64,000 nt of DNA from Opitutales bacterium (GTDB lineage: Bacteria; Verrucomicrobiota; Verrucomicrobiia; Opitutales; Coraliomargaritaceae). This document shows positions 1 to 64,000 of the stretch, one piece after another. Position 1 is the stretch's first letter. The number at the start of each line of letters is the position of its first letter. The position numbers and the translations under genes are program-made. The stretch spans positions 1-64,000 of the forward strand of contig JABBCA010000105.1 of assembly GCA_018607135.1 (NCBI GenBank). The letters run 5' to 3'. The notes beneath the pieces were generated by a model. The model saw only the letters and a list, made by a program, of their open reading frames with translations. It was not told the origin of the DNA and made no database searches.

Positions 1-64
1 CCCTCTTTTTTCCGTCGCTCGCTTCCCAACTGAGGCGATAAATCACATTTTTTAACTCTCTAAC

Positions 65-100
65 GCAGGTCTCTTAAACGGAGCACGAAGTTCCACCTGC
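65..100 (+). promoter_or_regulatory. Leader stem-loop before rplC
   Basis: A 6-bp stem (GCAGGT at 65-70 with ACCTGC at 95-100) encloses a smaller GGAG/TTCC stem (80-83 with 91-94), ending 11 bases before the rplC start. In many bacteria the S10-operon leader is a target for autoregulation by L4. That role here is only inferred from position; the stem itself is visible. Confidence 0.35.
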
Positions 101-111
101 CAATTAGTATT

Positions 112-759
<648 letters not shown>

Positions 760-786
760 ACCTAAAGGACGAAAGGACATATACCA

Positions 787-1425
787 ATGAAACTTAAAGT
801 TTATACAGCCGACGGAACCTCTAGCTCTGAAAAAGAGTTCGCACAGTTCCCATCACTTGAAGGCGACAAGGGCGTAGCAGCGCTCCGTCAAGTCGTCATC
901 GCTCACCAAGCGAATGCTCGCCAAGGCAATGCTTCCACTAAGACACGCGCTGAAGTTGCGGGTTCGGGTAAGAAGCTTTTTCGCCAAAAAGGCAGCGGCA
1001 CCGCTCGTCAAGGCTCACGTCGCGTTCCTCACCAACGTCATGGTGGTATTGCGCACGGGCCGAAGCCACGCGACTTCTCTCAGAAGATCAATCGTAAGAT
1101 GAAGACACTCGCTTTCCAACGCGCACTGTTCGAGCGTGCGAACGAAGGTGGTCTTTCTGTTATCGAAGCACTCGAAGTGAAGGAGCCGAAGACAAAGCTC
1201 TTCAACAGTGTGCTCAACGGTGTGCTTCCAACTCGCGGCAAAGTCTTACTCGTAGACGACGCATTTGAAAACAACGCTGCACTCGCTGCTCGCAACATTG
1301 ATGGTGTATCCCTCACTGAAGCAGGCAACCTCAGCGCTCTCGACGTAGTCCGTTACCGCCACATCATCGTGAGCGCTAAGGGCATCGAAACAATTATCGC
1401 CCGTGCAAATGGAGGTGAAAAATGA
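787..1425 (+). CDS. rplD: 50S ribosomal protein L4
   Basis: Large-subunit protein lining the exit tunnel; in proteobacteria it also represses its own operon. The 212-residue product has the tunnel-loop region (GSGTARQGSRRVPHQRHGG, about residues 71-89) and the usual C-terminal globular part. An AAAGGA-type ribosome site lies about 10 bases upstream. The stop overlaps the start of rplW by 4 bases (ATGA), implying translational coupling. Confidence 0.97.
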   Translation: MKLKVYTADGTSSSEKEFAQFPSLEGDKGVAALRQVVIAHQANARQGNASTKTRAEVAGSGKKLFRQKGSGTARQGSRRVPHQRHGGIAHGPKPRDFSQKINRKMKTLAFQRALFERANEGGLSVIEALEVKEPKTKLFNSVLNGVLPTRGKVLLVDDAFENNAALAARNIDGVSLTEAGNLSALDVVRYRHIIVSAKGIETIIARANGGEK

Positions 1426-1712
1426 TCATCGCTGACACCATTCTTAAAGAATACCGCGTGACTGAGAAGGCTGCTCTTCTTTCCGCGAATCACAACCAAT
1501 ACACCTTCGAAGTGGCGCCGTCCGCGAATCGTATCGAAGTCGCTCGCGCTGTCGCGAAGGTCTTCAACGTCGAAGTCGTAAAGGTGAATATCCTAAACAA
1601 AAAGCCAAAGGTGAAGGCCGACCGCTCACGTCGCGGTCGCGTTGGAACTAAAGGCGGCCACAAAAAGGCCATCGTTACTCTTAAAGAGGGCGATAAGATT
1701 GAACTCGTCTAA
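1422..1712 (+). CDS. rplW: 50S ribosomal protein L23
   Basis: Exit-site protein of the 50S subunit and docking point for trigger factor and SRP. The 96-residue product has the standard [19 protein letters not shown] opening and the basic loop [15 protein letters not shown]. It overlaps rplD by 4 bases and has a strong GGAGGT ribosome site inside the end of rplD. Confidence 0.96.
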
Positions 1713-1732
1713 GACGCAGGAGAAAGAACATC

Positions 1733-2575
<843 letters not shown>

Positions 2576-2593
2576 TCAACTATTCTTTAAGTC

Positions 2594-2863
2594 ATGTCCC
2601 GTTCCGTAAAAAAAGGTTTCTTCGTCGATCCTCACCTCGCTAAGAAGGTAGAGGTCGCACAAGCCAACAACGACCGCAAGCCGATCCAAACATGGTCGCG
2701 CCGTTCGACAATCACTCCCGACTTCGTCGGCCTTAACTTCAACGTCCACAACGGTCGCAGTTTCTTGCCCGTCTATGTGACTGAGAACATGGTTGGCCAC
2801 AAGCTTGGTGAGTTTTCTCCAACACGCACCTTCAAAGGTCACCCTGCAGGTAAGGCTAAGTAA
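2594..2863 (+). CDS. rpsS: 30S ribosomal protein S19
   Basis: Head protein of the 30S subunit that contacts S13 and the A-site tRNA region. The 89-residue product begins [19 protein letters not shown] and has the usual [24 protein letters not shown] core. It is of normal length. In nearly all bacteria rplV follows directly; here a secreted-protein gene intervenes. Confidence 0.97.
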
Positions 2864-2886
2864 ACCGCACATCGCGATTAACTAAT

Positions 2887-3261
2887 ATGCACCGTTTACT
2901 GACATCACGTTTTTCTAAGCTCGCTAGCTTACTCCTTTGCGGAGTGCTGGCTGCTGGAAGCACTGTGTCGGCGAGCGTTCCCGCATTCGTCAAAGAATCA
3001 CTCTACACACCATACGCGGCCAAGGTCGCATCCGTGGAGTCCACACTCGAAGCCGATATCGTCATCATCGACGGTGGTCTCGAGCAGGGCATTCGCCTCG
3101 GAATGGTCTGCACGGTGTCTCGCGGACTTAAGTCTGTTGGCGAATTAATCATCATCGAATCTCGAAACGACCGTGCAGCAGGACTTATCCTCGAATTGGT
3201 CGACGACTCTATCATTCAAGCGGGAGACATTGCCCGCGTTAAAACACTTCAAAACAGCTGA
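2887..3261 (+). CDS. Secreted protein with FlgT-C-like domain inserted in ribosomal operon
   Basis: A 124-residue protein of unknown function. Residues 1-29 look like a Sec signal peptide (basic start, then LASLLLCGVLAAGSTVSA). The rest reads as a small beta-rich module (ADIVIIDGGLEQGIRLGMVCTV, VGELIIIESRNDRAAG, QAGDIARVKT) resembling the C-terminal domain of FlgT-like envelope proteins, where a G-x(2)-G-x-R-x-G turn and a closing GD are typical. It has the same strand and tight spacing as its neighbours (23 bases after rpsS, 5 before rplV), so it is co-transcribed with ribosomal genes. The domain match is from memory and tentative; that it is a real gene is likely from spacing and signal peptide. 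Confidence 0.75.
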   Translation: MHRLLTSRFSKLASLLLCGVLAAGSTVSASVPAFVKESLYTPYAAKVASVESTLEADIVIIDGGLEQGIRLGMVCTVSRGLKSVGELIIIESRNDRAAGLILELVDDSIIQAGDIARVKTLQNS

Positions 3262-3266
3262 ATCTC

Positions 3267-3602
<336 letters not shown>

Positions 3603-3622
3603 GCTCTAAACACTCTTTAATT

Positions 3623-4255
3623 ATGGGACAGAAAGTTCATCCAATCGGCTTCCGCCTTGCAGTAACTCGTGACTGGGATTCACGCTGGTATGCTAACAAA
3701 AAGCAATACCCTGAATACATCAAGGAGGACCACACGATCCGCACATTCCTCACAAGCAAGCTTCGCTACGCATCCGTGCCACGCATCTTCATCGAGCGTG
3801 CGTCAGGTCGTATCCGCGTAAAAATCTTCACTGCACGTCCAGGTGTTGTCATCGGTCGTAAAGGAGCTGAGCTTGATAAGCTTAAGGAGACTCTCAACAA
3901 GAAGGTCGGCAAGGAAATCATGCTCGACATCCAGGAAGTCAAGCGTCCAGATCTTTCTGCTCAATTAGTAGCTGAAAACGTTGCTCTGCAACTTGAGCGT
4001 CGTATTGCTTTCCGTCGTGCTATGAAGCGTGCGGTCCAAACTACAATGGCAATGGGTGCAGCAGGTATCCGTATCCAATGTGGTGGTCGCCTCGGTGGTG
4101 CTGACATTGCCCGCACGGAGCGTCAACACCAAGGCAAAGTGCCCCTTCAGACACTTCGCGCTAACATCAACTACGGTTTCAGTGAAGCGAATACAGTTTA
4201 CGGCATCATCGGTGTCAAATGCTGGATCTGCCTTCCTGATGAAGAGTCTGCGTAA
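3623..4255 (+). CDS. rpsC: 30S ribosomal protein S3
   Basis: 30S head protein at the mRNA entry pore with helicase function. The 210-residue product starts [24 protein letters not shown], has the KH-domain [15 protein letters not shown] segment, and the C-terminal [12 protein letters not shown] motif. It is slightly shorter than E. coli S3 at the C-terminus. Confidence 0.97.
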
Positions 4256-4300
4256 GCGCATTCACGTAACTTAATTTTAATCATTTAAACTGAGCGAACA

Positions 4301-4717
4301 ATGGCCTTACTTCCATCACGCACTAAATACCGCAAGGTTCACACCGGTCGCATCTACGGCACCGCGCAAACTTGTAACGCACTCGCTTTCGGCGATTTCG
4401 GTATTCAATCTCTCACACGTGGTCGCATGACTTCACAACAGATCGAAGCCGCTCGTGTGGCGATGACTCGTAGCCTTAAGCGTAAGGGTAAAGTCTGGAT
4501 CCGTGTTTTCCCCCACAAGCCTGTGACCAAGAAGCCAGCTGAAACTCGCATGGGTAAAGGTAAGGGTTCTGTTGAGAAATGGGTCGCTGTGATCCGTCCA
4601 GGAACAATGCTTTTCGAAATCGCTGGCTGCTCTGCAACTGCGGCCCGCGAAGCACTCCGCCTCGCTGACACTAAGCTGCCATTCCACTGCCGCTTCGTTT
4701 CTCGCGAAGAAGCATAA
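4301..4717 (+). CDS. rplP: 50S ribosomal protein L16
   Basis: 50S protein at the base of the central protuberance, contacting A-site tRNA. The 138-residue product has the family features [28 protein letters not shown], and [20 protein letters not shown]. Length is normal. No Shine-Dalgarno sequence is seen before the ATG. Confidence 0.97.
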
Positions 4718-4747
4718 TCAATCACTGATTAACAAAGGAAATTTACT

Positions 4748-4951
4748 ATGAGCACAAAAGATATCCGCGAAATGTCCGAAGCAGAAATCGAAAAGAAACT
4801 TCGTGACACCCGTGACGAGCACGTTCAACTGCGTATGCGCAAGCAAACTGGTCAGGTTGAAAAGCCACACGAATTCACAAACTTGCGTCGCGAAATCGCG
4901 CGCCTCGAAACAATTCTCAAAGAAAAGAAGTTGGCGACAGCCACTGCTTAA
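4748..4951 (+). CDS. rpmC: 50S ribosomal protein L29
   Basis: Small helical protein near the polypeptide exit. The 67-residue product is two helices with DIREMSEAEIEKKL at the start and the FTNLRREIARLETILKEK segment diagnostic of L29. An AAAGGA ribosome site is present. Confidence 0.95.
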   Translation: MSTKDIREMSEAEIEKKLRDTRDEHVQLRMRKQTGQVEKPHEFTNLRREIARLETILKEKKLATATA

Positions 4952-4972
4952 CATTTTTAAGCCGCTACGAAT

Positions 4973-5251
4973 ATGGAAGCTACACGCAATTCTCGCAAAG
5001 TCCTCACTGGAACCGTCTCAAGCCGTTCCGGAGACAAGACAATCAAGGTCACTTACTCATACAAAGTTCCGCACCCCCTTTATAAGAAGGAAATTAAGCG
5101 TAAGACTGTTGTGCACGCGCATGATGAGACCAACGAATGTGGTCTTGGTGACAAAGTAGAGATCATGGAAACACGCCCACTCAGCAAGCTGAAGCGCTGG
5201 CGCGTGACCCGTGTGATCGAAGTCGCACCAAAGATTGGCGACGAAGCTTAA
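4973..5251 (+). CDS. rpsQ: 30S ribosomal protein S17
   Basis: OB-fold protein that binds 16S rRNA early in 30S assembly. The 92-residue product has LTGTVSSRSGDKTIKV, the loop HPLYKKEIKRKTVVHAHDE and GDKVEIMETRPLSKLKRWRV, matching S17 throughout. Spacing from rpmC is 21 bases. Confidence 0.96.
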   Translation: MEATRNSRKVLTGTVSSRSGDKTIKVTYSYKVPHPLYKKEIKRKTVVHAHDETNECGLGDKVEIMETRPLSKLKRWRVTRVIEVAPKIGDEA

Positions 5252-5296
5252 GTGCTCGAAGCATATTATTTATAACCGATTAAGGGAGATTTAGCT

Positions 5297-5659
5297 ATGA
5301 TACAGATGAACAGCCGCGTATTTGTCGCGGATAACACAGGAGCCAAGGAGGCGGAGATGATCCGCCGCATTGGACAAAACAAGCGCACTGCAGCTGTCGG
5401 TGATGTTGTGATCTGCAACGTCAAGGTATCTTCAACAGATGCGTCGGTAAAGAAGGGCGAAGTCGTTCGCGGCGTAGTCGTTCGCACCAAAGCACCTGTT
5501 CGCCGAGGCGATGGTAGCTATGTTCGTTTCGATAACAACGCCATTGTTATCATCGGCACCGATGGTAACCCCAAAGGCACTCGTATCTTCGGCCCAGTAG
5601 CTCGTGAGCTGCGCGCCAAATTCATGAAGATCATTTCACTCGCACCGGAGGTTCTCTAA
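5297..5659 (+). CDS. rplN: 50S ribosomal protein L14
   Basis: Subunit-interface protein of the 50S and binding site of the silencing factor RsfS. The 120-residue product begins [19 protein letters not shown] and contains the [19 protein letters not shown] core and [20 protein letters not shown] ribosome site precedes it. Confidence 0.97.
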
Positions 5660-5661
5660 TC

Positions 5662-5904
5662 ATGAGCAAAGTAATCAAACGCGAACAAGAAGTTGTCGTC
5701 ATCTCTGGCGCACACAAAGGCAAGCGCGGTAAGGTCCTCGAAGTGAAAGCTCCTGAGAAGATTCTAATCGAAGGCGTCAATCTCGTCACTAAATTCGAGC
5801 GTAAGTCTCAGGATAACCCAGAAGGTGGTTCTTCCGAGCGCGAAGCTCCAATTCACTATTCCAACGTCATGTTGGCTGAAAAATACGACGCTAAGCAAAA
5901 ATAA
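5662..5904 (+). CDS. rplX: 50S ribosomal protein L24
   Basis: Assembly-initiator protein of the 50S with a KOW motif (EVVVISGAHKGKRGKVLEV, about residues 10-28). The 80-residue product is at the short end of the family. It starts 2 bases after rplN, with a GGAGGT site in the end of rplN. A comparatively long 95-base gap follows. Confidence 0.94.
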   Translation: MSKVIKREQEVVVISGAHKGKRGKVLEVKAPEKILIEGVNLVTKFERKSQDNPEGGSSEREAPIHYSNVMLAEKYDAKQK

Positions 5905-5968
5905 ACGAGCTTGCCAGTCTGTATAAAAGCCGCATTTTCACGCACTTTTTCAAAAATCACATCTAACT

Positions 5969-5989
5969 AGCCGGGTCAGAAATCCGGCT
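5969..5989 (+). promoter_or_regulatory. Stem-loop in the rplX-rplE spacer
   Basis: AGCCGG (5969-5974) pairs perfectly with CCGGCT (5984-5989) around a 9-base loop, ending 10 bases before the rplE start. The rplX-rplE spacer is the longest in this stretch of the operon. In E. coli the S8 repressor binds mRNA at the L5 start; a similar control site here is an inference from position alone. Confidence 0.4.
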
Positions 5990-5999
5990 GATACGAACG

Positions 6000-6581
6000 A
6001 TGGCTACATTACTACAAAAACATTACACTGATACAGTCGTTCCCGCACTTAAAGAAAAGTTCGGCTACACCAACGCGCACACGGTTCCTGCGATCAAGAA
6101 GATCGTCATCAACTCTGGCTACAGCGCGACTGTTGACAAGAATCACGTTCAATACGTGCACGACGAAATCGGCAAGATTGCAGGCCAACGTCCAGTCACC
6201 ACCAAGGCGAAGCTGAGTATCTCGAACTTCAAGCTTCGTGAAGAACAACCAATCGGTTGCAAGGTCACCCTCCGCGGTGAAGCTATGTATGACTTTCTTG
6301 CCCGCTTAATCAGTATCGCACTCCCTGCGATCCGTGACTTCCGCGGTGTGCCCACTCGTTTTGATGGCAAGGGTAACTACACACTCGGTGTGAGCGACCA
6401 TACGATCTTTCCAGAAATCAGCGCAGAAGGCACCAATGCTCAAATGGGTATGGACATCTGCATCAACACGAGTGCTAAAACAGATGAAGAGGGCCGCGAG
6501 CTACTCGCTCAGTTCGGCGTTCCTTTCCGTAAAACAAGTGCCGAAGTTGAAGCAGCGGAAGCTGCTGCGGCAACTGCATAA
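6000..6581 (+). CDS. rplE: 50S ribosomal protein L5
   Basis: Binds 5S rRNA and forms the central protuberance. The 193-residue product has [12 protein letters not shown], the [24 protein letters not shown] segment, and [28 protein letters not shown]. The last 13 residues are an Ala/Glu-rich tail not found in most L5 proteins. No Shine-Dalgarno sequence; a stem-loop sits just upstream. Confidence 0.97.
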
Positions 6582-6601
6582 GCTTTCAACCAGACTTTCT
6601 T

Positions 6602-6907
6602 ATGGCTAAAAAATCCGCTATCCAACGTAACCTTAAGCGCGTTCGTCTCATTGAGAAATACGCTGCTAAGCGTGCCGAGCTCAAAGCAATCCTAGCAAAC
6701 CCAGAAACTTCCGATGAGGAGTTTTACAAGGCACAAGCTAAACTTTGCAAACTTCCTAAGAACAGCTCGCCGATACGTGCGCGTAACCGTTGCTCCGTCA
6801 CTGGTCGTCCACGTGCTTTCATCCGCAAGTTCGGTCTTTCACGTATCACATTCCGTGAACTCGCCACTCAAGGCAAGATTCCTGGTGTGACTAAGTCCTC
6901 TTGGTAA
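6602..6907 (+). CDS. rpsN: 30S ribosomal protein S14 (zinc-free form)
   Basis: 30S head protein. The 101-residue product is the long form without the CXXC zinc ribbon: it keeps [23 protein letters not shown] and the [16 protein letters not shown] end. Co-transcribed between rplE and rpsH as usual for the spc operon. Confidence 0.96.
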
Positions 6908-6955
6908 GCACTTCCGCTTAACCAAATTCAATTGAAAACCCACTAGTAAAACACT

Positions 6956-7354
6956 ATGGCAGTTCATGATACAGTAGGTGACTTCCTCACCATCATTCGC
7001 AACGCGAGTTCAGCACGCAAAAACGTCTGCACGGCTCAGTTCTCTAAAATGCGCCTTGCGATCGCTTCAATCCTCAAGTCCGAAGGCTACATTGCAGACT
7101 TCAGCGAAGAGCAAAACGAAAAAGGCTTTAAAGTCATTTCTATTAAGATGAAATACGTTGGCGGTAAGCCAGCTATCACAGGTATCCAGCGTCATTCGAC
7201 TCCTGGTTGCCGCCTCTACTACGGTTGCAAAGACATCCCACGCGTGCTTAACGGCTTGGGTGTTGCGATCCTCACTACTTCTAAAGGCGTTGTTCGCGCC
7301 CGTGATGCCCGTGAACAGGGTGTTGGCGGCGAGCTCGTCTGCAAAGTTTGGTAA
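6956..7354 (+). CDS. rpsH: 30S ribosomal protein S8
   Basis: Central-domain 16S rRNA-binding protein and, in E. coli, translational repressor of the spc operon. The 132-residue product starts AVHDTVGDFLTIIRNASSARK and ends with the conserved ILTTSKGVVRARDAREQGVGGELVCKVW. Length and end are typical. Confidence 0.97.
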   Translation: MAVHDTVGDFLTIIRNASSARKNVCTAQFSKMRLAIASILKSEGYIADFSEEQNEKGFKVISIKMKYVGGKPAITGIQRHSTPGCRLYYGCKDIPRVLNGLGVAILTTSKGVVRARDAREQGVGGELVCKVW

Positions 7355-7372
7355 TTCAATAGGACACATACT

Positions 7373-7909
7373 ATGAGCAGAATTGGTAAACTTCCCGTTC
7401 CCGTCCTTGATAAGGCAACAGTCAGCATTGATGGTCAAACCGTCCGTGTTGAAGGCCCAAAGGGTAAACTAGAAAAAACTTTCGACAACTCTACCAAAAT
7501 TGAGTTGGTCGATGGCGAGATCCAGGTCTCTCCAGCAGACAGCAGCCGCCACGCTCGTGCGATGTTTGGCACTGTCCGCTCCATCATCAATAATATGGTG
7601 ATTGGTGTCGTCGAAGGTTACACTAAAAAACTTGAGATCAAGGGTGTCGGTTTTCGTGCCGCACTTAAAGGTGATATCCTGGATCTAGCACTCGGTTACT
7701 CTCACCCATGTGAGCTTAATATCCCAGAAGGCATCACTGTGACTGTCGCTGAAAATACTAAGATCACTGTAGAAGGTGCCGATAAACAAGTCGTTGGCGA
7801 AGTCGCCGCGACCATCTTCTCTTACTTCCCAGCCGAGCCTTATAAGGGCAAGGGTGTTCACATCGTCGGTCAATACGTCCGCCGTAAGGAGGGTAAGAAG
7901 TCCGCTTAA
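7373..7909 (+). CDS. rplF: 50S ribosomal protein L6
   Basis: 50S protein close to the factor-binding site. The 178-residue product has the two repeated L6 folds: MSRIGKLPVPV at the start, VEGYTKKLEIKGVGFRA in the middle and the C-terminal EPYKGKGVHIVGQYVRRKEGKKSA signature. An AGGA site precedes it. Confidence 0.97.
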   Translation: MSRIGKLPVPVLDKATVSIDGQTVRVEGPKGKLEKTFDNSTKIELVDGEIQVSPADSSRHARAMFGTVRSIINNMVIGVVEGYTKKLEIKGVGFRAALKGDILDLALGYSHPCELNIPEGITVTVAENTKITVEGADKQVVGEVAATIFSYFPAEPYKGKGVHIVGQYVRRKEGKKSA

Positions 7910-7932
7910 TTTTCAAGCAGAGCATAACACAT

Positions 7933-8280
7933 ATGAAACTCGCAAAGAAAAACATCCTTTTACAGAAGCGTCGCTGGCGTATTCGCAAGAAGATTAAAGG
8001 CACTGCAGAGCGCCCACGTCTTACAGTTCACTTCTCTAACAAAAACATCTACGCGCAATGCATTGACGACGTCAAAGGTCACACTGTGGCTTATGTCTCA
8101 TCGATTGGTGGCGACGATAAAGCAAACAACGACGGTGCCGTCGCTCTTGGTAAAGCAATTTCCGAGAAGGCTAAGGCAGCTGGTGTTGAGAGCGTCGTTT
8201 TCGACCGTGCAGGCCGCCGTTACCACGGTTGCGTAAAATCATTCGCTGAAGCAGCTCGCGAGGGCGGACTTAAGTTCTAA
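7933..8280 (+). CDS. rplR: 50S ribosomal protein L18
   Basis: 5S rRNA-binding protein of the central protuberance. The 115-residue product has RRWRIRKKIKGTAERPRLTVHFSNKNIYAQ and FDRAGRRYHGCVKSFAEAAREGGLKF, both L18 hallmarks. The gene lies 23 bases after rplF. Confidence 0.96.
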   Translation: MKLAKKNILLQKRRWRIRKKIKGTAERPRLTVHFSNKNIYAQCIDDVKGHTVAYVSSIGGDDKANNDGAVALGKAISEKAKAAGVESVVFDRAGRRYHGCVKSFAEAAREGGLKF

Positions 8281-8292
8281 GCAATTACCCAT

Positions 8293-8811
8293 ATGAGCAG
8301 ACAAAAAAGATCATTCTCTCAAAAAGACGAGCCAGAAGAAGCACCAGAATTCACCGAGAAGGTAGTGCATATCAACCGTTGTGCTAAAGTTGTAAAGGGC
8401 GGTCGCCGTTTCAGCTTCGCTGCACTCGTTGTTGTTGGTAACCAAAAAGGTCAAGTCGGTGTTGGTTACGGTAAAGCAAAGGAAGTTCCTGAGTGTATCC
8501 GTAAAGGCACAGAGCAAGCTAAGAAGAACTTGGTTACCATCAATCTTCGTGGCGACACAATCCCTCACCACGTTCTTGGTGAAGCAGATGGCGGTAAGGT
8601 TCTCCTTCGCCCAGCTTCTGACGGAACAGGCGTTATCGCTGGTGGTGGTGTGCGTGCGGTTCTCGAATCCGTCGGTGTTAAAAACATTCTCTCCAAGTCA
8701 CTCGGCTCGAACAATCACCTCGCTATGGTGAATGCTACAATGGCTGCGCTTCAGCAGCTCCGTTCGAACGAGGAAATCAAGAACCTTCGCTTCAGTGAAG
8801 CGACAGCGTAA
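8293..8811 (+). CDS. rpsE: 30S ribosomal protein S5
   Basis: 30S body protein important for decoding fidelity. The 172-residue product has an acidic 20-residue start, then [28 protein letters not shown] and the [21 protein letters not shown] domain, and [20 protein letters not shown]. The next gene is rplO; rpmD (L30), which usually lies between them, is absent. Confidence 0.97.
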
Positions 8812-8823
8812 GGAGTCCATACA

Positions 8824-9294
8824 ATGAATCTCGATAATATTCCAACAATCAAAGGAGCGACTCACCCAACTAAACGTCTTGGACGTGGTGAAGGTAGTGG
8901 TCACGGTAAAACATCCGGCAAGGGACACAAGGGGCAAAAGGCTCGTTCCGGTGGTGGTATCCGCATTGGTTTCGAAGGTGGTCAAATGCCGCTCTATCGT
9001 AAACTCCCACGTCGTGGCTTTAACAATAAGAACTTCAAAACTACTTACCAATTGGTAAACGTCGATCAGCTTGAAAGAGTCGAAGGTGATGTTGTCAATC
9101 GTGAGTCGCTCGTAAAAGCGGGTCTCATTCGCGACAATGCGCAAGGCGTTAAAGTGCTTGGTGATGGTGAAGTTTCTAAGGCATTTACAGTTAACGTCTG
9201 CAAAGTCTCCGCATCTGCTAAGAGCAAGATTGAAGCTGCAGGTGGTAAAGTAGAAGAAGCGGCACCCGCTGCTGAAGCTAAGGAAGACGCATAA
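8824..9294 (+). CDS. rplO: 50S ribosomal protein L15
   Basis: Late-assembly 50S protein. The 156-residue product has the Gly/Lys/Arg-rich N-terminus (RLGRGEGSGHGKTSGKGHKG, GGIRIGFEGGQMPLYRKLPRRGF) and an Ala/Glu-rich C-terminal tail of about 16 residues. An AAGGAG ribosome site is present; it starts 12 bases after rpsE. Confidence 0.96.
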   Translation: MNLDNIPTIKGATHPTKRLGRGEGSGHGKTSGKGHKGQKARSGGGIRIGFEGGQMPLYRKLPRRGFNNKNFKTTYQLVNVDQLERVEGDVVNRESLVKAGLIRDNAQGVKVLGDGEVSKAFTVNVCKVSASAKSKIEAAGGKVEEAAPAAEAKEDA

Positions 9295-9336
9295 TTTCGG
9301 CTCGTTCTACGAACTGACTGAAAGAAACCACACTCT

Positions 9337-10851
<1,515 letters not shown>

Positions 10852-10941
10852 TTCTCGAAACTTCTCTTTTCCGAAGGTGTTTTCTCTCACAAGGCTTCTT
10901 CGTTCTTAATTGTTCTTTGATTTATCTCCTCTAGCAGACCG

Positions 10942-11709
10942 ATGAAATCCATTCGTTCAGACGAAGAAATTCAATCGATCCGCGAAGCCTGCCAAATCGC
11001 AGCAAACGTTTTACAGCGTTTGGTCGACGTGGTGGAAGAGGGGATGACTACTTACGATCTCGACCAACTCGGTCGCAAATATATCGAAGAGTATGGCGCG
11101 GAAAGTGCCTGCCACAACTATCGTTCTGGCAACCACATTTTTCCTGCGTTCACTTGCCTCTCCATAAACGAAGAAATCGTTCATGGTATTGGCAGACTAC
11201 AACGCACGATTCAAGCGGGCGACGTGGTATCGATAGATGTCGTGGTTCGCTATCGCGGATTCATTGGTGACAATGCGCGCACCGTTCTCATCGCACCTAT
11301 TGCAGATGAGAACCAAATGCTCATTGATGCCACGCGTGAATCTTTGAACTATGCCCTCACATTTGCTCGAGCTGGTAACCGTGTTGGAGATATCTCCAAT
11401 GCAGTTGAGCGCTTTATTAAGCGTCACAACTTTGGGATCGTTCGCGAGTTTGTCGGTCACGGTGTGGGTGCAACAATGCACGAAGCACCGCAAATCCCTA
11501 ACTTTGGTCGTCGCGGCAGCGGTGCACTCCTCAAACCAGGAATGTGCCTCGCCATTGAGCCAATGATCAACTTGGGAACCGGCAAAGTAGACATGCTGGA
11601 TGACGGCTGGACTGCTGTAACTCGTGACCGGAAAGCCTCTGCTCACTTCGAACACACCGTTCTAGTAACCAGTGGCGATCCAGAAATCTTAACAATTCCG
11701 AATCTTTAA
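10942..11709 (+). CDS. map: Type I methionine aminopeptidase
   Basis: Removes the initiator Met from nascent proteins; a dinuclear metal enzyme of the cytosol. The 255-residue product has the catalytic His in ACHNYRSGNHIFPAF, the metal ligands in VSIDVVVRYRGFIGDNARTV (both Asp), FVGHGVGATMHEAPQIPNFG (His) and AIEPMINLG (Glu). It lies between secY and rpsM without the adk, infA and rpmJ genes that often accompany it. Confidence 0.96.
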   Translation: MKSIRSDEEIQSIREACQIAANVLQRLVDVVEEGMTTYDLDQLGRKYIEEYGAESACHNYRSGNHIFPAFTCLSINEEIVHGIGRLQRTIQAGDVVSIDVVVRYRGFIGDNARTVLIAPIADENQMLIDATRESLNYALTFARAGNRVGDISNAVERFIKRHNFGIVREFVGHGVGATMHEAPQIPNFGRRGSGALLKPGMCLAIEPMINLGTGKVDMLDDGWTAVTRDRKASAHFEHTVLVTSGDPEILTIPNL

Positions 11710-11787
11710 CCTTTTCAAACACACTTAAATCACTATTTTCCACCGTTTTCCCGTAATCCAGCGGGTGACCAACCTTTTAAAAATATC

Positions 11788-12150
11788 ATGCCACGTATCC
11801 TTGGAGTCGATATCCCCGCAAACAAGAAGCTAGAATACTCGCTTCGTTACATCTATGGCATCGGACCTACACGCGCCAAGACAATCGTCGAAGTGTCTGG
11901 TTTCGATCCTGACCGCCGTGCTGGTGACCTCACAGAAGAAGAAGTGAATCAGCTCGCGTCGATTGTTTCGGACAAGCAATACACTGTTGAAGGTGACCTC
12001 CGCCGCGAGCGCACTGCCAACTTGAAGCGTCTCTCTGCGATTCGTAGCCTTCGTGGCATTCGCCACATGCGCGGTCTCCCAGTTCGTGGCCAACGCACTA
12101 AAACAAATGCACGCACACGTAAAGGTGCTGTGAAACCGGTTCGCAAGTAA
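11788..12150 (+). CDS. rpsM: 30S ribosomal protein S13
   Basis: 30S head protein at the subunit interface contacting P-site tRNA. The 120-residue product starts MPRILGVDIPANKKLEYSLRYIYGIG and ends with the basic LPVRGQRTKTNARTRKG tail. No Shine-Dalgarno sequence. It opens the alpha-operon part. Confidence 0.97.
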   Translation: MPRILGVDIPANKKLEYSLRYIYGIGPTRAKTIVEVSGFDPDRRAGDLTEEEVNQLASIVSDKQYTVEGDLRRERTANLKRLSAIRSLRGIRHMRGLPVRGQRTKTNARTRKGAVKPVRK

Positions 12151-12168
12151 CCACAAAAGGATTTTCCT

Positions 12169-12678
12169 ATGAGCGAAGAAGAAAACAATTCCGTTGAAGA
12201 AGAAGTTAAAGTTGCTGCGGCAGCTGAAGGCGAAGAAGCTGAAGCCCCTGTAAAAAAGGCCGAGACTGCTGAAGATCTTCTCAAGAGCGACCTGGACGGT
12301 GTCAAAATCCGTCGTGCGAAGGGCAGCAAGAACATTACCTCAGGTATCGTGAACGTGCTCGCTACTTTCAATAATACTAAGGTCACTTTCTGCGACCCAC
12401 GTGGTAACGTTATTTCCTGGTCCAGCGCCGGCAAGTGCAACTTCCGTGGTTCACGTAAGTCCACTGCATACGCCGCTCAAGTGGTCACGCAAGACGCAGG
12501 TCGTGTTGCGATGTCACACGGCATGAAGGAAGTAGTCGTGAAGTTGAACGGTCCTGGTATGGGTCGCGACTCTGCAGTCCGTGCACTCCAATCTTTAGGC
12601 ATGATCGTAACCGAAATTATCGATGTGACTCCGGTCCCTCATAATGGTTGCCGTGCTCCAAAACGTCGTCGCGTCTAA
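12169..12678 (+). CDS. rpsK: 30S ribosomal protein S11 with acidic N-terminal extension
   Basis: Platform protein of the 30S that helps shape the mRNA exit and Shine-Dalgarno helix site. The S11 core begins near residue 50 ([20 protein letters not shown]) and ends with [18 protein letters not shown]. In front is a roughly 45-residue Glu/Ala-rich stretch, making the protein 169 residues against about 129 normally. The in-frame ATG has an AAAGGA site, which supports the long form. Confidence 0.96.
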
Positions 12679-12739
12679 TTGTGATTCTGCCACATAGACG
12701 TATACAATAATAGTTAGCAGTTAAAACCAATAATACACC

Positions 12740-13348
12740 ATGGCCCGTTACACAGGACCCACTACTCGTATCAATCGCCGTTTCGGTCAGGCAATCTTTG
12801 CTCCGACTAAGGCATTTGAGCGCAAGCCACACCCTCCAGGCCAACACGGCCCTCGTCTCCGCCGCAAGTTAAGCGACTATGCGGTTGGTTTGAACGAAAA
12901 GCAGAAGCTTCGTTTCATGTATGGCATGACTGAGAAGCAATTCCGCCTCACTTTCGAAAAGGCTAAAGCAACACGTGGTGTTACGGGTGAAATTTTCCTC
13001 AAGATGCTGGAGTCTCGCCTCGACAGCGTGGTCTATCGCCTGGGCTTTGCTAAGTCACGCTCTGCAGCTCGTCAGTTTGTTGGACACGGTCATATCGTCG
13101 TCAACGGTAAAAAGACAGACATCGCTTCTTTCATGGTTAAAGAAGGTGATGAAATCGAAGTTCGCGAACGCACCTCCTCACGCCAACTTGCGACACGAAG
13201 CATGGAAGAGAGTCAAGCGCGCACCACTCCTGAGTGGCTCACGCTCAACGCTGATGCGCTTAAAGCAACAGTGAATCGCCTTCCTTCAGAAGAAGAAACC
13301 GAAGCCGGTATTAATGTTCAACTCATCGTTGAATTCTATAACCGTTAA
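12740..13348 (+). CDS. rpsD: 30S ribosomal protein S4
   Basis: Primary 16S rRNA-binding protein of the 30S body. The 202-residue product starts MARYTGPTTRINRRFGQ, lacks the N-terminal zinc cysteines, and has the S4 RNA-binding domain MLESRLDSVVYRLGFAKSRSAARQFVGHGHIVVNGKK (from about residue 92). Standard alpha-operon location. Confidence 0.96.
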   Translation: MARYTGPTTRINRRFGQAIFAPTKAFERKPHPPGQHGPRLRRKLSDYAVGLNEKQKLRFMYGMTEKQFRLTFEKAKATRGVTGEIFLKMLESRLDSVVYRLGFAKSRSAARQFVGHGHIVVNGKKTDIASFMVKEGDEIEVRERTSSRQLATRSMEESQARTTPEWLTLNADALKATVNRLPSEEETEAGINVQLIVEFYNR

Positions 13349-13413
13349 TCCGTTATCAACGACCACACTGGTCAGACGATCACAATTTAAACTGTTAACA
13401 AAAAGCCCACATT

Positions 13414-14415
<1,002 letters not shown>

Positions 14416-14449
14416 TCACCGCCTTTAGAGGCAAACGAATTTAAAGAAA

Positions 14450-15091
14450 ATGCGTCACAGCAAAAGAAGACATAAACTAGGGGTCTCTGGACCACACCGT
14501 TCAGCAATGATGGGCAACCTTGCAGTTGCTCTCATCACACACGGTCGAATTGAAACGACTCTCCCGAAAGCAAAGGCACTCCGTCCTTTCATCGAGAAGA
14601 TCATCACACTTGCTAAGAAGGCAGAGAAAGCAAACGACGCAGCTCGTAAGCTACACTTCCGCCGTCTAGCGATCGCACGCGTTCGCGATAAGCAAGCAGT
14701 GGCTAAGCTCTTCGATGAGCTCGCAAGCGAGTTCTCCAATCGTGAAGGTGGTTACACACGTATCTACAAGATCGGCCAACGTATCGGCGATGCTGCTGAA
14801 ATGGGCTTGATCGAATTGATCGACGGAAACGATGAAGGTTACGGCAAGCCAAAGAAGAAGGCTGCTAAGAAAGCCTCTAAAAAAGCTACTAAGCAGGAAG
14901 AAGCACCTGCTGAAGCGGCGCCATCTGAAGAAGAAGCTCCGGCTGAAGAAGCAGAACCGGCTCCTGCAGAGGAAGCAAAATCTGAAGAAGCACCAGCAGA
15001 AAAAAAGGCACCTGCAAAGAAGGCTGCTAAGAAAGCTGCAAAAAAGGCAGCAAAGAAAGCGGTTAAAAAAGCAGACAGCGAAGAAGCTTAA
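14450..15091 (+). CDS. rplQ: 50S ribosomal protein L17 with Lys/Ala-rich tail
   Basis: 50S protein near the tunnel exit. The L17 fold occupies about residues 1-128 (MRHSKRRHKLG, HRSAMMGNLAVALITHGRIETT, ETTLPKAKALRPFIEK). The remaining ~85 residues are a low-complexity tail with a Lys/Ala block, a Glu/Ala/Pro block and a second Lys/Ala block of KKAAKKA repeats, giving 213 residues against 115-130 normally. The tail is in frame with no stop and ends just before the operon terminator, so it is part of the protein. Confidence 0.95.
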   Translation: MRHSKRRHKLGVSGPHRSAMMGNLAVALITHGRIETTLPKAKALRPFIEKIITLAKKAEKANDAARKLHFRRLAIARVRDKQAVAKLFDELASEFSNREGGYTRIYKIGQRIGDAAEMGLIELIDGNDEGYGKPKKKAAKKASKKATKQEEAPAEAAPSEEEAPAEEAEPAPAEEAKSEEAPAEKKAPAKKAAKKAAKKAAKKAVKKADSEEA

Positions 15092-15113
15092 GTTTCACTT
15101 CTCATCCATTTAC

Positions 15114-15146
15114 AAAAGCCTGTCCAGAAAGTGGACAGGCTTTTTT
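15114..15146 (+). terminator. Rho-independent terminator of the ribosomal operon
   Basis: A perfect 12-bp stem: AAAAGCCTGTCC (15114-15125), 7-base loop, then GGACAGGC followed by T6. It lies 22 bases after the rplQ stop and ends the merged ribosomal transcript. Confidence 0.93.
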
Positions 15147-15243
15147 GTATTCCAATTACAAGGCGTGGTGGGGTAAGAGCATGGACTCTCTCACCGTAAG
15201 TGCCTCCTGAGGGAATCTTTGTTTGTAAGTCAGCTGCTGGAGG

Positions 15244-15258
15244 CATGCCGCCGGCATG
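15244..15258. repeat. 15-bp palindrome in the rplQ-response regulator spacer
   Basis: CATGCCG, one central C, then CGGCATG: a perfect odd palindrome in a 265-base spacer that otherwise holds only the operon terminator. It lies about 100 bases beyond the stop of the minus-strand regulator. It has no T-run, so it is not an obvious terminator. Function unknown. Confidence 0.4.
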
Positions 15259-15356
15259 TTGCAAAACAATTCGCTTATAGTCAGCTATGAATCCGTATTG
15301 CTGCGTCGCGCGCGTTACTCATAGTTCACAGCAAGACTGCGCAATCACGAAGTGCT

Positions 15357-16001
15357 CTAGTTACCCATGACGATCAGGCCGTTGCTGATCGCATAGCGGG
15401 TAAGGCTCGCTACGTCGTGCAAGTCGAGCTTGCGCATCAAATTTGTCCGATGGTTCTCGGCGGTCTTCACACTGATGCTTAATTTTTCCGCAATGTCTCG
15501 TGTGCTGTTGCTTTCCGCGATCAACTGCAAAATTTCACGTTCGCGTTTTGTTAAGATATTAATTCCACAGTCGCTGCTTTTTGGGTCGGCCATTGCGTGG
15601 CGGAGCAGTTGTGCAACATCAGGGCCAAAGTAACTGCCGCCACTGGATACAATTTCAATTCCTTTGCGTAACTCAGATAGTGGTGCCGACTTTTCGACGA
15701 AGCCGTGAGCACCTGCTTGTAGTAGTTCACGGACAAGACCGGGGGTTTGATAACCTGAAAAGATCAATACGCGCGTCTCTGGAAGCTCCTTAGTAAACCG
15801 TCGGAGAACTTCCGTTCCGTTCAGATTTGGCAACATAACGTCGAGTATGACAAAGTCAGGCTTTTGCTCCAGGCAAAGTTCGCAGCCTTCGAGACCGTCG
15901 CCGCTTTCAATGATTACATTATACTCGTTTTGTGAAAGAACCGCTTGGCTGACCATTTCGCGAATGGCAGTTTGGTCCTCGATAATTGCTACGGTTTTCA
16001 T
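15357..16001 (-). CDS. NarL/FixJ-type response regulator
   Basis: Two-component transcription regulator of 214 residues. An N-terminal receiver domain ([13 protein letters not shown], phospho-accepting Asp in [12 protein letters not shown] about residue 53, Lys in VEKSAPL) is joined to a LuxR-type helix-turn-helix ([43 protein letters not shown]). No histidine kinase is adjacent, so its input is unknown. It is read away from tRNA-Ser and yifB, all on minus. Confidence 0.93.
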
Positions 16002-16014
16002 TGAGTAATAAAAA

Positions 16015-16102
<88 letters not shown>

Positions 16103-16163
16103 GTCGGTCATGTCTGATAATGTTTAGGGTAGTTCGAAGGGGGAGTGCAAGTCGTTAAATCAA

Positions 16164-17711
16164 CTAATAAAATAAATTTCGATCTAGACTACGGTATTGT
16201 ATGGCTTCTAGCAAGTGAGGGGTGTCGATTTTTTGACTTTGGGCAAGATCTGCAATGGTTCGAGCGACTTTTAAAATACGGTCATAAGCCCGAGCGGAGA
16301 GTGAAAGTTGCTCCATTGCTTGCTGTAGAAGATCGCCCTGTTCCTTGTTGATCGTGCAATATTTGCGAATTTGAGAGTGCGACATGCGTGCATTGCATCG
16401 CTCAGAGGGAACTGAAGTGTCAGAAAAGCGTTCTTTTTGCTGTAGTCGTGCTTGCTCACAGCGGGCGCGAATGGTGGCAGAGCTTTCCCCTGGTTGTGTA
16501 TCGCGGAGCTCCTTGATACGAAGCGCAGGGGCTTCAATGTGTAAATCGATACGGTCCAATAGTGGACCGCTGATTTTGGAACGATAGCGCTGAATTTGTG
16601 GAACGGTGCAGCGACATTCGCGTGAAGTATCACCAGTGTATCCGCAAGGGCATGGGTTCATGGCTGCGATCAACATGACATTGCAAGGCAAAGTAATCTT
16701 GCCCGCGCTGCGCGAGATGCTGACTTTTCCGTCCTCCAGTGGTTGGCGTAAGACTTCAAGCGCGGAGCGTTTAAATTCCGGCAGTTCGTCTAAGAAAAGG
16801 ACGCCATTGTGCGCTAGGGAGATCTCTCCAGGCCCAGGGATGGTGCCACCGCCGAGTAGGCCGACATCACTGATCGTGTGGTGGGGGCTGCGGAATGGGC
16901 GTTTAAAGACGCGGTTTTCCTGCGAAAGGGTGATGCCTGCAGCCGATTGTATACTCAAGATTTCCAGAAACTCGTCGGTTTCTGGTTGTGGCATGATCGT
17001 GGGAATGCGCTTGGCGATCATACTCTTACCCGAGCCTGGTGAGCCGATCATTAGGAGATTGTGACCTCCACTGACTGCGATTTCGACTGCTCGGCGAACT
17101 GCGTGTTGCCCTTTGACTTCTGAAAAGTCCAAAGGTTGAGCCTCTGCCGGCTTTTGGTAAAAGCAGCTTTGACTGGAGGGGAGGGGCTCGATTTCGAGTT
17201 CTCCGTTTAGAAAGCGAACCGTTTGGTCGAGGCTCGTCACGGGGTAAATATTCACTTCGCTGACAAGTGCGGCTTCGTCTGCGGATTCGGCAGGGATGAT
17301 GAGGCCTTGTTTACCGCTTTTTCTTGCGAGCAGAGCCATAGCGAGTGCGCCCCGTATCGGGCGTGTCTTGCCAGACAGGCTGAGCTCGCCTGCGATCAGG
17401 AAGTCGTTGAGGCGTTCTTCTTGGCACTGCTTCATTGAAGCGAGTATGCCGATGGCAATGGGTAAATCGTAGGCGGGGCCTTCTTTGCGTAGGTCGCCTG
17501 GAGCTAGATTGATCGTCGTGCGGGTGGCGGGCATACGATAGCCGCTATTGGTGATCGCAGAAAAGACGCGATCCTGTGACTCTTTGACGGCGGCATCGGG
17601 TAGTCCGACTAAAATAAATTTGAGTTCTCCAGCTTCTCCGGTATTCACTTCTACTTGAACAGGATGGGCATCGACGCCTACAAGGGCTGCAGATTGGGTT
17701 ACGGCTAACAT
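16164..17711 (-). CDS. comM: YifB/ComM family Mg-chelatase-like ATPase
   Basis: AAA+ ATPase of 515 residues. ComM in Vibrio and Haemophilus is a branch-migration helicase that helps integrate incoming DNA in natural transformation. Domains: N-terminal Lon-like fold (residues 1-170), then Walker [14 protein letters not shown], Walker [10 protein letters not shown], and a C-terminal lid. [16 protein letters not shown] cysteine cluster follows AAMNP. With the pilus genes downstream it fits a transformation role, but the family is widespread. Divergent from coaE. Confidence 0.9.
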
Positions 17712-17806
17712 TTTTCGTGAGTTCTGAAAAAAAGAGTGAACAATGTTTCACATAAGTCACTCATTAACTTTTTAAAGCTAACAGTTTTGAGCATATTTTA
17801 ATTATT

Positions 17807-18385
17807 TTGAAGATTGGACTTACAGGCGGAATTGGCTGCGGGAAATCCACCGTAGTTCAGCTTTTTAAAGAGGCTGGATGGATCACGATTGAATCGGATG
17901 AAATTGTAAGAAATTTGTTGTCCAGCTCTACTGAGGTGCAAGCTGCTTTGCGTGGGCACTGGGCAGGTCGTGTTTTTACTGTATCTGGAAAAGTGGATCG
18001 CAAGGCGATTGCTGCGATTGTTTTTAACGATACTCGTGAGCTCGAATGGCTGGAAACTCTGTTGCATCCACTGGTGCGGTCTGCTTGGTCGAGTGCACTG
18101 TCTGCCGACTCTGATATGAATTACTTGGTCGAGATCCCCTTACTGTTTGAAAAAAGGCTTGAAACTGAGTTCGATTTAACTGTCTGTGTTATCAGTTCTC
18201 CTGATGTTGTTGAAGCCCGTATGGTTCGCAGAGGTTACACAGGAGCCGAAGTGGAGCAGCGCCGTTCTCGGCAAATGCCGCTTCAAGAAAAAGCCCAACG
18301 TGCTGACCGTGTAATTTCAAATGACGGCAGTTTAGAATTTTTAAAACGACAAACCAATCGATTGATCGAAGAGATCCAGGCCTAG
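17807..18385 (+). CDS. coaE: Dephospho-CoA kinase
   Basis: Last step of coenzyme A synthesis: phosphorylates the 3'-OH of dephospho-CoA with ATP. The 192-residue product has the P-loop GLTGGIGCGKST at residues 4-15 and VEIPLLFEK. The start is a TTG at 17807, giving MKIGLTGG, the normal family N-terminus; no ATG lies in a suitable place. Divergent from the yifB gene and 75 bases before rho. Confidence 0.94.
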   Translation: MKIGLTGGIGCGKSTVVQLFKEAGWITIESDEIVRNLLSSSTEVQAALRGHWAGRVFTVSGKVDRKAIAAIVFNDTRELEWLETLLHPLVRSAWSSALSADSDMNYLVEIPLLFEKRLETEFDLTVCVISSPDVVEARMVRRGYTGAEVEQRRSRQMPLQEKAQRADRVISNDGSLEFLKRQTNRLIEEIQA

Positions 18386-18460
18386 ATTATCTAGGTAACC
18401 CCTTAATGAATAATCGCCGCTCGATGCATGAGCCGCGAACGAGAATTACAAATTCCTATG

Positions 18461-20350
18461 AGTGAAGAAGAAAACACCCTCGTGCCAGGCGAGATTACTC
18501 CCGGCGAAGTGAAGGCACCCGTTAAGAAGCGTGCCACTAAAAAAGCCGCTAAAAAGGTAGCTAAAAAGGCAGCTAAGAAACGAGCGACTAGGAAGAAAGC
18601 GGTCGCGAGTAGCGATACTCAGCAAGGCGACATGTTTACAGACGCTCCTGCTGCCCAAAAGTCTGACAAGCCAGCTGAGAAATTTGTCTATTCAACGGAC
18701 TCTGATGATCAACCCTTTGCTGATACTGACTCCAAAGCCGCAAAAGCACCCAAGGATGCTGGGGTCACCAAGTCTAAAGAAGAGACTGTGGACGCTAGTG
18801 CCGAGAGCGGTCAAAAGGGCGGTCGTCCCAATCAGAAGCAAGGTGGACGTAAGCCACATCATTCGAATCAGAAGCAGCACGATCGTGGCAACCGCAACAA
18901 TCGGAACAATAAGTTTAACAAGAACAAAAAAGGCAAGGGGCGCTGGCAGAATAAGAAACGTCGCCCGCAGGAGGACGAAACTCCAATTGAATTTGGGGAC
19001 TTGCTCGAATTTGAGGCACTTGAAAAGCTTGATACGATCCATGTGCTTGCTGCGGAACTGACTGAGGCAGGCAGTGAGGAGACAGTTGATTTTAACCGTA
19101 TCTACGACCTACAGTTACCTGAGCTGCGCGCTGAGGTTGAGTCGCTTTCTTTGGAGAGCGTCCCGCACGCTCCGAATCGCGATCAATTAATCAATGCACT
19201 CGTTGCGCACGCTGGAGCAAATAAAGTTCCAATACAGACGATTGGCGTGCTTGAGATTATGGAAGAAGATGAAGGTGGCATCCTCGTTTATCAGCGCGAT
19301 AGCTACCGAATCAAGGCATTGAGCGCATATGTTCCGCAGGCATTTATCGAACACTATGGCTTGCAGCGCGGTCATATCGTTAAGGCACAGTTACATCCGC
19401 ATCGTGAAAACGAGTCCTGCCCATTTGTCGTCAAGGTGAACGAGGTCATGGGGCAAGACCCAGAGACGCTGAGTGAAATTGTGCCGTTCACAGAACGTGT
19501 TCCCTATTATCCGCTCGATCGTATTCTAATGGAGGCTGACAGTGAGTCAAAGTGGGATAATCTTTCAATGCGTGTGGTGGATTGCTTAACACCAATTGGT
19601 TTTGGGCAACGTGGATTGATAGTGGCTCCACCTCGCACTGGTAAAACTGTTCTCATGCAAGGCATGGCAAATTCAATTCAGCGTAACTATCCAGATGCGC
19701 ATCTGATTATCTTGTTGATTGATGAGCGCCCAGAGGAAGTTACGGATTTTCGCCGTCAAGTGAGTGGGGAAGTGATCAGTTCCACATTTGACGAGTCTGC
19801 GGAAAGCCATGTGCATGCAGCCGAGATGGTTATCGAGAAGGCACGCCGCATGGTCGAGGTTGGTAAAGATGTGGTGATTCTCCTTGATTCAATTACTCGT
19901 TTGGCACGTGCTTATAATACAACTATGCCGAGCAGTGGTAAGATTCTTTCTGGTGGTGTGGAGGCGAATGCGCTGCAAAAACCTAAGCGGTTCTTCGGAT
20001 CGGCTCGTAATATTGAGGATGGCGGTAGCTTGACCATCATTGCGACCGCACTGGTTGAAACGGGAAGCAAGATGGATGAAGTTATCTTTGAGGAGTTTAA
20101 AGGGACTGGTAACATGGAGTTGCACCTCGATAGAGGTCTTTCGGATAAGCGTATTTTCCCAGCTTTGAGTATGGATAAGAGCGGCACACGTAAGGAAGAG
20201 TTGCTCTATCACCCCGACGAAATGTTGAAAATTTATTCATTGCGAAGAGCGATGAAAGGACTACCTTCTACAGACGCCATGGAAATGCTCATACAACGTA
20301 TCAAGAAAACCAACACGAATGCGGAGTTCTTGATGAGCGTTTCCCGCTAA
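18461..20350 (+). CDS. rho: Transcription termination factor Rho with disordered N-terminal region
   Basis: RNA-dependent hexameric ATPase that ends transcription. The catalytic core is complete: [17 protein letters not shown] (Walker A), [32 protein letters not shown] and the C-terminal [23 protein letters not shown]. In front of the RNA-binding domain are about 180 unusual residues: Lys/Ala repeats like those of L17, then a Gly/Asn/Gln/Arg/Lys-rich stretch. Total is 629 residues against 419 in E. coli. The start chosen gives MSEEENTL; an ATG 33 bases upstream (18428) is also possible. Confidence 0.95.
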
Positions 20351-20397
20351 TTTCCCCGCTCTCCATACCTCTTTACATCCCCCTAAACTTAATATCT

Positions 20398-22116
20398 GTG
20401 ACTTCCGACGACGAATTTGTTCTTCAACTGTTAACTGATAAAGGAATCCTAGATTCCGACACACTGACCGCGGCACGCGATGCTGTTGCTGAGGCTGACT
20501 CGGTCAGCAATGTTGACTCTGCGATCATTGATCATCTGCTCGATGGCCATAAGCTGACACAAATGCAGATTGCTGAGGTCTTGGCGGCTGAGTTCAACAT
20601 GGATGTTGTCGACTTGCACGATGTTCGTGCGTCACCTCATGCATTGGAGATTGTGACTCATGATTTGGCGAGCCGCTACAAAGTCTTCCCGTTGGAGATC
20701 GATGACAACGAGGCTGAATTGGCAGTTCATGACCCCTTGGACATGGACACGATCGATAGTCTGAGCCACGTGCTCAAACGCACGATTGTGAGTCGCGTAG
20801 CACCACTAGAAGATATTGAGAGTGCGATTCATCAATATTACGAAGGCGCGAAAGCGGATAGTAATGTTCATGAGATGTTTTCTGATGAGAGTGGCGATCC
20901 TTTGATTGACCTGCCGACAGGTGAAGAAGCGGGTGTCGCAGAAGAAGAGGCACCTATTATTCGTTATGTGCATATGGTGATTTCGGAGGCGCTGCGCCGC
21001 CGTGCGTCCGATATACATATGGAGCCTTTGGAAAAGCGCTTTCGGGTGAGGTATCGTATTGATGGAGTGCTACACGAAGTGGAAAATCCACCCAAGCGTT
21101 TGCAGCCGTCGATTGTTTCACGCATTAAATTGATGTCTAACGTCAGTATTGCGGAAAAACGTGTGCCTCAAGATGGACGTATCAATATCACCGTTGGCCC
21201 TAAGGTAATCGATTTGCGTGTTTCGACCCTGCCGACTGCGTTTGGTGAGAGCATTGTAATGCGTATTTTGGATAAGGAAGGTCTGAACCTTGGCTTGCCT
21301 CAACTCGGGTTTTTCAGTGATGACCAAGCAGCTTTTGAGCGTGTGATCGCCATGCCTGATGGTATCTTTCTGGTGACTGGTCCGACTGGTTCTGGTAAAT
21401 CAACCACACTCTATTCTGCGCTGAATTGTATCAATCACCCAGACCGTAAAATTATTACAGTAGAAGACCCAGTAGAGTATGAGATGGTGGGCATTAATCA
21501 GGTTCAAGTCCGACGTGAGGTTGGAATGACCTTTTCCGCTGCGCTACGCTCGATGTTGCGTCAGGCTCCAAATATTATCATGGTGGGGGAAATTCGTGAT
21601 AAGGAAACTGCTGAAATTGCCGTGAATGCTTCCCTAACTGGACACATGGTGTTCAGCACATTGCATACTAATGACGCCCCAAGCGCGGTCAGTCGTTTGA
21701 TTGATATTGGGATTAAGCCGTTTTTGGTGTCTGCATCCGTTCGCGCAGTGCTCGCACAACGTTTAGTGCGCCGTATTTGCCCAAATTGCAAGGCCACCGA
21801 TACGCCAGATGAACGTCATTTGAATTCATTAGGCATACGCTCCGATCAGGCGGTGGATGCTACATTTATGCGTGGCACTGGTTGTGAAAAGTGTAATTCT
21901 ACGGGCTTTCGTGGTCGTGTGGGCATTTTCGAGATTTTCAATGTGAACGAAGAACTTCAAAGCATGATCTACGAAGAAGCTAGCTTGGTTGCCTTGCGTA
22001 ACAAGGCACGTGAAATGGGCATGCGGAGTATGCGTGAAGATGGTATTCGTAAGGTAATCGCTGGTGTGACCACGCCAGAAGAAGTGCTGCATGCAACTGT
22101 AGAAGATTCTGTTTAA
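20398..22116 (+). CDS. pilB: PilB/GspE-type pilus assembly ATPase
   Basis: Cytoplasmic hexameric ATPase that powers type IV pilus extension or type II secretion. The 572-residue product has an N-terminal MshEN-like domain (residues 1-150), Walker [14 protein letters not shown], the Asp/His boxes ([17 protein letters not shown]), Walker B-like IIMVGEIRD, and a zinc-binding pair CPNC/CEKC near residues 460-500. The start is GTG at 20398. Followed by pilT, a second pilB and pilC on the same strand. Confidence 0.92.
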
Positions 22117-22145
22117 TTAAACATAACCACTAACGAAGTAATATT

Positions 22146-23225
22146 ATGAGCTACGAAATGAATGATCTGTTGGAACTGATGGTTGATCAGGATGCATCCG
22201 ACTTGCACATTCAGGTCAACCAGCCACCAACACTTCGTATCAGTGGAACCATGACACCAGTCGAAGGTGACCCGCTTTCTCCACAAGATACCGAGGATTT
22301 GATGAAGGCGATCACTTCTTCATCGAGTCAAGAGAAGCTAAAGACGAGTGGTGGTGCTGACTTCGGTTTCGCTTACATGGACGTTGCCCGCTTTCGTGTG
22401 AGCGTGATGCGAGCGAAGGGTAATTATGGAATGGTCTTACGCCAAATTCCGAATGAAATGTTTAGCCTCACCAACATTGGTCTTCCAGATAAGATCAAAG
22501 AGCTAATCACGCGGCCTCGTGGGCTGATCCTCGTAACAGGGCCGACGGGCTCTGGTAAGTCGACCACATTGGCATCCATGATCAACTGGATTAATGAGCA
22601 CAGTGATGGTCACATAATCACCATTGAAGATCCGATCGAGTATTACCACGAACATAAAAATTGCATCGTGACTCAGCGTGAAGTCGGCAATGATGTGATG
22701 TCATTTTCCGATGCGTTGCGCGGTGCGCTTCGTCAAGATCCGGACGTGATTTTAGTCGGAGAAATGCGCGACCTTGAAACGATTGAAGCAGCAGTGGGTG
22801 CTGCCGAAACAGGTCACCTCGTTTTCGCTACTTTGCATACTACCGGAGCGGCGCGCACCGTGGATCGTATTGTGGATGCATTTCCTGCATCGATGAAGGA
22901 TCAGATGCGCACTCAGTTGGCATCTTCCGTAATCGCCGTCATCTCACAGGTCTTGTGTAAGAAAAAAGGTGGTGGTCGCATTGCATCGTTCGAAATTATG
23001 GTCACCACGACATCGATCTCGCAATTGATTCGTGAGAATAAAACCTATCGTATCGCATCTGACATTCAGACAGGGGCAGTGCACGGTATGATCAGCCTCG
23101 ATGCGCACTTAATGAATTTATACAATAAGGATTTAATTAGTGCCAATGAAGCGCTTTCTAAGTCACAACAACCCGATGAAATGCGACAGAAATTGCTCGA
23201 TAATGGAGCAAAGCTCGCCACTTAA
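22146..23225 (+). CDS. pilT: Twitching motility retraction ATPase PilT
   Basis: Powers pilus retraction, needed for twitching and DNA uptake. The 359-residue product has the short N-terminal domain ([21 protein letters not shown]), Walker [32 protein letters not shown] and the AGXA-like [20 protein letters not shown] region. It lacks the zinc cysteines of PilB. Its presence marks the cluster as a type IV pilus system rather than plain type II secretion. Confidence 0.93.
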
Positions 23226-23272
23226 TTTACCTGTTACTCTAAAACTTTCGCTTTAGATCATTATTCCCCCTC

Positions 23273-24961
23273 ATGTTCGAAGATCATAACGATACCGTAT
23301 ACGAAATCATTAGTTCGGCAGCATTGCTTGACCAAGCACAGCTGGACGAACTCAATGAATCACACCTGCACACTGGGAAGTCACTCGCCGATGCGGTAGT
23401 TGATTCAGGAGTGGTTGAACGAGCCGCCATCTTATCCGCAGTCGCCGATTATTTAGGCTACGACTTTATGGAGGAAGTGCCGTCCACTATACCCGAGGAT
23501 GTGTATTCTTCCATGAAAGCCAATGTGGCTCGAATGTATGCTGTAGTGCCATACGAAGTGACTGAAACTTCGGTTCGATTACTCGCCAAGGACCCATTTA
23601 ATCCGAGTATTATCGATGACCTGACTTTTACTTTAAACAAGGACATCAATATTATCGTTTGTAACCCAGACCTAATTGATACCTTGTTGACCTCTACCTA
23701 TGGAGAGGAAGACTCATCGATTGATGATATTCTAGGTGATTTAGGGGATAGTTTTAATGATGTTGACGAAGACCTATCCGATTCCGATCTAACCGATCTG
23801 GCGAACCAAACGCCGATTATTCGTTTCGTGAATTTGGTCTTGCAACAAGCCATCAAAGACAAGGCCTCTGACGTGCACTTTGAGCCATTTGAAGATCAGT
23901 TTCGTATTCGCTACCGTATTGATGGGGCGCTTTATGAAATGGCACCACCCCCAAAGAGTTTGGCCGTTCCAGTGACCTCGCGTGTGAAAGTGCTTTCGAA
24001 TATGAATATTTCGGAAACACGTATTCCTCAGGATGGTCGTATCAAGATGACTATAGCAGGGCGTCCAGTTGATTTACGTGTATCCACATTGCCAACACAG
24101 TTCGGTGAGTCGGTGGTGCTTCGTGTTTTGGATAAGTCGGTAGTGAATCTAGACTTAGAAGCACTGAGCTTGCCGGATGATATTCTAACCACGATTCGGG
24201 AGCTGGTGGATCGTCCAAATGGGATTTTCATTGTGACTGGCCCTACAGGTTCAGGGAAAACGACTACACTTTACAGTGCTTTGCGCGAGGTGAACGATAT
24301 CGAGACGAAGATTTTGACTGCCGAAGATCCCGTTGAGTATGAAATTGATGGCATCATGCAGGTTGCGGTGAATCACCAAGTGGGTCTCGACTTTTCTCGT
24401 GCGCTTCGTGCCTTCCTACGCCAAGATCCAGATAAAATCATGGTGGGGGAGATTCGCGACTTGGAAACTGCTCAGATTGCGGTGCAAGCGTCACTCACAG
24501 GACACGTGGTTTTGAGCACTTTGCACACGAATGATGCGCCAGGCGCGGTCACACGTTTAATTGATATGGGCTTAGAGCCGTTCTTGATTTCGGCTTCCCT
24601 TGAGGCGATTCTTGCTCAGCGGCTAGTGCGTCGCATTTGCAAGTCATGCCGCACTGCATATGAGCCCACGCAGGAAATGATCGACGTGCTTGAAGTGGAT
24701 CCCCTTGAAATCGCGGACAAAGACTTCTACTTCGGTGATGGTTGCCCCGAGTGTAGTAAGACTGGATATCGAGGTCGTATTGGATTATTTGAAATGATCA
24801 AAGTTACGGACGCGATTCGCGAAATGATCAACAATCGTGCACCCACCTTAGCGCTAAAGCAAAAAGCGCTTGAGCAAGGAATGCGAAGCTTGCGTGATGA
24901 TGGCTTGCGAGCCATTTTTGACGGTAACACCACCATCGAAGAAGTTCTTAAATATACTTAA
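23273..24961 (+). CDS. pilB2: Second PilB/GspE-type ATPase
   Basis: Paralogue of the upstream PilB in the same operon, 562 residues. It has an N-terminal MshEN-like region, an acidic linker ([22 protein letters not shown], written in part), Walker [30 protein letters not shown], and zinc pairs CKSC/CPEC. Having two extension ATPases around pilT suggests two machines or a mixed motor. The gene lies 22 bases before pilC. The symbol only marks the paralogy. Confidence 0.9.
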
Positions 24962-24983
24962 TCCCCCCAAAAAAACACTACTC

Positions 24984-26231
24984 ATGCCAAAATTTAAATA
25001 TACGGCGATTGACCAAAACGGTAAGCAAAAGTCCGGCTCTATTGATGCATCAAATCAAGATGATGCCAGCGCCAAGCTTAGCGGGATGGGTCTCATGCCT
25101 ACTCAAATAGCCGAAGCTGGTGGCTCATCAAAGGCTTCCTCCAAGAAAGCGGTTAAAGGAAAAGCAAAGAAAGGTGGCTTTGGTAAAGTCATTAAGCCAG
25201 AAGATCTCACCACCTTTACTCGTCAGTTAGCGACACTGCTTCAGGCAGGCTTGCCTCTGTTGCGGGCAATTGAAGTGATGATTCGCCAAGAGCGTAATTT
25301 GCGTTTTAAGGCAGTTTTAGAGCAAATTGCAGATCAAGTGAAGTCTGGTAATTCTTTTTCCGATGGCCTTGCGCAGCATCCCAAAACTTTCGACCGACTT
25401 TTCGTAAATATGGTGCGTGCGGGTGAAGCTGGTGGTGTGCTCGATGTGGTGCTTTCTCGCCTTGCAGGCTTCATGGAAAAGGCTTTGAAGACCAAGAAGA
25501 AGGTCAAGTCGGCTATGGTTTATCCAATCGTTGTTGTGGGCGTCGCAGTTTCGATTGTGGCTCTACTCATGGTGGTCGTGGTTCCTAAATTCCAAACTAT
25601 TTTTGATGACATGCTCGAAGGCGCTGCATTGCCGGGGCCAACTCAGTTGGTTATCGGGATCAGTAATTTCATGCGCGATAACATTCTTGTTACTGTTGGA
25701 CTCGTCGTTGCATTGGTATTTGGTGTTAAGTTTGCCTTGAAGACGGGCCCGGGTGCGAAGTTGTTTAACTGGTGCTCGATTAACCTTCCTAAAGTCGGTG
25801 ATCTGGTCCGCAAGGTGAACATCGCGCGCATCACACGCACTTTCGGAACTTTGCTTTCCAGTGGGGTGCCGATCTTACAGTCGCTCACCATTACCAAAGA
25901 TATTACCAGCAACGCATTCTACATGAATGCAATCAGTCGTATTCATGACAGTGTTCGTGATGGCGAGTCGCTTGCGGCACCTATGGAACGTGAATCCGTC
26001 TTTCCTAATATGGTGACTAGTATGGTCGACGTGGGGGAAGAAACGGGTGAGCTCGCTGAGATGTTGAATCGAATCGCTGACAATTATGATGAAGACGTCG
26101 ATAATGCGGTGGCAGGTATCACTTCGATTATTGAGCCTGTGATGATCGTATTTCTGGCGGTGGTCGTTGGTTTCATTGTGATCGCGCTCTTTTTGCCGAT
26201 CGTGGAAATTATCAAGCAACTTACTGGTTGA
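24984..26231 (+). CDS. pilC: Type IV pilus inner-membrane platform protein PilC
   Basis: Inner-membrane platform linking the motor ATPases to pilin polymerisation. The product has 415 residues: a short soluble start ([20 protein letters not shown]), a Lys/Ser-rich linker, then two repeated T2SSF domains ([39 protein letters not shown]) with three membrane helices. The ATG at 24984 gives the canonical start; an earlier in-frame start overlapping the previous gene is rejected. Confidence 0.93.
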
Positions 26232-26252
26232 GTTCGCTTAACGAAATTCTTC

Positions 26253-26284
26253 AAAAGCCGCAGCAATTCGCTGCGGCTTTTTTA
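26253..26284 (+). terminator. Terminator after pilC
   Basis: GCCGCAGC pairs with GCTGCGGC around a 5-base loop, flanked by A4 and T6, 21 bases after the pilC stop. It also reaches the 3' end of the convergent lipase gene, so it may work from both sides. Confidence 0.92.
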
Positions 26285-26983
26285 TTGAACTGAATTCGAA
26301 AACGTTCCGTTTTGAATGAAGCACAAGGTTTCATTGATTACCGATTGTTTTTTCATGATCATTGGATGCGTTGCGTGGATGACTCTGTAATCAGCCATGC
26401 CTTCGACTTTGGCGCTTTCCGTTGAGACTTTTCCATCGTCTTTGCCTGGGATCATCATTGAGTTGATCCAGTTAATGCTCCGGTCGCCAGTGATGACACC
26501 CAGTTCGAAATCAACAGGTCCTAGTCGGGCGATAAAGCCATCGTTCCGTGTGCTTAGTTGATCTCCTGCCGGGCCATTCACTTGTTGAACTGCAGCATTT
26601 GAGCCAATGCGGTCGATGACCTCACTGCCCTGATTGGGCGGGCTGAGCATAACGACCCTGCCAATAGTTGCCAAGGGGGCAGTCTTCTGTATCTGCCGCA
26701 CAAGTATTCCACCCATAGAATGAGTCACGAAGTGAACTTTGGTAGTCTGTTCGGTCCTAGCGACGATTTGCTTACGAACTTCTTTGGCGAGATATTCGAC
26801 TTTGTGCTTCCTTGAAGGGTAGTCGAGGTTGAGTGTTTCATAGCCGTTAGCCTGCAGCTTGGCTTCCATTTTTTGCATTGATTTAGAAGTGCGGGCTAAG
26901 CCGTGAAGTAGCACGACTGTCTCTTTTGAATGGGCGATGTTGGCAAGCATAGTAAGGATGCACAGGACGTAGAGTGGCTTCAT
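26282..26983 (-). CDS. Secreted alpha/beta-hydrolase (lipase-like)
   Basis: A 233-residue exported serine hydrolase. Residues 1-19 form a signal peptide (ending IAHSKE). The fold starts VVLLHGLARTSKSM (oxyanion-hole HG), the nucleophile elbow is THSMGG about residues 88-93, and a late HATHPM may supply the catalytic His. It resembles PGAP1/DUF676-type lipases. It overlaps the upstream TetR gene by 4 bases, so the two are one transcript. Substrate unknown. Confidence 0.82.
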   Translation of the reverse strand: MKPLYVLCILTMLANIAHSKETVVLLHGLARTSKSMQKMEAKLQANGYETLNLDYPSRKHKVEYLAKEVRKQIVARTEQTTKVHFVTHSMGGILVRQIQKTAPLATIGRVVMLSPPNQGSEVIDRIGSNAAVQQVNGPAGDQLSTRNDGFIARLGPVDFELGVITGDRSINWINSMMIPGKDDGKVSTESAKVEGMADYRVIHATHPMIMKKQSVINETLCFIQNGTFSNSVQ

Positions 26984-27564
26984 GTTAGTGATGATTTAAA
27001 GTATTGGTTTAAGAATCGTTCTACGAGTTCTTGGCTGGTGTCGACTTCACTCACATCGAGTTTACCACTACTGCGTAAGAGGCAGACTCCATGAAGAGTG
27101 GACCATAGAATTTTGGCATTTTGCCTTGAGGTTTTTTTACTATACCCAAGCTGCTTCATCACCGCAGTGACTTGGTCGAAGACGAGATGGATGGCGCAGT
27201 GGTAGCTTTCTGATTGATGCTGAATGGGAGTGGCGAAGAGTAGGGCCCAGAGATGTGGTTCACTTGTTTGAAAGTCGAGGTATGCTTGGGCAATTTTCTT
27301 CAGTCGCTTTTTGGGTTTTGCCTCCTCGTTGAGTATGATTCGTATCGTCTCTGCAAAGTTTTCTAAATTTTGCGTGTTAATCGCTGCTGCGAGCCCGTCG
27401 ATATTGTCGAAGAGGTTGTAGAGCGTGCCTGGTGTGTAGCCAATGTGCTTGGCTACATTACGTGCTGAGAGTGCGGATGGGCCTTTAGCCATGACGAGTT
27501 CACGGCCAGCGTTGAGCGCGAGTTGTGTGAGTTCTTCTCTAGAGTGGTCTTTTCTACGTGCCAT
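26980..27564 (-). CDS. TetR family transcriptional regulator
   Basis: A 194-residue repressor-type regulator. The N-terminal helix-turn-helix is visible (GPSALSARNVAKHIGYTPGTLYNLFDNIDGLAAAIN, about residues 30-65), followed by a ligand domain with the WxxLF segment of TetR_C families. It is co-transcribed with the lipase gene and faces a large palindrome, suggesting autoregulation and control of the lipase and perhaps of the divergent DUF2339 gene. Confidence 0.9.
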   Translation of the reverse strand: MARRKDHSREELTQLALNAGRELVMAKGPSALSARNVAKHIGYTPGTLYNLFDNIDGLAAAINTQNLENFAETIRIILNEEAKPKKRLKKIAQAYLDFQTSEPHLWALLFATPIQHQSESYHCAIHLVFDQVTAVMKQLGYSKKTSRQNAKILWSTLHGVCLLRSSGKLDVSEVDTSQELVERFLNQYFKSSLT

Positions 27565-27575
27565 TAGGTGATAAA

Positions 27576-27586
27576 TACTGTCAGTA
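27576..27586. promoter_or_regulatory. Possible second TetR operator (11-bp palindrome)
   Basis: TACTG-T-CAGTA, a perfect 11-bp palindrome 12 bases upstream of the tetR start. Short TetR half-sites often look like this, but a palindrome of this length can occur by chance. Confidence 0.3.
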
Positions 27587-27608
27587 AATGAATGAGTGAA
27601 GCATTGTT

Positions 27609-27643
27609 AAGAATAATATTGAACAATGTTCAATATTATTCTT
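27609..27643. promoter_or_regulatory. 35-bp perfect palindrome, probable TetR operator
   Basis: Two 17-base arms (27609-27625 and 27627-27643) are exact reverse complements around a single central A; the core is TTGAACAATGTTCAA. It lies in the 93-base gap between the divergent tetR and DUF2339 genes, 45 bases from the tetR start and 14 from the other. Position and symmetry fit an operator for the adjacent TetR protein; as RNA it would form a strong hairpin before the DUF2339 start. Confidence 0.75.
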
Positions 27644-27657
27644 TGCTTTTCTTCATT

Positions 27658-30354
27658 ATGGAATTACTTGTTTTGATATTTCTGGGTTTATTACTATCGG
27701 TGATGATCCTGCCTTGGGTGAATTTGGCTCGATTGAACCGGTATCGCAAGGAGTTAGAATCCTTGAAGGCAGAGTTGTCAGCACTCAGAAGCGTGGCGCG
27801 ACCGGTTCAGCGGAGAGATGCGGCTCAATCTCCCGTAGTTCAGTTGCCTAAAGTGTCTGCAGCGGTCGACGAGCCTATTTCAAAGTCGAAGCTAGTGCCG
27901 CCGCCGATACCCAAGGCAGTGAACACTACTGAGAAAGTAAGACTCACGGACAATCCGGTTGATCATACACCCAAGACTCAAGGTATAGGCCCTGGTCTGG
28001 AGTCAGACTTGGCTGCGTCTGCGCCCGTATTGAATACTGAGGTATCTTCGCGCACTTCTGAAAAGGTCGCAAAAGAACCGGTGGACGAAGCCCAGGATTG
28101 GTTTAGTAAGCTCGCGGTTTGGATTGGTGGTGTGGCTCTGCTGATGGCTGGTTTTTATATGGTCAAATACTCGATTGATTCGGGGTGGGTGACTCCAAGG
28201 GTGCGCGTGTGGATCACGACGGTATTTGGCTTATTACTTTGTGGAAGTGGTGTTTGCATTGGCCTGAAAGCGAAACTGAGTGCGAATGAGCGTATTGGTC
28301 AGGCTTTGTCTGGCGCGGGCGTTGCTTGTTTATATTTTGCTGCTTATGCAGCCGTTCACTTGTATCATCTCATCGGGGTTTCTTCTGGATTCGCCTGTAT
28401 GGTCTTCGTAACTTTGTTGGCCGTTGCACTCTCATTGAAGAATGGAGCGCCAATCGCATTAATGGGGCTTGTCGGTGGTTTTTTGACCCCACTTTTGATG
28501 CAGGCGGAGACGGCCGATACCGTCTTATTATTTAGCTATTTGTTTCTACTCTTTTGCGGTGCGCAGTATCTATGCCTTCGGCGTGGATGGTGGGGAATAT
28601 TACTGGGCTCTTTGATCGGCGTATACCTTTGGTCGCTTTATGTGATTGGCTGTAATTTGAATCAGAGTGTCCATTATTTGGAGGGAGCGATGCTGTTCGT
28701 GATTGGTATTTGTGCGGTAAGCACTGTCTGGGCAGTGTTTATGAAAGAGTCGAAATTGACTGAGAAGGAGCTCGGATTGATTTCGCTGATACGAGTTTTG
28801 GCGTGGGGTGGTGGCTTATCTCAGTCTTTAGCACTGGTTTGGTTGAGTGGTTTTTCGGGCGTCGACATGTCGCTCTTTGCGGTGTTGAGTGTTGGTGCGC
28901 TGGTTTTAGCTGTCTTGAAAGAAAAGCAATTTCTGTGGGCCTCATGGATGGCTCTGGTGGCCGTTTCTGTGGCGACTACAGCGTGTTCAGATCTTGAGGG
29001 ACTGCGTTGGTTTATTTGGCCTACCTGTATGAGCTTGGTGTTCTTCTTTACTGGGCATTGGCGCAGCCTACACTCAACGCATGGGGACGTTTGGAGGGCA
29101 GTGTCGCAATTTGCAATGCTTTCGCTAGCACCTTTATTGTATGTGAATCGGGAATTGGTTGCTTTCGCGGATGCCCCTTTTGAGGGATTCTTCTTCGTGG
29201 TCTCGTGCGGTGCAGTGTTATTGATTTTAGGGGGAGCAGAACATCTGCTGCGTAGAAAGACATCAATGGATACTATTGGTGAGCTGACTGCCTACGCCTT
29301 CTTACTTCTGGCCTTTGGTTTTTGGACCTACCTGCCGCTTGAATATTTCGTTCATACGACTGCAAGCTTGTGGATACTGGGCCTAGTTTATTGGAAGGTG
29401 CGCAGTTTAGGTCGGGCAATTGTTTTACAGCTGGGTCTAGGCTTCGTTTGGGTTGTTTGTATGCTCCCGTATGCAGTTGGAGCTTGGGAGTATTATCTCG
29501 GTAACCCTGTGGCTAACAGAAGCCTGAATGACGGTCTGACGACTGGAGCTTGGTGGCTAGGCGTGCTTGCTTTGATACTCTCAAATTTTTTGATACTCCA
29601 GGACTCTCGTGAGGTTCGTATTGGGCGTTGGTGCCTAGGAGTGGCCGCTTTGTTTACGATAGTATCAACGTATCAATGGCTTGATGCTATTTACATGCCC
29701 GATGCCTGGCTGAGTGTCACAGTTGAGGGTGGTTTGACGGCCCTCATGGTGCTGGTGGCTCTCATGCAGAGTTATTTTGCGACACGCTACCGCAGGAGTA
29801 TGGTCGGCACTTATGTGGTCATGGCTTTAGTCTTATTGCGTATTGTTGGCCTGCATTTGGGGGACAGTAGCGCTGAGGGAGAGCGCTTCTTTTTGAATGC
29901 TCTCTTACTCCAGTTTGGTGTGCCGTTTTGTGCTACATTTGCGATTGCTTGGATGTGCGGGGAGGGGAAACATGAGGCTGCCAGACGGTTCTACCAAACC
30001 GTCGCCATGTTGCTCGGCTTTGTTTGGTCTAGCTTCTTAGTTCAAGATTACTTTGGTGGGAACTATCTACTACCAGACCATCCGAGTAGTGCCCAATTAT
30101 ATACCTATTCAGTTGTATGGTTGCTATTAGCAGTGGCCTATCAGTCGATTGGTTTATGGCGCAATCAACGTGTGATTCATGGAGGATCTCTGGTCTTGCT
30201 GTTGTTAACCGTAGGTAAAGTCTTTTTAGTGGATGCATCGGAACTTGAGGGGATCTTTCGTGTTTTCTCATTCCTAGGGCTTGGTGTGGCCTTGATCGGA
30301 ATTGGTTTTTTCTACAATAAGGTGGTGTTTGCTCGTCAACAATCAGAGCATTGA
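27658..30354 (+). CDS. DUF2339 polytopic membrane protein
   Basis: A large integral membrane protein of 898 residues of unknown function. After one N-terminal helix (MELLVLIFLGLLLSVMIL) comes a coiled-coil and Pro-rich linker (about residues 25-150), then more than twenty hydrophobic helices, opening with WFSKLAVWIGGVALLMAGFYMVKYSI, typical of DUF2339. The start at 27658 is preferred because an earlier in-frame ATG (27592) would translate through the operator palindrome. Confidence 0.85.
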   Translation: MELLVLIFLGLLLSVMILPWVNLARLNRYRKELESLKAELSALRSVARPVQRRDAAQSPVVQLPKVSAAVDEPISKSKLVPPPIPKAVNTTEKVRLTDNPVDHTPKTQGIGPGLESDLAASAPVLNTEVSSRTSEKVAKEPVDEAQDWFSKLAVWIGGVALLMAGFYMVKYSIDSGWVTPRVRVWITTVFGLLLCGSGVCIGLKAKLSANERIGQALSGAGVACLYFAAYAAVHLYHLIGVSSGFACMVFVTLLAVALSLKNGAPIALMGLVGGFLTPLLMQAETADTVLLFSYLFLLFCGAQYLCLRRGWWGILLGSLIGVYLWSLYVIGCNLNQSVHYLEGAMLFVIGICAVSTVWAVFMKESKLTEKELGLISLIRVLAWGGGLSQSLALVWLSGFSGVDMSLFAVLSVGALVLAVLKEKQFLWASWMALVAVSVATTACSDLEGLRWFIWPTCMSLVFFFTGHWRSLHSTHGDVWRAVSQFAMLSLAPLLYVNRELVAFADAPFEGFFFVVSCGAVLLILGGAEHLLRRKTSMDTIGELTAYAFLLLAFGFWTYLPLEYFVHTTASLWILGLVYWKVRSLGRAIVLQLGLGFVWVVCMLPYAVGAWEYYLGNPVANRSLNDGLTTGAWWLGVLALILSNFLILQDSREVRIGRWCLGVAALFTIVSTYQWLDAIYMPDAWLSVTVEGGLTALMVLVALMQSYFATRYRRSMVGTYVVMALVLLRIVGLHLGDSSAEGERFFLNALLLQFGVPFCATFAIAWMCGEGKHEAARRFYQTVAMLLGFVWSSFLVQDYFGGNYLLPDHPSSAQLYTYSVVWLLLAVAYQSIGLWRNQRVIHGGSLVLLLLTVGKVFLVDASELEGIFRVFSFLGLGVALIGIGFFYNKVVFARQQSEH

Positions 30355-30373
30355 TCTGTCTTTATTGTTAATC

Positions 30374-31252
30374 ATGTCCACCGTGAAAGTATGGCTTGAA
30401 GCCACTCGTCCAAAAACCCTACCCGCTGCGGTGGCGCCAGTGTTGCTGGGCACTGCGATGGCTCATGCACAGGGTATGGTATCTGTCACGCCTGCGTTGA
30501 TCTGCTTGCTATTTGCTTTGTTGATTCAAATTGGGACTAACTTTGCGAACGATTATCTCGATGGTATTCGTGGGACGGATACGGAGGAACGATTGGGGCC
30601 GCAGCGGGCGGTGGCGTCTGGTTTGATCTCAGCTGCTACGATGCGTGTGGCAACGATCGCGGTGTTGGCAATTGGTTTTTGTGTGGGCTTGGCTTTGATC
30701 CCCTTTGGTGGTTGGTGGTTACTTGTAGTTGGGGTGGCCAGTGTCGCTTGTGCGTGGCTTTATACGGGCGGGCCTTATCCTTTGGCGTATAATGGCCTTG
30801 GTGATGCCTTTGTGGTATTCTTTTTTGGCTTAGTTGCGGTTGCCTGCACTTATTACGTGCAGACGCTCTCTACAAGTGTGGATGTTCTTTTAGTCGGCTT
30901 AGGCTGTGGGCTCTTGGTGAATAACATTTTAGTCGTGAACAATTATCGCGATATCGCGGAAGACACTCAGGCGAACAAACGCACTCTAGTGGTTTTATTT
31001 GGGCGTAAATGGGCCTTAGTTCAGCACGTCATCTCGACCTTGTTTTCTGGATCCGTTTTGCTTTGGCTTTGGTGCCGTGGTTTCGGGGCTTGGGTTATGT
31101 TTGGAATACTTCCCGTAGCTTTGAGTCTGCGCCATGTAAGTCGCTTGCGGTCGGCGGTCACTCCGGATGAATTCTTGGCTGCGCTGAAAGGCTCTGCACA
31201 AGTGATCGCTTTGTATGGCATCCTGGTCAGTATAGGTTTGCTCCTAGGGTAA
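30374..31252 (+). CDS. menA: 1,4-dihydroxy-2-naphthoate polyprenyltransferase
   Basis: Membrane UbiA-family enzyme attaching the prenyl tail to 1,4-dihydroxy-2-naphthoate in menaquinone synthesis. The 292-residue product starts MSTVKVWLEATRPKTLPAAVAPVLLGT, has the first Asp motif NFANDYLDGIRGTD and a second, YRDIAEDTQANKRTL, with about eight helices. Menaquinone would suit low-potential respiration such as the nitrogen-oxide module in this window. The start at 30374 is 19 bases past the previous stop; an upstream ATG overlapping that gene is less likely. Confidence 0.93.
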   Translation: MSTVKVWLEATRPKTLPAAVAPVLLGTAMAHAQGMVSVTPALICLLFALLIQIGTNFANDYLDGIRGTDTEERLGPQRAVASGLISAATMRVATIAVLAIGFCVGLALIPFGGWWLLVVGVASVACAWLYTGGPYPLAYNGLGDAFVVFFFGLVAVACTYYVQTLSTSVDVLLVGLGCGLLVNNILVVNNYRDIAEDTQANKRTLVVLFGRKWALVQHVISTLFSGSVLLWLWCRGFGAWVMFGILPVALSLRHVSRLRSAVTPDEFLAALKGSAQVIALYGILVSIGLLLG

Positions 31253-31321
31253 GTATTGGATGTTTGTTTACTCGTATATTGGCAGCGTATCTGCTTATTT
31301 GGCTCTTATTACAGACCTCTT

Positions 31322-31822
31322 ATGAATCTTCGCACACTTATCTCTAGTCTATCTCTCTGTCTCGTTGCTACGGCTAACTTGTTGAACGCACAAAATGTGG
31401 TTGTCTCCGCAAAGCTCGAGGCGCGAAATCCAAATGGAACTCCCATTCCAGTAAAGTATGTTTATCCAGTCGCAGAATTGGCTTCGGGAGAAACAGGCAA
31501 ATTACACATAGGAGAGTTGTATCGCTTTGAAGGTGTTTCGGTGGTCGAACGTGAATTGGGCTTAGTCTTGAATCTCACCGTTGAAACCGAGGGCGAGAAT
31601 GTTCGTTACTATGGCGAAGCAAAATCAACTCAACTTGCAGATGTTTCTGAGACTGGTTGTAGCTTTAAGGCCACAGAGGCATATATTGAGGGTGAAGTGT
31701 TGAGCGGTGAATCAGTAGCACTTTGGCTAAAGGGCCCCTCCGACGATTTTGAGGCAATCACTTTACACTTTGCGATAAAGGACGCAGAACCTACAACCGA
31801 CGCAGAACCTGCCGCGAATTAA
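31322..31822 (+). CDS. Secreted protein of unknown function
   Basis: A 166-residue protein not recognised. It has a clear signal peptide (MNLRTLISSLSLCLVATANLLNA, cleavage before QNVV) and a beta-rich body (LNLTVETEGENVRYYGEAKST), ending in an Asp/Glu/Pro/Ala tail with a repeated DAEP. The ATG at 31322 gives the signal peptide; an upstream in-frame ATG (31256) adds 22 residues unlike a signal. It converges with the next gene and overlaps it by 4 bases. Confidence 0.7.
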   Translation: MNLRTLISSLSLCLVATANLLNAQNVVVSAKLEARNPNGTPIPVKYVYPVAELASGETGKLHIGELYRFEGVSVVERELGLVLNLTVETEGENVRYYGEAKSTQLADVSETGCSFKATEAYIEGEVLSGESVALWLKGPSDDFEAITLHFAIKDAEPTTDAEPAAN

Positions 31823-32301
31823 TCGCAAGGGCTCGGAGGAGAGTTTTTAAAATACTGCACCAGTTTATCGCTGACCATGCGTTGTTCTTCGAGGGTGAGC
31901 GCTTGATACCTACGACCATCCGTCCAACCGTAGCCCCAGCGATACCAGTTGTAGAACCATGGGCTGCCACCAAGTCGCACACCGTGAAACATTGCGTCTG
32001 CGAGCATTGGATCGTCTGTTTTGGCGAGCACGCATGCGCGCAATTGCTCGTCTGCTTGTAGGCGTTGCTCCTCAGTCCCGCCTTGCCAATACGCAATGTC
32101 GTGTTGCAAGCAGCATTCGCACCAGTCTTTTGTGTCGATCAGGGAGCGATCTGGAAATAGAGAGCATCCGTCACTAGTGAAGTCTTTAAGCAGAGCGTTC
32201 TCTTCGCAGCCTGACACTAGGCTGAGGAGAAGAAGGCTGAGTAATGTATGTTGGAATCGATGCACGGTGTGAAGGGAACGAAGTGTGGGCGTCGTATTCA
32301 A
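31819..32301 (-). CDS. Lipoprotein with phospholipase A2-like His-Asp motif
   Basis: A 160-residue exported protein. The signal ends at a lipobox LVSGC (Cys 32). The body has a Cys-rich centre: C46, WCECCLQHDIAYWQGG (C61, C63, C64, H67, D68) and C90. The CCxxHD pattern is the catalytic helix signature of secreted phospholipase A2 folds. No calcium-loop glycines were clearly recognised, so activity is uncertain; it may be a fold relative. Divergent from the dehydrogenase gene. Confidence 0.7.
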   Translation of the reverse strand: MNTTPTLRSLHTVHRFQHTLLSLLLLSLVSGCEENALLKDFTSDGCSLFPDRSLIDTKDWCECCLQHDIAYWQGGTEEQRLQADEQLRACVLAKTDDPMLADAMFHGVRLGGSPWFYNWYRWGYGWTDGRRYQALTLEEQRMVSDKLVQYFKNSPPSPCD

Positions 32302-32382
32302 AAATTCAAAGCTATACTATAAATTACTCGTATCCTCTGATCTCGCGCTTGCGCTTGTTCGGGGTGTCACCAATCTGCTGAT

Positions 32383-33381
32383 ATGCAAGTGACATTTTTT
32401 AGCACAAAGTCCTATGACGAGCGATATTTCACGGAGGAATGCTTAGAGTGCGATCATCAGTTAATCTTTCACGAGTTTAAGCTGAATCCTGATTCTGCAA
32501 AGCTGGCGGCGGGGTCAGATGCCGTGTGTGCGTTCGTGAACGACCAGCTTGATCGGGCCACCCTCGAAGTGTTAAGTGGGGCAGGTGTTCGAGTTGTGGC
32601 AATGCGCTGCGCTGGTTTTAATAATGTAGACCTCGAAGCTGCTGCCGACTTGAACCTTCAGGTCGTTCGTGTTCCCGCCTACTCACCGTATGCCGTTGCT
32701 GAGCACACGCTGGGTCTGTTGTTGGCCTTGAACCGACGTCTTTATCGTTCTTACAATCGTGTGCGCGAAGGGAATTTTTCGCTTCAGGGCTTGGTCGGAT
32801 TTGATATTCATGGGTTGACAGTTGGTATTATCGGCACCGGCACTATTGGCGTCGAAGTGGTTCGACTGTTTAATGGCTTTGGTTGTAAAGTGCTCTGTTT
32901 CGACGTGCATGAAAATCAACGTGCGATCGATCTCGGAGCGGATTATGTGGATATGGATACCCTGTTATCGCAGTCGGATATCGTAAGTCTGCATTGCCCG
33001 TTGTTTCAGTCGACTCATCATTTAATTGACTCTGCTGCGATTGCAAAAATGAAGCATGGAGTGACCTTGCTGAATACCAGCCGTGGTGCATTGATTGATA
33101 CTGCAGCCGTGATTGAAGGCTTAAAGTGTGGGCGAATCGGTAACCTTGGAATTGATGTCTATGAGGAAGAAGATAATCTGTTCTTCGAAGACCAGTCGGG
33201 AGAGGTGATGCAGGATGATGTATTTGCCCGATTACTTACTTTTCCAAATGTGATGATCACTGGGCACCAAGCATTCTTTACCAGTAATGCCTTGATTCAG
33301 ATTGCGCGCACCACATTGCAAAATCTGACTGACATTGAGAAGGGTGGAGACTGCGCCAATCAAGTGAAGGCCACGAAGTGA
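32383..33381 (+). CDS. ldhA: D-lactate dehydrogenase-like 2-hydroxyacid dehydrogenase
   Basis: NAD-dependent enzyme reducing pyruvate or a related 2-keto acid to the D-hydroxy acid. The 332-residue product has VVAMRCAGFNNVDLEAA, the Rossmann motif GIIGTGTIGVEVVRLFNGFG, LLNTSRGALIDT and the catalytic residues Arg (in TSRG), Glu (YEEEDN) and His (TGHQAF). Its C-terminal end follows LdhA rather than SerA. It overlaps the MFS gene by 4 bases. Confidence 0.9.
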   Translation: MQVTFFSTKSYDERYFTEECLECDHQLIFHEFKLNPDSAKLAAGSDAVCAFVNDQLDRATLEVLSGAGVRVVAMRCAGFNNVDLEAAADLNLQVVRVPAYSPYAVAEHTLGLLLALNRRLYRSYNRVREGNFSLQGLVGFDIHGLTVGIIGTGTIGVEVVRLFNGFGCKVLCFDVHENQRAIDLGADYVDMDTLLSQSDIVSLHCPLFQSTHHLIDSAAIAKMKHGVTLLNTSRGALIDTAAVIEGLKCGRIGNLGIDVYEEEDNLFFEDQSGEVMQDDVFARLLTFPNVMITGHQAFFTSNALIQIARTTLQNLTDIEKGGDCANQVKATK

Positions 33382-34718
33382 GTCAGTCTGAGCTAGAGGT
33401 CATTGCGCTTCGAAATGTAAAGAGTTTGACGCTCTTTCGCATGTTTTTTTCAGCGCGCTTCTACTATCCAGTGTATGCCCTGATCTTTTTGGATTATGGC
33501 TTAACCTTAGCCCAGTTTGGGATTCTCAATGCTTTGTGGGCGTTGACGATTGTGGTGCTAGAGGTGCCATCTGGCGCCTTGGCGGATACGATTGGGCGGC
33601 GAAATTTACTGATTGCTGCGGGTCTTTGTATGTTGATCGAAATGGGGGTCTTGCTCTTGGCTCCAATCGGTGGCGGCTATTTACTTTTTGGGCTCTTTGC
33701 GATCAATCGTATACTGAGCGGAGCGGCGGAGGCCGCAGCTAGTGGTGCCGACGAGGCGCTGGTTTACGATTCCATGAAAGCGGCAGGTATTGAAGATCGT
33801 TGGGGGCATGTGCTCGAAAGGGTGCAACGCGATACCTCGTTGGCATTTTTCTTTGCGATGATGATTGGCGCAGCCTGCTACGATCCTGCGATGGTGAATG
33901 CGGTATTCAAATTTTTCGGTTCGTCGTTGTTCGTGGTTCAGGAGCAGTTAATTAAATTACCGATTTTGCTGACTTTTATTTCTAGCCTAGTGGTATTTAC
34001 GATGGCGATTCGGATGAAAGAGCCTGTTGCCGAGAAAACGCTGACTGTTCGAGAGACTTTAAGTAAGTCATGGGCTCAAACGCGCTCGGCAGCCAGCTGG
34101 ATTTTGACGACACCCCTTCCCTTCGGTATTATTTTAGCCGCAATGGTAATTGATAGTGCGGTTCGGCAGTTTTTGACCCTCGCGAGTGAATATTGGAAAG
34201 TGATTCACTTACCGATTGCGAGTTATGGCTTGATTGGGTCAGGCATGGCGCTCCTCGGGCTCTTTGTTCCGAGGCTTGCTCGTTATATGGCGGAGTGTGG
34301 CACGCCACTGCGCAACTTTATGCTTACTGTAGCGGCCGTGTTTGTGGGTCTTTACGGCCTAGCGATGGCGATCCCGTATTGGGGAATTGTCCCTGCGGTT
34401 TTTCTGTATGCTTCGATTCAGTTGACTGGCTTCTTTGTGAGTCGCTATCTGAATGAAGTGGCTCCTTCTGAGCAGCGGGCCACCGTATTGAGTTTTCGCG
34501 GGCTTTCGACGAATGCTGCGTATGGAGTGGTATCGATGCTCTATTCTGGGCTCTTTGTTGCCTTGAAATCGAAGCACGAGTTGAATCCAGATCTGAAAGA
34601 GGAACATTTACAACAAACAGTCTTTGTGGATTCGTTGAGTTGGTTGTCGCTCTATTTCATCATTTCCGTTGGCGCAGTCTTCGCGGTTTATTGGCTGCGT
34701 TTTCGAAAAAATCGCTAG
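33378..34718 (+). CDS. MFS transporter
   Basis: A 446-residue major facilitator with about twelve helices and the loop motif GALADTIGRRNLL between helices 2 and 3. The start is a GTG overlapping the ldhA stop, so the two are translationally coupled. Coupling with a lactate dehydrogenase could suggest export of an organic acid, but the sequence does not settle the substrate. Confidence 0.82.
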   Translation: MSQSELEVIALRNVKSLTLFRMFFSARFYYPVYALIFLDYGLTLAQFGILNALWALTIVVLEVPSGALADTIGRRNLLIAAGLCMLIEMGVLLLAPIGGGYLLFGLFAINRILSGAAEAAASGADEALVYDSMKAAGIEDRWGHVLERVQRDTSLAFFFAMMIGAACYDPAMVNAVFKFFGSSLFVVQEQLIKLPILLTFISSLVVFTMAIRMKEPVAEKTLTVRETLSKSWAQTRSAASWILTTPLPFGIILAAMVIDSAVRQFLTLASEYWKVIHLPIASYGLIGSGMALLGLFVPRLARYMAECGTPLRNFMLTVAAVFVGLYGLAMAIPYWGIVPAVFLYASIQLTGFFVSRYLNEVAPSEQRATVLSFRGLSTNAAYGVVSMLYSGLFVALKSKHELNPDLKEEHLQQTVFVDSLSWLSLYFIISVGAVFAVYWLRFRKNR

Positions 34719-34787
34719 TTTTCGAGTTGAAGTATTGATGCAATGCCTCACTGATAAGGTTCGATCCTACCAACCAAAGATATAACG

Positions 34788-36005
34788 ATGGCATCCACTA
34801 CAGCCGACTCACGACAAGAAAACAATTCAAAGAAAATTCGCGACCTAGAGGTTAAGGACGCGCACATTATCTTTAGCTCTGTGTGGGCAAGCTTGGAGGA
34901 GGAGTTTGGTGAGGAACAGTTGCGCTTCCCAAAAGAAATTTTTTGGCTCAATGGCGCACCCGGAGCGGGTAAGGGCACAAACACCAATTTCATCATGCAG
35001 TATCGCGATTTGACGGCACCACCCCTAGTGGTGAGTGATTTGCTGCACAGCCCTGAGGCAGAGCGTTTAAAAGACGCTGGCATGTTGGTGGGGGATCGTG
35101 AAGTGGTAGAGATTTTATTTCGAAGACTGCTAGACCCTGTTTATCAATCAGGTGCGGTCGTCGATGGCTTTCCTCGCACGAAGGTGCAGGTCGAGTGTGT
35201 GAAGCTGCTCTTCACTAAGCTTGTAGAGCTTCGCAATAAATACCGCGCAACTTTGTTCTCACAGTATTTCAAGAAGCCGCACTTTCATATTGTGGTTTTG
35301 TTCGTGGACGAGAAGGAGAGTGTGCGCCGTCAACTCTATCGTGGTCAAAAAGCCAAGGAGCATAACGAAGAAGTTCGAGAGTCGGGTGTTGGCGAGATTA
35401 TAGAACTTCGTGCCACTGACTTAGAACCAGAGGCCGCTCTCAATCGATATCGAACCTTTAAGGAGAAGACATACGACGCATTGAAGGAATTGCGTGAAAT
35501 CTTTTTCTATCACTTCATCAATGCGCACGGCACGATCGAAGAAGTGCGGGCTCGAATTGATAAAGAGTTGCAATACCAGGGCTCGCTAGAGCTTGATGAG
35601 GCGACCTACGACCGTCTTTCACATATTTCAGTGGCGAGTTCATTGTCGATGCATGCCCGTCAGGACTTAGTGGATCGATTGGATTCGTATGAGCAGCGCC
35701 AGACAGAATTATTCGCTCAAGTGGTGGAGCTGATTCAGACTGACTTTATGCCGATCATCGAACGCCACGCCATTTCTGGTAGTGCTGTAGTCAATACTGA
35801 GAGTTCTGTTTTGCACGACCCAGAAGCACTTTCCATGTTGATTGATATCTTCTCTGAGCGTGGTTTTCATGCGATTATCGATATCAACCGCGAGGAGATT
35901 CCAGAATCGATCGATCCTAAGACCTTTAAGATTAAGACGCGTATCAAGCGTATTTACCGTGTGCGTATTCAGTTTAAGGGATCGGAAATTCGTCGGGGGC
36001 GTTAA
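34788..36005 (+). CDS. Adenylate-kinase-like protein with extra C-terminal domain
   Basis: A 405-residue protein. Residues about 45-240 are a nucleoside monophosphate kinase fold: P-loop [17 protein letters not shown], substrate-binding [13 protein letters not shown] and [15 protein letters not shown]. The lid is short and has no zinc cysteines. About 45 residues precede it, and a C-terminal region of about 150 residues ([20 protein letters not shown] onward) was not recognised. The canonical adk is missing from the spc operon in this window, so this may supply AMP phosphorylation; a different NMP or signalling role is possible. Confidence 0.75.
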
Positions 36006-36081
36006 ACACAAAAAAACGTAAATTTTTCATTTCCAAAATTCACCCCTAGACCTCTTTGTCAGAATCGTTTTTATAGGAGGT

Positions 36082-36762
36082 ATGAAGTCGGAAACTGTAG
36101 ACTACTTTTTCGAACTAAAAAATCGAGAGGTTCGCTTTGAGGTAGAGACTCAGCCTCTTGAGTTGAGGAGTCGAGGCAAGCACCCTAAGTGGGCAGAGCT
36201 CGGCTTCAATCAGTGCGGCTGTTGCCCCTTGAAAGAGAGTGATTGTCAGTATTGCCCCGTTGCGATTCGCATCAATGAGGTGATGGAGGCATTCGGCAAC
36301 AACCAATCCATTGAGCGAGTCAAGGTCACGGTTGAAAGTTCAGAGCGCACTTATTATGAAGAATGTGATCTACAGGTAGGTATTAATTCTTTGCTCGGCT
36401 TATTGATGGCCACCAGTGGTTGTCCCGTTTTGAAAGAACTGGGGTCGATGGCAAGTTTTCATATTCCGTTTTGCACGACTCGCGAAACACTACAGCGGAC
36501 AGTCGGGTCTTATTTAATTAAGCAATATTTCAAGCAACTTGAAGGGAAAAAACCCGACTGGGAGCTGTTGCATCTTAAGGAGTTGTATGACGTGCTGGAG
36601 GGCTTGAATCGTGATTTTTCTCGCCGCGTGGATGCATCGATTTCAAGTGACGCTATTTCGAATGCGGTAATTATGTTTTTCGCGACATCGGTGGTCGTCG
36701 CCTCATCTTTGGAGCAACAATTAAAGAAGCACCAAACCTACCTGACGAATTCAGCAAAGTAG
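36082..36762 (+). CDS. Cys-rich protein (DUF6901-like)
   Basis: A 226-residue soluble protein of unknown function. Near residue 47 it has a six-Cys cluster, CGCCPLKESDCQYCPVA, suited to metal or Fe-S binding, in front of a helical body with CPVLKELGSMASFHIPF. The pattern resembles proteins labelled DUF6901, recalled and not checked. An AGGAGG-like site (taggaggt) lies just before the ATG. It converges with lspA with a 3-base gap. Confidence 0.7.
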   Translation: MKSETVDYFFELKNREVRFEVETQPLELRSRGKHPKWAELGFNQCGCCPLKESDCQYCPVAIRINEVMEAFGNNQSIERVKVTVESSERTYYEECDLQVGINSLLGLLMATSGCPVLKELGSMASFHIPFCTTRETLQRTVGSYLIKQYFKQLEGKKPDWELLHLKELYDVLEGLNRDFSRRVDASISSDAISNAVIMFFATSVVVASSLEQQLKKHQTYLTNSAK

Positions 36763-36765
36763 TGC

Positions 36766-37314
36766 TTAGGATGCGGTATCTTCGTTGTGAGTCGCGCCAC
36801 TTGAAAAAAAGCTCAGCGTGATATAGAAAAATACACCAACAACGATTCCGCAGTCTGCAATGTTGAAGGCCGGGTAGCGGCCGTCGGGCATGATGTAGGG
36901 AATCGAGAATGGAAAATGGAAGTCGAGGAAGTCGATGACATGGCCGTGGATTAAGCGATCAATCATATTTCCAAGCACGCCTCCGATGAGCATACCGAAA
37001 GCGAATTGCATGGGCTTACGATGCAGCTCAAGACTGTGGCGCAGTTTGTAGATTGCAAAAAGAGCCAGCACCGCAATTGCTGCGAGCACTCCACCGTAGC
37101 CGCTAAACATGCCCCAAGCCGCGCCCTCGTTTCCGATGTGCACGATGTAGAAAAAGTCTTTGATGACTTCGATCGAATCAGGGTAGAAATAGCTGTCGAG
37201 CGGTAGCTCTGGATGATTAAAAATCCAAGTCTTCGTGATCTGATCGAGTATGAAGACCACTGCCGCCGTGATGAACAGCCGTTTGTAAGAAGTGCTGGGC
37301 TTAGTCGATTCCAT
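36766..37314 (-). CDS. lspA: Lipoprotein signal peptidase (signal peptidase II)
   Basis: Inner-membrane aspartic protease that cleaves prolipoprotein signals before the lipidated Cys. The 182-residue product has four helices and the conserved GGVLGNMIDRLIHGHVIDFLDF and FNIADCGI segments carrying both catalytic Asp residues. It is the last gene of an ileS-dksA-like-lspA minus-strand run, a common pairing. Confidence 0.95.
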   Translation of the reverse strand: MESTKPSTSYKRLFITAAVVFILDQITKTWIFNHPELPLDSYFYPDSIEVIKDFFYIVHIGNEGAAWGMFSGYGGVLAAIAVLALFAIYKLRHSLELHRKPMQFAFGMLIGGVLGNMIDRLIHGHVIDFLDFHFPFSIPYIMPDGRYPAFNIADCGIVVGVFFYITLSFFSSGATHNEDTAS

Positions 37315-37318
37315 CTAG

Positions 37319-37395
37319 TCTTAATCTTAACCCTACTCTTAATCTGATAAGGTCAGTTCCGGCCGATAAACGTGCGATTACGATTATGATTAAGA
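37319..37395. repeat. Imperfect inverted TTAATC-type repeat in the lspA upstream gap
   Basis: The left arm (37319-37338, TCTTAATCTTAACCC...) and the right arm (37376-37395) match as reverse complements at 16 of 20 positions. Both are built from six-base units of the GATTAA/GATTAC type. The element fills most of the 91-base gap between lspA and the DksA-like gene. Function unknown. Confidence 0.5.
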
Positions 37396-37405
37396 TGGAC
37401 GAAGG

Positions 37406-38302
37406 TTACTCGTCGTCGTCATCCGTCACCATCTTGGGCGCGTCTGTGCCGTCACCAAAGATACCGCCCGCATCGCGGTTGATTTTGCGACGCTTATTCT
37501 TCTCGTATTCGGCTTGGCCTTGAATCGAGAAACGAGCAAAAGGAACCGCTTCGAGGCGCTCTTTCGGGATTGCCTTACCAGTCACCTCGCAGACGCCGTA
37601 GCTGCCGTTTTTAATACGCTGGATCGCTTCTTCGATTTCGTTGAGTGCATCTTGCTCACTCGACACTAGGCTCAACGCAAAGTCGCGGTCGAAGGTGTCG
37701 GTCGCAGCATCGGCCTGGTGATTGCCATAGCCAGAAATGTCCGATTCCTCACGAGACGAGTGCTTCAACGTATCGGAGGTATGTAAGTCCAGCTCATCCC
37801 TGACGTGGGCGCGCAGCTCTAGTAGGAGTTTGTAGAACTTTTTCCACTTCTTTGGCACCTCATCTTCTTCGAGGGTGTTGGGTGTTTTTTTCTCAGCTGG
37901 ATTGAAGCCTAAAATATCAGCGAGTGATGCTGCGCCAAGCACGCGCTTTTCCACGGGTTGCTCATCGACTTCGACGACGCGCTTTTTGACCACGGTGACT
38001 TTTTTGGCAGGTGCCTCTTCGTGCGCGGGCTTTTCCTTCTTCTTAGTCGCCATCAACGCTTCGACGTCATCCAATGAGAAAACGATAGGAGTCGCTTTTT
38101 TATCATCGCTCGAAGCCGACACGTCCGAACGAGCAACCACTGCTTTGGTGGCTTCAGGAGCAGCTTTCTTAGCAGGGGATTTCGCTTTCACAGTTTTCTT
38201 AGCGGCGGTCTTTTTGGCCGCCTTTTTTACAGTAGTCTTCTTCACAATTTTTTTGGCAGCTTTCTTAGCCGCTTTTTTAGCAGTTTTCTTTTTTGCAGTC
38301 AT
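37406..38302 (-). CDS. TraR/DksA-family protein with Lys/Ala-rich N-terminus and degenerate zinc finger
   Basis: A 298-residue protein. The first ~50 residues are Lys/Ala repeats (KKAAKKAAKK), then a charged linker. The C-terminal ~120 residues are DksA-like: a coiled coil (KKFYKLLLELRAHVRDELD; SSEQDALNEIEEAIQRIKNGSYGVCEVTGKAI) and RLEAVPFARFSIQGQ. Of the four zinc cysteines only the first remains; the others are Thr, Ser and Gly. DksA binds RNA polymerase; this protein may do so or may bind DNA through its basic tail. It lies between ileS and lspA. Confidence 0.85.
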   Translation of the reverse strand: MTAKKKTAKKAAKKAAKKIVKKTTVKKAAKKTAAKKTVKAKSPAKKAAPEATKAVVARSDVSASSDDKKATPIVFSLDDVEALMATKKKEKPAHEEAPAKKVTVVKKRVVEVDEQPVEKRVLGAASLADILGFNPAEKKTPNTLEEDEVPKKWKKFYKLLLELRAHVRDELDLHTSDTLKHSSREESDISGYGNHQADAATDTFDRDFALSLVSSEQDALNEIEEAIQRIKNGSYGVCEVTGKAIPKERLEAVPFARFSIQGQAEYEKNKRRKINRDAGGIFGDGTDAPKMVTDDDDE

Positions 38303-38338
38303 TTAGTGGTGAAAAGGGTTAGGGTTCAGGCTAGTAGA

Positions 38339-41158
38339 TTATTTTGAAATTTGTTTGAGTGCTTCGGCGCAACGAGGTGAGACGGGACCCCATTCTTCAG
38401 TCTCGACGAGGGCTTCCACCCAGCGCCAGCTGCGTGGGCAGCGAACACCATCTGCATGGTCGACCTCGATTGAAATTTCTGATGTATGAGCAGATTCCGT
38501 GACAGTGACCTGCGAAAGTATGAAGAGTTCCGGTAGGTCGGCTTCGTATTTCTTGAGAAGGGCGATGGTTGGATCGCTTGCTGGACCAGTAATGGTTGCT
38601 TTCGCATCCAGACTTTGTCCGATGGTCTTTTTCTGACGCAGTTCTTCGAGGCTTTCATTGAGCTGCTCAGAAAGAAAGTTACGCAACTGTTTGATCTCTC
38701 GGGCGACTTCGGCATGGTTCCATGCCTCGTCTACGTAGGGCCAGTCCTCGAGGCTGATTGGCTTGTCACAGAAGTCAGTGTCTGTTTTTGCAAAGCTCCA
38801 CGCTTCATCCGCAGTGTGGGGGATGAGTGGGGCAATGAGGCGAGTCAATACGCTAAAGATGATAGAGATTGCAGTCTGTGAGGATCGCCGCACTTGTGCA
38901 TTTGGAGCTGCGGTGTAGAGGCGATCTTTTAGAATGTCGTGATAGGTCGCAGATAGCGTGTTGGAAACGAACGGATCGATGTATTCCTTAAACGCGCGGT
39001 GGAACTCGTAAGCATCGTAGGCCTCAGTGACGTTGCGCACCAAGTGTCCGAGTTCGTGGAGTGCCCACTTGTCGACGGGGTGGAGCTCTTCAAGTGGTAG
39101 TGCATCGGTCGCTGGATTGAAATCGTAGAGGCTGCCGACTTGGTAGCGCAAGGTGTTGCGCCAGTTGCGGTAGTTGTTCGCCACGTTCTTCACGATCTTG
39201 TCAGAAACCGGCACGTCATTGCGGTAGTCTTGTGAGCAGATCCAGAGGCGCACAATATCTGCACCATACATTTTGATCCATTCTGGGAGCGGGCGCGCCG
39301 CGCCATCGCTCTTCGAAAGCTTGGTGCCGTCTTCCTTAACGATGAAACCGTGAGTGAGGAGATTCTTGTAGGGTGCTGCCTTATCAGCGATGACCGAAGT
39401 CCAAAGCGAACTTTGAAACCAGCCGCGGTGTTGGTCGCTTCCTTCAAGGTAGAGATCTGCAGGCCAGCTGAGGTTTGGGCGCTTTTGTAGCACCGCACGG
39501 TGGCTGCTGCCAGAGTCGATCCATACGTCGAGCGTGTCAGTTCCGCACTTTAGTTGGTCCGCGCTTGGCCAGCCTTCTGGAAGCGCGATGCCCTCTAGGA
39601 GTTGGGCGGCTGTTTGCTTGAACCAGATGTTGGTTCCGCCTTGGGCCACCTTTTTGGCAACTGCTCGGATGACGTCAGCGTCGATAAACGCGTCACCGTC
39701 TTCGTTGTAAAATGCAGGAATTGGCACACCCCATGTGCGTTGGCGGCTGATACACCAGTCCGGGCGATTTTCGACTGCCGCACGGATGCGGTTTTTGCCC
39801 CAAGATGGGATGAAGTTTACGTCTTCGATTGCTTTGAGTGCGAGTTGACGGTCGCCCTTTTCGTCGAGAGCGATGAACCACTGGTCCATTGCACGGAACA
39901 CGACAGGTGTTTTTGAGCGCCAGCAGTGAGGGTAGCTATGCTCGATCTTCTTCTTGCCGATTAAGGATCCGTTTTGCGCGGTGATGCGGAGCACGGCGAG
40001 GTTGGCAGGCGAGGGCTTGCCACCTTGATCGAGCACGGAAAGTCCGACAAGCTCGGCAGGCACTTGGCCGTCGTCCACGTAGCAACCATTGTCATCGAGT
40101 GGGCAGTAAACTTCGAGACCGTTGTTGATACCGGTGATGTAGTCATCCAGGCCGTGCCCTGGCGCGGTGTGCACACAGCCGGTCCCGCTTTCAGTCGTCA
40201 CGTAGTCGGCCAAAAGGATCGGGCTGGCGCGGTCGATAAATGGGTGGCGTGCTTGCAGGCCTTCGAGTTGTGCGCCGAGGAATGTTTCGATGGTTTCAAC
40301 ACCTTCGAGGGAGCATTCGTTGCGGACGGATTCAAGCAGAGCGGTCGCGACAACGAGTGTGCCGTGATTGCTCTTGATTGCAGAGTATTCGATCTTTGGG
40401 TGAACGGAAACCGCTAGATTGGCTGGAAGCGTCCACGGAGTGGTCGTCCAGATTAGAATCGAGGCGTCGTCTTCGAGTTGAAGCTTTTCGCGTGCCTCTA
40501 CAGATAGTGGAAGTTTAACGAACACCGAGATGCTCTTGTGGTCGCGATACTCGATTTCGGCCTCAGCGAGGGCTGTTGCGCATGGAATCGACCAGTAAAC
40601 GGGCTTTTTTGAGCGATAAACGAGGCCCTTTTCTACAAAACTTGCAAACGTTTCGAGTTCGGTCGCTTCGTATTCTGGGTGAATCGTCCAGTATTCGTTG
40701 GCCCAATCAGCCAGCACGCCGAGGCGTTGGAACTGCTCGGTTTGGCTTTTGCGATACTTATCGGCAAACTTTGCGCAGGCTTCGCGCACTTCAAGCGGTG
40801 TGTAATCGGTGCGGCCCGTGTCCTGCAATTCGCGGGAAACTTTATGCTCAATTGGTAGGCCATGACTGTCCCAGCCAGGGATGTAGGGGGCCTTGTAGCC
40901 TTGCATCCACTTGTAGCGTAAGATGGTGTCCTTCAAGGTTTTGTTGAGGGCATGGCCAAGGTGGAGATCGCCGTTGGTGAACGGGGGGCCATCGTGCAAA
41001 ATGAAGCTCGGTCCGTTACTGTTCTTGGCTTGGATCTGCTCGTAAAGACCTAGGTTTTTCCAGTGATCTATGCGTGCTGGCTCGCGCTCCACCATGTTGC
41101 CCCGCATCGGGAAATTCGTTTGTGGAAGATTGAGCGTGTTTTTGAGATCTGTAGCCAT
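38339..41158 (-). CDS. ileS: Isoleucyl-tRNA synthetase
   Basis: Charges tRNA-Ile and edits misactivated valine. The product is 939 residues: class I HIGH motif (FTNGDLHLGHALNK), editing domain (TTTPWTLPANLAVSVHP, GTGCVHTAPGHGLDDY), KMSKS motif as KLSKSDGAA and anticodon-binding domain. The C-terminal zinc motif is degenerate: CPRS and SPRC replace CXXC pairs. The start at 41158 (MATDLKNTLNLPQTNF) is preferred over the ATG 45 bases upstream. Confidence 0.96.
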   Translation of the reverse strand: MATDLKNTLNLPQTNFPMRGNMVEREPARIDHWKNLGLYEQIQAKNSNGPSFILHDGPPFTNGDLHLGHALNKTLKDTILRYKWMQGYKAPYIPGWDSHGLPIEHKVSRELQDTGRTDYTPLEVREACAKFADKYRKSQTEQFQRLGVLADWANEYWTIHPEYEATELETFASFVEKGLVYRSKKPVYWSIPCATALAEAEIEYRDHKSISVFVKLPLSVEAREKLQLEDDASILIWTTTPWTLPANLAVSVHPKIEYSAIKSNHGTLVVATALLESVRNECSLEGVETIETFLGAQLEGLQARHPFIDRASPILLADYVTTESGTGCVHTAPGHGLDDYITGINNGLEVYCPLDDNGCYVDDGQVPAELVGLSVLDQGGKPSPANLAVLRITAQNGSLIGKKKIEHSYPHCWRSKTPVVFRAMDQWFIALDEKGDRQLALKAIEDVNFIPSWGKNRIRAAVENRPDWCISRQRTWGVPIPAFYNEDGDAFIDADVIRAVAKKVAQGGTNIWFKQTAAQLLEGIALPEGWPSADQLKCGTDTLDVWIDSGSSHRAVLQKRPNLSWPADLYLEGSDQHRGWFQSSLWTSVIADKAAPYKNLLTHGFIVKEDGTKLSKSDGAARPLPEWIKMYGADIVRLWICSQDYRNDVPVSDKIVKNVANNYRNWRNTLRYQVGSLYDFNPATDALPLEELHPVDKWALHELGHLVRNVTEAYDAYEFHRAFKEYIDPFVSNTLSATYHDILKDRLYTAAPNAQVRRSSQTAISIIFSVLTRLIAPLIPHTADEAWSFAKTDTDFCDKPISLEDWPYVDEAWNHAEVAREIKQLRNFLSEQLNESLEELRQKKTIGQSLDAKATITGPASDPTIALLKKYEADLPELFILSQVTVTESAHTSEISIEVDHADGVRCPRSWRWVEALVETEEWGPVSPRCAEALKQISK

Positions 41159-41308
41159 GTTTAAAGCCGAAGAACGGGTGAAAAGCGGCGCAGTGTGCTC
41201 CATTGGCTTTCCAAGTCAAGCACTCAGAATTTTCTCGCAGATCTTCCTTTTTAGGCCTTCTTAGCTGTGGTTGGAATCGATCTTATCTCGGCCGATCCGC
41301 ACTTCGAT

Positions 41309-42307
41309 ATGACACTCGCCTTAATCAGTTTACCATTTCCAGATTTATCGGTCTGGCTACTTGCGCTGCTCATGCTGGTAGGCTTTGCGGGACTCTCATT
41401 TGGCGGCGATTGGTTGACTGCAGGCGCGGCTACCGTTTCGGTCAATTTTAAGATTAGTCCAGTCGTGGTAGGGCTTACAATCGTGTCGATTGCGACCTCG
41501 ATGCCCGAAATGCTTACTTCGTTGCTCGCGGCTAAGGAGACACCCGGCCTCGCGCTGGGTAATATTCTTGGCAGCAATGTGGCCAACATCGGCCTGATCC
41601 TTGGTGTGACTGCCCTAATTACGCCCTTGGCGGTGCAGTCACGTCTGATACGTCGGGAAGTGCCGATATTGATAGCGGTGACCTTGCTGTTTACGCTGAT
41701 GGCGTTCGGTGGGTATTCGCGAGGCGAGGGGATTGTGATGCTCGTTTTGACCGCGCTGTATTTAGTTTATGTGGTGCGCGGCGCCAAGCAGGGCGACGAC
41801 ACACTCGAAACTGAGATTGCAGAAGAAGTCGAGTCTGCAGCCAAGCATAGCACCGGGATGGGGATTGCACTCGTCTTGCTTGGCGGGGTCTTGCTTGCTC
41901 TTGGGGCGGATGTTCTTGTCGGCACCAGCGTAGAAATCGCTGGGCGTCTTGGCGTGAGTGACACCTTGGTTGGTTTAACGATTGTTGCGCTTGGGACTAG
42001 TTTGCCAGAGCTGGCCGCTTCGATCTCTGCAGCTCGATCTGGTCACACGGACATTTGCGCGGGCAATATTGTTGGCTCTAATTTATTCAATATTCTGCTC
42101 ATTGGAGGCGGAGTGGCCACACTGATTCCGATTCCGGTAGAACCCTCGCTTTTGCAGTTTGAATTCCCTGCCGTGATAGCGCTGACAGTTTTGCTCCTCT
42201 GGTTCTTTAAATCTGGTCATATTGTGTCGCGCCGTGAGGGTGTGATCTTGATTTTCCTATATGTCGGTATTCTCTCGGTTTCTGCAATCTTGCAGCTTAA
42301 TGGCTGA
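41309..42307 (+). CDS. CaCA-family Na+/Ca2+-type antiporter
   Basis: Inner-membrane cation exchanger of the YrbG type. The two inverted alpha repeats are clear: [17 protein letters not shown] with [16 protein letters not shown], and [17 protein letters not shown] with [16 protein letters not shown]. About ten helices. The start at 41309 ([14 protein letters not shown]) is chosen; a GTG at 41267 would add 14 residues. Divergent from ileS. Confidence 0.9.
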
Positions 42308-42355
42308 TAGCTAATGAATATTGGCTAAGGATTCCTAATTTTAATTCTCAAATCT

Positions 42356-43933
<1,578 letters not shown>

Positions 43934-44020
43934 ACTGCTCGACAGTAGGTGCAATTTTATCTAAATATATCTACGCATCTAAGTGTTATCGTGGGCCTGG
44001 TGCTGACGACCTAGAGCCTT

Positions 44021-44047
44021 TAAAGTTAGCTCCTTAAGCTAACTTTA
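44021..44047. terminator. Hairpin between convergent gpmI and MFS genes
   Basis: TAAAGTTAGCT (44021-44031) pairs perfectly with AGCTAACTTTA (44037-44047) around a 5-base loop that contains the MFS stop codon. It lacks a long T-run on either side, so it may stabilise 3' ends or act as a weak two-way terminator. Confidence 0.5.
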
Positions 44048-45380
44048 TTGGTTTAGGTAGTCTGAGTGCCATTAGAAAAGGCAGCACAATAAGCATCGAG
44101 CCGGCTAAGTAAGCGTTATTGGAGCCGTAAGCGAAATAAAGCAGAGCTGCCGCGAGCGGGCCGATTGCGCGTGCCAAAGATCCTGCAGATCGGAAGATGC
44201 CGAGCGCAGCACCTTGTTCTTGCTCGGTAGAGTAGAGCGATACGAGCGCGCTAAGTGTTGGTGAGCAGAGGCCAATTGAAAAGGCCATGATTGCGAGTGC
44301 CGTGAAGAATACGCTTAGGCTGGATGCATTGGCGAGCACTAGAAATGCGACGGTGCCACAAGCCAGTCCGGCGACTGCGAGACGTTTCTCGCCTACAGGC
44401 TTGGCGAGTCGGCGCACAATACCACCCTGCACTATTATCAGCACAAAGCCGATAAAAACGAACATGCCTCCATTTTGGGCTGGGCTGAAATCGAAGCGTT
44501 CGACTGCCAAAAAGGTCAACGTAAACTCCATACCGCTAAACGCCAACATGTAGATTAAGTAGACCAAATTAGTTCGACGAATCGCGGGCGTTGGGCTTTG
44601 AAATAGTTTAAAGACCGCTAAGCTTTTGCGCTCACTGGCTTGGCTGCGTTTGTCTTGAGGAAGCGTTTCTTCAAAACTGCGAGCTACCCAAATGAGATTG
44701 ATGATCGCGAGCACCAAACTGACCAATGCAGGGGCGGAGAATGGATTGATGCCAAAGGCTTCTGCGCCACTGAAGTATTCGACGAGGTTGATTTTTGCGA
44801 AGAGTCCGCCTATGGCAGGGCCGACAATGAAGCCGAGGCCGAAGGCAATACCAACAATGGCGAGCCCACTAGAGCGTTTTTCCCGCGTAGTGGTGTCGGC
44901 TACGGCGGCAGTGGCGACGGATAGGTTGCCGCCCATGGCGCCGCCAAGAATGCGAGCGAGAATCAACACCCAGAAGGATGCTGCGAAGAACCAAGCCACG
45001 TAACTCAGTGCTAGTCCCGAGATTGTAATGAGTAACACCTTGCGGCGCCCCACCTTATCTGAGTAAGCACCCCACAGTGGAGCGCAGATGAACTGAAGAA
45101 TCGAATAGAGTGATCCGAGCACGCCGCCAAAGAGCACCGCAGTCATGAAGCGTGGGTCTTCGGCGCCACTACGCTCGGCAAGGTCGGCAATCGGTGCTAT
45201 TATTTGCCCGAGTAAACTTCCGTCGCCTGCTCCATTGGGTAGGTAATAGTCCAGCATAGCTGGAAACAGCGGGAAGATGATCGAAAACCCGACAAGATCC
45301 AAAAAAAGCGTAAGAAAGATAATCCCGAGTGTGCGTTTACTTTTCGTTTGCTCGGGAGTCAGCGTGGTGTCGGAAGCCAT
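44034..45380 (-). CDS. MFS transporter (TetA-like DHA1 group)
   Basis: A 448-residue twelve-helix exporter-type facilitator. It starts with [23 protein letters not shown] and has the loop [14 protein letters not shown] plus the antiporter-type [11 protein letters not shown] motif C, typical of the drug:H+ DHA1 group. The substrate is not known. It starts 2 bases after the coaD stop, so both form one transcript. Confidence 0.85.
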
Positions 45381-45382
45381 GT

Positions 45383-45868
45383 CTATTTATTATGCCCAAA
45401 TTTTTCGGAGAGGGCGGCGTGCACGTTGGCAGGAATCAAATGTTTTTCGCGATCTGTAAATTTAAAGACCTGTTTCACGAGGTTGGAGCTGGTGAAGAAA
45501 TAGCGTTCATTGGGCATCAAGAAGATCGTTTCGACCTTTTCGTCAAGGTGGCGATTCATTTGCGCCATTTGAAATTCGTGCTCGAAGTCGGAAACCGCGC
45601 GAAGCCCGCGAATGAGAGCGACCGCATTGAGTTGTTCGGCGAGGTCCACAATTAGGCCGTCGAAGGCAATGACTTCGATATCTGGACGATTTTGTAGGTT
45701 CGCTTCGATGAGTGCGACACGTTCTTCAGGTGTAAAAAGTGGCTGTTTTGAGGCATTGCGTGCGACTGCGACCACTACTTTATCGAAAATGCGGCGGCCA
45801 CGATTGATGACATCAAGGTGGCCATTGGTGATCGGGTCGAAAGAGCCCGGGTAGATTGCAATTTTCAT
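45383..45868 (-). CDS. coaD: Phosphopantetheine adenylyltransferase
   Basis: Fourth step of coenzyme A synthesis: transfers AMP from ATP to 4'-phosphopantetheine. The product has 161 residues with [19 protein letters not shown] (nucleotidyltransferase TxGH), [22 protein letters not shown] and [12 protein letters not shown]. The start at 45868 gives the canonical [12 protein letters not shown]; an ATG 24 bases upstream is possible. coaE is elsewhere in the window. Confidence 0.95.
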
Positions 45869-45966
45869 GATGCTGGGAATTGAGGCGATCAAGCCGTGGA
45901 AAGTCCAACTTATATGATTGAGAGGTTTAGGGGGTGGAGGCTAGGGGTTAGAGGTGAGGGGTTGCA

Positions 45967-46002
45967 CAAAAAATCTGCCCGGGTCGAAACCACGGGCAGA
46001 TT
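45967..46002 (-). terminator. Terminator of sucCD
   Basis: Ten-base arms (AATCTGCCCG at 45972-45981; CGGGCAGATT at 45993-46002) around an 11-base loop; on the minus strand the stem ends in T6. It lies 74 bases past the sucD stop. A longer imperfect inverted repeat (45941-45954 with 46038-46051) flanks it. Confidence 0.9.
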
Positions 46003-46075
46003 GGAAAGAAGGGATAAGAGTATGGTTCAGATTCTGTCTTCTAACTCCTAAGTTCTGGTTCGTTCGCGTCGCGAA

Positions 46076-46960
<885 letters not shown>

Positions 46961-46997
46961 TGGATCTTAATTTTTAAAGGTGATCGTTGTCAGTGGA

Positions 46998-48182
46998 TTA
47001 GCCGTTTACTTGCTTCACGATAAGTTCAGCAGCGTGGACGAGGCTGTCAGCGGGTGTGAGTGCGATACCGCTTTCGCTAAGGATCTTCTTACCAGCTTCA
47101 ACGTTAGTGCCTTCAAGGCGAACGACGAGCGGCACGTTGAGGTCGATGTTCTTCGCTGCAGCGACCACGCCGCGTGCAATCACATCGCACTTCATGATAC
47201 CACCGAAGATATTCACTAGGATGCCCTTCACGTTTGGATCGGAAAGAATGATCTTAAACGCAGCAGTTACTTTCTCTTCGTTGGCGCCTCCGCCTACGTC
47301 GAGGAAGTTGGCTGGAGAACCACCAAAGCTCTGGATGATGTCCATCGTCGCCATCGCAAGCCCCGCACCGTTCACCATGCAAGCGATGTTTCCATCGAGT
47401 GCAATATAAGCGAGGTCATACTTAGAAGCTTCGATTTCCTTTGGGTCCTCTTCGTTGAGATCGCGAAGCGCGAGGATGTCAGCGTGTTTGAACACTGCGT
47501 TGCCATCGAAAGATACTTTCGCGTCGAGTGCCACGACTTCACCTTCTGGAGTGGTGATGAGTGGGTTAATCTCCACAAGCATCGCATTCTTTTCCCAGAA
47601 CATCTTATAAACGCCCACGAGGATTTTGCTGAGCTGTTTGACTTGATCGCCTGCAAAACCGAGAGAGAACGCAACTTCACGGCAATGGTGCGGGCGTATG
47701 CCTGTGCTTGGAGAGACGGGCACGCGTGTGATCTTCTCTGGAGTCTTTTCAGCAACTGCTTCGATGTCCATGCCGCCTTCTGTGGAAGCGATGATCACGG
47801 CTTGCGCAGTTTCGCGGTCGAGAACGATCGCTAGGTAATATTCGTGAGCGATGTCGCACCCTTCAGTGATGTAAAGTGTTTGCACCTTGCGACCTGCGGG
47901 TCCGGTTTGGGCAGTGACCAATGTGTTGTTAAGCATTGCAGCTGCCGCATCTTTGGCGGCTGCTGCATCCTTAACGACTTTAACTCCACCCTTGTAGCCG
48001 TCGGTAAACGTGCCTTTGCCGCGTCCACCTGCGTGGATTTGCGCTTTTACGACGATTAGATCGCCTTCAATTTTTGCGATAGCGGAATCAACTTCTTCAG
48101 CTGTAGTGGCCGCGTAACCGCTTGGGACGGGCACTCCATAGTCTGCAAGGAGTCCTTTTGCCTGATACTCGTGGATATTCAT
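46998..48182 (-). CDS. sucC: Succinyl-CoA synthetase subunit beta
   Basis: ATP-grasp subunit that binds nucleotide and succinate. The 394-residue product starts [22 protein letters not shown], has [12 protein letters not shown], the metal-binding EINPL and the GGGANEEKV and [11 protein letters not shown] segments. Normal length. First gene of the sucCD transcript, divergent from nsrR with a 230-base gap. Confidence 0.97.
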
Positions 48183-48412
48183 TGGTATATTGAGGATAGT
48201 GTTTGTGACACGAAAGCAGCCTTGAATGCCAAGGACTTAGTGCGTGTGCAAACTCTTTTGCTTAGTTTTCGCAAAAGAAAACCGATCTGAGCTATGAATC
48301 GCTTTCATTTTGCACGAAGGGCTAATCAGTAGTGGACTTTTCTTAGTATAAGCGGTGTGTTTTTATTTAAGCTTTTACTTACATGGTAGAGCTTTGGTTA
48401 CCCTCTCAACTC

Positions 48413-48811
48413 ATGGAACTGACATCATTCACGGATTATTCGCTTCGCGTTTTAATGTATCTGGCTAAGCATCAGCCAGAGCGTTCGTCGATTGATGAAT
48501 TGGCTGAATTTTATAAAATTTCGAGACACCACCTTGCGAAAATCATTAAACGTCTATCGCAGTTGGGCTATGTGGAGACGATTCGCGGTAAAGGTGGGGG
48601 CGTTTGTCTCGCTTTGGCTCCTGAGCGGATCAACTTGGCTAAAGTGATTCGTGGAACTGAGCCGCACTTTAATTTAGTCGAATGTTTTGCGAAAGAGAGT
48701 GCTGGGAACTGTGTGATTCATGGTAATTGTGCTTTAAAAGGTGTTCTTTGGCGTGCCCAAGGTCACTTTTTTGAACATTTAGAAAAATATACCTTAGCTG
48801 ATGTTGTCTGA
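48413..48811 (+). CDS. nsrR: NsrR-type Rrf2 regulator, probable nitric oxide sensor
   Basis: A 132-residue Rrf2 regulator with strong resemblance to NsrR: MELTSFTDYSLRVLMYLA at the start, HTH with ISRHHLAKIIKRLSQLGYVETIRGKGGGVCL, and YTLADVV at the end. Three Cys (C91, C100, C106) give a C-x8-C-x5-C cluster; E. coli NsrR has C-x4-C-x5-C for its NO-sensitive Fe-S cluster. The start at 48413 matches family N-termini; an ATG 30 bases upstream is possible. It stands directly before a heme-rich operon on the same strand. Confidence 0.88.
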   Translation: MELTSFTDYSLRVLMYLAKHQPERSSIDELAEFYKISRHHLAKIIKRLSQLGYVETIRGKGGGVCLALAPERINLAKVIRGTEPHFNLVECFAKESAGNCVIHGNCALKGVLWRAQGHFFEHLEKYTLADVV

Positions 48812-48877
48812 GTCTGTGCTCATTTTTGAGCTTTGAGCGTGGGTCTTTTCCTTTGTATGAAAGGGCTTGGGGTTAAT

Positions 48878-48892
48878 ATGAATAGTTTTCAT
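48878..48892. promoter_or_regulatory. Candidate operator, ATGAA-5-TTCAT
   Basis: ATGAA and TTCAT form inverted half-sites with a 5-base spacer in the nsrR-redox operon gap. AT-rich inverted sites are typical of NsrR targets, but the half-sites are short. Confidence 0.3.
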
Positions 48893-48911
48893 TTCAGCGC
48901 GGCCAATGATT

Positions 48912-48932
48912 AATGGCTAAATTTAGTCCATT
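48912..48932. promoter_or_regulatory. Candidate operator, CTAAATTTAG palindrome with flanks
   Basis: CTAAATTTAG (48917-48926) is a perfect 10-bp palindrome; AATGG and CCATT extend it to 21 bases with one unpaired T. It lies about 100 bases upstream of the first gene of the redox operon, a reasonable operator position for the adjacent NsrR-type protein. Confidence 0.4.
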
Positions 48933-48965
48933 CTGGCCTGCTTTTTTATAAATGGTATTTCAAAT

Positions 48966-49012
48966 GCTATTTATCGCATAGCTCTCGAATCTTGAGCTCA
49001 CCGATAAATAGC
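48966..49012 (+). promoter_or_regulatory. Long two-part hairpin upstream of the redox operon
   Basis: GCTATTTATCG (48966-48976) pairs with CGATAAATAGC (49002-49012); inside, AGCTC (48980-48984) pairs with GAGCT (48994-48998). A symmetrical 3x3 internal loop separates the two stems and the apex is 9 bases. It ends 16 bases before the ATG of the DUF3365 gene, so it could act as an operator, an mRNA stabiliser or a translational switch. Confidence 0.6.
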
Positions 49013-49028
49013 TAACTCGAATATCAAA

Positions 49029-49625
49029 ATGAAGAAAACAGTCATTGCACTCACATCCGTCGTTGCCGCTATCGCTGCAACTTCGTTCCTTGCCGGTTGC
49101 GGTAAGTCCGAAGTAACCGTGGAACCAGGTCTTCCATTTGCCAAATTCACTGACGCACTCCACATGGTGCTTGATAATGACCGCGCGGTTTACACCAAGA
49201 ACGTGGTTGGTCGTCTCGCGGCGAAGGAAAAAGTTATCAAAGCCAGTGAGCACTGGACTGAAGATAAGGCACTGCCGTTACCAGCGCAAATGTTTCGTAT
49301 GGGCGCGGAGTTGACTGCAAGTAAAGATGCATTCTTTAGCTACTCGCTACAATCGTTATGGCCGATCAATAAGTCCAACGCGGCTGGCCAAACAGAAGTT
49401 GAAAAAGCAGGTCTGCAATTCGTTGCTGATAATGGTGGCACAGCTCCTTACTACAGTGAGGAAGAGCTTGGTGGTGTTAAGTATTTCACCGCGGTTTATG
49501 CTGATGTTGCTGTAGTGCCTGTCTGTGTGACTTGCCATAATGAGCACAAAGATAGTCCAAAGACAGACTTCGAACTTGGTGATGTCATGGGTGCGGTGGT
49601 GATCCGTGTCCCTATGGATTCTTAA
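49029..49625 (+). CDS. Tll0287-like (DUF3365) heme-binding lipoprotein
   Basis: A 198-residue envelope protein. Its signal ends in lipobox LAGC (Cys 24). The DUF3365/Tll0287-like domain, a PAS-type fold binding c-type heme, ends with CVTCH (residues 166-170) followed by NEHKDSPKTDFELGDVMGAVVI. Such domains often act as heme-based gas or redox sensors in signal proteins; here it is free-standing and lipid-anchored, so an electron carrier or NO-binding role is an inference. First gene of the operon. Confidence 0.85.
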   Translation: MKKTVIALTSVVAAIAATSFLAGCGKSEVTVEPGLPFAKFTDALHMVLDNDRAVYTKNVVGRLAAKEKVIKASEHWTEDKALPLPAQMFRMGAELTASKDAFFSYSLQSLWPINKSNAAGQTEVEKAGLQFVADNGGTAPYYSEEELGGVKYFTAVYADVAVVPVCVTCHNEHKDSPKTDFELGDVMGAVVIRVPMDS

Positions 49626-49644
49626 TTTCATACTGTCAGTTGAG

Positions 49645-50067
49645 ATGAAAAATGAACTTGGCATGGGTGGGCGTTTGCCTGCCGCGGTAGCTATCATAGT
49701 CCCTCTACTGCTTGTCGGGTGCGATAAACCTGAGGAGGTTTCTAGTCATTCGCAGCCTGTGCCGAGCTCTGTTTTTGATCCAATGGCCCTGGAAATTATC
49801 GACGCTAATTTAATTAAAGGTCGTGAGATATGGGTGCGCACTTGTGCGCAGTGCCACATACGCGGCCTAGGTGGGGCACCGATTATCGCTGATAAGGCAG
49901 ATTGGGCACCGCGAATTTTACAAGGAAAAGAAGTCCTCTATGACCATGCGATCAATGGTTTCGTTGGGCCGCAACTCAATGAGATGCCAGCAAAAGGCGG
50001 CTTTCTCGATCTTACTGATGAAGAAGTAAAGCTGGCCGTCGATTTTGTCGTCTTCGCTAGCGAATAA
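49645..50067 (+). CDS. Monoheme cytochrome c lipoprotein
   Basis: A 140-residue class I cytochrome c. Signal with lipobox LVGC (Cys 26), heme site CAQCH at residues 67-71, and a likely axial Met in MPAKGGF (Met 114). The start at 49645 gives the signal sequence; an earlier in-frame start overlaps the previous gene. Probably a periplasmic electron carrier for the operon. Confidence 0.9.
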   Translation: MKNELGMGGRLPAAVAIIVPLLLVGCDKPEEVSSHSQPVPSSVFDPMALEIIDANLIKGREIWVRTCAQCHIRGLGGAPIIADKADWAPRILQGKEVLYDHAINGFVGPQLNEMPAKGGFLDLTDEEVKLAVDFVVFASE

Positions 50068-50094
50068 AATAACAACCTAAGCAAGCAACATTAC

Positions 50095-50469
50095 ATGAGC
50101 ACACTATATGAAAAAATCGGCGGAGAGCCCGCCGTTGATGCAGCAGTCGATCTATTTTACGTCAAAGTTTTGGCTGACGACCGCATTAAACATTTCTTTG
50201 AAGGAATTCCAATGGATCGCATGCGCGGCCACCAGAAGAAGTTCCTAACTATGGCATTTAGCGGACCTAACAATTATTCTGGCCGCGGCATGAAGGCCGC
50301 GCACGCAAACCTAGTCGCTAAGTATGGTCTGAATGACACTCACTTTGATGCGGTGATCGAAAACCTCGGTGCTACTTTGGTTGAACTTGGAGTTCCAGAG
50401 GATCTCATCGGTCAAGCCGCTGCGATCGCAGAAAGCACACGCGAGTCTGTTCTAGGACGTGCGGACTAG
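50095..50469 (+). CDS. Group 1 truncated hemoglobin
   Basis: A 124-residue 2-on-2 globin of the TrHbN type: MSTLYEKIGGEPAVDAAVDLFY at the start, DRMRGHQKKFLTMAFSGP in the middle and the proximal His in MKAAHANL (about residue 70). TrHbN proteins oxidise NO to nitrate or shuttle O2/NO. No signal peptide, so cytoplasmic. Its place in an NsrR-linked operon supports a NO detoxification role. Confidence 0.93.
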   Translation: MSTLYEKIGGEPAVDAAVDLFYVKVLADDRIKHFFEGIPMDRMRGHQKKFLTMAFSGPNNYSGRGMKAAHANLVAKYGLNDTHFDAVIENLGATLVELGVPEDLIGQAAAIAESTRESVLGRAD

Positions 50470-50477
50470 TTCGTTTC

Positions 50478-51092
50478 GTGATTTCATTAGTTGAGAGTTT
50501 GAGTCGCAGGCTCGGTTCGATCCTGAGCCGATTACCTGCACTCGTCTCTCTTCTTGTCGTTACTGGATGTGAACGCGCATCGCCACGTGTTTACGATATT
50601 TCCCTGGTAGCTGAGGCACCGTTCGAAGTGAAAACTGCTCCAGTTGAAGCGGGCACCTCTGCATTGTTTGAAGGCTTAGCTTGGGATGTTCCACAGGCTT
50701 GGTCGGATGCGCCCGTCGGGCCGATGCGCTTAGTTGTATACACTGCGGTTGAGGGTGCGGTGGAGCTGAGTGTGAGTCGTTTCCCGGGAGACGTCGGAGG
50801 TGATCTTGCGAATATCAACCGTTGGCGACGACAGCTTGGATTGTCGCCTGTGTTAGATCTGAATAGTGTTGATGGCCTACAAGCTGAGCAAAACGGATCG
50901 ATCATGGCTCAAAGAATCGAACTTTTTACGGATGCTTCCGAGGGATCAAGTGGGATGTATATGCATTGGTTTAACTACCAAGGTTACACATGGTTTTTTA
51001 AGGCGAATGGCACTCGAAAGCCGTTGATCGAGATTCGCTCGGACTATGACTCATGGATACAATCCATAAATGCTTCCGCAGAGGGCGAGTAA
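50478..51092 (+). CDS. Lipoprotein of unknown function
   Basis: A 204-residue protein not recognised. GTG start at 50478, hydrophobic signal ending in lipobox VTGC (Cys 34). The body has LAWDVPQAWSDAP, VELSVSRFPGDVGGDLANINRWRRQLGLSP and WFNYQGYTWFFKANG, resembling small exported proteins often found beside cytochrome assembly genes. There is no heme motif. It lies 8 bases after the hemoglobin gene and 4 before the ResB gene, so it may assist assembly or anchor the complex. Confidence 0.75.
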   Translation: MISLVESLSRRLGSILSRLPALVSLLVVTGCERASPRVYDISLVAEAPFEVKTAPVEAGTSALFEGLAWDVPQAWSDAPVGPMRLVVYTAVEGAVELSVSRFPGDVGGDLANINRWRRQLGLSPVLDLNSVDGLQAEQNGSIMAQRIELFTDASEGSSGMYMHWFNYQGYTWFFKANGTRKPLIEIRSDYDSWIQSINASAEGE

Positions 51093-51096
51093 TTCG

Positions 51097-52221
51097 ATGC
51101 ATGCACTCTTTCTACGTCTTAGCTCGCTTAGGTTTACTGTAGTTTTATTACTACTCTCACTGATGCTGGTCTTTGCTGGCACGCTTGCGCAGGTGGAGCT
51201 TGGCATCTATCGCTCGCAGCAAGTGTATTTCGAAAGCTTCTTCCTGTGGAGTGAGCTCTTCGGACGGACTTTACCTGTGCTGCCCGCTGGCTACACGATT
51301 GGAACCTTGCTGTTGGTTAACTTAGTCTCGGCTTTTATTGTTCGTTTTAAAGTGAAGGGAAAGCACGCTGGGTTGTTATGCGTGCACTCTGGATTGATTT
51401 TACTCCTGCTTGGCGAAGTATTAACTGACGTGCTTTCGGTTGAGTCGCAATTGCGTTTGGTTGAGGGGGAGTCTAAAGATTATTCAGAAAGTATTTTTAA
51501 CTATGAACTCGCAGTCGCGCGTGCGATCGATTCGGGGCAGCGCGTCGTTGCTTATGATAGTCAGCAACTTGTGGAGGGCGCTGAGTTGTCGCATGCGGAG
51601 ATGCCGCTACAGCTTGAGGTATTAAAATTTTGGCCCAATTCAATGCTGCGCGCACAATCGACAGCCTCGCCCACGCAGGCAGATTCTGGGATAGGGGCAG
51701 CCGTGTCGGTGGTTGCGCTGCCGCTTACGGGCAAACTTGATGAGCGTAATGTGCCCACTGCTCTGGTGCATTGTCGCGTGGGAGGTGAGGACCTTGGGAC
51801 TTATATACTCTCTGGGCATTTAGGTGAAGCAGATCGTATTGAACTAGCCAATGGGATGTATGCAGAGTTGAGCTTGCGTCCTCAGCGATACTACATGGCG
51901 AGCACGGTTCATCTCGATGACTTTGTGCGCGAGGTGTATCCAGGCACTAATAAGCCGAGTCATTTTGAAAGTAAACTCACTTTGTCAGGGGGAGAGCTGC
52001 CCGCAGACCGGAAGGTAGCGATCTATATGAATCATCCTCTGCGTTTTGACGGTAAGACCTTTTATCAAGCGAGTTTTGCTGGTGAGGAAACGATTTCCAT
52101 TCTGCAGGTTGTGCAGAATCCGACATGGCTGCTGCCATACGTTTCGTGCCTGTTAATTACTATTGGGTTGTGTTGGCAGTCGCTTTCTCGTCTTAAGATT
52201 CGAAAGGGGAGCGCTGCGTGA
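51097..52221 (+). CDS. resB: ResB/Ccs1-like cytochrome c biogenesis protein
   Basis: System II cytochrome c assembly protein that, with CcsA, carries heme across the membrane and attaches it to CXXCH. The 374-residue product has three N-terminal helices (LRFTVVLLLLSLMLVFAGTLAQ; TIGTLLLVNLVSAFIV; HAGLLCVHSGLILLLLGEVL), a large periplasmic domain and a last helix near the C-terminus with the MNHPLRFDGKTFYQASF segment just before it. The start at 51097 is preferred. It overlaps ccsA by 4 bases. Confidence 0.87.
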   Translation: MHALFLRLSSLRFTVVLLLLSLMLVFAGTLAQVELGIYRSQQVYFESFFLWSELFGRTLPVLPAGYTIGTLLLVNLVSAFIVRFKVKGKHAGLLCVHSGLILLLLGEVLTDVLSVESQLRLVEGESKDYSESIFNYELAVARAIDSGQRVVAYDSQQLVEGAELSHAEMPLQLEVLKFWPNSMLRAQSTASPTQADSGIGAAVSVVALPLTGKLDERNVPTALVHCRVGGEDLGTYILSGHLGEADRIELANGMYAELSLRPQRYYMASTVHLDDFVREVYPGTNKPSHFESKLTLSGGELPADRKVAIYMNHPLRFDGKTFYQASFAGEETISILQVVQNPTWLLPYVSCLLITIGLCWQSLSRLKIRKGSAA

Positions 52222-54005
52222 AACCATATTTGAAGTATCTCACGCCGTTAATCCTGCTATTATTGGTGTGGAGCTCAGTGCGTCAGCCGCATCCGATTGG
52301 AGCCTTTAATTATGAAGCCTTCGGTCGGCTCCCAGTGCTCTTGGACGGACGTATTCAGCCAATGGATACGGTTGCTCGAAATTCACTGCTTATCTTATCA
52401 TCTAAAAGTTCGCCTCGCGTGGAAGTTGCTGGAGAGCCAGTTAAGCTCGTGCCAGCCGAATGGCTGGCGACGATTCTATTGAACCCTGAGGTAGCGAATC
52501 AATGGGCTATGATTCGTATTTATAATGAAGAGCTGAAAGATCAACTTGGGCTGCCTTTAGAGGTGAAGGATTTTTCGTTTAATGAGCTCGAGCCGTTCTT
52601 TGGCGAGATTGAGCTGCAGGCTACTGCCGCGAGGCAAATTGAAGGTCCGCGGCGTGATGCATTTCAACGCGCTAGCGTGAAGCTCTATGATAAGCTGATC
52701 CTGCACCTGCGTATGAGTCAGTCGATTTGGCTTTATGATCAAGACAGTATAGCTGGGGAGTGGGGCACTTTTACGAAACACATTGCAAGCCCCGCTGAAA
52801 AGCCGGGGCTGAGTGATCTGCTTCGTGAGCGTTATGGTCGTATGGCGGAGATGTCGTTGCTGCGCGTGATCCCTGAATCAGATGAGGTGTTCTTGACGAT
52901 CGGTCAGGCTCAGCTCGCTGGATTGGATAAAGGACAAGCGCATCCACTGGTGGCTATCTATTTGAACATTGCCGAGGCTTATCAAGCAGGGCAGGTGGAT
53001 CGATTTAATGTGTTGTTGGATCAAGTTGGTTTGGCATTTGAAAGCTATGCGCCTTCTTCTCGTGTGGAGGTCGAGCAAGCTTACAATGCGTTCAATCCAT
53101 TGTTGCGTGCGATGGTTGCCTACTTGTTGGGCGGCATTCTGGTGTGCGTTGCTTGGGTTCGCTGGCCCGAACGCCTCTTGCCTGCTGCAAGCTGGGCAAT
53201 CGGTATAGGATTGGTCTTTCATACCGTAGGTTTGCTGCTGAGGATGTATCTCCAAGGCAGGCCACCCGTTACGAACTTGTATTCGTCGGCTGTCTTTGTG
53301 GGGTGGGGCGCGACCTTATTTGGTCTGATTATAGAACGACGTAACAAGCAAGGCCTGGGTGCTTTGACGGCAGCGGCGATTGGGTTTTCGACTTTAGTTG
53401 TGGCGCAAGGATTGGCTGCGAGCGGTGATACGCTTGAACAAATGCAGGCCGTTCTAGATTCGAACTTTTGGTTAGCAACGCATGTGGTGACGATCACGCT
53501 TGGTTACTCCGCAACCTTCCTTGCTGGCTTCATTGGGATCGCCTACGTGTTGCGATTATGCGCGAATTCATTAGATAAGCAGTTCGTGCGACAGACTGCG
53601 ACACTTGCCTTTGGTATTTCCTTATTTGCGCTTTTATTGAGCTTCGTCGGCACCGTGCTCGGTGGCATCTGGGCCGATCAGTCATGGGGGCGATTCTGGG
53701 GATGGGATCCGAAGGAGAATGGCGCCGTGATGATTGTGATTTGGAATGCCGTTATCTTGCACGCGAAGTTATCGGGCATGTTGCGCGATCATGGTATCTT
53801 ACTTGCTGTGATCTTTGGTAATGTGATCACCGCGTTTTCATGGTTTGGAGTGAATATGTTAGGCATCGGCCTGCACTCGTATGGTTTTATGGATCAAGCG
53901 TTCTTTTGGTTAATCCTTTTTTGTGGGAGTCAGCTTTTAATCATCCTGTTGGGGGCGGCACGTGGTGCTTTCGTCAGTCGTTCGAAGGGAGCTGCACATG
54001 GTTAA
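52218..54005 (+). CDS. ccsA: CcsA/ResC-type cytochrome c heme lyase subunit
   Basis: Heme-handling protein of System II. The 595-residue product has one N-terminal helix, a soluble periplasmic region to about residue 290, then about eight helices including the WWD motif (IWADQSWGRFWGWDPKENGA) and flanking His residues. GTG start at 52218 overlapping the resB stop. Its location in the operon suggests dedicated maturation of the multiheme cytochrome. Ends 8 bases into the next gene. Confidence 0.92.
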   Translation: MKPYLKYLTPLILLLLVWSSVRQPHPIGAFNYEAFGRLPVLLDGRIQPMDTVARNSLLILSSKSSPRVEVAGEPVKLVPAEWLATILLNPEVANQWAMIRIYNEELKDQLGLPLEVKDFSFNELEPFFGEIELQATAARQIEGPRRDAFQRASVKLYDKLILHLRMSQSIWLYDQDSIAGEWGTFTKHIASPAEKPGLSDLLRERYGRMAEMSLLRVIPESDEVFLTIGQAQLAGLDKGQAHPLVAIYLNIAEAYQAGQVDRFNVLLDQVGLAFESYAPSSRVEVEQAYNAFNPLLRAMVAYLLGGILVCVAWVRWPERLLPAASWAIGIGLVFHTVGLLLRMYLQGRPPVTNLYSSAVFVGWGATLFGLIIERRNKQGLGALTAAAIGFSTLVVAQGLAASGDTLEQMQAVLDSNFWLATHVVTITLGYSATFLAGFIGIAYVLRLCANSLDKQFVRQTATLAFGISLFALLLSFVGTVLGGIWADQSWGRFWGWDPKENGAVMIVIWNAVILHAKLSGMLRDHGILLAVIFGNVITAFSWFGVNMLGIGLHSYGFMDQAFFWLILFCGSQLLIILLGAARGAFVSRSKGAAHG

Positions 54006-55977
54006 GGCGATGAAGCAGAAGTCGAAGCTTGGCCCAATAGTCATTATAGGAAACGGAATGGTGAGTTGGCGCTTGTGCCGTAGCTTAGTGGAGCTGGGTG
54101 TGCATGAGAGGCGTTCAATTCTAGTTTTTGGTGATGAAATACAACCCGCTTATGATCGGGTGAATCTAACCAAGTATTTTGATCTCGAGAAGTCGGATGA
54201 TTTACTGCTCTCAAATGCAGAGTGGTATGCGTCACACGATATCGCTTTGCATATAGGGCGAAAGATCATCCGTTTAGACCCACAGCAAAAGCTCGTGGTC
54301 GATGATCAAGGGCAAGAGTATGCGTATGCCGATTGCGTATTGGCTACCGGGAGTCGTGCATTTGTTCCGCCGATCGAAGGGGCTGCAAATGAGAATGTCT
54401 TTGTTTATCGGACGATTGAAGATATCGAGGCGATCAAAGCAGCTGCGCAAGGTGCACGCCGCGGTCTGGTGATTGGTGGTGGTTTGCTTGGCTTAGAGGC
54501 TGCGAATGTTTTAAAAGACCTTGGCCTAGAGACTTGTGTTGTGCAGGCGGCGAGTGGCTTGATGAGTCGTCAGCTCAACGAGGATGGATCTGGCTATTTG
54601 TTGCGTGAGGTCGCGGCGCTTGGGATGAGTGTGCGCCTGCGGACGAATACTCAACGTATTCAAAAAACGGCGACAAAGCTCGAAGTTGAGTTTAATCATG
54701 GAGATCCTCTTGAGGTTGATCTGGTGATTATCGCTGCTGGCATTCGACCTCGAGATGAACTGGCTGAGGAGGCCGGACTTCAAACCGCAGCGCGAGGAGG
54801 CTTTATTGTTGATGATCATCTGGAAACTAAGGTTGGGCATGTTTATGCGATTGGCGAGTGCGCTTCGCATCGAGGCGAAGTCTATGGCTTAGTGGCTCCT
54901 GGTTATGAGATGGCTGATTGTTTGGCGCAGCGCCTAGCGAGTAAAAAGAATGCACGTTATCGCGGTAGTGATTCCTCATGCCGCTTGAAACTTTTGGGAG
55001 TCGAAGTCGGGACTTTTGGTGATTATCTACAAGAAGGAGTATATCATGTGCATCGCGGAGCGCGCAGTTACCGTTCTTTGGTTTTTCGTCGGTCCAAATT
55101 AATTGGTGCGACCGTTATTGGCGATTGGAGTGAAATCGCTGAAATCGAACGGGCCGTCAAAGAGGGCCGAACATTTAGTAAAGGAATGCGCCGTCATTTC
55201 GAGCGCACTGGAGATTTATTTGGTGAGTCGATGATCACCAGCGTGATTCATTGGCCAGATACGGCGATTGTTTGTAACTGCACGCGCACGAGTTGTGGCA
55301 CATTGCGCGAAGCGGTGGGTGCGGGTTGCTTAACAGTCGCTGCGTTGACGGAGCGCACTGGGGCTGGGGGCGTGTGCGGTTCCTGTATGCCTCAGTTGGC
55401 TGACTTTGTGGGTGAAGATGTAGGCCAAGTGCTGGATGTGGCGCGACCCAAGGGAGGGATGCTGCTCATGATTTCTGCGATCATTGCGCTGATAGTTTGC
55501 TTGGGCTTTATTTTGGGGCCACCTGTGCCTGCTGCGAAAACTGTGCAGAGCACCTATTACGAGTTCACGCAGATTTGGCAGGATTCGTTCACAAAAAAAG
55601 TTACTGGCTATACGATTGCCGGCTTGTCGCTCTTTGCAATTTTACTCTCTGCGCGCAAGCGCTTTCGATGGCTGAACTTCGGTAATTATGGTTTTTGGCG
55701 GGCGGCGCATTCGTGGCTGGGGGTGACTACACTGCTTGGTATATTCTTTCACACAGGGCTGAATTTCGGTGAAAATTTAAATTTCTGGCTGCTCATTTGT
55801 TTTCTAGGGTTGAACCTAGCGGGTGGTCTTGCCGCAATTGCTGTGGCTGCTGAGAAGCGCTTTTCAGGTCCTGTCGGAGCACGTCTTCGAGGTGTGGCGA
55901 CGAAGGCACATATTGTATTCTTTCTTCCTTATCCGGTCTTACTCGGATTTCACATTGCTAAGGTCTATCTCTACTAA
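53998..55977 (+). CDS. NirB-like FAD oxidoreductase fused to Bfd-type [2Fe-2S] and bis-heme b membrane domains
   Basis: A 659-residue fusion. Residues 10-400 are a NirB-type pyridine-nucleotide:FAD oxidoreductase (IVIIGNGMVSWRLC, LATGSRAFVPP, LVIGGGLLGLEAANVL, YAIGECASHRGEVYGL). Residues 420-465 are a Bfd-like cluster site with Cys 426, 428, 460 and 463. The siroheme reductase part of NirB is absent; instead residues 490-656 form about five helices with His 571/585 and His 638/652, each pair 14 apart in a helix, as in bis-heme b ferric-reductase-like proteins. This suggests NAD(P)H-FAD-[2Fe-2S]-heme b transfer to the periplasm. Start ATG at 53998. Confidence 0.85.
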   Translation: MVKAMKQKSKLGPIVIIGNGMVSWRLCRSLVELGVHERRSILVFGDEIQPAYDRVNLTKYFDLEKSDDLLLSNAEWYASHDIALHIGRKIIRLDPQQKLVVDDQGQEYAYADCVLATGSRAFVPPIEGAANENVFVYRTIEDIEAIKAAAQGARRGLVIGGGLLGLEAANVLKDLGLETCVVQAASGLMSRQLNEDGSGYLLREVAALGMSVRLRTNTQRIQKTATKLEVEFNHGDPLEVDLVIIAAGIRPRDELAEEAGLQTAARGGFIVDDHLETKVGHVYAIGECASHRGEVYGLVAPGYEMADCLAQRLASKKNARYRGSDSSCRLKLLGVEVGTFGDYLQEGVYHVHRGARSYRSLVFRRSKLIGATVIGDWSEIAEIERAVKEGRTFSKGMRRHFERTGDLFGESMITSVIHWPDTAIVCNCTRTSCGTLREAVGAGCLTVAALTERTGAGGVCGSCMPQLADFVGEDVGQVLDVARPKGGMLLMISAIIALIVCLGFILGPPVPAAKTVQSTYYEFTQIWQDSFTKKVTGYTIAGLSLFAILLSARKRFRWLNFGNYGFWRAAHSWLGVTTLLGIFFHTGLNFGENLNFWLLICFLGLNLAGGLAAIAVAAEKRFSGPVGARLRGVATKAHIVFFLPYPVLLGFHIAKVYLY

Positions 55978-57323
55978 TGTTTAAGGCAATAAAGGCAAAT
56001 CTCTTCTGGCTCATACTTGTGGGCGCATTGGCAGCTTATCTCAGCTTTGCACTCATTGGTGGTGCTGAACATGAGTTCATGCCTGGGCAAACTACGCATG
56101 GGCATCATCAAATTGAAATGGCTTGCTCGGTGTGTCATACCACTGGCATGGGCGTGAAGCAGGACTCATGTAATGAATGTCACCAGGAGGAGCTCACTCG
56201 TGTCGATGATTCACACCCGGTGATTAAATTCAAAGATCCGCGCAATGCATCTCGCTTGGAACAATTGGACGCACGTTACTGCATTACTTGTCACCGAGAG
56301 CATCAACCTGAAATTACCAATTCAATGGGTGTGACTTTGCCTGAGGATTATTGTTATTATTGTCACCAAGAGATCGGCGACGAGCGACCTTCGCATAAGG
56401 ACTTTGCATTCGATTCATGCGCGACTGCTGGCTGTCATAATTTTCATGATAATAGTGCGCTCTACGAACGTTTCTTGGCGAGCCATTTGGACGAGCCCGA
56501 CTTCAAGGAAGTCGCAAAGCAGCGCCTGCGAAGCTATTACGACAACCCCGATCATACAAAGGGTGATGCACTGGAGCACGCTGATGCGGATATGCCCGAC
56601 GACGCGCAGCACACGCATCGTATATTACATGATTGGTCGACTACCGCACATGCTGCTGTGGGTGTGAACTGCACCGATTGTCATAATGTGAAAGACACGG
56701 AGACAGGTGCGATTACATGGCAAGATAGGCCTGGCTACACGTCCTGCCAAGAGTGCCATAAGCACGAAACTAAAGGCTTCCTTGAGGGCAAACACGGGAT
56801 GCGTTTGGCTCAAGGTTTGAGCCCGATGACGCCAAGTATGGCGAAAATACCGATGCGCGCTGAAGCAGCGCATAGTGAGTTGACCTGTGCCTCCTGCCAC
56901 GATAGCCACCGCTTTAATACCAAGACCGCTGCAGTCGATGCCTGCTTGCAGTGCCACAATGATGATCACTCAACCGCCTACAAGGAGTCGCCACACTTTA
57001 AGCTCTTTATCGATGCGCAGCGTGGTTTGAAATCGTCCGACGAGGCGGTGAGCTGTGCGACTTGCCACATGCCACGTGTTGAGAAGACTGAGTTTGGCGA
57101 GACGATCACAATTGTAGATCATAATCAAAACAACAGTCTGCGCCCGAATGATAAGATGATCCGAAGCTCATGTATCCAGTGTCACGGACTTCAGTTTACA
57201 CTGAATGCTTTGGCGGATCGCGATTTGATCGACCGAAATTTTAAGGGGAAGCCGAGTGTCTTTGTCGAGAGTCTAGAGCTCGCTCGCGAAGAAAAGGAAC
57301 GCACCGAGGCTGCCAAGAAATGA
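55977..57323 (+). CDS. Membrane-anchored 11-heme cytochrome c (HAO/NrfA-superfamily-like)
   Basis: A 448-residue cytochrome with an uncleaved-looking N-terminal helix (LFWLILVGALAAYLSFALIGG). Ten CXXCH sites start at residues 50, 65, 102, 126, 232, 257, 304, 323, 360 and 399, plus CX4CH at 148-154. The C-terminal half has CATCHMPR, VDHNQN, KMIRSSCIQCHG and ALADRDLI, recalling octaheme hydroxylamine-oxidoreductase and nitrite-reductase relatives. No CXXCK site of classic NrfA is seen. The gene overlaps the fusion oxidoreductase by one base (TAATG). Likely terminal reductase; substrate unproven (nitrite, NO or hydroxylamine). Confidence 0.88.
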   Translation: MFKAIKANLFWLILVGALAAYLSFALIGGAEHEFMPGQTTHGHHQIEMACSVCHTTGMGVKQDSCNECHQEELTRVDDSHPVIKFKDPRNASRLEQLDARYCITCHREHQPEITNSMGVTLPEDYCYYCHQEIGDERPSHKDFAFDSCATAGCHNFHDNSALYERFLASHLDEPDFKEVAKQRLRSYYDNPDHTKGDALEHADADMPDDAQHTHRILHDWSTTAHAAVGVNCTDCHNVKDTETGAITWQDRPGYTSCQECHKHETKGFLEGKHGMRLAQGLSPMTPSMAKIPMRAEAAHSELTCASCHDSHRFNTKTAAVDACLQCHNDDHSTAYKESPHFKLFIDAQRGLKSSDEAVSCATCHMPRVEKTEFGETITIVDHNQNNSLRPNDKMIRSSCIQCHGLQFTLNALADRDLIDRNFKGKPSVFVESLELAREEKERTEAAKK

Positions 57324-57329
57324 CCTAAG

Positions 57330-58400
57330 TTATAAGCTGCACCCTTGCGAGGTCTCGCAATTGGGGCGGGCGACGAGGCCTTTGATTGGCTCGTCGGGAA
57401 AGGGGGTTTCGGCGCGGCCGTTGTTGACTAAGTGGCGATCACAGATCACATCGAGTTCATCTTTGGATTTTGCACGGCGCATCTCGTGAAGGAATTTTCC
57501 GTCTACATCTACGCCCAGTCCGACGAAGTTGAGGAACTTCTTCATGTGGTTGATGTGATAGACTCCGTTGCGATCCGTGTGGCTGGTCGCTACGATCAAA
57601 TCTTCGATATATTCGCGCACATCGCCCAGTGTGGGTTGGAACACCGGTTCGCCGGCAAAGTGTTCGCGGTGTTGGCGAAAGATCCACGGGTTGCGAATGC
57701 AAGAGCGGCCGATCATGAGGCCTGCGCTCTTGGTCTCGTCGAGCACCCATTGGCCTTTTTGGACGGAGGTGACGTTGCCATTGGCGAGCACGGGGCAGGC
57801 CATGCGTTCTGCGGCGCGTTTGATGTATTCGTAGTGCACCTCGCTGCGATAAGCTTCCTTGACCGTGCGGGCATGGAGACTCAGTAAATCGACATCATGC
57901 TTCTCAATCAGATCGAGAATGGCTTCAAAGTGCTGATCACTGTCAAATCCGATTCGCATTTTCACTGTAAAGCGTCCAGAGATGGCAGAGCGTAAACAAC
58001 TCAGCACTTCGTCGACTTTGGAGGGCTCGCGTAGGAGTCCGCCGCCGACGTTTTTCTTGTAAACCTTCGGTGCGGGGCAGCCCATGTTGAGGTCGATGCC
58101 TGCGACGGGAAGTTCGGCGTCTTCCATCGCCTTTACGGTGCGCTCTAGATCGGGGAGGCTCTCACCAATCAGTTGGCCAAAGATCGGGCGTCCGGTGTCA
58201 TGGTGGCAAATGGAGTCGACGATATGCTTCTCCAGGGTCGAATGCCCGTGCACGCGGAAGTATTCGGTAAAGAGCAGGTCTGGAGCTCCGTATTTACCGA
58301 GCAGGCGCATGAACGGCAGCGTAGTGACGTCTTGCATGGGTGCAAGTGCGGTCCACGGTTGTCCCGGGATCAAAGCAGCTGGTAGTGGCATTGGTCTCAT
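57330..58400 (-). CDS. dus: tRNA-dihydrouridine synthase
   Basis: FMN enzyme reducing uridine to dihydrouridine in tRNA. The 356-residue product has APMQDVTTLPFMRLL, the catalytic Cys in MGCPAPKVYKKNVGGGLL, the conserved VKMRIGFDSD and LANGNVTS segments. The subtype (A, B or C) is not decided by eye. Convergent with the multiheme cytochrome gene, with a 6-base gap. Last gene of a three-gene minus-strand run. Confidence 0.93.
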   Translation of the reverse strand: MRPMPLPAALIPGQPWTALAPMQDVTTLPFMRLLGKYGAPDLLFTEYFRVHGHSTLEKHIVDSICHHDTGRPIFGQLIGESLPDLERTVKAMEDAELPVAGIDLNMGCPAPKVYKKNVGGGLLREPSKVDEVLSCLRSAISGRFTVKMRIGFDSDQHFEAILDLIEKHDVDLLSLHARTVKEAYRSEVHYEYIKRAAERMACPVLANGNVTSVQKGQWVLDETKSAGLMIGRSCIRNPWIFRQHREHFAGEPVFQPTLGDVREYIEDLIVATSHTDRNGVYHINHMKKFLNFVGLGVDVDGKFLHEMRRAKSKDELDVICDRHLVNNGRAETPFPDEPIKGLVARPNCETSQGCSL

Positions 58401-58405
58401 TCAGA

Positions 58406-58693
58406 CTAATTACCATGCGCGTGTTCTGAATACTGCTGCAATGATTTTTGCTTAATTTTTCTAAACCCGGTCAGCCCGTCCCATGACATTTTTAGAAAGG
58501 CAGCGGCGATTACCATGACCACTAAGTTCGCGAAACCATCTTCGACGAGATTCTCAGGTCGATTCGCACGATCCAATAAAATCCACATTAGGGAGTAGAG
58601 GTGCGAAGCGATCGTTAAGGACCAGAGCAGCAGCGAGAGTGAGAGCACGCACCTTGCGCATAGACTGAGGCAGCTGATCAAATGTTTTTTCAT
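58406..58693 (-). CDS. Small membrane protein of unknown function
   Basis: A 95-residue protein with two hydrophobic helices (about residues 8-40 and 52-68) and a basic C-terminal end. Not recognised. It sits between the nuclease gene and dus with gaps of 9 and 5 bases, which supports it being a real member of this transcript. Confidence 0.6.
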   Translation of the reverse strand: MKKHLISCLSLCARCVLSLSLLLWSLTIASHLYSLMWILLDRANRPENLVEDGFANLVVMVIAAAFLKMSWDGLTGFRKIKQKSLQQYSEHAHGN

Positions 58694-58702
58694 GTGGATT
58701 AA

Positions 58703-59146
58703 TTAGCTGTCTTGTTTAAGGATTTTTTCTAGAATCTCAGTCATGTCGTCGACCGAATCGATCACTGATTGTGCTGAATAGATGGGCTTGCTAGAAGTGA
58801 GTGCGAGCACGATGGAGTCGCTAGGGCGTGCGTCGATTTCGAGGATTTTGTGACCGAGCTCGTTTTCCATGGAGACAATGAGACGAGCAAAGAAAGTGCC
58901 TTCTTCCACATCATTGATGACGACTCGCTCGACCTCCGCGCCAAATCCATCGAATAAATTCATGATCAAGTCGTGGGTCATCGGGCGCTCGAGTTGCTCG
59001 CCGTTGACAGCGCGTTGAATCGCTTCGCCGATGCCTTGGTCAACATAGATCACAAAGGTCTTATCTTCATTGCCCAAGAATACGGCGCACCCATTTGAGG
59101 TGGGCATGACTCCTTTGATTTCGATACAGACGACGTTGTTATCCAT
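58703..59146 (-). CDS. Bifunctional nuclease (BFN/DUF151) family protein
   Basis: A 147-residue protein of the DUF151 family, related to T. maritima TM0160 and plant bifunctional nucleases. Key segments are VFLGNEDKTFVIYVDQGIGEAIQRAV, TFFARLIVSM and EIDARPSDSIVLAL, the last being the family signature. The start at 59146 (MDNNVVCIEIKGV) is preferred over an ATG 54 bases upstream. Nuclease activity is known for only a few members. Divergent from aroK. Confidence 0.9.
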   Translation of the reverse strand: MDNNVVCIEIKGVMPTSNGCAVFLGNEDKTFVIYVDQGIGEAIQRAVNGEQLERPMTHDLIMNLFDGFGAEVERVVINDVEEGTFFARLIVSMENELGHKILEIDARPSDSIVLALTSSKPIYSAQSVIDSVDDMTEILEKILKQDS

Positions 59147-59236
59147 TGGTATAACTATGTCGTCTCGTGTGTTTGCTTCAAGTGTTATCAGGCAATTCAT
59201 CGCAAGGCGTCACTTTTTTATCGCGCTGGACTTGAT

Positions 59237-59797
59237 GTGTTCTGCACAATTCGTGAAGTGAAGAAAACAACAAGAAACAAGAAACCGAATCTCTACTTAG
59301 TCGGTTTCATGGGGGTAGGGAAGTCTGCGATCGGGCGCCGTTTAGCGCGCGAGATGGGCTACCAGTATCTTGATTCTGATCATGTGATCGAAGAGCAAAC
59401 TGGAAAGCGTATTCCAGAGATCTTTGCGGCTGAAGGGGAAGCGCGTTTTCGTCAGTATGAACGAGCGTTCATCGAGTCTGGGCATCCAGATGAGCAGTGT
59501 GTGGTTTCGACTGGAGGCGGCCTTGTGGTGCAGCCTGGTATGTCGGACTTGTTGAAGACTAAGGGGGTGGTGATTTGCCTATTTGCTTCCGCTGAAAGTA
59601 TTATCGAGCGCACCAGTCGTAATAAAAATCGTCCGTTGCTAAATGTCGAAAATCCGGCAGAGCGAGTCAGGGAATTGCTGGGGGAGCCGATCTACATGAA
59701 CTCGGGTGCCTGTATTTCGACAGAGCGGCGTAGTATTGTAGAGATTGTCCGTCATATTAAACGGAGCTATGCACAGTGTGTGCGCAAGTGGCGCTAA
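59237..59797 (+). CDS. aroK: Shikimate kinase
   Basis: Phosphorylates shikimate in aromatic amino acid synthesis. The 186-residue product has the P-loop LVGFMGVGKSAIGRRLA, LDSDHVIEEQTGK, FRQYERAFI, VVSTGGGLVV and the lid Arg in RTSRNKNRPLL. A GTG at 59258 is an alternative start that would give a more usual length (179). Followed by the 6S RNA locus. Confidence 0.93.
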   Translation: MFCTIREVKKTTRNKKPNLYLVGFMGVGKSAIGRRLAREMGYQYLDSDHVIEEQTGKRIPEIFAAEGEARFRQYERAFIESGHPDEQCVVSTGGGLVVQPGMSDLLKTKGVVICLFASAESIIERTSRNKNRPLLNVENPAERVRELLGEPIYMNSGACISTERRSIVEIVRHIKRSYAQCVRKWR

Positions 59798-60019
59798 GCT
59801 GTTGCCGGTGGGTGTATTTTGAGCGACATCGAAGCTAAGCAATGGATTCAGTTCTATGTTCGGGCTAACTCGTAAAGGGTAGCTTCAAGGTCGCCGAAGC
59901 GGTAACGCTTTGGGGTGTGTGAAGTCGGGCGGCAATTCGTCCACAATCTTACGATTTCGGCTACAGTTACCCCTTGGAAATAAGTTTACCTATTTTAGCG
60001 ACAAAGGTGTGCTTTCCAG
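59798..60019. other. Unassigned spacer between aroK and the 6S RNA promoter
   Basis: About 220 bases without a convincing open frame. It holds a small stem-loop (AAGCG at 59897 with CGCTT, around GTAA). Nothing else is recognised; it could contain an upstream promoter for the 6S RNA. Confidence 0.4.
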
Positions 60020-60047
60020 TTGATTCGAGCGGGCACTGAGCTATTGT
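60020..60047 (+). promoter_or_regulatory. Promoter of the 6S RNA
   Basis: TTGATT (60020-60025), a 16-base spacer and TATTGT (60042-60047) match the sigma-70 pattern. The predicted start near 60053-60055 agrees with the 5' end expected from the 6S closing stem. Confidence 0.6.
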
Positions 60048-60053
60048 TCAACC

Positions 60054-60236
60054 AACCCTGCAGTGTTCGATATTAACTGGAGTGTCTGTCCTTTACTCTT
60101 TCGCAATCGGGAGCTTGCCCTCTTCGGTGGTTGTCCAGCCGTCAATCGGAAGACATAAACCGCGGAGAAAGCACCCACCTTAGACGCAAAAGGCTAAGAA
60201 CTCCCCTTTAAACGGCACAGGTGGGGCTTTTTTGCG
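60054..60236 (+). ncRNA. ssrS: 6S RNA
   Basis: 6S RNA mimics an open promoter and sequesters sigma-70 RNA polymerase. Recognition is by segments in the right order: CCTGCAGTGTTCG at the 5' side of the closing stem; CCGTCAATCGGAAGAC then ATAAACCGCGG on the 3' side of the apical stem (E. coli: CCGTCCGAGAAGCCTTAAAACTGCG); CACCTTAGAC...AAAAGGCTAAG (E. coli: CACCTTGAACCAAGGGTTCAAGG); and ACGGCACAGGTGGGG closing. The length of about 180 bases is typical and a T6 run ends it. No covariance model was run. Confidence 0.8.
60174..60236 (+). terminator. 3' stem and T-run of the 6S RNA locus
   Basis: CCCACCT pairs with AGGTGGG across the 3' part of the 6S RNA, and GGGGC is followed by T6 at 60228-60233. 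The second arm would also be used in the RNA's own closing stem, so the two folds compete. Transcription probably stops here before the convergent proC. Confidence 0.5.
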
Positions 60237-60321
60237 TCTGGAGTTAAGCAGCAAGGCTCACCTGTCCATGTCTCGACGAGTTCAATCCAAACCTGACGGG
60301 CAGGCATGTTCGTCTTCCTTT

Positions 60322-61128
<807 letters not shown>

Positions 61129-61137
61129 AGTGTTGTC

Positions 61138-62250
61138 TTAAAGAGGGTGAATCATGGTCGCAGTGACCCCACCTTTCGGGTTGTCGACCACTCGAACTTC
61201 TCCACCGAGATTACGTAAAGTGTGCCTTGCGATGGTTAAGCCCATGCCGCGACCGACCGAGGTGCGGGTCGTTACGAAGGGTTCGAAAATGGTATCTTTT
61301 ATTTGAGGATCTAAGCCTTCGCCCTGATCAGTAACTGTAATGGTGACGACCTCTATGCCATCGGTATCATCGATCCTGGCCTTGACTTGGATGCTGCGGG
61401 CATCGTCTGGAGTTTTTTTATCGTAACTTTCCCAAGCATTCGCGAGTAGTTTGCCGAGGAGGATTTCAAAGGTCTCGGCATTGGCTGCCACCGTTTCTGT
61501 CTCGTCGATGTCTATCTCGATTTCGATTGGTCCTGTGAATTCATATTCCTTTTTAAAGCGCTCAACGCTGTCTTCTATGATTCCGTGAATTGAGGTGGGC
61601 ACTAACTCAAAGCGTTCATGGCTGGCGATTGAGCCCAGCTGACGAATGATGTTTACCATGCGAATGATTGCATGATCCATGAGGCCAACGCTGCGCTTGA
61701 CCATGTCAGGGCTGTCGTAACCATTCTTGATCAAGTCGAGGTAGCCGACGACCACGCCGAGGAGGTTGTTTAAATTGTGCGCGATGCCTTGTGTGATTGC
61801 GCCCACTGCCGCAGATTTACGCACGTCACCGAGGCGCTCTTGTAGCTTTAGATTTTCGCGAAACATTTCTTGCAGTCGCAACTGTGTGCGCACGCGTGCA
61901 AGGGTTTCATCTAGGTCGATAGGCTTAGTGATATAGTCGACTGCGCCTGCGTCGAGGCCCTCCAGTTTTCCTTCCTTAGAGGCGCGGGCGGTAATGAAGA
62001 CCACTGGTATGGTCTCTGTTTCTGGATTTGCTTTGAGGTGTTGGCAGGTTTCAATGCCGTCCATTTCTGGCATCATGACATCCAGTAAAATTAAATCTGG
62101 TATGACTTGTTCGACAATATTTAAGCACTCGCGGCCGTTGTATGCGACCAAGACTTCCATCCCTTGCCGTTCAAGCTTTCGCTGTAGCAATTTGATGTTA
62201 ATCGGCTGGTCGTCGACGACTAGGATTTTGGGCTTTTGTTGTGGGCTCAA
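61138..62250 (-). CDS. Receiver domain-histidine kinase protein
   Basis: A 370-residue signalling protein with a receiver domain at the N-terminus (ILVVDDQPINIKLL, phospho-Asp in LILLDVMMPEMDG, Lys in ITKPIDL), a coiled-coil linker, a kinase H-box (GAITQGIAHNLNNLLG, about residue 155) and an ATPase domain (N-box LLANAWES, G-box TDQGEGLDP, GRGMGLTIARH). It has no membrane segment, so it takes input from another kinase or a cytosolic cue. No output regulator is adjacent. Confidence 0.92.
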   Translation of the reverse strand: MSPQQKPKILVVDDQPINIKLLQRKLERQGMEVLVAYNGRECLNIVEQVIPDLILLDVMMPEMDGIETCQHLKANPETETIPVVFITARASKEGKLEGLDAGAVDYITKPIDLDETLARVRTQLRLQEMFRENLKLQERLGDVRKSAAVGAITQGIAHNLNNLLGVVVGYLDLIKNGYDSPDMVKRSVGLMDHAIIRMVNIIRQLGSIASHERFELVPTSIHGIIEDSVERFKKEYEFTGPIEIEIDIDETETVAANAETFEILLGKLLANAWESYDKKTPDDARSIQVKARIDDTDGIEVVTITVTDQGEGLDPQIKDTIFEPFVTTRTSVGRGMGLTIARHTLRNLGGEVRVVDNPKGGVTATMIHPL

Positions 62251-62379
62251 AACGGCTTAAAAATTTAAATTGAGATCTAGGAGTAAACTTAGTTGCTAGG
62301 GAATTTATACAATTACATAGATGGATCTCTAGGAAGGTAAAACAGTAAATTTTTGATTCCTTATAGCTTTAAGATCTAG

Positions 62380-63063
62380 CTAGGTAGACGATTTACCTTC
62401 ATCGATTACTGCGGTTCTGCTGAGGATGTCGTGTAGTAGCTGTTTTCGTTTGTTGAACAAAAGACTGATCAGTGGAACTACTATCGTGAGCGGTGATAAG
62501 ATGAAAAACACGCTTATAATTGATTTTAGACCGCCGCGAACGACTGCTGTGAAAAATGGCTGCGCACCCAGCGTGACGGTGCTCACGGTGCGTATACAGC
62601 AAAGGCGTTTGCCCAGCGAGCTTCCTGCAAAAAATGCTTCTGATGCTGCAAAATAGAGCCAGAAAGTCATGAATAAAACGTTCAATGCGGTGGCCAGTGC
62701 ATCTTTAAGTTCGTTGCTTAAGTTTAGTAGTGGTGAGTCGGGGTTATTTAGCAGTTGGTCGTATCCGATCAAAACAGTTTCGTAGGACTGTATCCAATGA
62801 ACAGTGGCTTCGCTCAATGTGATGTATTCGTGCAGTGCCCCGGGGTGCTGTGTCGGTAAGACCAGATTCCAAATCAATGCGAGCGACGCGATGAAAACCA
62901 GGATAAAGTCTAGGAAAAAGCCGAGTGCACGATAACCGATGCTCGCCGCTGGCATTGGGCCATCAGGGTGGAAGATCGAATCGAGAACATTGGATGGCCT
63001 CAACGGTGGCGGCACCTCCTGCTTGTTTTCAGCAGAGGGTGTTTTTTTGGGTGGTTCGTCCAT
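62380..63063 (-). CDS. RDD family membrane protein
   Basis: A 227-residue membrane protein. After a Pro-rich, charged 35-residue start comes the RDD domain: YRALGFFLDFILVFIASLALI (Arg and the Asp of the family signature), a second helix in LFMTFWLYFAASEAFFAGSSLGKRLCCIRTV, and a third. RDD function is little known; some members are linked to Na+/H+ transport or stress. It lies 5 bases after folD. Confidence 0.85.
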   Translation of the reverse strand: MDEPPKKTPSAENKQEVPPPLRPSNVLDSIFHPDGPMPAASIGYRALGFFLDFILVFIASLALIWNLVLPTQHPGALHEYITLSEATVHWIQSYETVLIGYDQLLNNPDSPLLNLSNELKDALATALNVLFMTFWLYFAASEAFFAGSSLGKRLCCIRTVSTVTLGAQPFFTAVVRGGLKSIISVFFILSPLTIVVPLISLLFNKRKQLLHDILSRTAVIDEGKSST

Positions 63064-63068
63064 CCAGC

Positions 63069-63941
63069 TTAGGCGTGGCTGGCTTTAAATGCGCGCACAG
63101 TATTATACATGAGCATTGCAACTGTCATCGGGCCGACTCCGCCAGGGACGGGTGTGATGTGAGAGGCTTTTTGAGAAACGGCTTCGAAGTCGACATCACC
63201 GACGAGGCGATAGCCGCTTTTACGTGTGGCGTCCTCGATACGATTGATCCCTACGTCGATCACTGCGACGCCGTCTTTAACCATGTCGCCAGTGACAAAG
63301 TTCGGACGACCGATAGCTGCGATGAGCACATCTGCTTGGCTGGTGATACTCGCGAGATCTGCAGTGCGAGAATGACAGACTGTGACGGTCGCATTTCCTG
63401 GGACGCCTTTACGCATCATTAACAATGCGGCTGGCTTGCCGACGATTTGACTACGGCCAAGCACTACGACGTGCTTGCCTTCGGTGTTTACACCGCTGCG
63501 CTCAATCAGTTGCACGATACCTGCAGGGGTGCAGGCCACGAAGCCACTGTCGTCTTCTTGGCAGAGTTTGCCGATATTTACAGTGTTGAACCCGTCGACG
63601 TCTTTGCTGGGCAGCACCCGGTTGAACGTTTCGGTCTCGTCGATATGCTTGGGTAGGGGAGCCTGCACGAGGATTCCGCTCACATCAGGATCGGTGTTCA
63701 GCGCATCAATTTGCGCGAAAAGGTCGGCTTTACTCACATCTTCAGGCAGGATATGGAGGCGACTGCCAAGGCCAATTCGTTCAGCGGTCTTCTGCTTTTT
63801 GCGAACATAAGAGACCGAGGCAGGGTCTTCGCCAACTCGCACCACTGCGATGACTGGCTTTTTGCCTAAGAGTTGGCTCACCTCTTTGGTGAGTTCTTCG
63901 ATGATGGATTCTGCGATAGCGTTACCGTCGATGAGTTTCAT
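63069..63941 (-). CDS. folD: Bifunctional methylenetetrahydrofolate dehydrogenase/cyclohydrolase
   Basis: Interconverts 5,10-methylene- and 10-formyl-tetrahydrofolate with NADP. The 290-residue product has [22 protein letters not shown] (catalytic Lys), [26 protein letters not shown], the cofactor-binding [17 protein letters not shown] and the final [19 protein letters not shown]. Full length; start at 63941. First gene of a minus-strand run with the RDD protein. Confidence 0.97.
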
Positions 63942-64000
63942 AGGGAGCTTGAGTTAGAATATTTTGAAAAATGAGTTCGTTTATTCGCTACTTTTACGAA

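Follow-up and report, generated by a model that had tools for sequence, protein, structure and literature searches.

The nitrate-assimilation cluster narK-bjgb-flp-nasC of Bradyrhizobium japonicum contains both a source and a sink of nitric oxide. NasC makes NO, and the globin Bjgb and the NAD(P)H flavoprotein Flp remove it, with Flp passing on electrons from NAD(P)H; the cluster also includes an ABC nitrate transporter and NarK and is controlled by NasS-NasT (PMC4724949). Several other described proteins bear on the genes reported here. NirB, the large subunit of assimilatory nitrite reductase, joins FAD/NAD(P)H and Bfd [2Fe-2S] domains to a siroheme/4Fe-4S half. In HAO, a member of the octaheme cytochrome c family, heme 4 is the active site (PMC8840924). 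Members of the Tll0287/sCache_heme family bind NO, although the stand-alone proteins do so weakly and appear redox-like (PMC12889525), and the Uet complex from Tenderiales includes an undecaheme cytochrome (PMC10734462).

Here, we describe a computational analysis of a locus in a window of 64,000 nucleotides from an Opitutales bacterium (contig JABBCA010000105.1), and of its relatives in other genomes. Like the Bradyrhizobium cluster, these loci combine a globin with an NAD(P)H flavoprotein in the context of nitrate assimilation; no transmembrane heme-b domain is described for Flp, however, and neither an 11-heme cytochrome nor an sCache_heme partner is present in that cluster (PMC4724949). 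The flavoprotein is a fusion whose N-terminal domains are those of NirB but which has a membrane domain, predicted to hold two b hemes, in place of the siroheme/4Fe-4S half. The 11-heme cytochrome resembles HAO, octaheme nitrite reductase and NrfA in the fold and order of its hemes 6-11, whereas it lacks the heme 4 motif and possesses an additional N-terminal five-heme region and a membrane anchor. The third constant member is a lipoprotein with a stand-alone Cache fold and a single c heme, as in the Tll0287/sCache_heme proteins; a preprint gives redox roles to such stand-alone proteins and makes no mention of operons (PMC12889525), whereas here the gene is fixed beside that of the 11-heme protein. 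The Uet complex shares an 11-heme cytochrome but has a porin and extracellular cytochromes, a distinction drawn from its published description (PMC10734462).

The locus and its conserved core

A first-pass annotation had placed an nsrR gene and eight plus-strand genes between positions 48413 and 57323. All nine were found (Table 1), and each name is backed by Pfam apart from the lipoprotein that has no Pfam match. Genes 2-9 overlap or are separated by gaps of at most 28 nt, and nsrR lies 217 nt upstream of gene 2.

Table 1. Features of the locus, with positions in the window
Feature	Position	Strand	Remarks
nsrR, NsrR-type Rrf2 repressor gene	48413..48811	+	alternative start 48383; PF02082 4e-35; local regulator
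Tll0287-like (DUF3365, sCache_heme) stand-alone lipoprotein	49029..49625	+	one c heme, CVTCH; PF11845 2e-16; core
Monoheme cytochrome c lipoprotein	49645..50067	+	CAQCH; PF13442 3e-12; frequent accessory
Group I truncated hemoglobin, cyanoglobin/THB1-like	50095..50469	+	PF01152 3e-16
Lipoprotein without Pfam match	50478..51092	+	accessory, goes with ResB-CcsA
ResB-like cytochrome c maturation protein	51070..52221	+	PF05140 8e-15; accessory
CcsA/CcsB-like cytochrome c maturation protein	52218..54005	+	PF01578 1e-23; accessory
Fusion: NirB-type FAD/NAD(P)H, Bfd [2Fe-2S] and 5-helix membrane domain	53998..55977	+	Pyr_redox_2 4e-52; Fer2_BFD 5e-9; core
11-heme cytochrome c, N-terminal membrane anchor	55977..57323	+	10 CXXCH and CATAGCH; core
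Inverted repeat AAATGGTATTTCAAATGCTATTT, candidate NsrR operator	48950..48972		~57 nt upstream of first structural gene

Gene neighbourhoods were compared in 80 named relatives, which span at least nine phyla, and in 88 loci holding the 11-heme gene, and 388 Verrucomicrobiota genomes were surveyed; 19 control loci, short and found through NirB-like matches, provided a weak control. The fusion gene directly precedes the 11-heme gene in each of the 78 named loci where both occur, and in 80/80 named relatives the Tll0287-like gene adjoins this pair, which argues that the arrangement is not due to chance. In the larger set, the Tll0287-like gene lies beside the 11-heme gene in 88/88 loci. A globin gene is present in 68 of the 80 named relatives and 72 of the 88 loci; most other loci have a single-domain globin in place of the truncated hemoglobin. 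Within the Verrucomicrobiota the fusion and 11-heme genes are confined to the same 9 of 388 genomes, where they are adjacent. The core is the fusion, the 11-heme cytochrome and the sCache_heme lipoprotein, usually with a globin.

The monoheme cytochrome c lipoprotein occurs in 36 of the 88 loci, an NsrR gene lies near 8, and ResB, CcsA and the lipoprotein without Pfam match are found at 3 (L069, L080 and L084, the only loci with this lipoprotein, always together with ResB and CcsA). NsrR, ResB, CcsA and this lipoprotein are local additions to a conserved module, and the operon is not the self-contained unit that had been proposed. The expected co-occurrence of the fusion and 11-heme genes beside nsrR held for the pair across relatives but not for its regulator. 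Membership of ResB and CcsA in the core was ruled out by their rarity and by the two further CcsA-type copies in the host genome, three in all. The module has no name in the NCBIfam models scanned and no description in the literature searched, and a search for plasmid-borne copies found none.

The fusion protein

The fusion matches the NirB model TIGR02374 at positions 1-465 only, and Pfam finds neither PF01077 nor PF03460, the siroheme/4Fe-4S NIR_SIR half. In the AF2 model of the fusion (pLDDT 90.5), H571 and H585 of the membrane domain lie on one helix and H638 and H652 on another, with 13-residue spacing, and all four are invariant in 46/46 sequences. The pairs H571/H638 and H585/H652 are predicted to ligate two b hemes; two His pairs on two helices are also the trait of ferric-reductase/NOX-like di-heme b proteins. 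Among 24 members, PF01794 matched this domain in one (7e-4) and DUF4405 in three, and the PDB holds no sequence relative. The first-pass annotation, which read the protein as a NirB/Bfd/heme-b fusion, is thus amended to two b hemes, with a membrane part that is only weakly DUF4405-like. Its proposal that cytoplasmic NAD(P)H is wired to the periplasm is supported in that this membrane domain carries an NAD(P)H/FAD/[2Fe-2S] head on the cytoplasmic side, and the fusion is the obligate partner of a periplasmic 11-heme protein anchored in the inner membrane.

The 11-heme cytochrome

Ten CXXCH motifs and one CX4CH (CATAGCH) give the eleven heme sites counted earlier, arranged as a membrane anchor, an N-terminal five-heme region and a C-terminal six-heme domain of HAO fold. 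All eleven motifs, each ending in His, are invariant in 65/65 aligned sequences, and the same alignment contains eleven further invariant His residues, one per heme, which could ligate all eleven hemes in bis-His fashion. Residues 202-424 superimpose on HAO 4n4j with a middling VIA-align Z of 7.3 (rmsd 4.1 over 192 residues) and hhalign relates the two with Prob 98.7, so aligned that hemes 6-11 correspond in fold and order to HAO hemes 2, 3 and 5-8; Foldseek alone gave no match below E 0.001. The CAHCH motif of HAO catalytic heme 4 aligns to a segment without CXXCH, and no conserved heme motif is found there in the 65 sequences. The CXXCK catalytic motif of NrfA/ONR is also absent. Some NrfA proteins use CXXCH, and therefore a missing CXXCK alone does not exclude nitrite reduction. 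The N-terminal region is poorly modelled (pLDDT ~45-75) and matched only OmcA, weakly, while similarity to a DmsE-like decaheme profile was seen in all 65 members. The protein had been called a multiheme reductase; that role is unproven, because the HAO catalytic heme motif is missing and the extra His residues could ligate every heme.

Association with nitrate assimilation

NasA is encoded in 9/9 module genomes versus 49/388 Verrucomicrobiota genomes overall (Fisher p 4e-9; by genus, 2e-5). A NasA match at E<=1e-60 was obtained in 49 of 50 named module genomes, a few matches resembling other molybdoenzymes. Genes of the nrt/nas/narK/nasT type lie inside 36/88 loci, and L027 has a run nrtBC-nirB-nirD-nasA-fusion-11heme. 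In combining a globin with an NAD(P)H flavoprotein next to nitrate-assimilation genes, such loci resemble the Bradyrhizobium cluster. In the host itself, an nrtBCD-nirA-nasA cluster lies on a different contig from the window.

Neither nrfA nor norB was found in the whole host genome, which extends an absence first noted for the window. The tie of the module is to nitrate assimilation and not to dissimilation. Two other roles were discarded. A substitute for assimilatory nitrite reductase is ruled out by NIR_SIR proteins in 49/50 module genomes and by the NirA of the host, and an NrfA accessory by the presence of genuine NrfA in only 7/50.

Proposed function and alternatives

The nitrogen-oxide context suggested by the first-pass annotation is backed by NsrR, the globins and the sCache_heme protein. 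We favor, with about even confidence, a nitrosative-stress module in which an NAD(P)H-driven conduit to the periplasm works with globins against NO, or against nitrite, arising from nitrate assimilation. The FAD of the fusion would take electrons from NAD(P)H and pass them through [2Fe-2S] and two stacked b hemes across the inner membrane to the anchored 11-heme cytochrome. There NO and/or nitrite might be reached at one of its hemes, or else by way of the sCache_heme or monoheme protein. Inside the cell, the cytoplasmic globin would clear NO, perhaps with electrons from the flavin/[2Fe-2S] head of the fusion. The obligate pairing of fusion and 11-heme genes, the constancy of the sCache_heme partner, the frequency of globins, the link to NasA and to nitrate-assimilation genes, and a membrane path through four invariant His residues all argue for this reading. 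So do the cluster Cys of NsrR, NO binding in the sCache_heme family, the Bradyrhizobium precedent, the lack of NrfA and NorB in the host, and a truncated hemoglobin whose PDB matches are cyanoglobin (1s69, 8e-41) and Chlamydomonas THB1 (1e-26). Against it, the 11-heme protein has no HAO catalytic heme motif and could have bis-His ligation at every heme, stand-alone sCache_heme proteins bind NO weakly and look redox-like, NsrR is rarely a neighbor, and a few module genomes do have genuine NrfA.

It is possible, if somewhat unlikely, that the 11-heme protein is a new periplasmic NO, nitrite or hydroxylamine reductase with its active site at a heme unlike HAO heme 4. It is related in fold and sequence to HAO, octaheme nitrite reductase and NrfA, a group with several nitrite-reducing members, an NADH-type donor is attached, and H331 aligns in the segment with an Asp-His pair in HAO; yet none of the 65 sequences has a CXXCH counterpart of heme 4, and the extra invariant His residues equal the hemes in number. 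The fuller claim is that of an undescribed enzyme system, present in at least nine phyla, that uses NAD(P)H to reduce NO or nitrite in the periplasm by way of a transmembrane flavocytochrome b derived from NirB and of an 11-heme cytochrome whose active site is new to the HAO superfamily; we regard it as rather unlikely.

The FAD and Bfd domains are of the NirB/NasB donor type, and Bradyrhizobium Flp supplies both NasC and Bjgb (PMC4724949). The fusion could accordingly be a membrane-anchored Flp/NasB relative that mainly feeds cytoplasmic NasA and globin, the b hemes and 11-heme protein balancing the flow by electron exchange with periplasmic cytochrome c or with the respiratory chain. The universal presence of NasA in the nine module genomes and the gene run of L027 speak for this reading. 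It is nevertheless improbable: 40 of the 49 NasA-positive Verrucomicrobiota genomes have no module, electron-transfer genes are already part of the host's NasA cluster, and an obligatory periplasmic 11-heme protein is left unexplained. That the module, in the manner of the Uet complex, serves extracellular electron transfer with metals or electrodes is very improbable. Eleven hemes, the DmsE-like similarity and some loci from iron-oxidiser or biocathode MAGs point toward it, but the anchor is in the inner membrane, no outer-membrane porin-cytochrome genes are conserved (only an Alginate_exp-type porin, in 10/88 loci), and the module, which many heterotrophs carry (Alcanivorax and Spongiibacter among them), is tied to nitrate-assimilation genes.

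In bacteria of many phyla, from the sea, soil and engineered systems, an obligate multiheme module accompanies nitrate assimilation. If it does handle NO or nitrite, it would be a missing protective arm of nitrate use, and would show how a nitrite-reductase flavin head became a transmembrane electron donor and an HAO-like enzyme a wire or a new reductase.

Probable regulation in the window organism

The Rrf2 protein of the window is NsrR-type, as judged by its fold, three cluster Cys and Asp ligand. Its best PDB match is ScNsrR (5n07), the Streptomyces protein, with whose cluster residues D8 and C91, C100 and C106 align, the latter being the three-Cys cluster noticed at the outset; it scores 121.7 bits, below the 182-bit cut-off of the NCBIfam NsrR equivalog. 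In this organism NsrR probably keeps the operon repressed as long as NO is absent. The inverted repeat upstream of the structural genes, with pairing at 9/11 arm positions and a shuffle p of 0.036 in the window, is a candidate operator, weak on its own. Repeats at the same position, ~32-45 nt upstream, are also present in L024, L025, L026 and L081.

Results and Discussion

Conserved core of the module

The first-pass annotation had placed nine genes, from nsrR to an 11-heme cytochrome gene, on the plus strand at 48413-57323, an account that proved accurate, each name being backed by Pfam. In a scan covering one genome from each species, 143 relatives of the 11-heme protein were found; the 80 loci retained (44-67% identity across almost the entire length) come from alpha-, beta- and gamma-Proteobacteria, Verrucomicrobiota, Lentisphaera, Planctomycetes, Nitrospirota, Poribacteria, Acidobacteria, Myxococcales, Dadabacteria and Binatia. 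In each of the 78 loci in which a gene for the NirB-type/Bfd/membrane fusion was identified, it lies directly 5' of the 11-heme gene, in the same orientation and at a spacing of -3 to 208 nt. All 80 loci encode a Tll0287-like protein on the same strand, 3' in 76 and 5' in four relatives that have the gene order of the window. A globin occurs in 68 of the 80 loci and, with eight further loci added, in 72 of 88, the monoheme cytochrome c in 36, NsrR in eight, and ResB, CcsA and the unknown lipoprotein in three. ResB and CcsA are also absent at the module in its nearest relatives, two Cerasicoccus loci (L024 and L025). Because of these counts and this absence, the core of the module is the fusion, the 11-heme protein and the Tll0287-like protein, together with a globin in most loci; NsrR, ResB, CcsA and the lipoprotein are local additions.

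Since the loci had been found via the 11-heme gene, the search was reversed from the fusion side. The 11-heme profile matches 9 of 388 Verrucomicrobiota genomes, and the fusion membrane-domain profile matches the same nine at E<=1e-50, adjoining the 11-heme gene; eight other genomes match weakly (E>=4e-12). Within this sample the two proteins are obligate partners. No description of the module was found in the literature searched, which mostly excluded subscription journals, and this absence is not proof of novelty.

The lipoprotein, ResB and CcsA genes form a cassette near the module in three Planctomycetes loci (L069, L080, L084), as in the window, and may have been exchanged between phyla. 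Ten loci (L042, L044, L059, L072, L073, L078, L085, L095, L096 and L098) carry an Alginate_exp-type porin gene along with the module, often between the genes for the nitrate ABC transporter and the fusion.

Features located in the window and in the host nitrate assimilation (nas) cluster
Feature	Location	Remark
CX4CH heme site (CATAGCH)	window 56418-56438	residues 148-154 of 11-heme protein
Candidate NsrR operator	window 48950-48972	inverted repeat, ATTT-N-AAAT core
6S RNA gene	window 60052-60231	Rfam RF00013
DmsB-like ferredoxin joined to membrane domain	L104:10969-12522	between nirA and nasA

A transmembrane electron conduit

Only the FAD/NAD(P)H and Bfd region of the fusion matches NirB. 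In a confident AlphaFold2 model (pLDDT 90.5) this head resembles NAD(P)H ferredoxin reductases (Z 44) and is followed by five membrane helices. H571 and H585 share one helix and H638 and H652 another, all four being invariant (n=46 sequences); on our reading of the positive-inside rule, H571/H638 would lie on the cytoplasmic side and H585/H652 on the periplasmic side, giving a predicted two-heme path through the membrane. c-Type hemes are attached on the periplasmic side, and the 11-heme protein, which has an N-terminal membrane anchor, is thus periplasmic. A transmembrane electron conduit formed by the two proteins is well supported.

The 11-heme protein carries ten CXXCH motifs and one CX4CH motif. 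The Cys and His residues of the latter are invariant in 65/65 relatives, most of which lack ResB/CcsA adjoining the module.

The proposal that this protein is itself a reductase was examined by comparison with hydroxylamine oxidoreductase (HAO). The model is good at residues 165-448 and poor over most of 30-160; residues 202-424 align with HAO 4n4j at a middling Z of 7.3 (rmsd 4.1, 192 residues). At the sequence level the result is the same: a profile built from residues 285-427 retrieves 4n4j at 4e-7, and in hhalign the C-terminal profile aligns end to end with HAO residues 119-325 (Prob 98.7, E 2e-15). In this last alignment, hemes 6, 7 and 8-11 correspond to HAO hemes 2, 3 and 5-8. Taken by itself, the hemes 6-7 pattern has no diagnostic value, as this pair resembles pairs in NrfA and other cytochromes too. 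The HAO active site is heme 4 (PMC8840924), which aligns with a segment lacking a heme motif. Furthermore, the 65 sequences share 11 invariant His residues besides the 11 of the heme motifs, so that every heme could be bis-His. This speaks for, without proving, an electron-transfer role.

Association with nitrate assimilation

The host carries an nrtB-nrtC-nrtD-nirA-nasA cluster on another contig, NirA and NasA being confirmed by profile matches. NasA is present in 9/9 module genomes versus 49/388 Verrucomicrobiota genomes overall (Fisher p 4e-9 by genome and 2e-5 by genus, kinship being only partly allowed for), and matches at 1e-60 in 49 of 50 named module genomes, a few of the weakest resembling other molybdoenzymes. 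Pfam and NCBIfam names place nitrate transporter, NasA, NarK, NasT or nitrite reductase genes inside 36/88 loci, and L027 holds a single run, nrtB-nrtC-nirB-nirD-nasA-fusion-11heme-Tll0287-globin. The tie of the conduit to nitrate assimilation is well supported. NirA/NirB type proteins occur in nearly all module genomes examined, which rules out the module as the nitrite reductase of assimilation and makes it a companion of that pathway.

In the host nas cluster, the DmsB-like ferredoxin/membrane protein is followed by a sulfite-reductase-type flavoprotein, a putative unusual electron supply for NasA.

Nitric oxide context

An NO/nitrite role for the module is likely. NsrR retains its cluster Cys and Asp ligands; the candidate operator is statistically weak (p 0.036), and four relatives have repeats at the equivalent position. 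Tll0287-like domains carry a c heme, and NO is bound tightly by signalling forms and weakly by stand-alone forms (PMC12889525). NrfA was not found in the host genome, nor was NorB recognised, the three heme-copper subunits resembling one aa3-type and two cbb3-type oxidases. The nearest functional precedent is Bradyrhizobium, in which NO from assimilatory nitrate reductase is removed by a globin together with an NAD(P)H flavoprotein (PMC4724949). Cyanoglobin is the closest match to the truncated hemoglobin of the window, which matches Chlamydomonas THB1 as well. In L064, L077, L082, L087, L093, L095 and L098, the truncated hemoglobin gene is followed by one for a 2Fe-2S/FAD/NAD reductase, apparently dedicated to NO dioxygenase.

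Follow-up and report, generated by a model that had tools for sequence, protein, structure and literature searches.

The question raised by this locus is whether an undecaheme cytochrome with an HAO-like C-terminal half, here called U11, acts as an enzyme or as a conduit for electrons, and which pathway it might serve. HAO, NrfA and octaheme nitrite reductase (ONR) are central nitrogen-cycle enzymes, in which the identity of the catalytic heme is well fixed. A relative keeping six of the eight HAO hemes and lacking the catalytic one would represent either a heme array used as wiring or the preservation of a pre-catalytic stage. The window, which denotes the whole stretch of 64,000 nucleotides analysed here, carries the U11 gene behind a group of genes for heme proteins and cytochrome c maturation (Table 1).

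Table 1. Features of the U11 locus, with positions in the window.
Feature	Position	Strand	Evidence and remarks
Rrf2-family regulator; best equivalogs the NsrR and RirA models, both below cut-off	48383..48811	+	PF02082
Tll0287-like (sCache_heme) monoheme lipoprotein	49029..49625	+	PF11845, 2.3e-16; CXXCH and His173 in 60/60
Class I cytochrome c, lipoprotein-like	49606..50067	+	PF13442; homologue in 20/81 loci
Truncated globin	50095..50469	+	PF01152; globin of either kind in 68/80 loci
Protein without Pfam/NCBIfam match; homologue adjoins ResB/CcsA in L046, L057 and L061	50478..51092	+	
ResB-like cytochrome c maturation protein	51070..52221	+	PF05140
CcsA/CcsB-like cytochrome c assembly protein	52218..54005	+	PF01578; TIGR03144 below its cut-off
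FADb, fusion of a NirB-like NADH/FAD and BFD [2Fe-2S] reductase with a four-His membrane cytochrome b	53962..55977	+	Pfam/NCBIfam; conserved ligands; AlphaFold2; VIA
U11, c-type cytochrome of 448 aa with eleven heme motifs (ten CXXCH, one CX4CH)	55977..57323	+	Translation; 80/80 relatives with same motif set; tree
U11 N-terminal membrane anchor, residues 1-28	55977..56060	+	Sequence; AlphaFold2 helix 2-27
Pentaheme module, hemes 1-5, residues 43-170, cytochrome-c3 type	56103..56486	+	Pfam PF14537; invariant His; separate homologue L085/L086
CX4CH site of heme 5, CATAGCH, residues 148-154	56418..56438	+	Translation; fifth motif in 81/81
HAO-like core of six hemes (6-11; residues 203-425) that correspond to HAO hemes 2, 3, 5, 6, 7, 8	56583..57251	+	VIA-align; hhalign; joint MAFFT alignment
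Residues 274-303, separating hemes 7 and 8 and without heme motif, where HAO has catalytic heme 4	56796..56885	+	Gap in 10/10 U11 rows; 11 motifs in 81/81

The U11 reading frame contains no internal stop codon, and its translation bears out the ten CXXCH motifs and the one CX4CH at residues 148-154 which a sequence-only reading of the window had counted. From the genome contigs, exactly this set was obtained in 80/80 relatives kept, with CX4CH as motif number five and a total of exactly eleven in all 81 sequences. Since the Cys and His residues of the motifs are moreover all invariant in the U11 alignment (70 of the 81 sequences, the 11 dropped including near-duplicates and one partial sequence), the motif set is not a product of chance. 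Rows of the U11 tree come from at least ten phyla. In the libraries searched, no described undecaheme family matched U11 over its full length and no sequence had fewer than eleven motifs, the two findings that the sequence-only reading had named as speaking against it. Eleven further His residues outside the motifs are identical in 70/70 rows, so that all eleven hemes could be bis-His ligated, with ligands assigned from the alignment and the count only. The same count also fits ten ligands and one pocket residue.

The HAO-like nature proposed for the C-terminal half is confirmed by structure and profile comparison. The best Foldseek match of the U11 model is a HAO (E 2.5e-3, probability 1.0), VIA-align gives a HAO Z of 7.3 over 186 residues within model residues 203-424, and profile-profile alignment by hhalign reaches 99% against HAO-type octahemes, covering six of the eight HAO hemes. 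Collinear hemes 2, 3 and 5-8, their spacing, most of the distal-type His residues and the fold are thus shared, and the hexaheme core descends from, or has a common ancestor with, HAO. In a joint alignment of ten U11 with eleven HAO-type sequences (10 of the 70 U11 rows were used; L094 was left out), hemes 1 and 4 of HAO face gaps throughout the U11 side, and C229, C232 and H233 of HAO heme 4, the P460 heme, lie opposite a gap in 10/10 of the U11 rows. In line with this, the sub-profile of residues 205-303 favours HAO hemes 2 to 3 (score 76-88) over heme 4 (score 22, against L097 only). The C-terminal helix bundle of HAO, which carries the cross-linking Tyr, is likewise without counterpart: counted from the first residue of their last heme motif, U11 proteins extend for 42-69 residues in 81/81 cases, and the AlphaFold2 model displays one 16-residue helix near the C-terminus.

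With NrfA and ONR, U11 shares the end motif CXXCHMP...H...CXXCH at a VIA Z of about 5, but its core is a compact one of six hemes and lacks their catalytic heme, which is CXXCK, although variants exist. No CXXCK occurs in the window protein, where all eleven motifs end in CH, nor is one found outside the motifs. Cytochrom_C552 (PF02335) scores 21.8 bits against a cut-off of 24.1, over residues 355-404 only, and the MtrC/MtrF domain II/IV family (PF22113) matches the C-terminal half with 33 bits at a cut-off of 30; the fold matches of this half are HAO, NrfA and ONR. The absence of the HAO catalytic heme suggests that U11 is mainly a conduit, and with eleven hemes that could all be bis-His it looks closer to a wire than to a reductase.

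The N-terminal half had been interpreted as an NrfH/NapC-like donor with three or so extra hemes, fused to a reductase core. The number has to be corrected to five, with six in the HAO-like half, and the NapC/NrfH-type module is rejected: Pfam returns Cytochrom_c3_2 (PF14537, 62.4 bits) and, at E<=1, nothing from the NapC/NirT families. An NrfB-like match (PF22678) is weak, with E 0.13, and in VIA-align this half had no fold matches of its own. What stands of the earlier interpretation is a membrane-anchored multiheme module of donor type joined to an HAO-superfamily core, a combination not found in HAO; the partner is not obviously a quinol pathway, and the label "reductase core" appears doubtful with HAO hemes 1 and 4 missing. 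The AlphaFold2 helix is consistent with the uncleaved anchor that had been suggested. Like NapC/NrfH and NrfB-type carriers, the module would act as a membrane-anchored or small multiheme donor, but it differs from them by its five-heme, cytochrome-c3-type build. Its invariant non-motif His are at 43, 80, 109, 140 and 157. Another genome of this order (G090, L085/L086) has a stand-alone pentaheme gene that matches this half. At L086, it forms a set with a Tll0287-like protein and a small four-His membrane protein, which indicates that the pair of membrane cytochrome and pentaheme can stand alone.

Electrons for U11 would be supplied by FADb, which is present in 71/81 U11 loci; in the window, the last base of its stop codon is also the first base of the U11 gene. 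It matches positions 1-465 of the 794 of NirB (429.6 bits, cut-off 578), and in NCBIfam the siroheme/[4Fe-4S] half of NirB has no counterpart in FADb. Cys 438/440/472/475 of the BFD part and His 583/597/650/664 are identical in 63/63 sequences, 56 of which the FADb alignment took in. For the FAD part, the AlphaFold2 pLDDT is 91 and the VIA Z is 45; the fold search is dominated by the FAD domain. By its domains and ligands, FADb is likely an NADH-to-periplasm donor, with a membrane topology given by predicted helices. MsrPQ follows a logic of NADH and flavin, membrane b hemes and a periplasmic acceptor; FADb/U11 would follow the same logic with another periplasmic protein and with FAD and b-heme parts on one chain.

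Globin genes were found at 68/80 U11 loci and nitrate-assimilation genes at 34/80, compared to 0/20 control regions in both cases, where the marker queries were drawn from the U11 loci themselves and the controls came from 7 carrier genomes at author-set positions. Against this link, 46/80 loci, including 29/51 with flanks of at least 19 kb, show no nitrate-assimilation marker in the flank. Siroheme nitrite reductase scores above cut-off in 47/50 carriers (50 of 80 genomes, chosen for isolates and long contigs) versus 9/32 relatives without U11 (32 of the 35 at >=90% completeness and <=5% contamination), two sets which differ in taxonomy. Since the system travels with nitrate assimilation and globin, handling of reactive nitrogen is its most likely job, and the pathway is probably tied to nitrate assimilation, serving NO or nitrite stress. 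The globin linkage fits NO defence, and the globin may also serve other ends. In Bradyrhizobium, globin-plus-reductase NO defence lies inside the nitrate-assimilation operon narK-bjgb-flp-nasC, a comparable context of globin and NAD(P)H reductase; unlike U11 loci, this operon, as named in the part of the source available, includes neither a membrane cytochrome b nor a multiheme cytochrome (PMC4724949). A Tll0287-like heme protein occurs at 59/80 loci. With phmmer, nothing in the PDB matches it at E<=0.1, and beyond heme motif and lipobox it contains no conserved Cys. Speaking against a role in NO handling, the stand-alone Tll0287-type protein so far tested binds NO weakly (PMC12889525).

We propose, with about even confidence, an NADH-driven transmembrane electron pathway in which U11 is the inner-membrane-anchored periplasmic subunit, tied to reactive nitrogen. 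In the direction of flow that we infer, NADH in the cytoplasm would reduce the FAD and [2Fe-2S] of FADb, from where electrons would pass to its two b hemes, on to the pentaheme module of U11 and into the HAO-derived hexaheme module. The terminal step would then lead to partners such as the Tll0287-like monoheme protein or cytochrome c, or directly to a small N-oxide as substrate, so that NO, nitrite or hydroxylamine would be handled at the periplasmic face. Such a system would give bacterial nitrate assimilation a periplasmic branch, formed by the NADH reductase, the Tll0287-like protein and the globin. More tentatively, and at somewhat less than even confidence, a core of the HAO superfamily, its catalytic heme lost or never acquired, may have been joined to a pentaheme with a membrane anchor and to an NADH/[2Fe-2S]/heme-b donor. 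The result would be a new NADH-to-periplasm pathway, the nitrosative-stress arm of nitrate assimilation in at least ten phyla. No published description of the U11 protein or its cluster was recognised in the open-licence PubMed Central literature searched.

It is unlikely that U11, fed by NADH, reduces nitrite, NO or hydroxylamine in the periplasm itself, with one open heme (e.g. heme 10) and His331 as pocket residue near the HAO His268 position. HAO ancestry would suit this role, as would a nearly invariant Asp329 aligned with HAO His268 and, two residues on, the invariant His331. For the counterpart of heme 10, the distal ligand in HAO and NrfA comes from the C-terminal region, which U11 lacks, and His429, the only candidate C-terminal ligand in U11, is His in just 54/70 rows. 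On the other hand, the HAO heme-4 site is gone, the invariant His are numerous enough for bis-His ligation of every heme, and 47/50 carriers already possess siroheme nitrite reductase. OcwA, a nonaheme HAO/NrfA relative from Thermincola (PDB 6i5b, Z 4.9), slowly reduces nitrite and hydroxylamine with its CXXCH-bound open hemes, which favours the reductase reading. Like U11 in our proposal it serves electron delivery; as far as the available part of its description goes, it differs from U11 in its place at the cell surface, its two open hemes and its bundle of three helices (PMC6703420). Replacement of the assimilatory nitrite reductase by U11, with ammonium fed from the periplasm, might be read from the nitrate transport genes adjoining in 34/80 loci and from FADb, which corresponds to the NADH half of NirB and lacks the siroheme half. 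However, NirB is above cut-off in 36/50 carriers, 11 of the remaining 14 have NirA above cut-off, and the genome of the window has its own NirA at 869 bits; this replacement is largely refuted and extremely improbable.

A reverse flow, in which periplasmic oxidation of e.g. hydroxylamine or NO would feed U11, the b hemes and finally NAD+, draws on HAO ancestry and on every centre being reversible in principle, but is very improbable given that the P460 heme and C-terminal region of HAO are absent from U11 and that FADb resembles NADH-oxidising reductases. A place of U11 in an extracellular chain that exchanges electrons with metals or electrodes is improbable. The undecaheme and decaheme cytochromes UndA/MtrC and UetJ resemble U11 in heme number and by the partial PF22113 match, and some carriers belong to iron-oxidiser or biocathode lineages (L043, L048). 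In contrast, U11 has no lipobox and no Cys before residue 50, and the outer-membrane or porin context of these proteins is not seen at U11 loci, in agreement with the earlier claim that published 11-heme cytochromes of the UndA type differ; from UetJ, U11 is set apart by the described context. At the 81 loci, no neighbouring ORF with at least 3 heme motifs was found beyond the known members, unlike in Uet, whose make-up includes, in the part of the source available, triheme cytochrome genes (PMC10734462). A UndA/Uet-type chain is rejected on these grounds. HAO-like sequences often serve as markers of the nitrogen cycle, so that U11-type genes could be taken wrongly for hydroxylamine or nitrite enzymes.

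U11 was described in the sequence-only reading as an undecaheme cytochrome with ten CXXCH motifs and one CX4CH motif, which is correct and well conserved, since exactly this set, found in the translation, recurs in all 80 relatives retained (L001–L080) from the 143 detected by scanning six short peptides against one genome per species. CX4CH is the fifth motif in 81 of 81 sequences, the window copy included. The U11 start codon overlaps by one base with the stop codon of FADb, the upstream gene for a NirB-like reductase fused to a membrane cytochrome b. Rows of the U11 tree cover at least 10 phyla, the window copy clustering with Cerasicoccus (Verrucomicrobiota). In a sample of 57 genomes comprising the window's genome and others around it, full-length U11 is confined to the window's genome, and the gene is therefore patchy.

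Features of the U11 cluster and of related loci
Feature	Location	Strand	Description
Palindrome	window 48950-48972		11-1-11, imperfect
Tll0287-like gene	window 49029-49625		
Truncated globin	window 50095-50469		
ResB, CcsA and a further protein	window 50478-54005		
FADb	window 53962-55977	+	matches NirB positions 1-465 of 794, then membrane domain
U11	window 55977-57323	+	448 aa
Outer-membrane channel	L021 4775-6094		Alginate_exp-type
Ferredoxin-type reductase	L072 12123-13118		2Fe-2S/FAD
Compact gene set of G090	L086 6692-8833	-	without FAD half, without HAO half

From the AlphaFold2 model of U11 (mean pLDDT 86.5, best over residues 200–448 and weaker over 110–160), fold matches spanning residues 202–425 were obtained with hydroxylamine oxidoreductase (HAO, Z 7.3), hydrazine dehydrogenase (6.7), and NrfA and octaheme nitrite reductase (ONR, both about 5); all matches listed are multiheme cytochromes, nearly all from the HAO/NrfA/ONR group. 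A Z below 8 is by itself modest, and a fold relation to HAO is supported by the agreeing sequence profiles and the composition of the matches. The comparison set comprised six nitrifier-type HAO sequences, with three equal-scoring hao-like copies in four of the six source genomes, and six HAO-like octahemes (PF13447). Residues 211–413 matched HAO at 99% probability in hhalign, the E-value referring to a single comparison and not to a database. When 10 U11 sequences were aligned jointly with 11 of HAO type, hemes 6–11 of U11 fell opposite HAO hemes 2, 3, 5, 6, 7 and 8, and no U11 heme motif lay opposite HAO C79/C82/H83 (heme 1) or C229/C232/H233 (heme 4). Heme 4 faces gaps in all 10 U11 rows, so that the reductase core proposed from sequence is probably not catalytic. 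In HAO, heme 4 is the catalytic P460 heme, and functional roles are assigned to Asp267, His268, Tyr334 and Tyr467. An alternative heme register was tested with the sub-profile of residues 205–303, which scored best against HAO hemes 2–3 (76 and 88), then hemes 5–6 (46 and 45), and matched heme 4 only against the HAO-side sequence L097 (score 22). U11 hemes 7 and 8 are spaced by 47–64 residues, and 42–69 residues separate the start of the last motif from the C-terminus, so that the C-terminal helices of HAO cannot fit. Unlike HAO, U11 consequently lacks heme 1, heme 4 and these helices.

The proposed fusion of an NrfH/NapC-like donor to such a core was half right: a donor-type module is joined to an HAO-type core, but the module is not of NapC/NrfH identity, since residues 43–131 match Cytochrom_c3_2 and no NapC/NirT family was found in U11 in Pfam. 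G090, a genome of the same order, encodes a separate membrane-anchored pentaheme with 37% identity to U11 residues 48–162; after it come a Tll0287-like gene and the gene for a 188-aa membrane protein that carries two pairs of histidines with a spacing of 14 residues.

Of the 81 loci, 71 encode FADb close to U11 and 59 include a Tll0287-like gene. Across 63 FADb sequences, the BFD part keeps its four cysteines and the membrane part its four histidines (583/597 and 650/664, with a spacing of 14 within each pair) without exception. The FAD part folds like NADH-dependent ferredoxin reductases (Z 45). All 60 Tll0287-like proteins of U11 loci contain CXXCH and His173; a histidine three residues past CXXCH is likewise invariant. 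PMC12889525 treats Tll0287-like domains as c-heme Cache domains; NO binding is described there as weak in a stand-alone one, which is considered redox-active, and as tight in a signalling one. The proteins described there are Cys/His-ligated, whereas no conserved axial Cys occurs in our 60 sequences.

By one criterion for loci and controls, a globin is present in 68 of 80 U11 loci and a nitrate-assimilation marker (NrtA, NrtB, NasA, NasT-type ANTAR protein or NarK) in 34 of 80, or 22 of the 51 with flanks of at least 19 kb; neither was present in 20 control regions taken from 7 of the carrier genomes, or in ten of the U11 loci. Marker families were verified on representatives, NrtA and NrtB being presumed from a general transporter family match and recognition by eye. 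Of 50 carriers, 36 had a NirB above its cut-off and, of the remaining 14, 11 had a NirA above its cut-off (47 of 50 in total), compared with NirB or NirA in 9 of 32 relatives without U11, an association between taxonomically different sets and not a corrected test. The window's own genome encodes NirA and CysI. U11 thus accompanies nitrite assimilation, and a role as substitute for the nitrite reductase was rejected.

Electrons could plausibly be wired from cytoplasm to periplasm, from NADH via FAD, [2Fe-2S] and two b hemes to five plus six c hemes. The adjoining globin and nitrate genes would make protection from NO or nitrite the most economical purpose; a comparable globin-plus-reductase defence lies in the Bradyrhizobium nitrate-assimilation operon (PMC4724949). 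Alternatively, U11 itself could be a periplasmic reductase of nitrite, NO or hydroxylamine with one open heme. Eleven non-motif histidines (43, 80, 109, 140, 157, 225, 273, 311, 331, 340 and 382) are invariant throughout the 70 rows, a number that would allow bis-His ligation of all eleven hemes; the next most conserved are His170 (61/70) and His429 (54/70; Phe in the window copy). His331, however, lies two columns from HAO His268 in the alignment and could therefore be a pocket residue next to an open heme rather than a ligand. The reductase reading keeps some probability because OcwA (PMC6703420) exemplifies HAO/NrfA relatives that deliver electrons yet slowly reduce nitrite. The undecaheme cytochrome papers, in their accessible parts (PMC5371394, PMC10734462, PMC13264449, PMC13386937), deal with UndA and the Uet pathway, and no description of the U11 cluster was found there.

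The compact set of G090 combines the anchored pentaheme, the Tll0287-like protein and the small four-His membrane protein. ResB, CcsA and a protein without Pfam match accompany the cluster in the window and in three Planctomycetota-type loci (L046, L057, L061). Different globins occupy the same place, truncated in 9 loci and full-length single-domain in 59. An outer-membrane channel gene is found in 10 loci, at a median of 3.4 kb upstream of U11. The palindrome upstream of the Tll0287-like gene, with similar AAAATGGCA/TGCTATTTT arms at the same position in L001 and L002, resembles NsrR-type operators, which would fit the adjoining Rrf2 gene. In 7 loci, a ferredoxin-type reductase gene lies close to a truncated globin and perhaps encodes its reductase.
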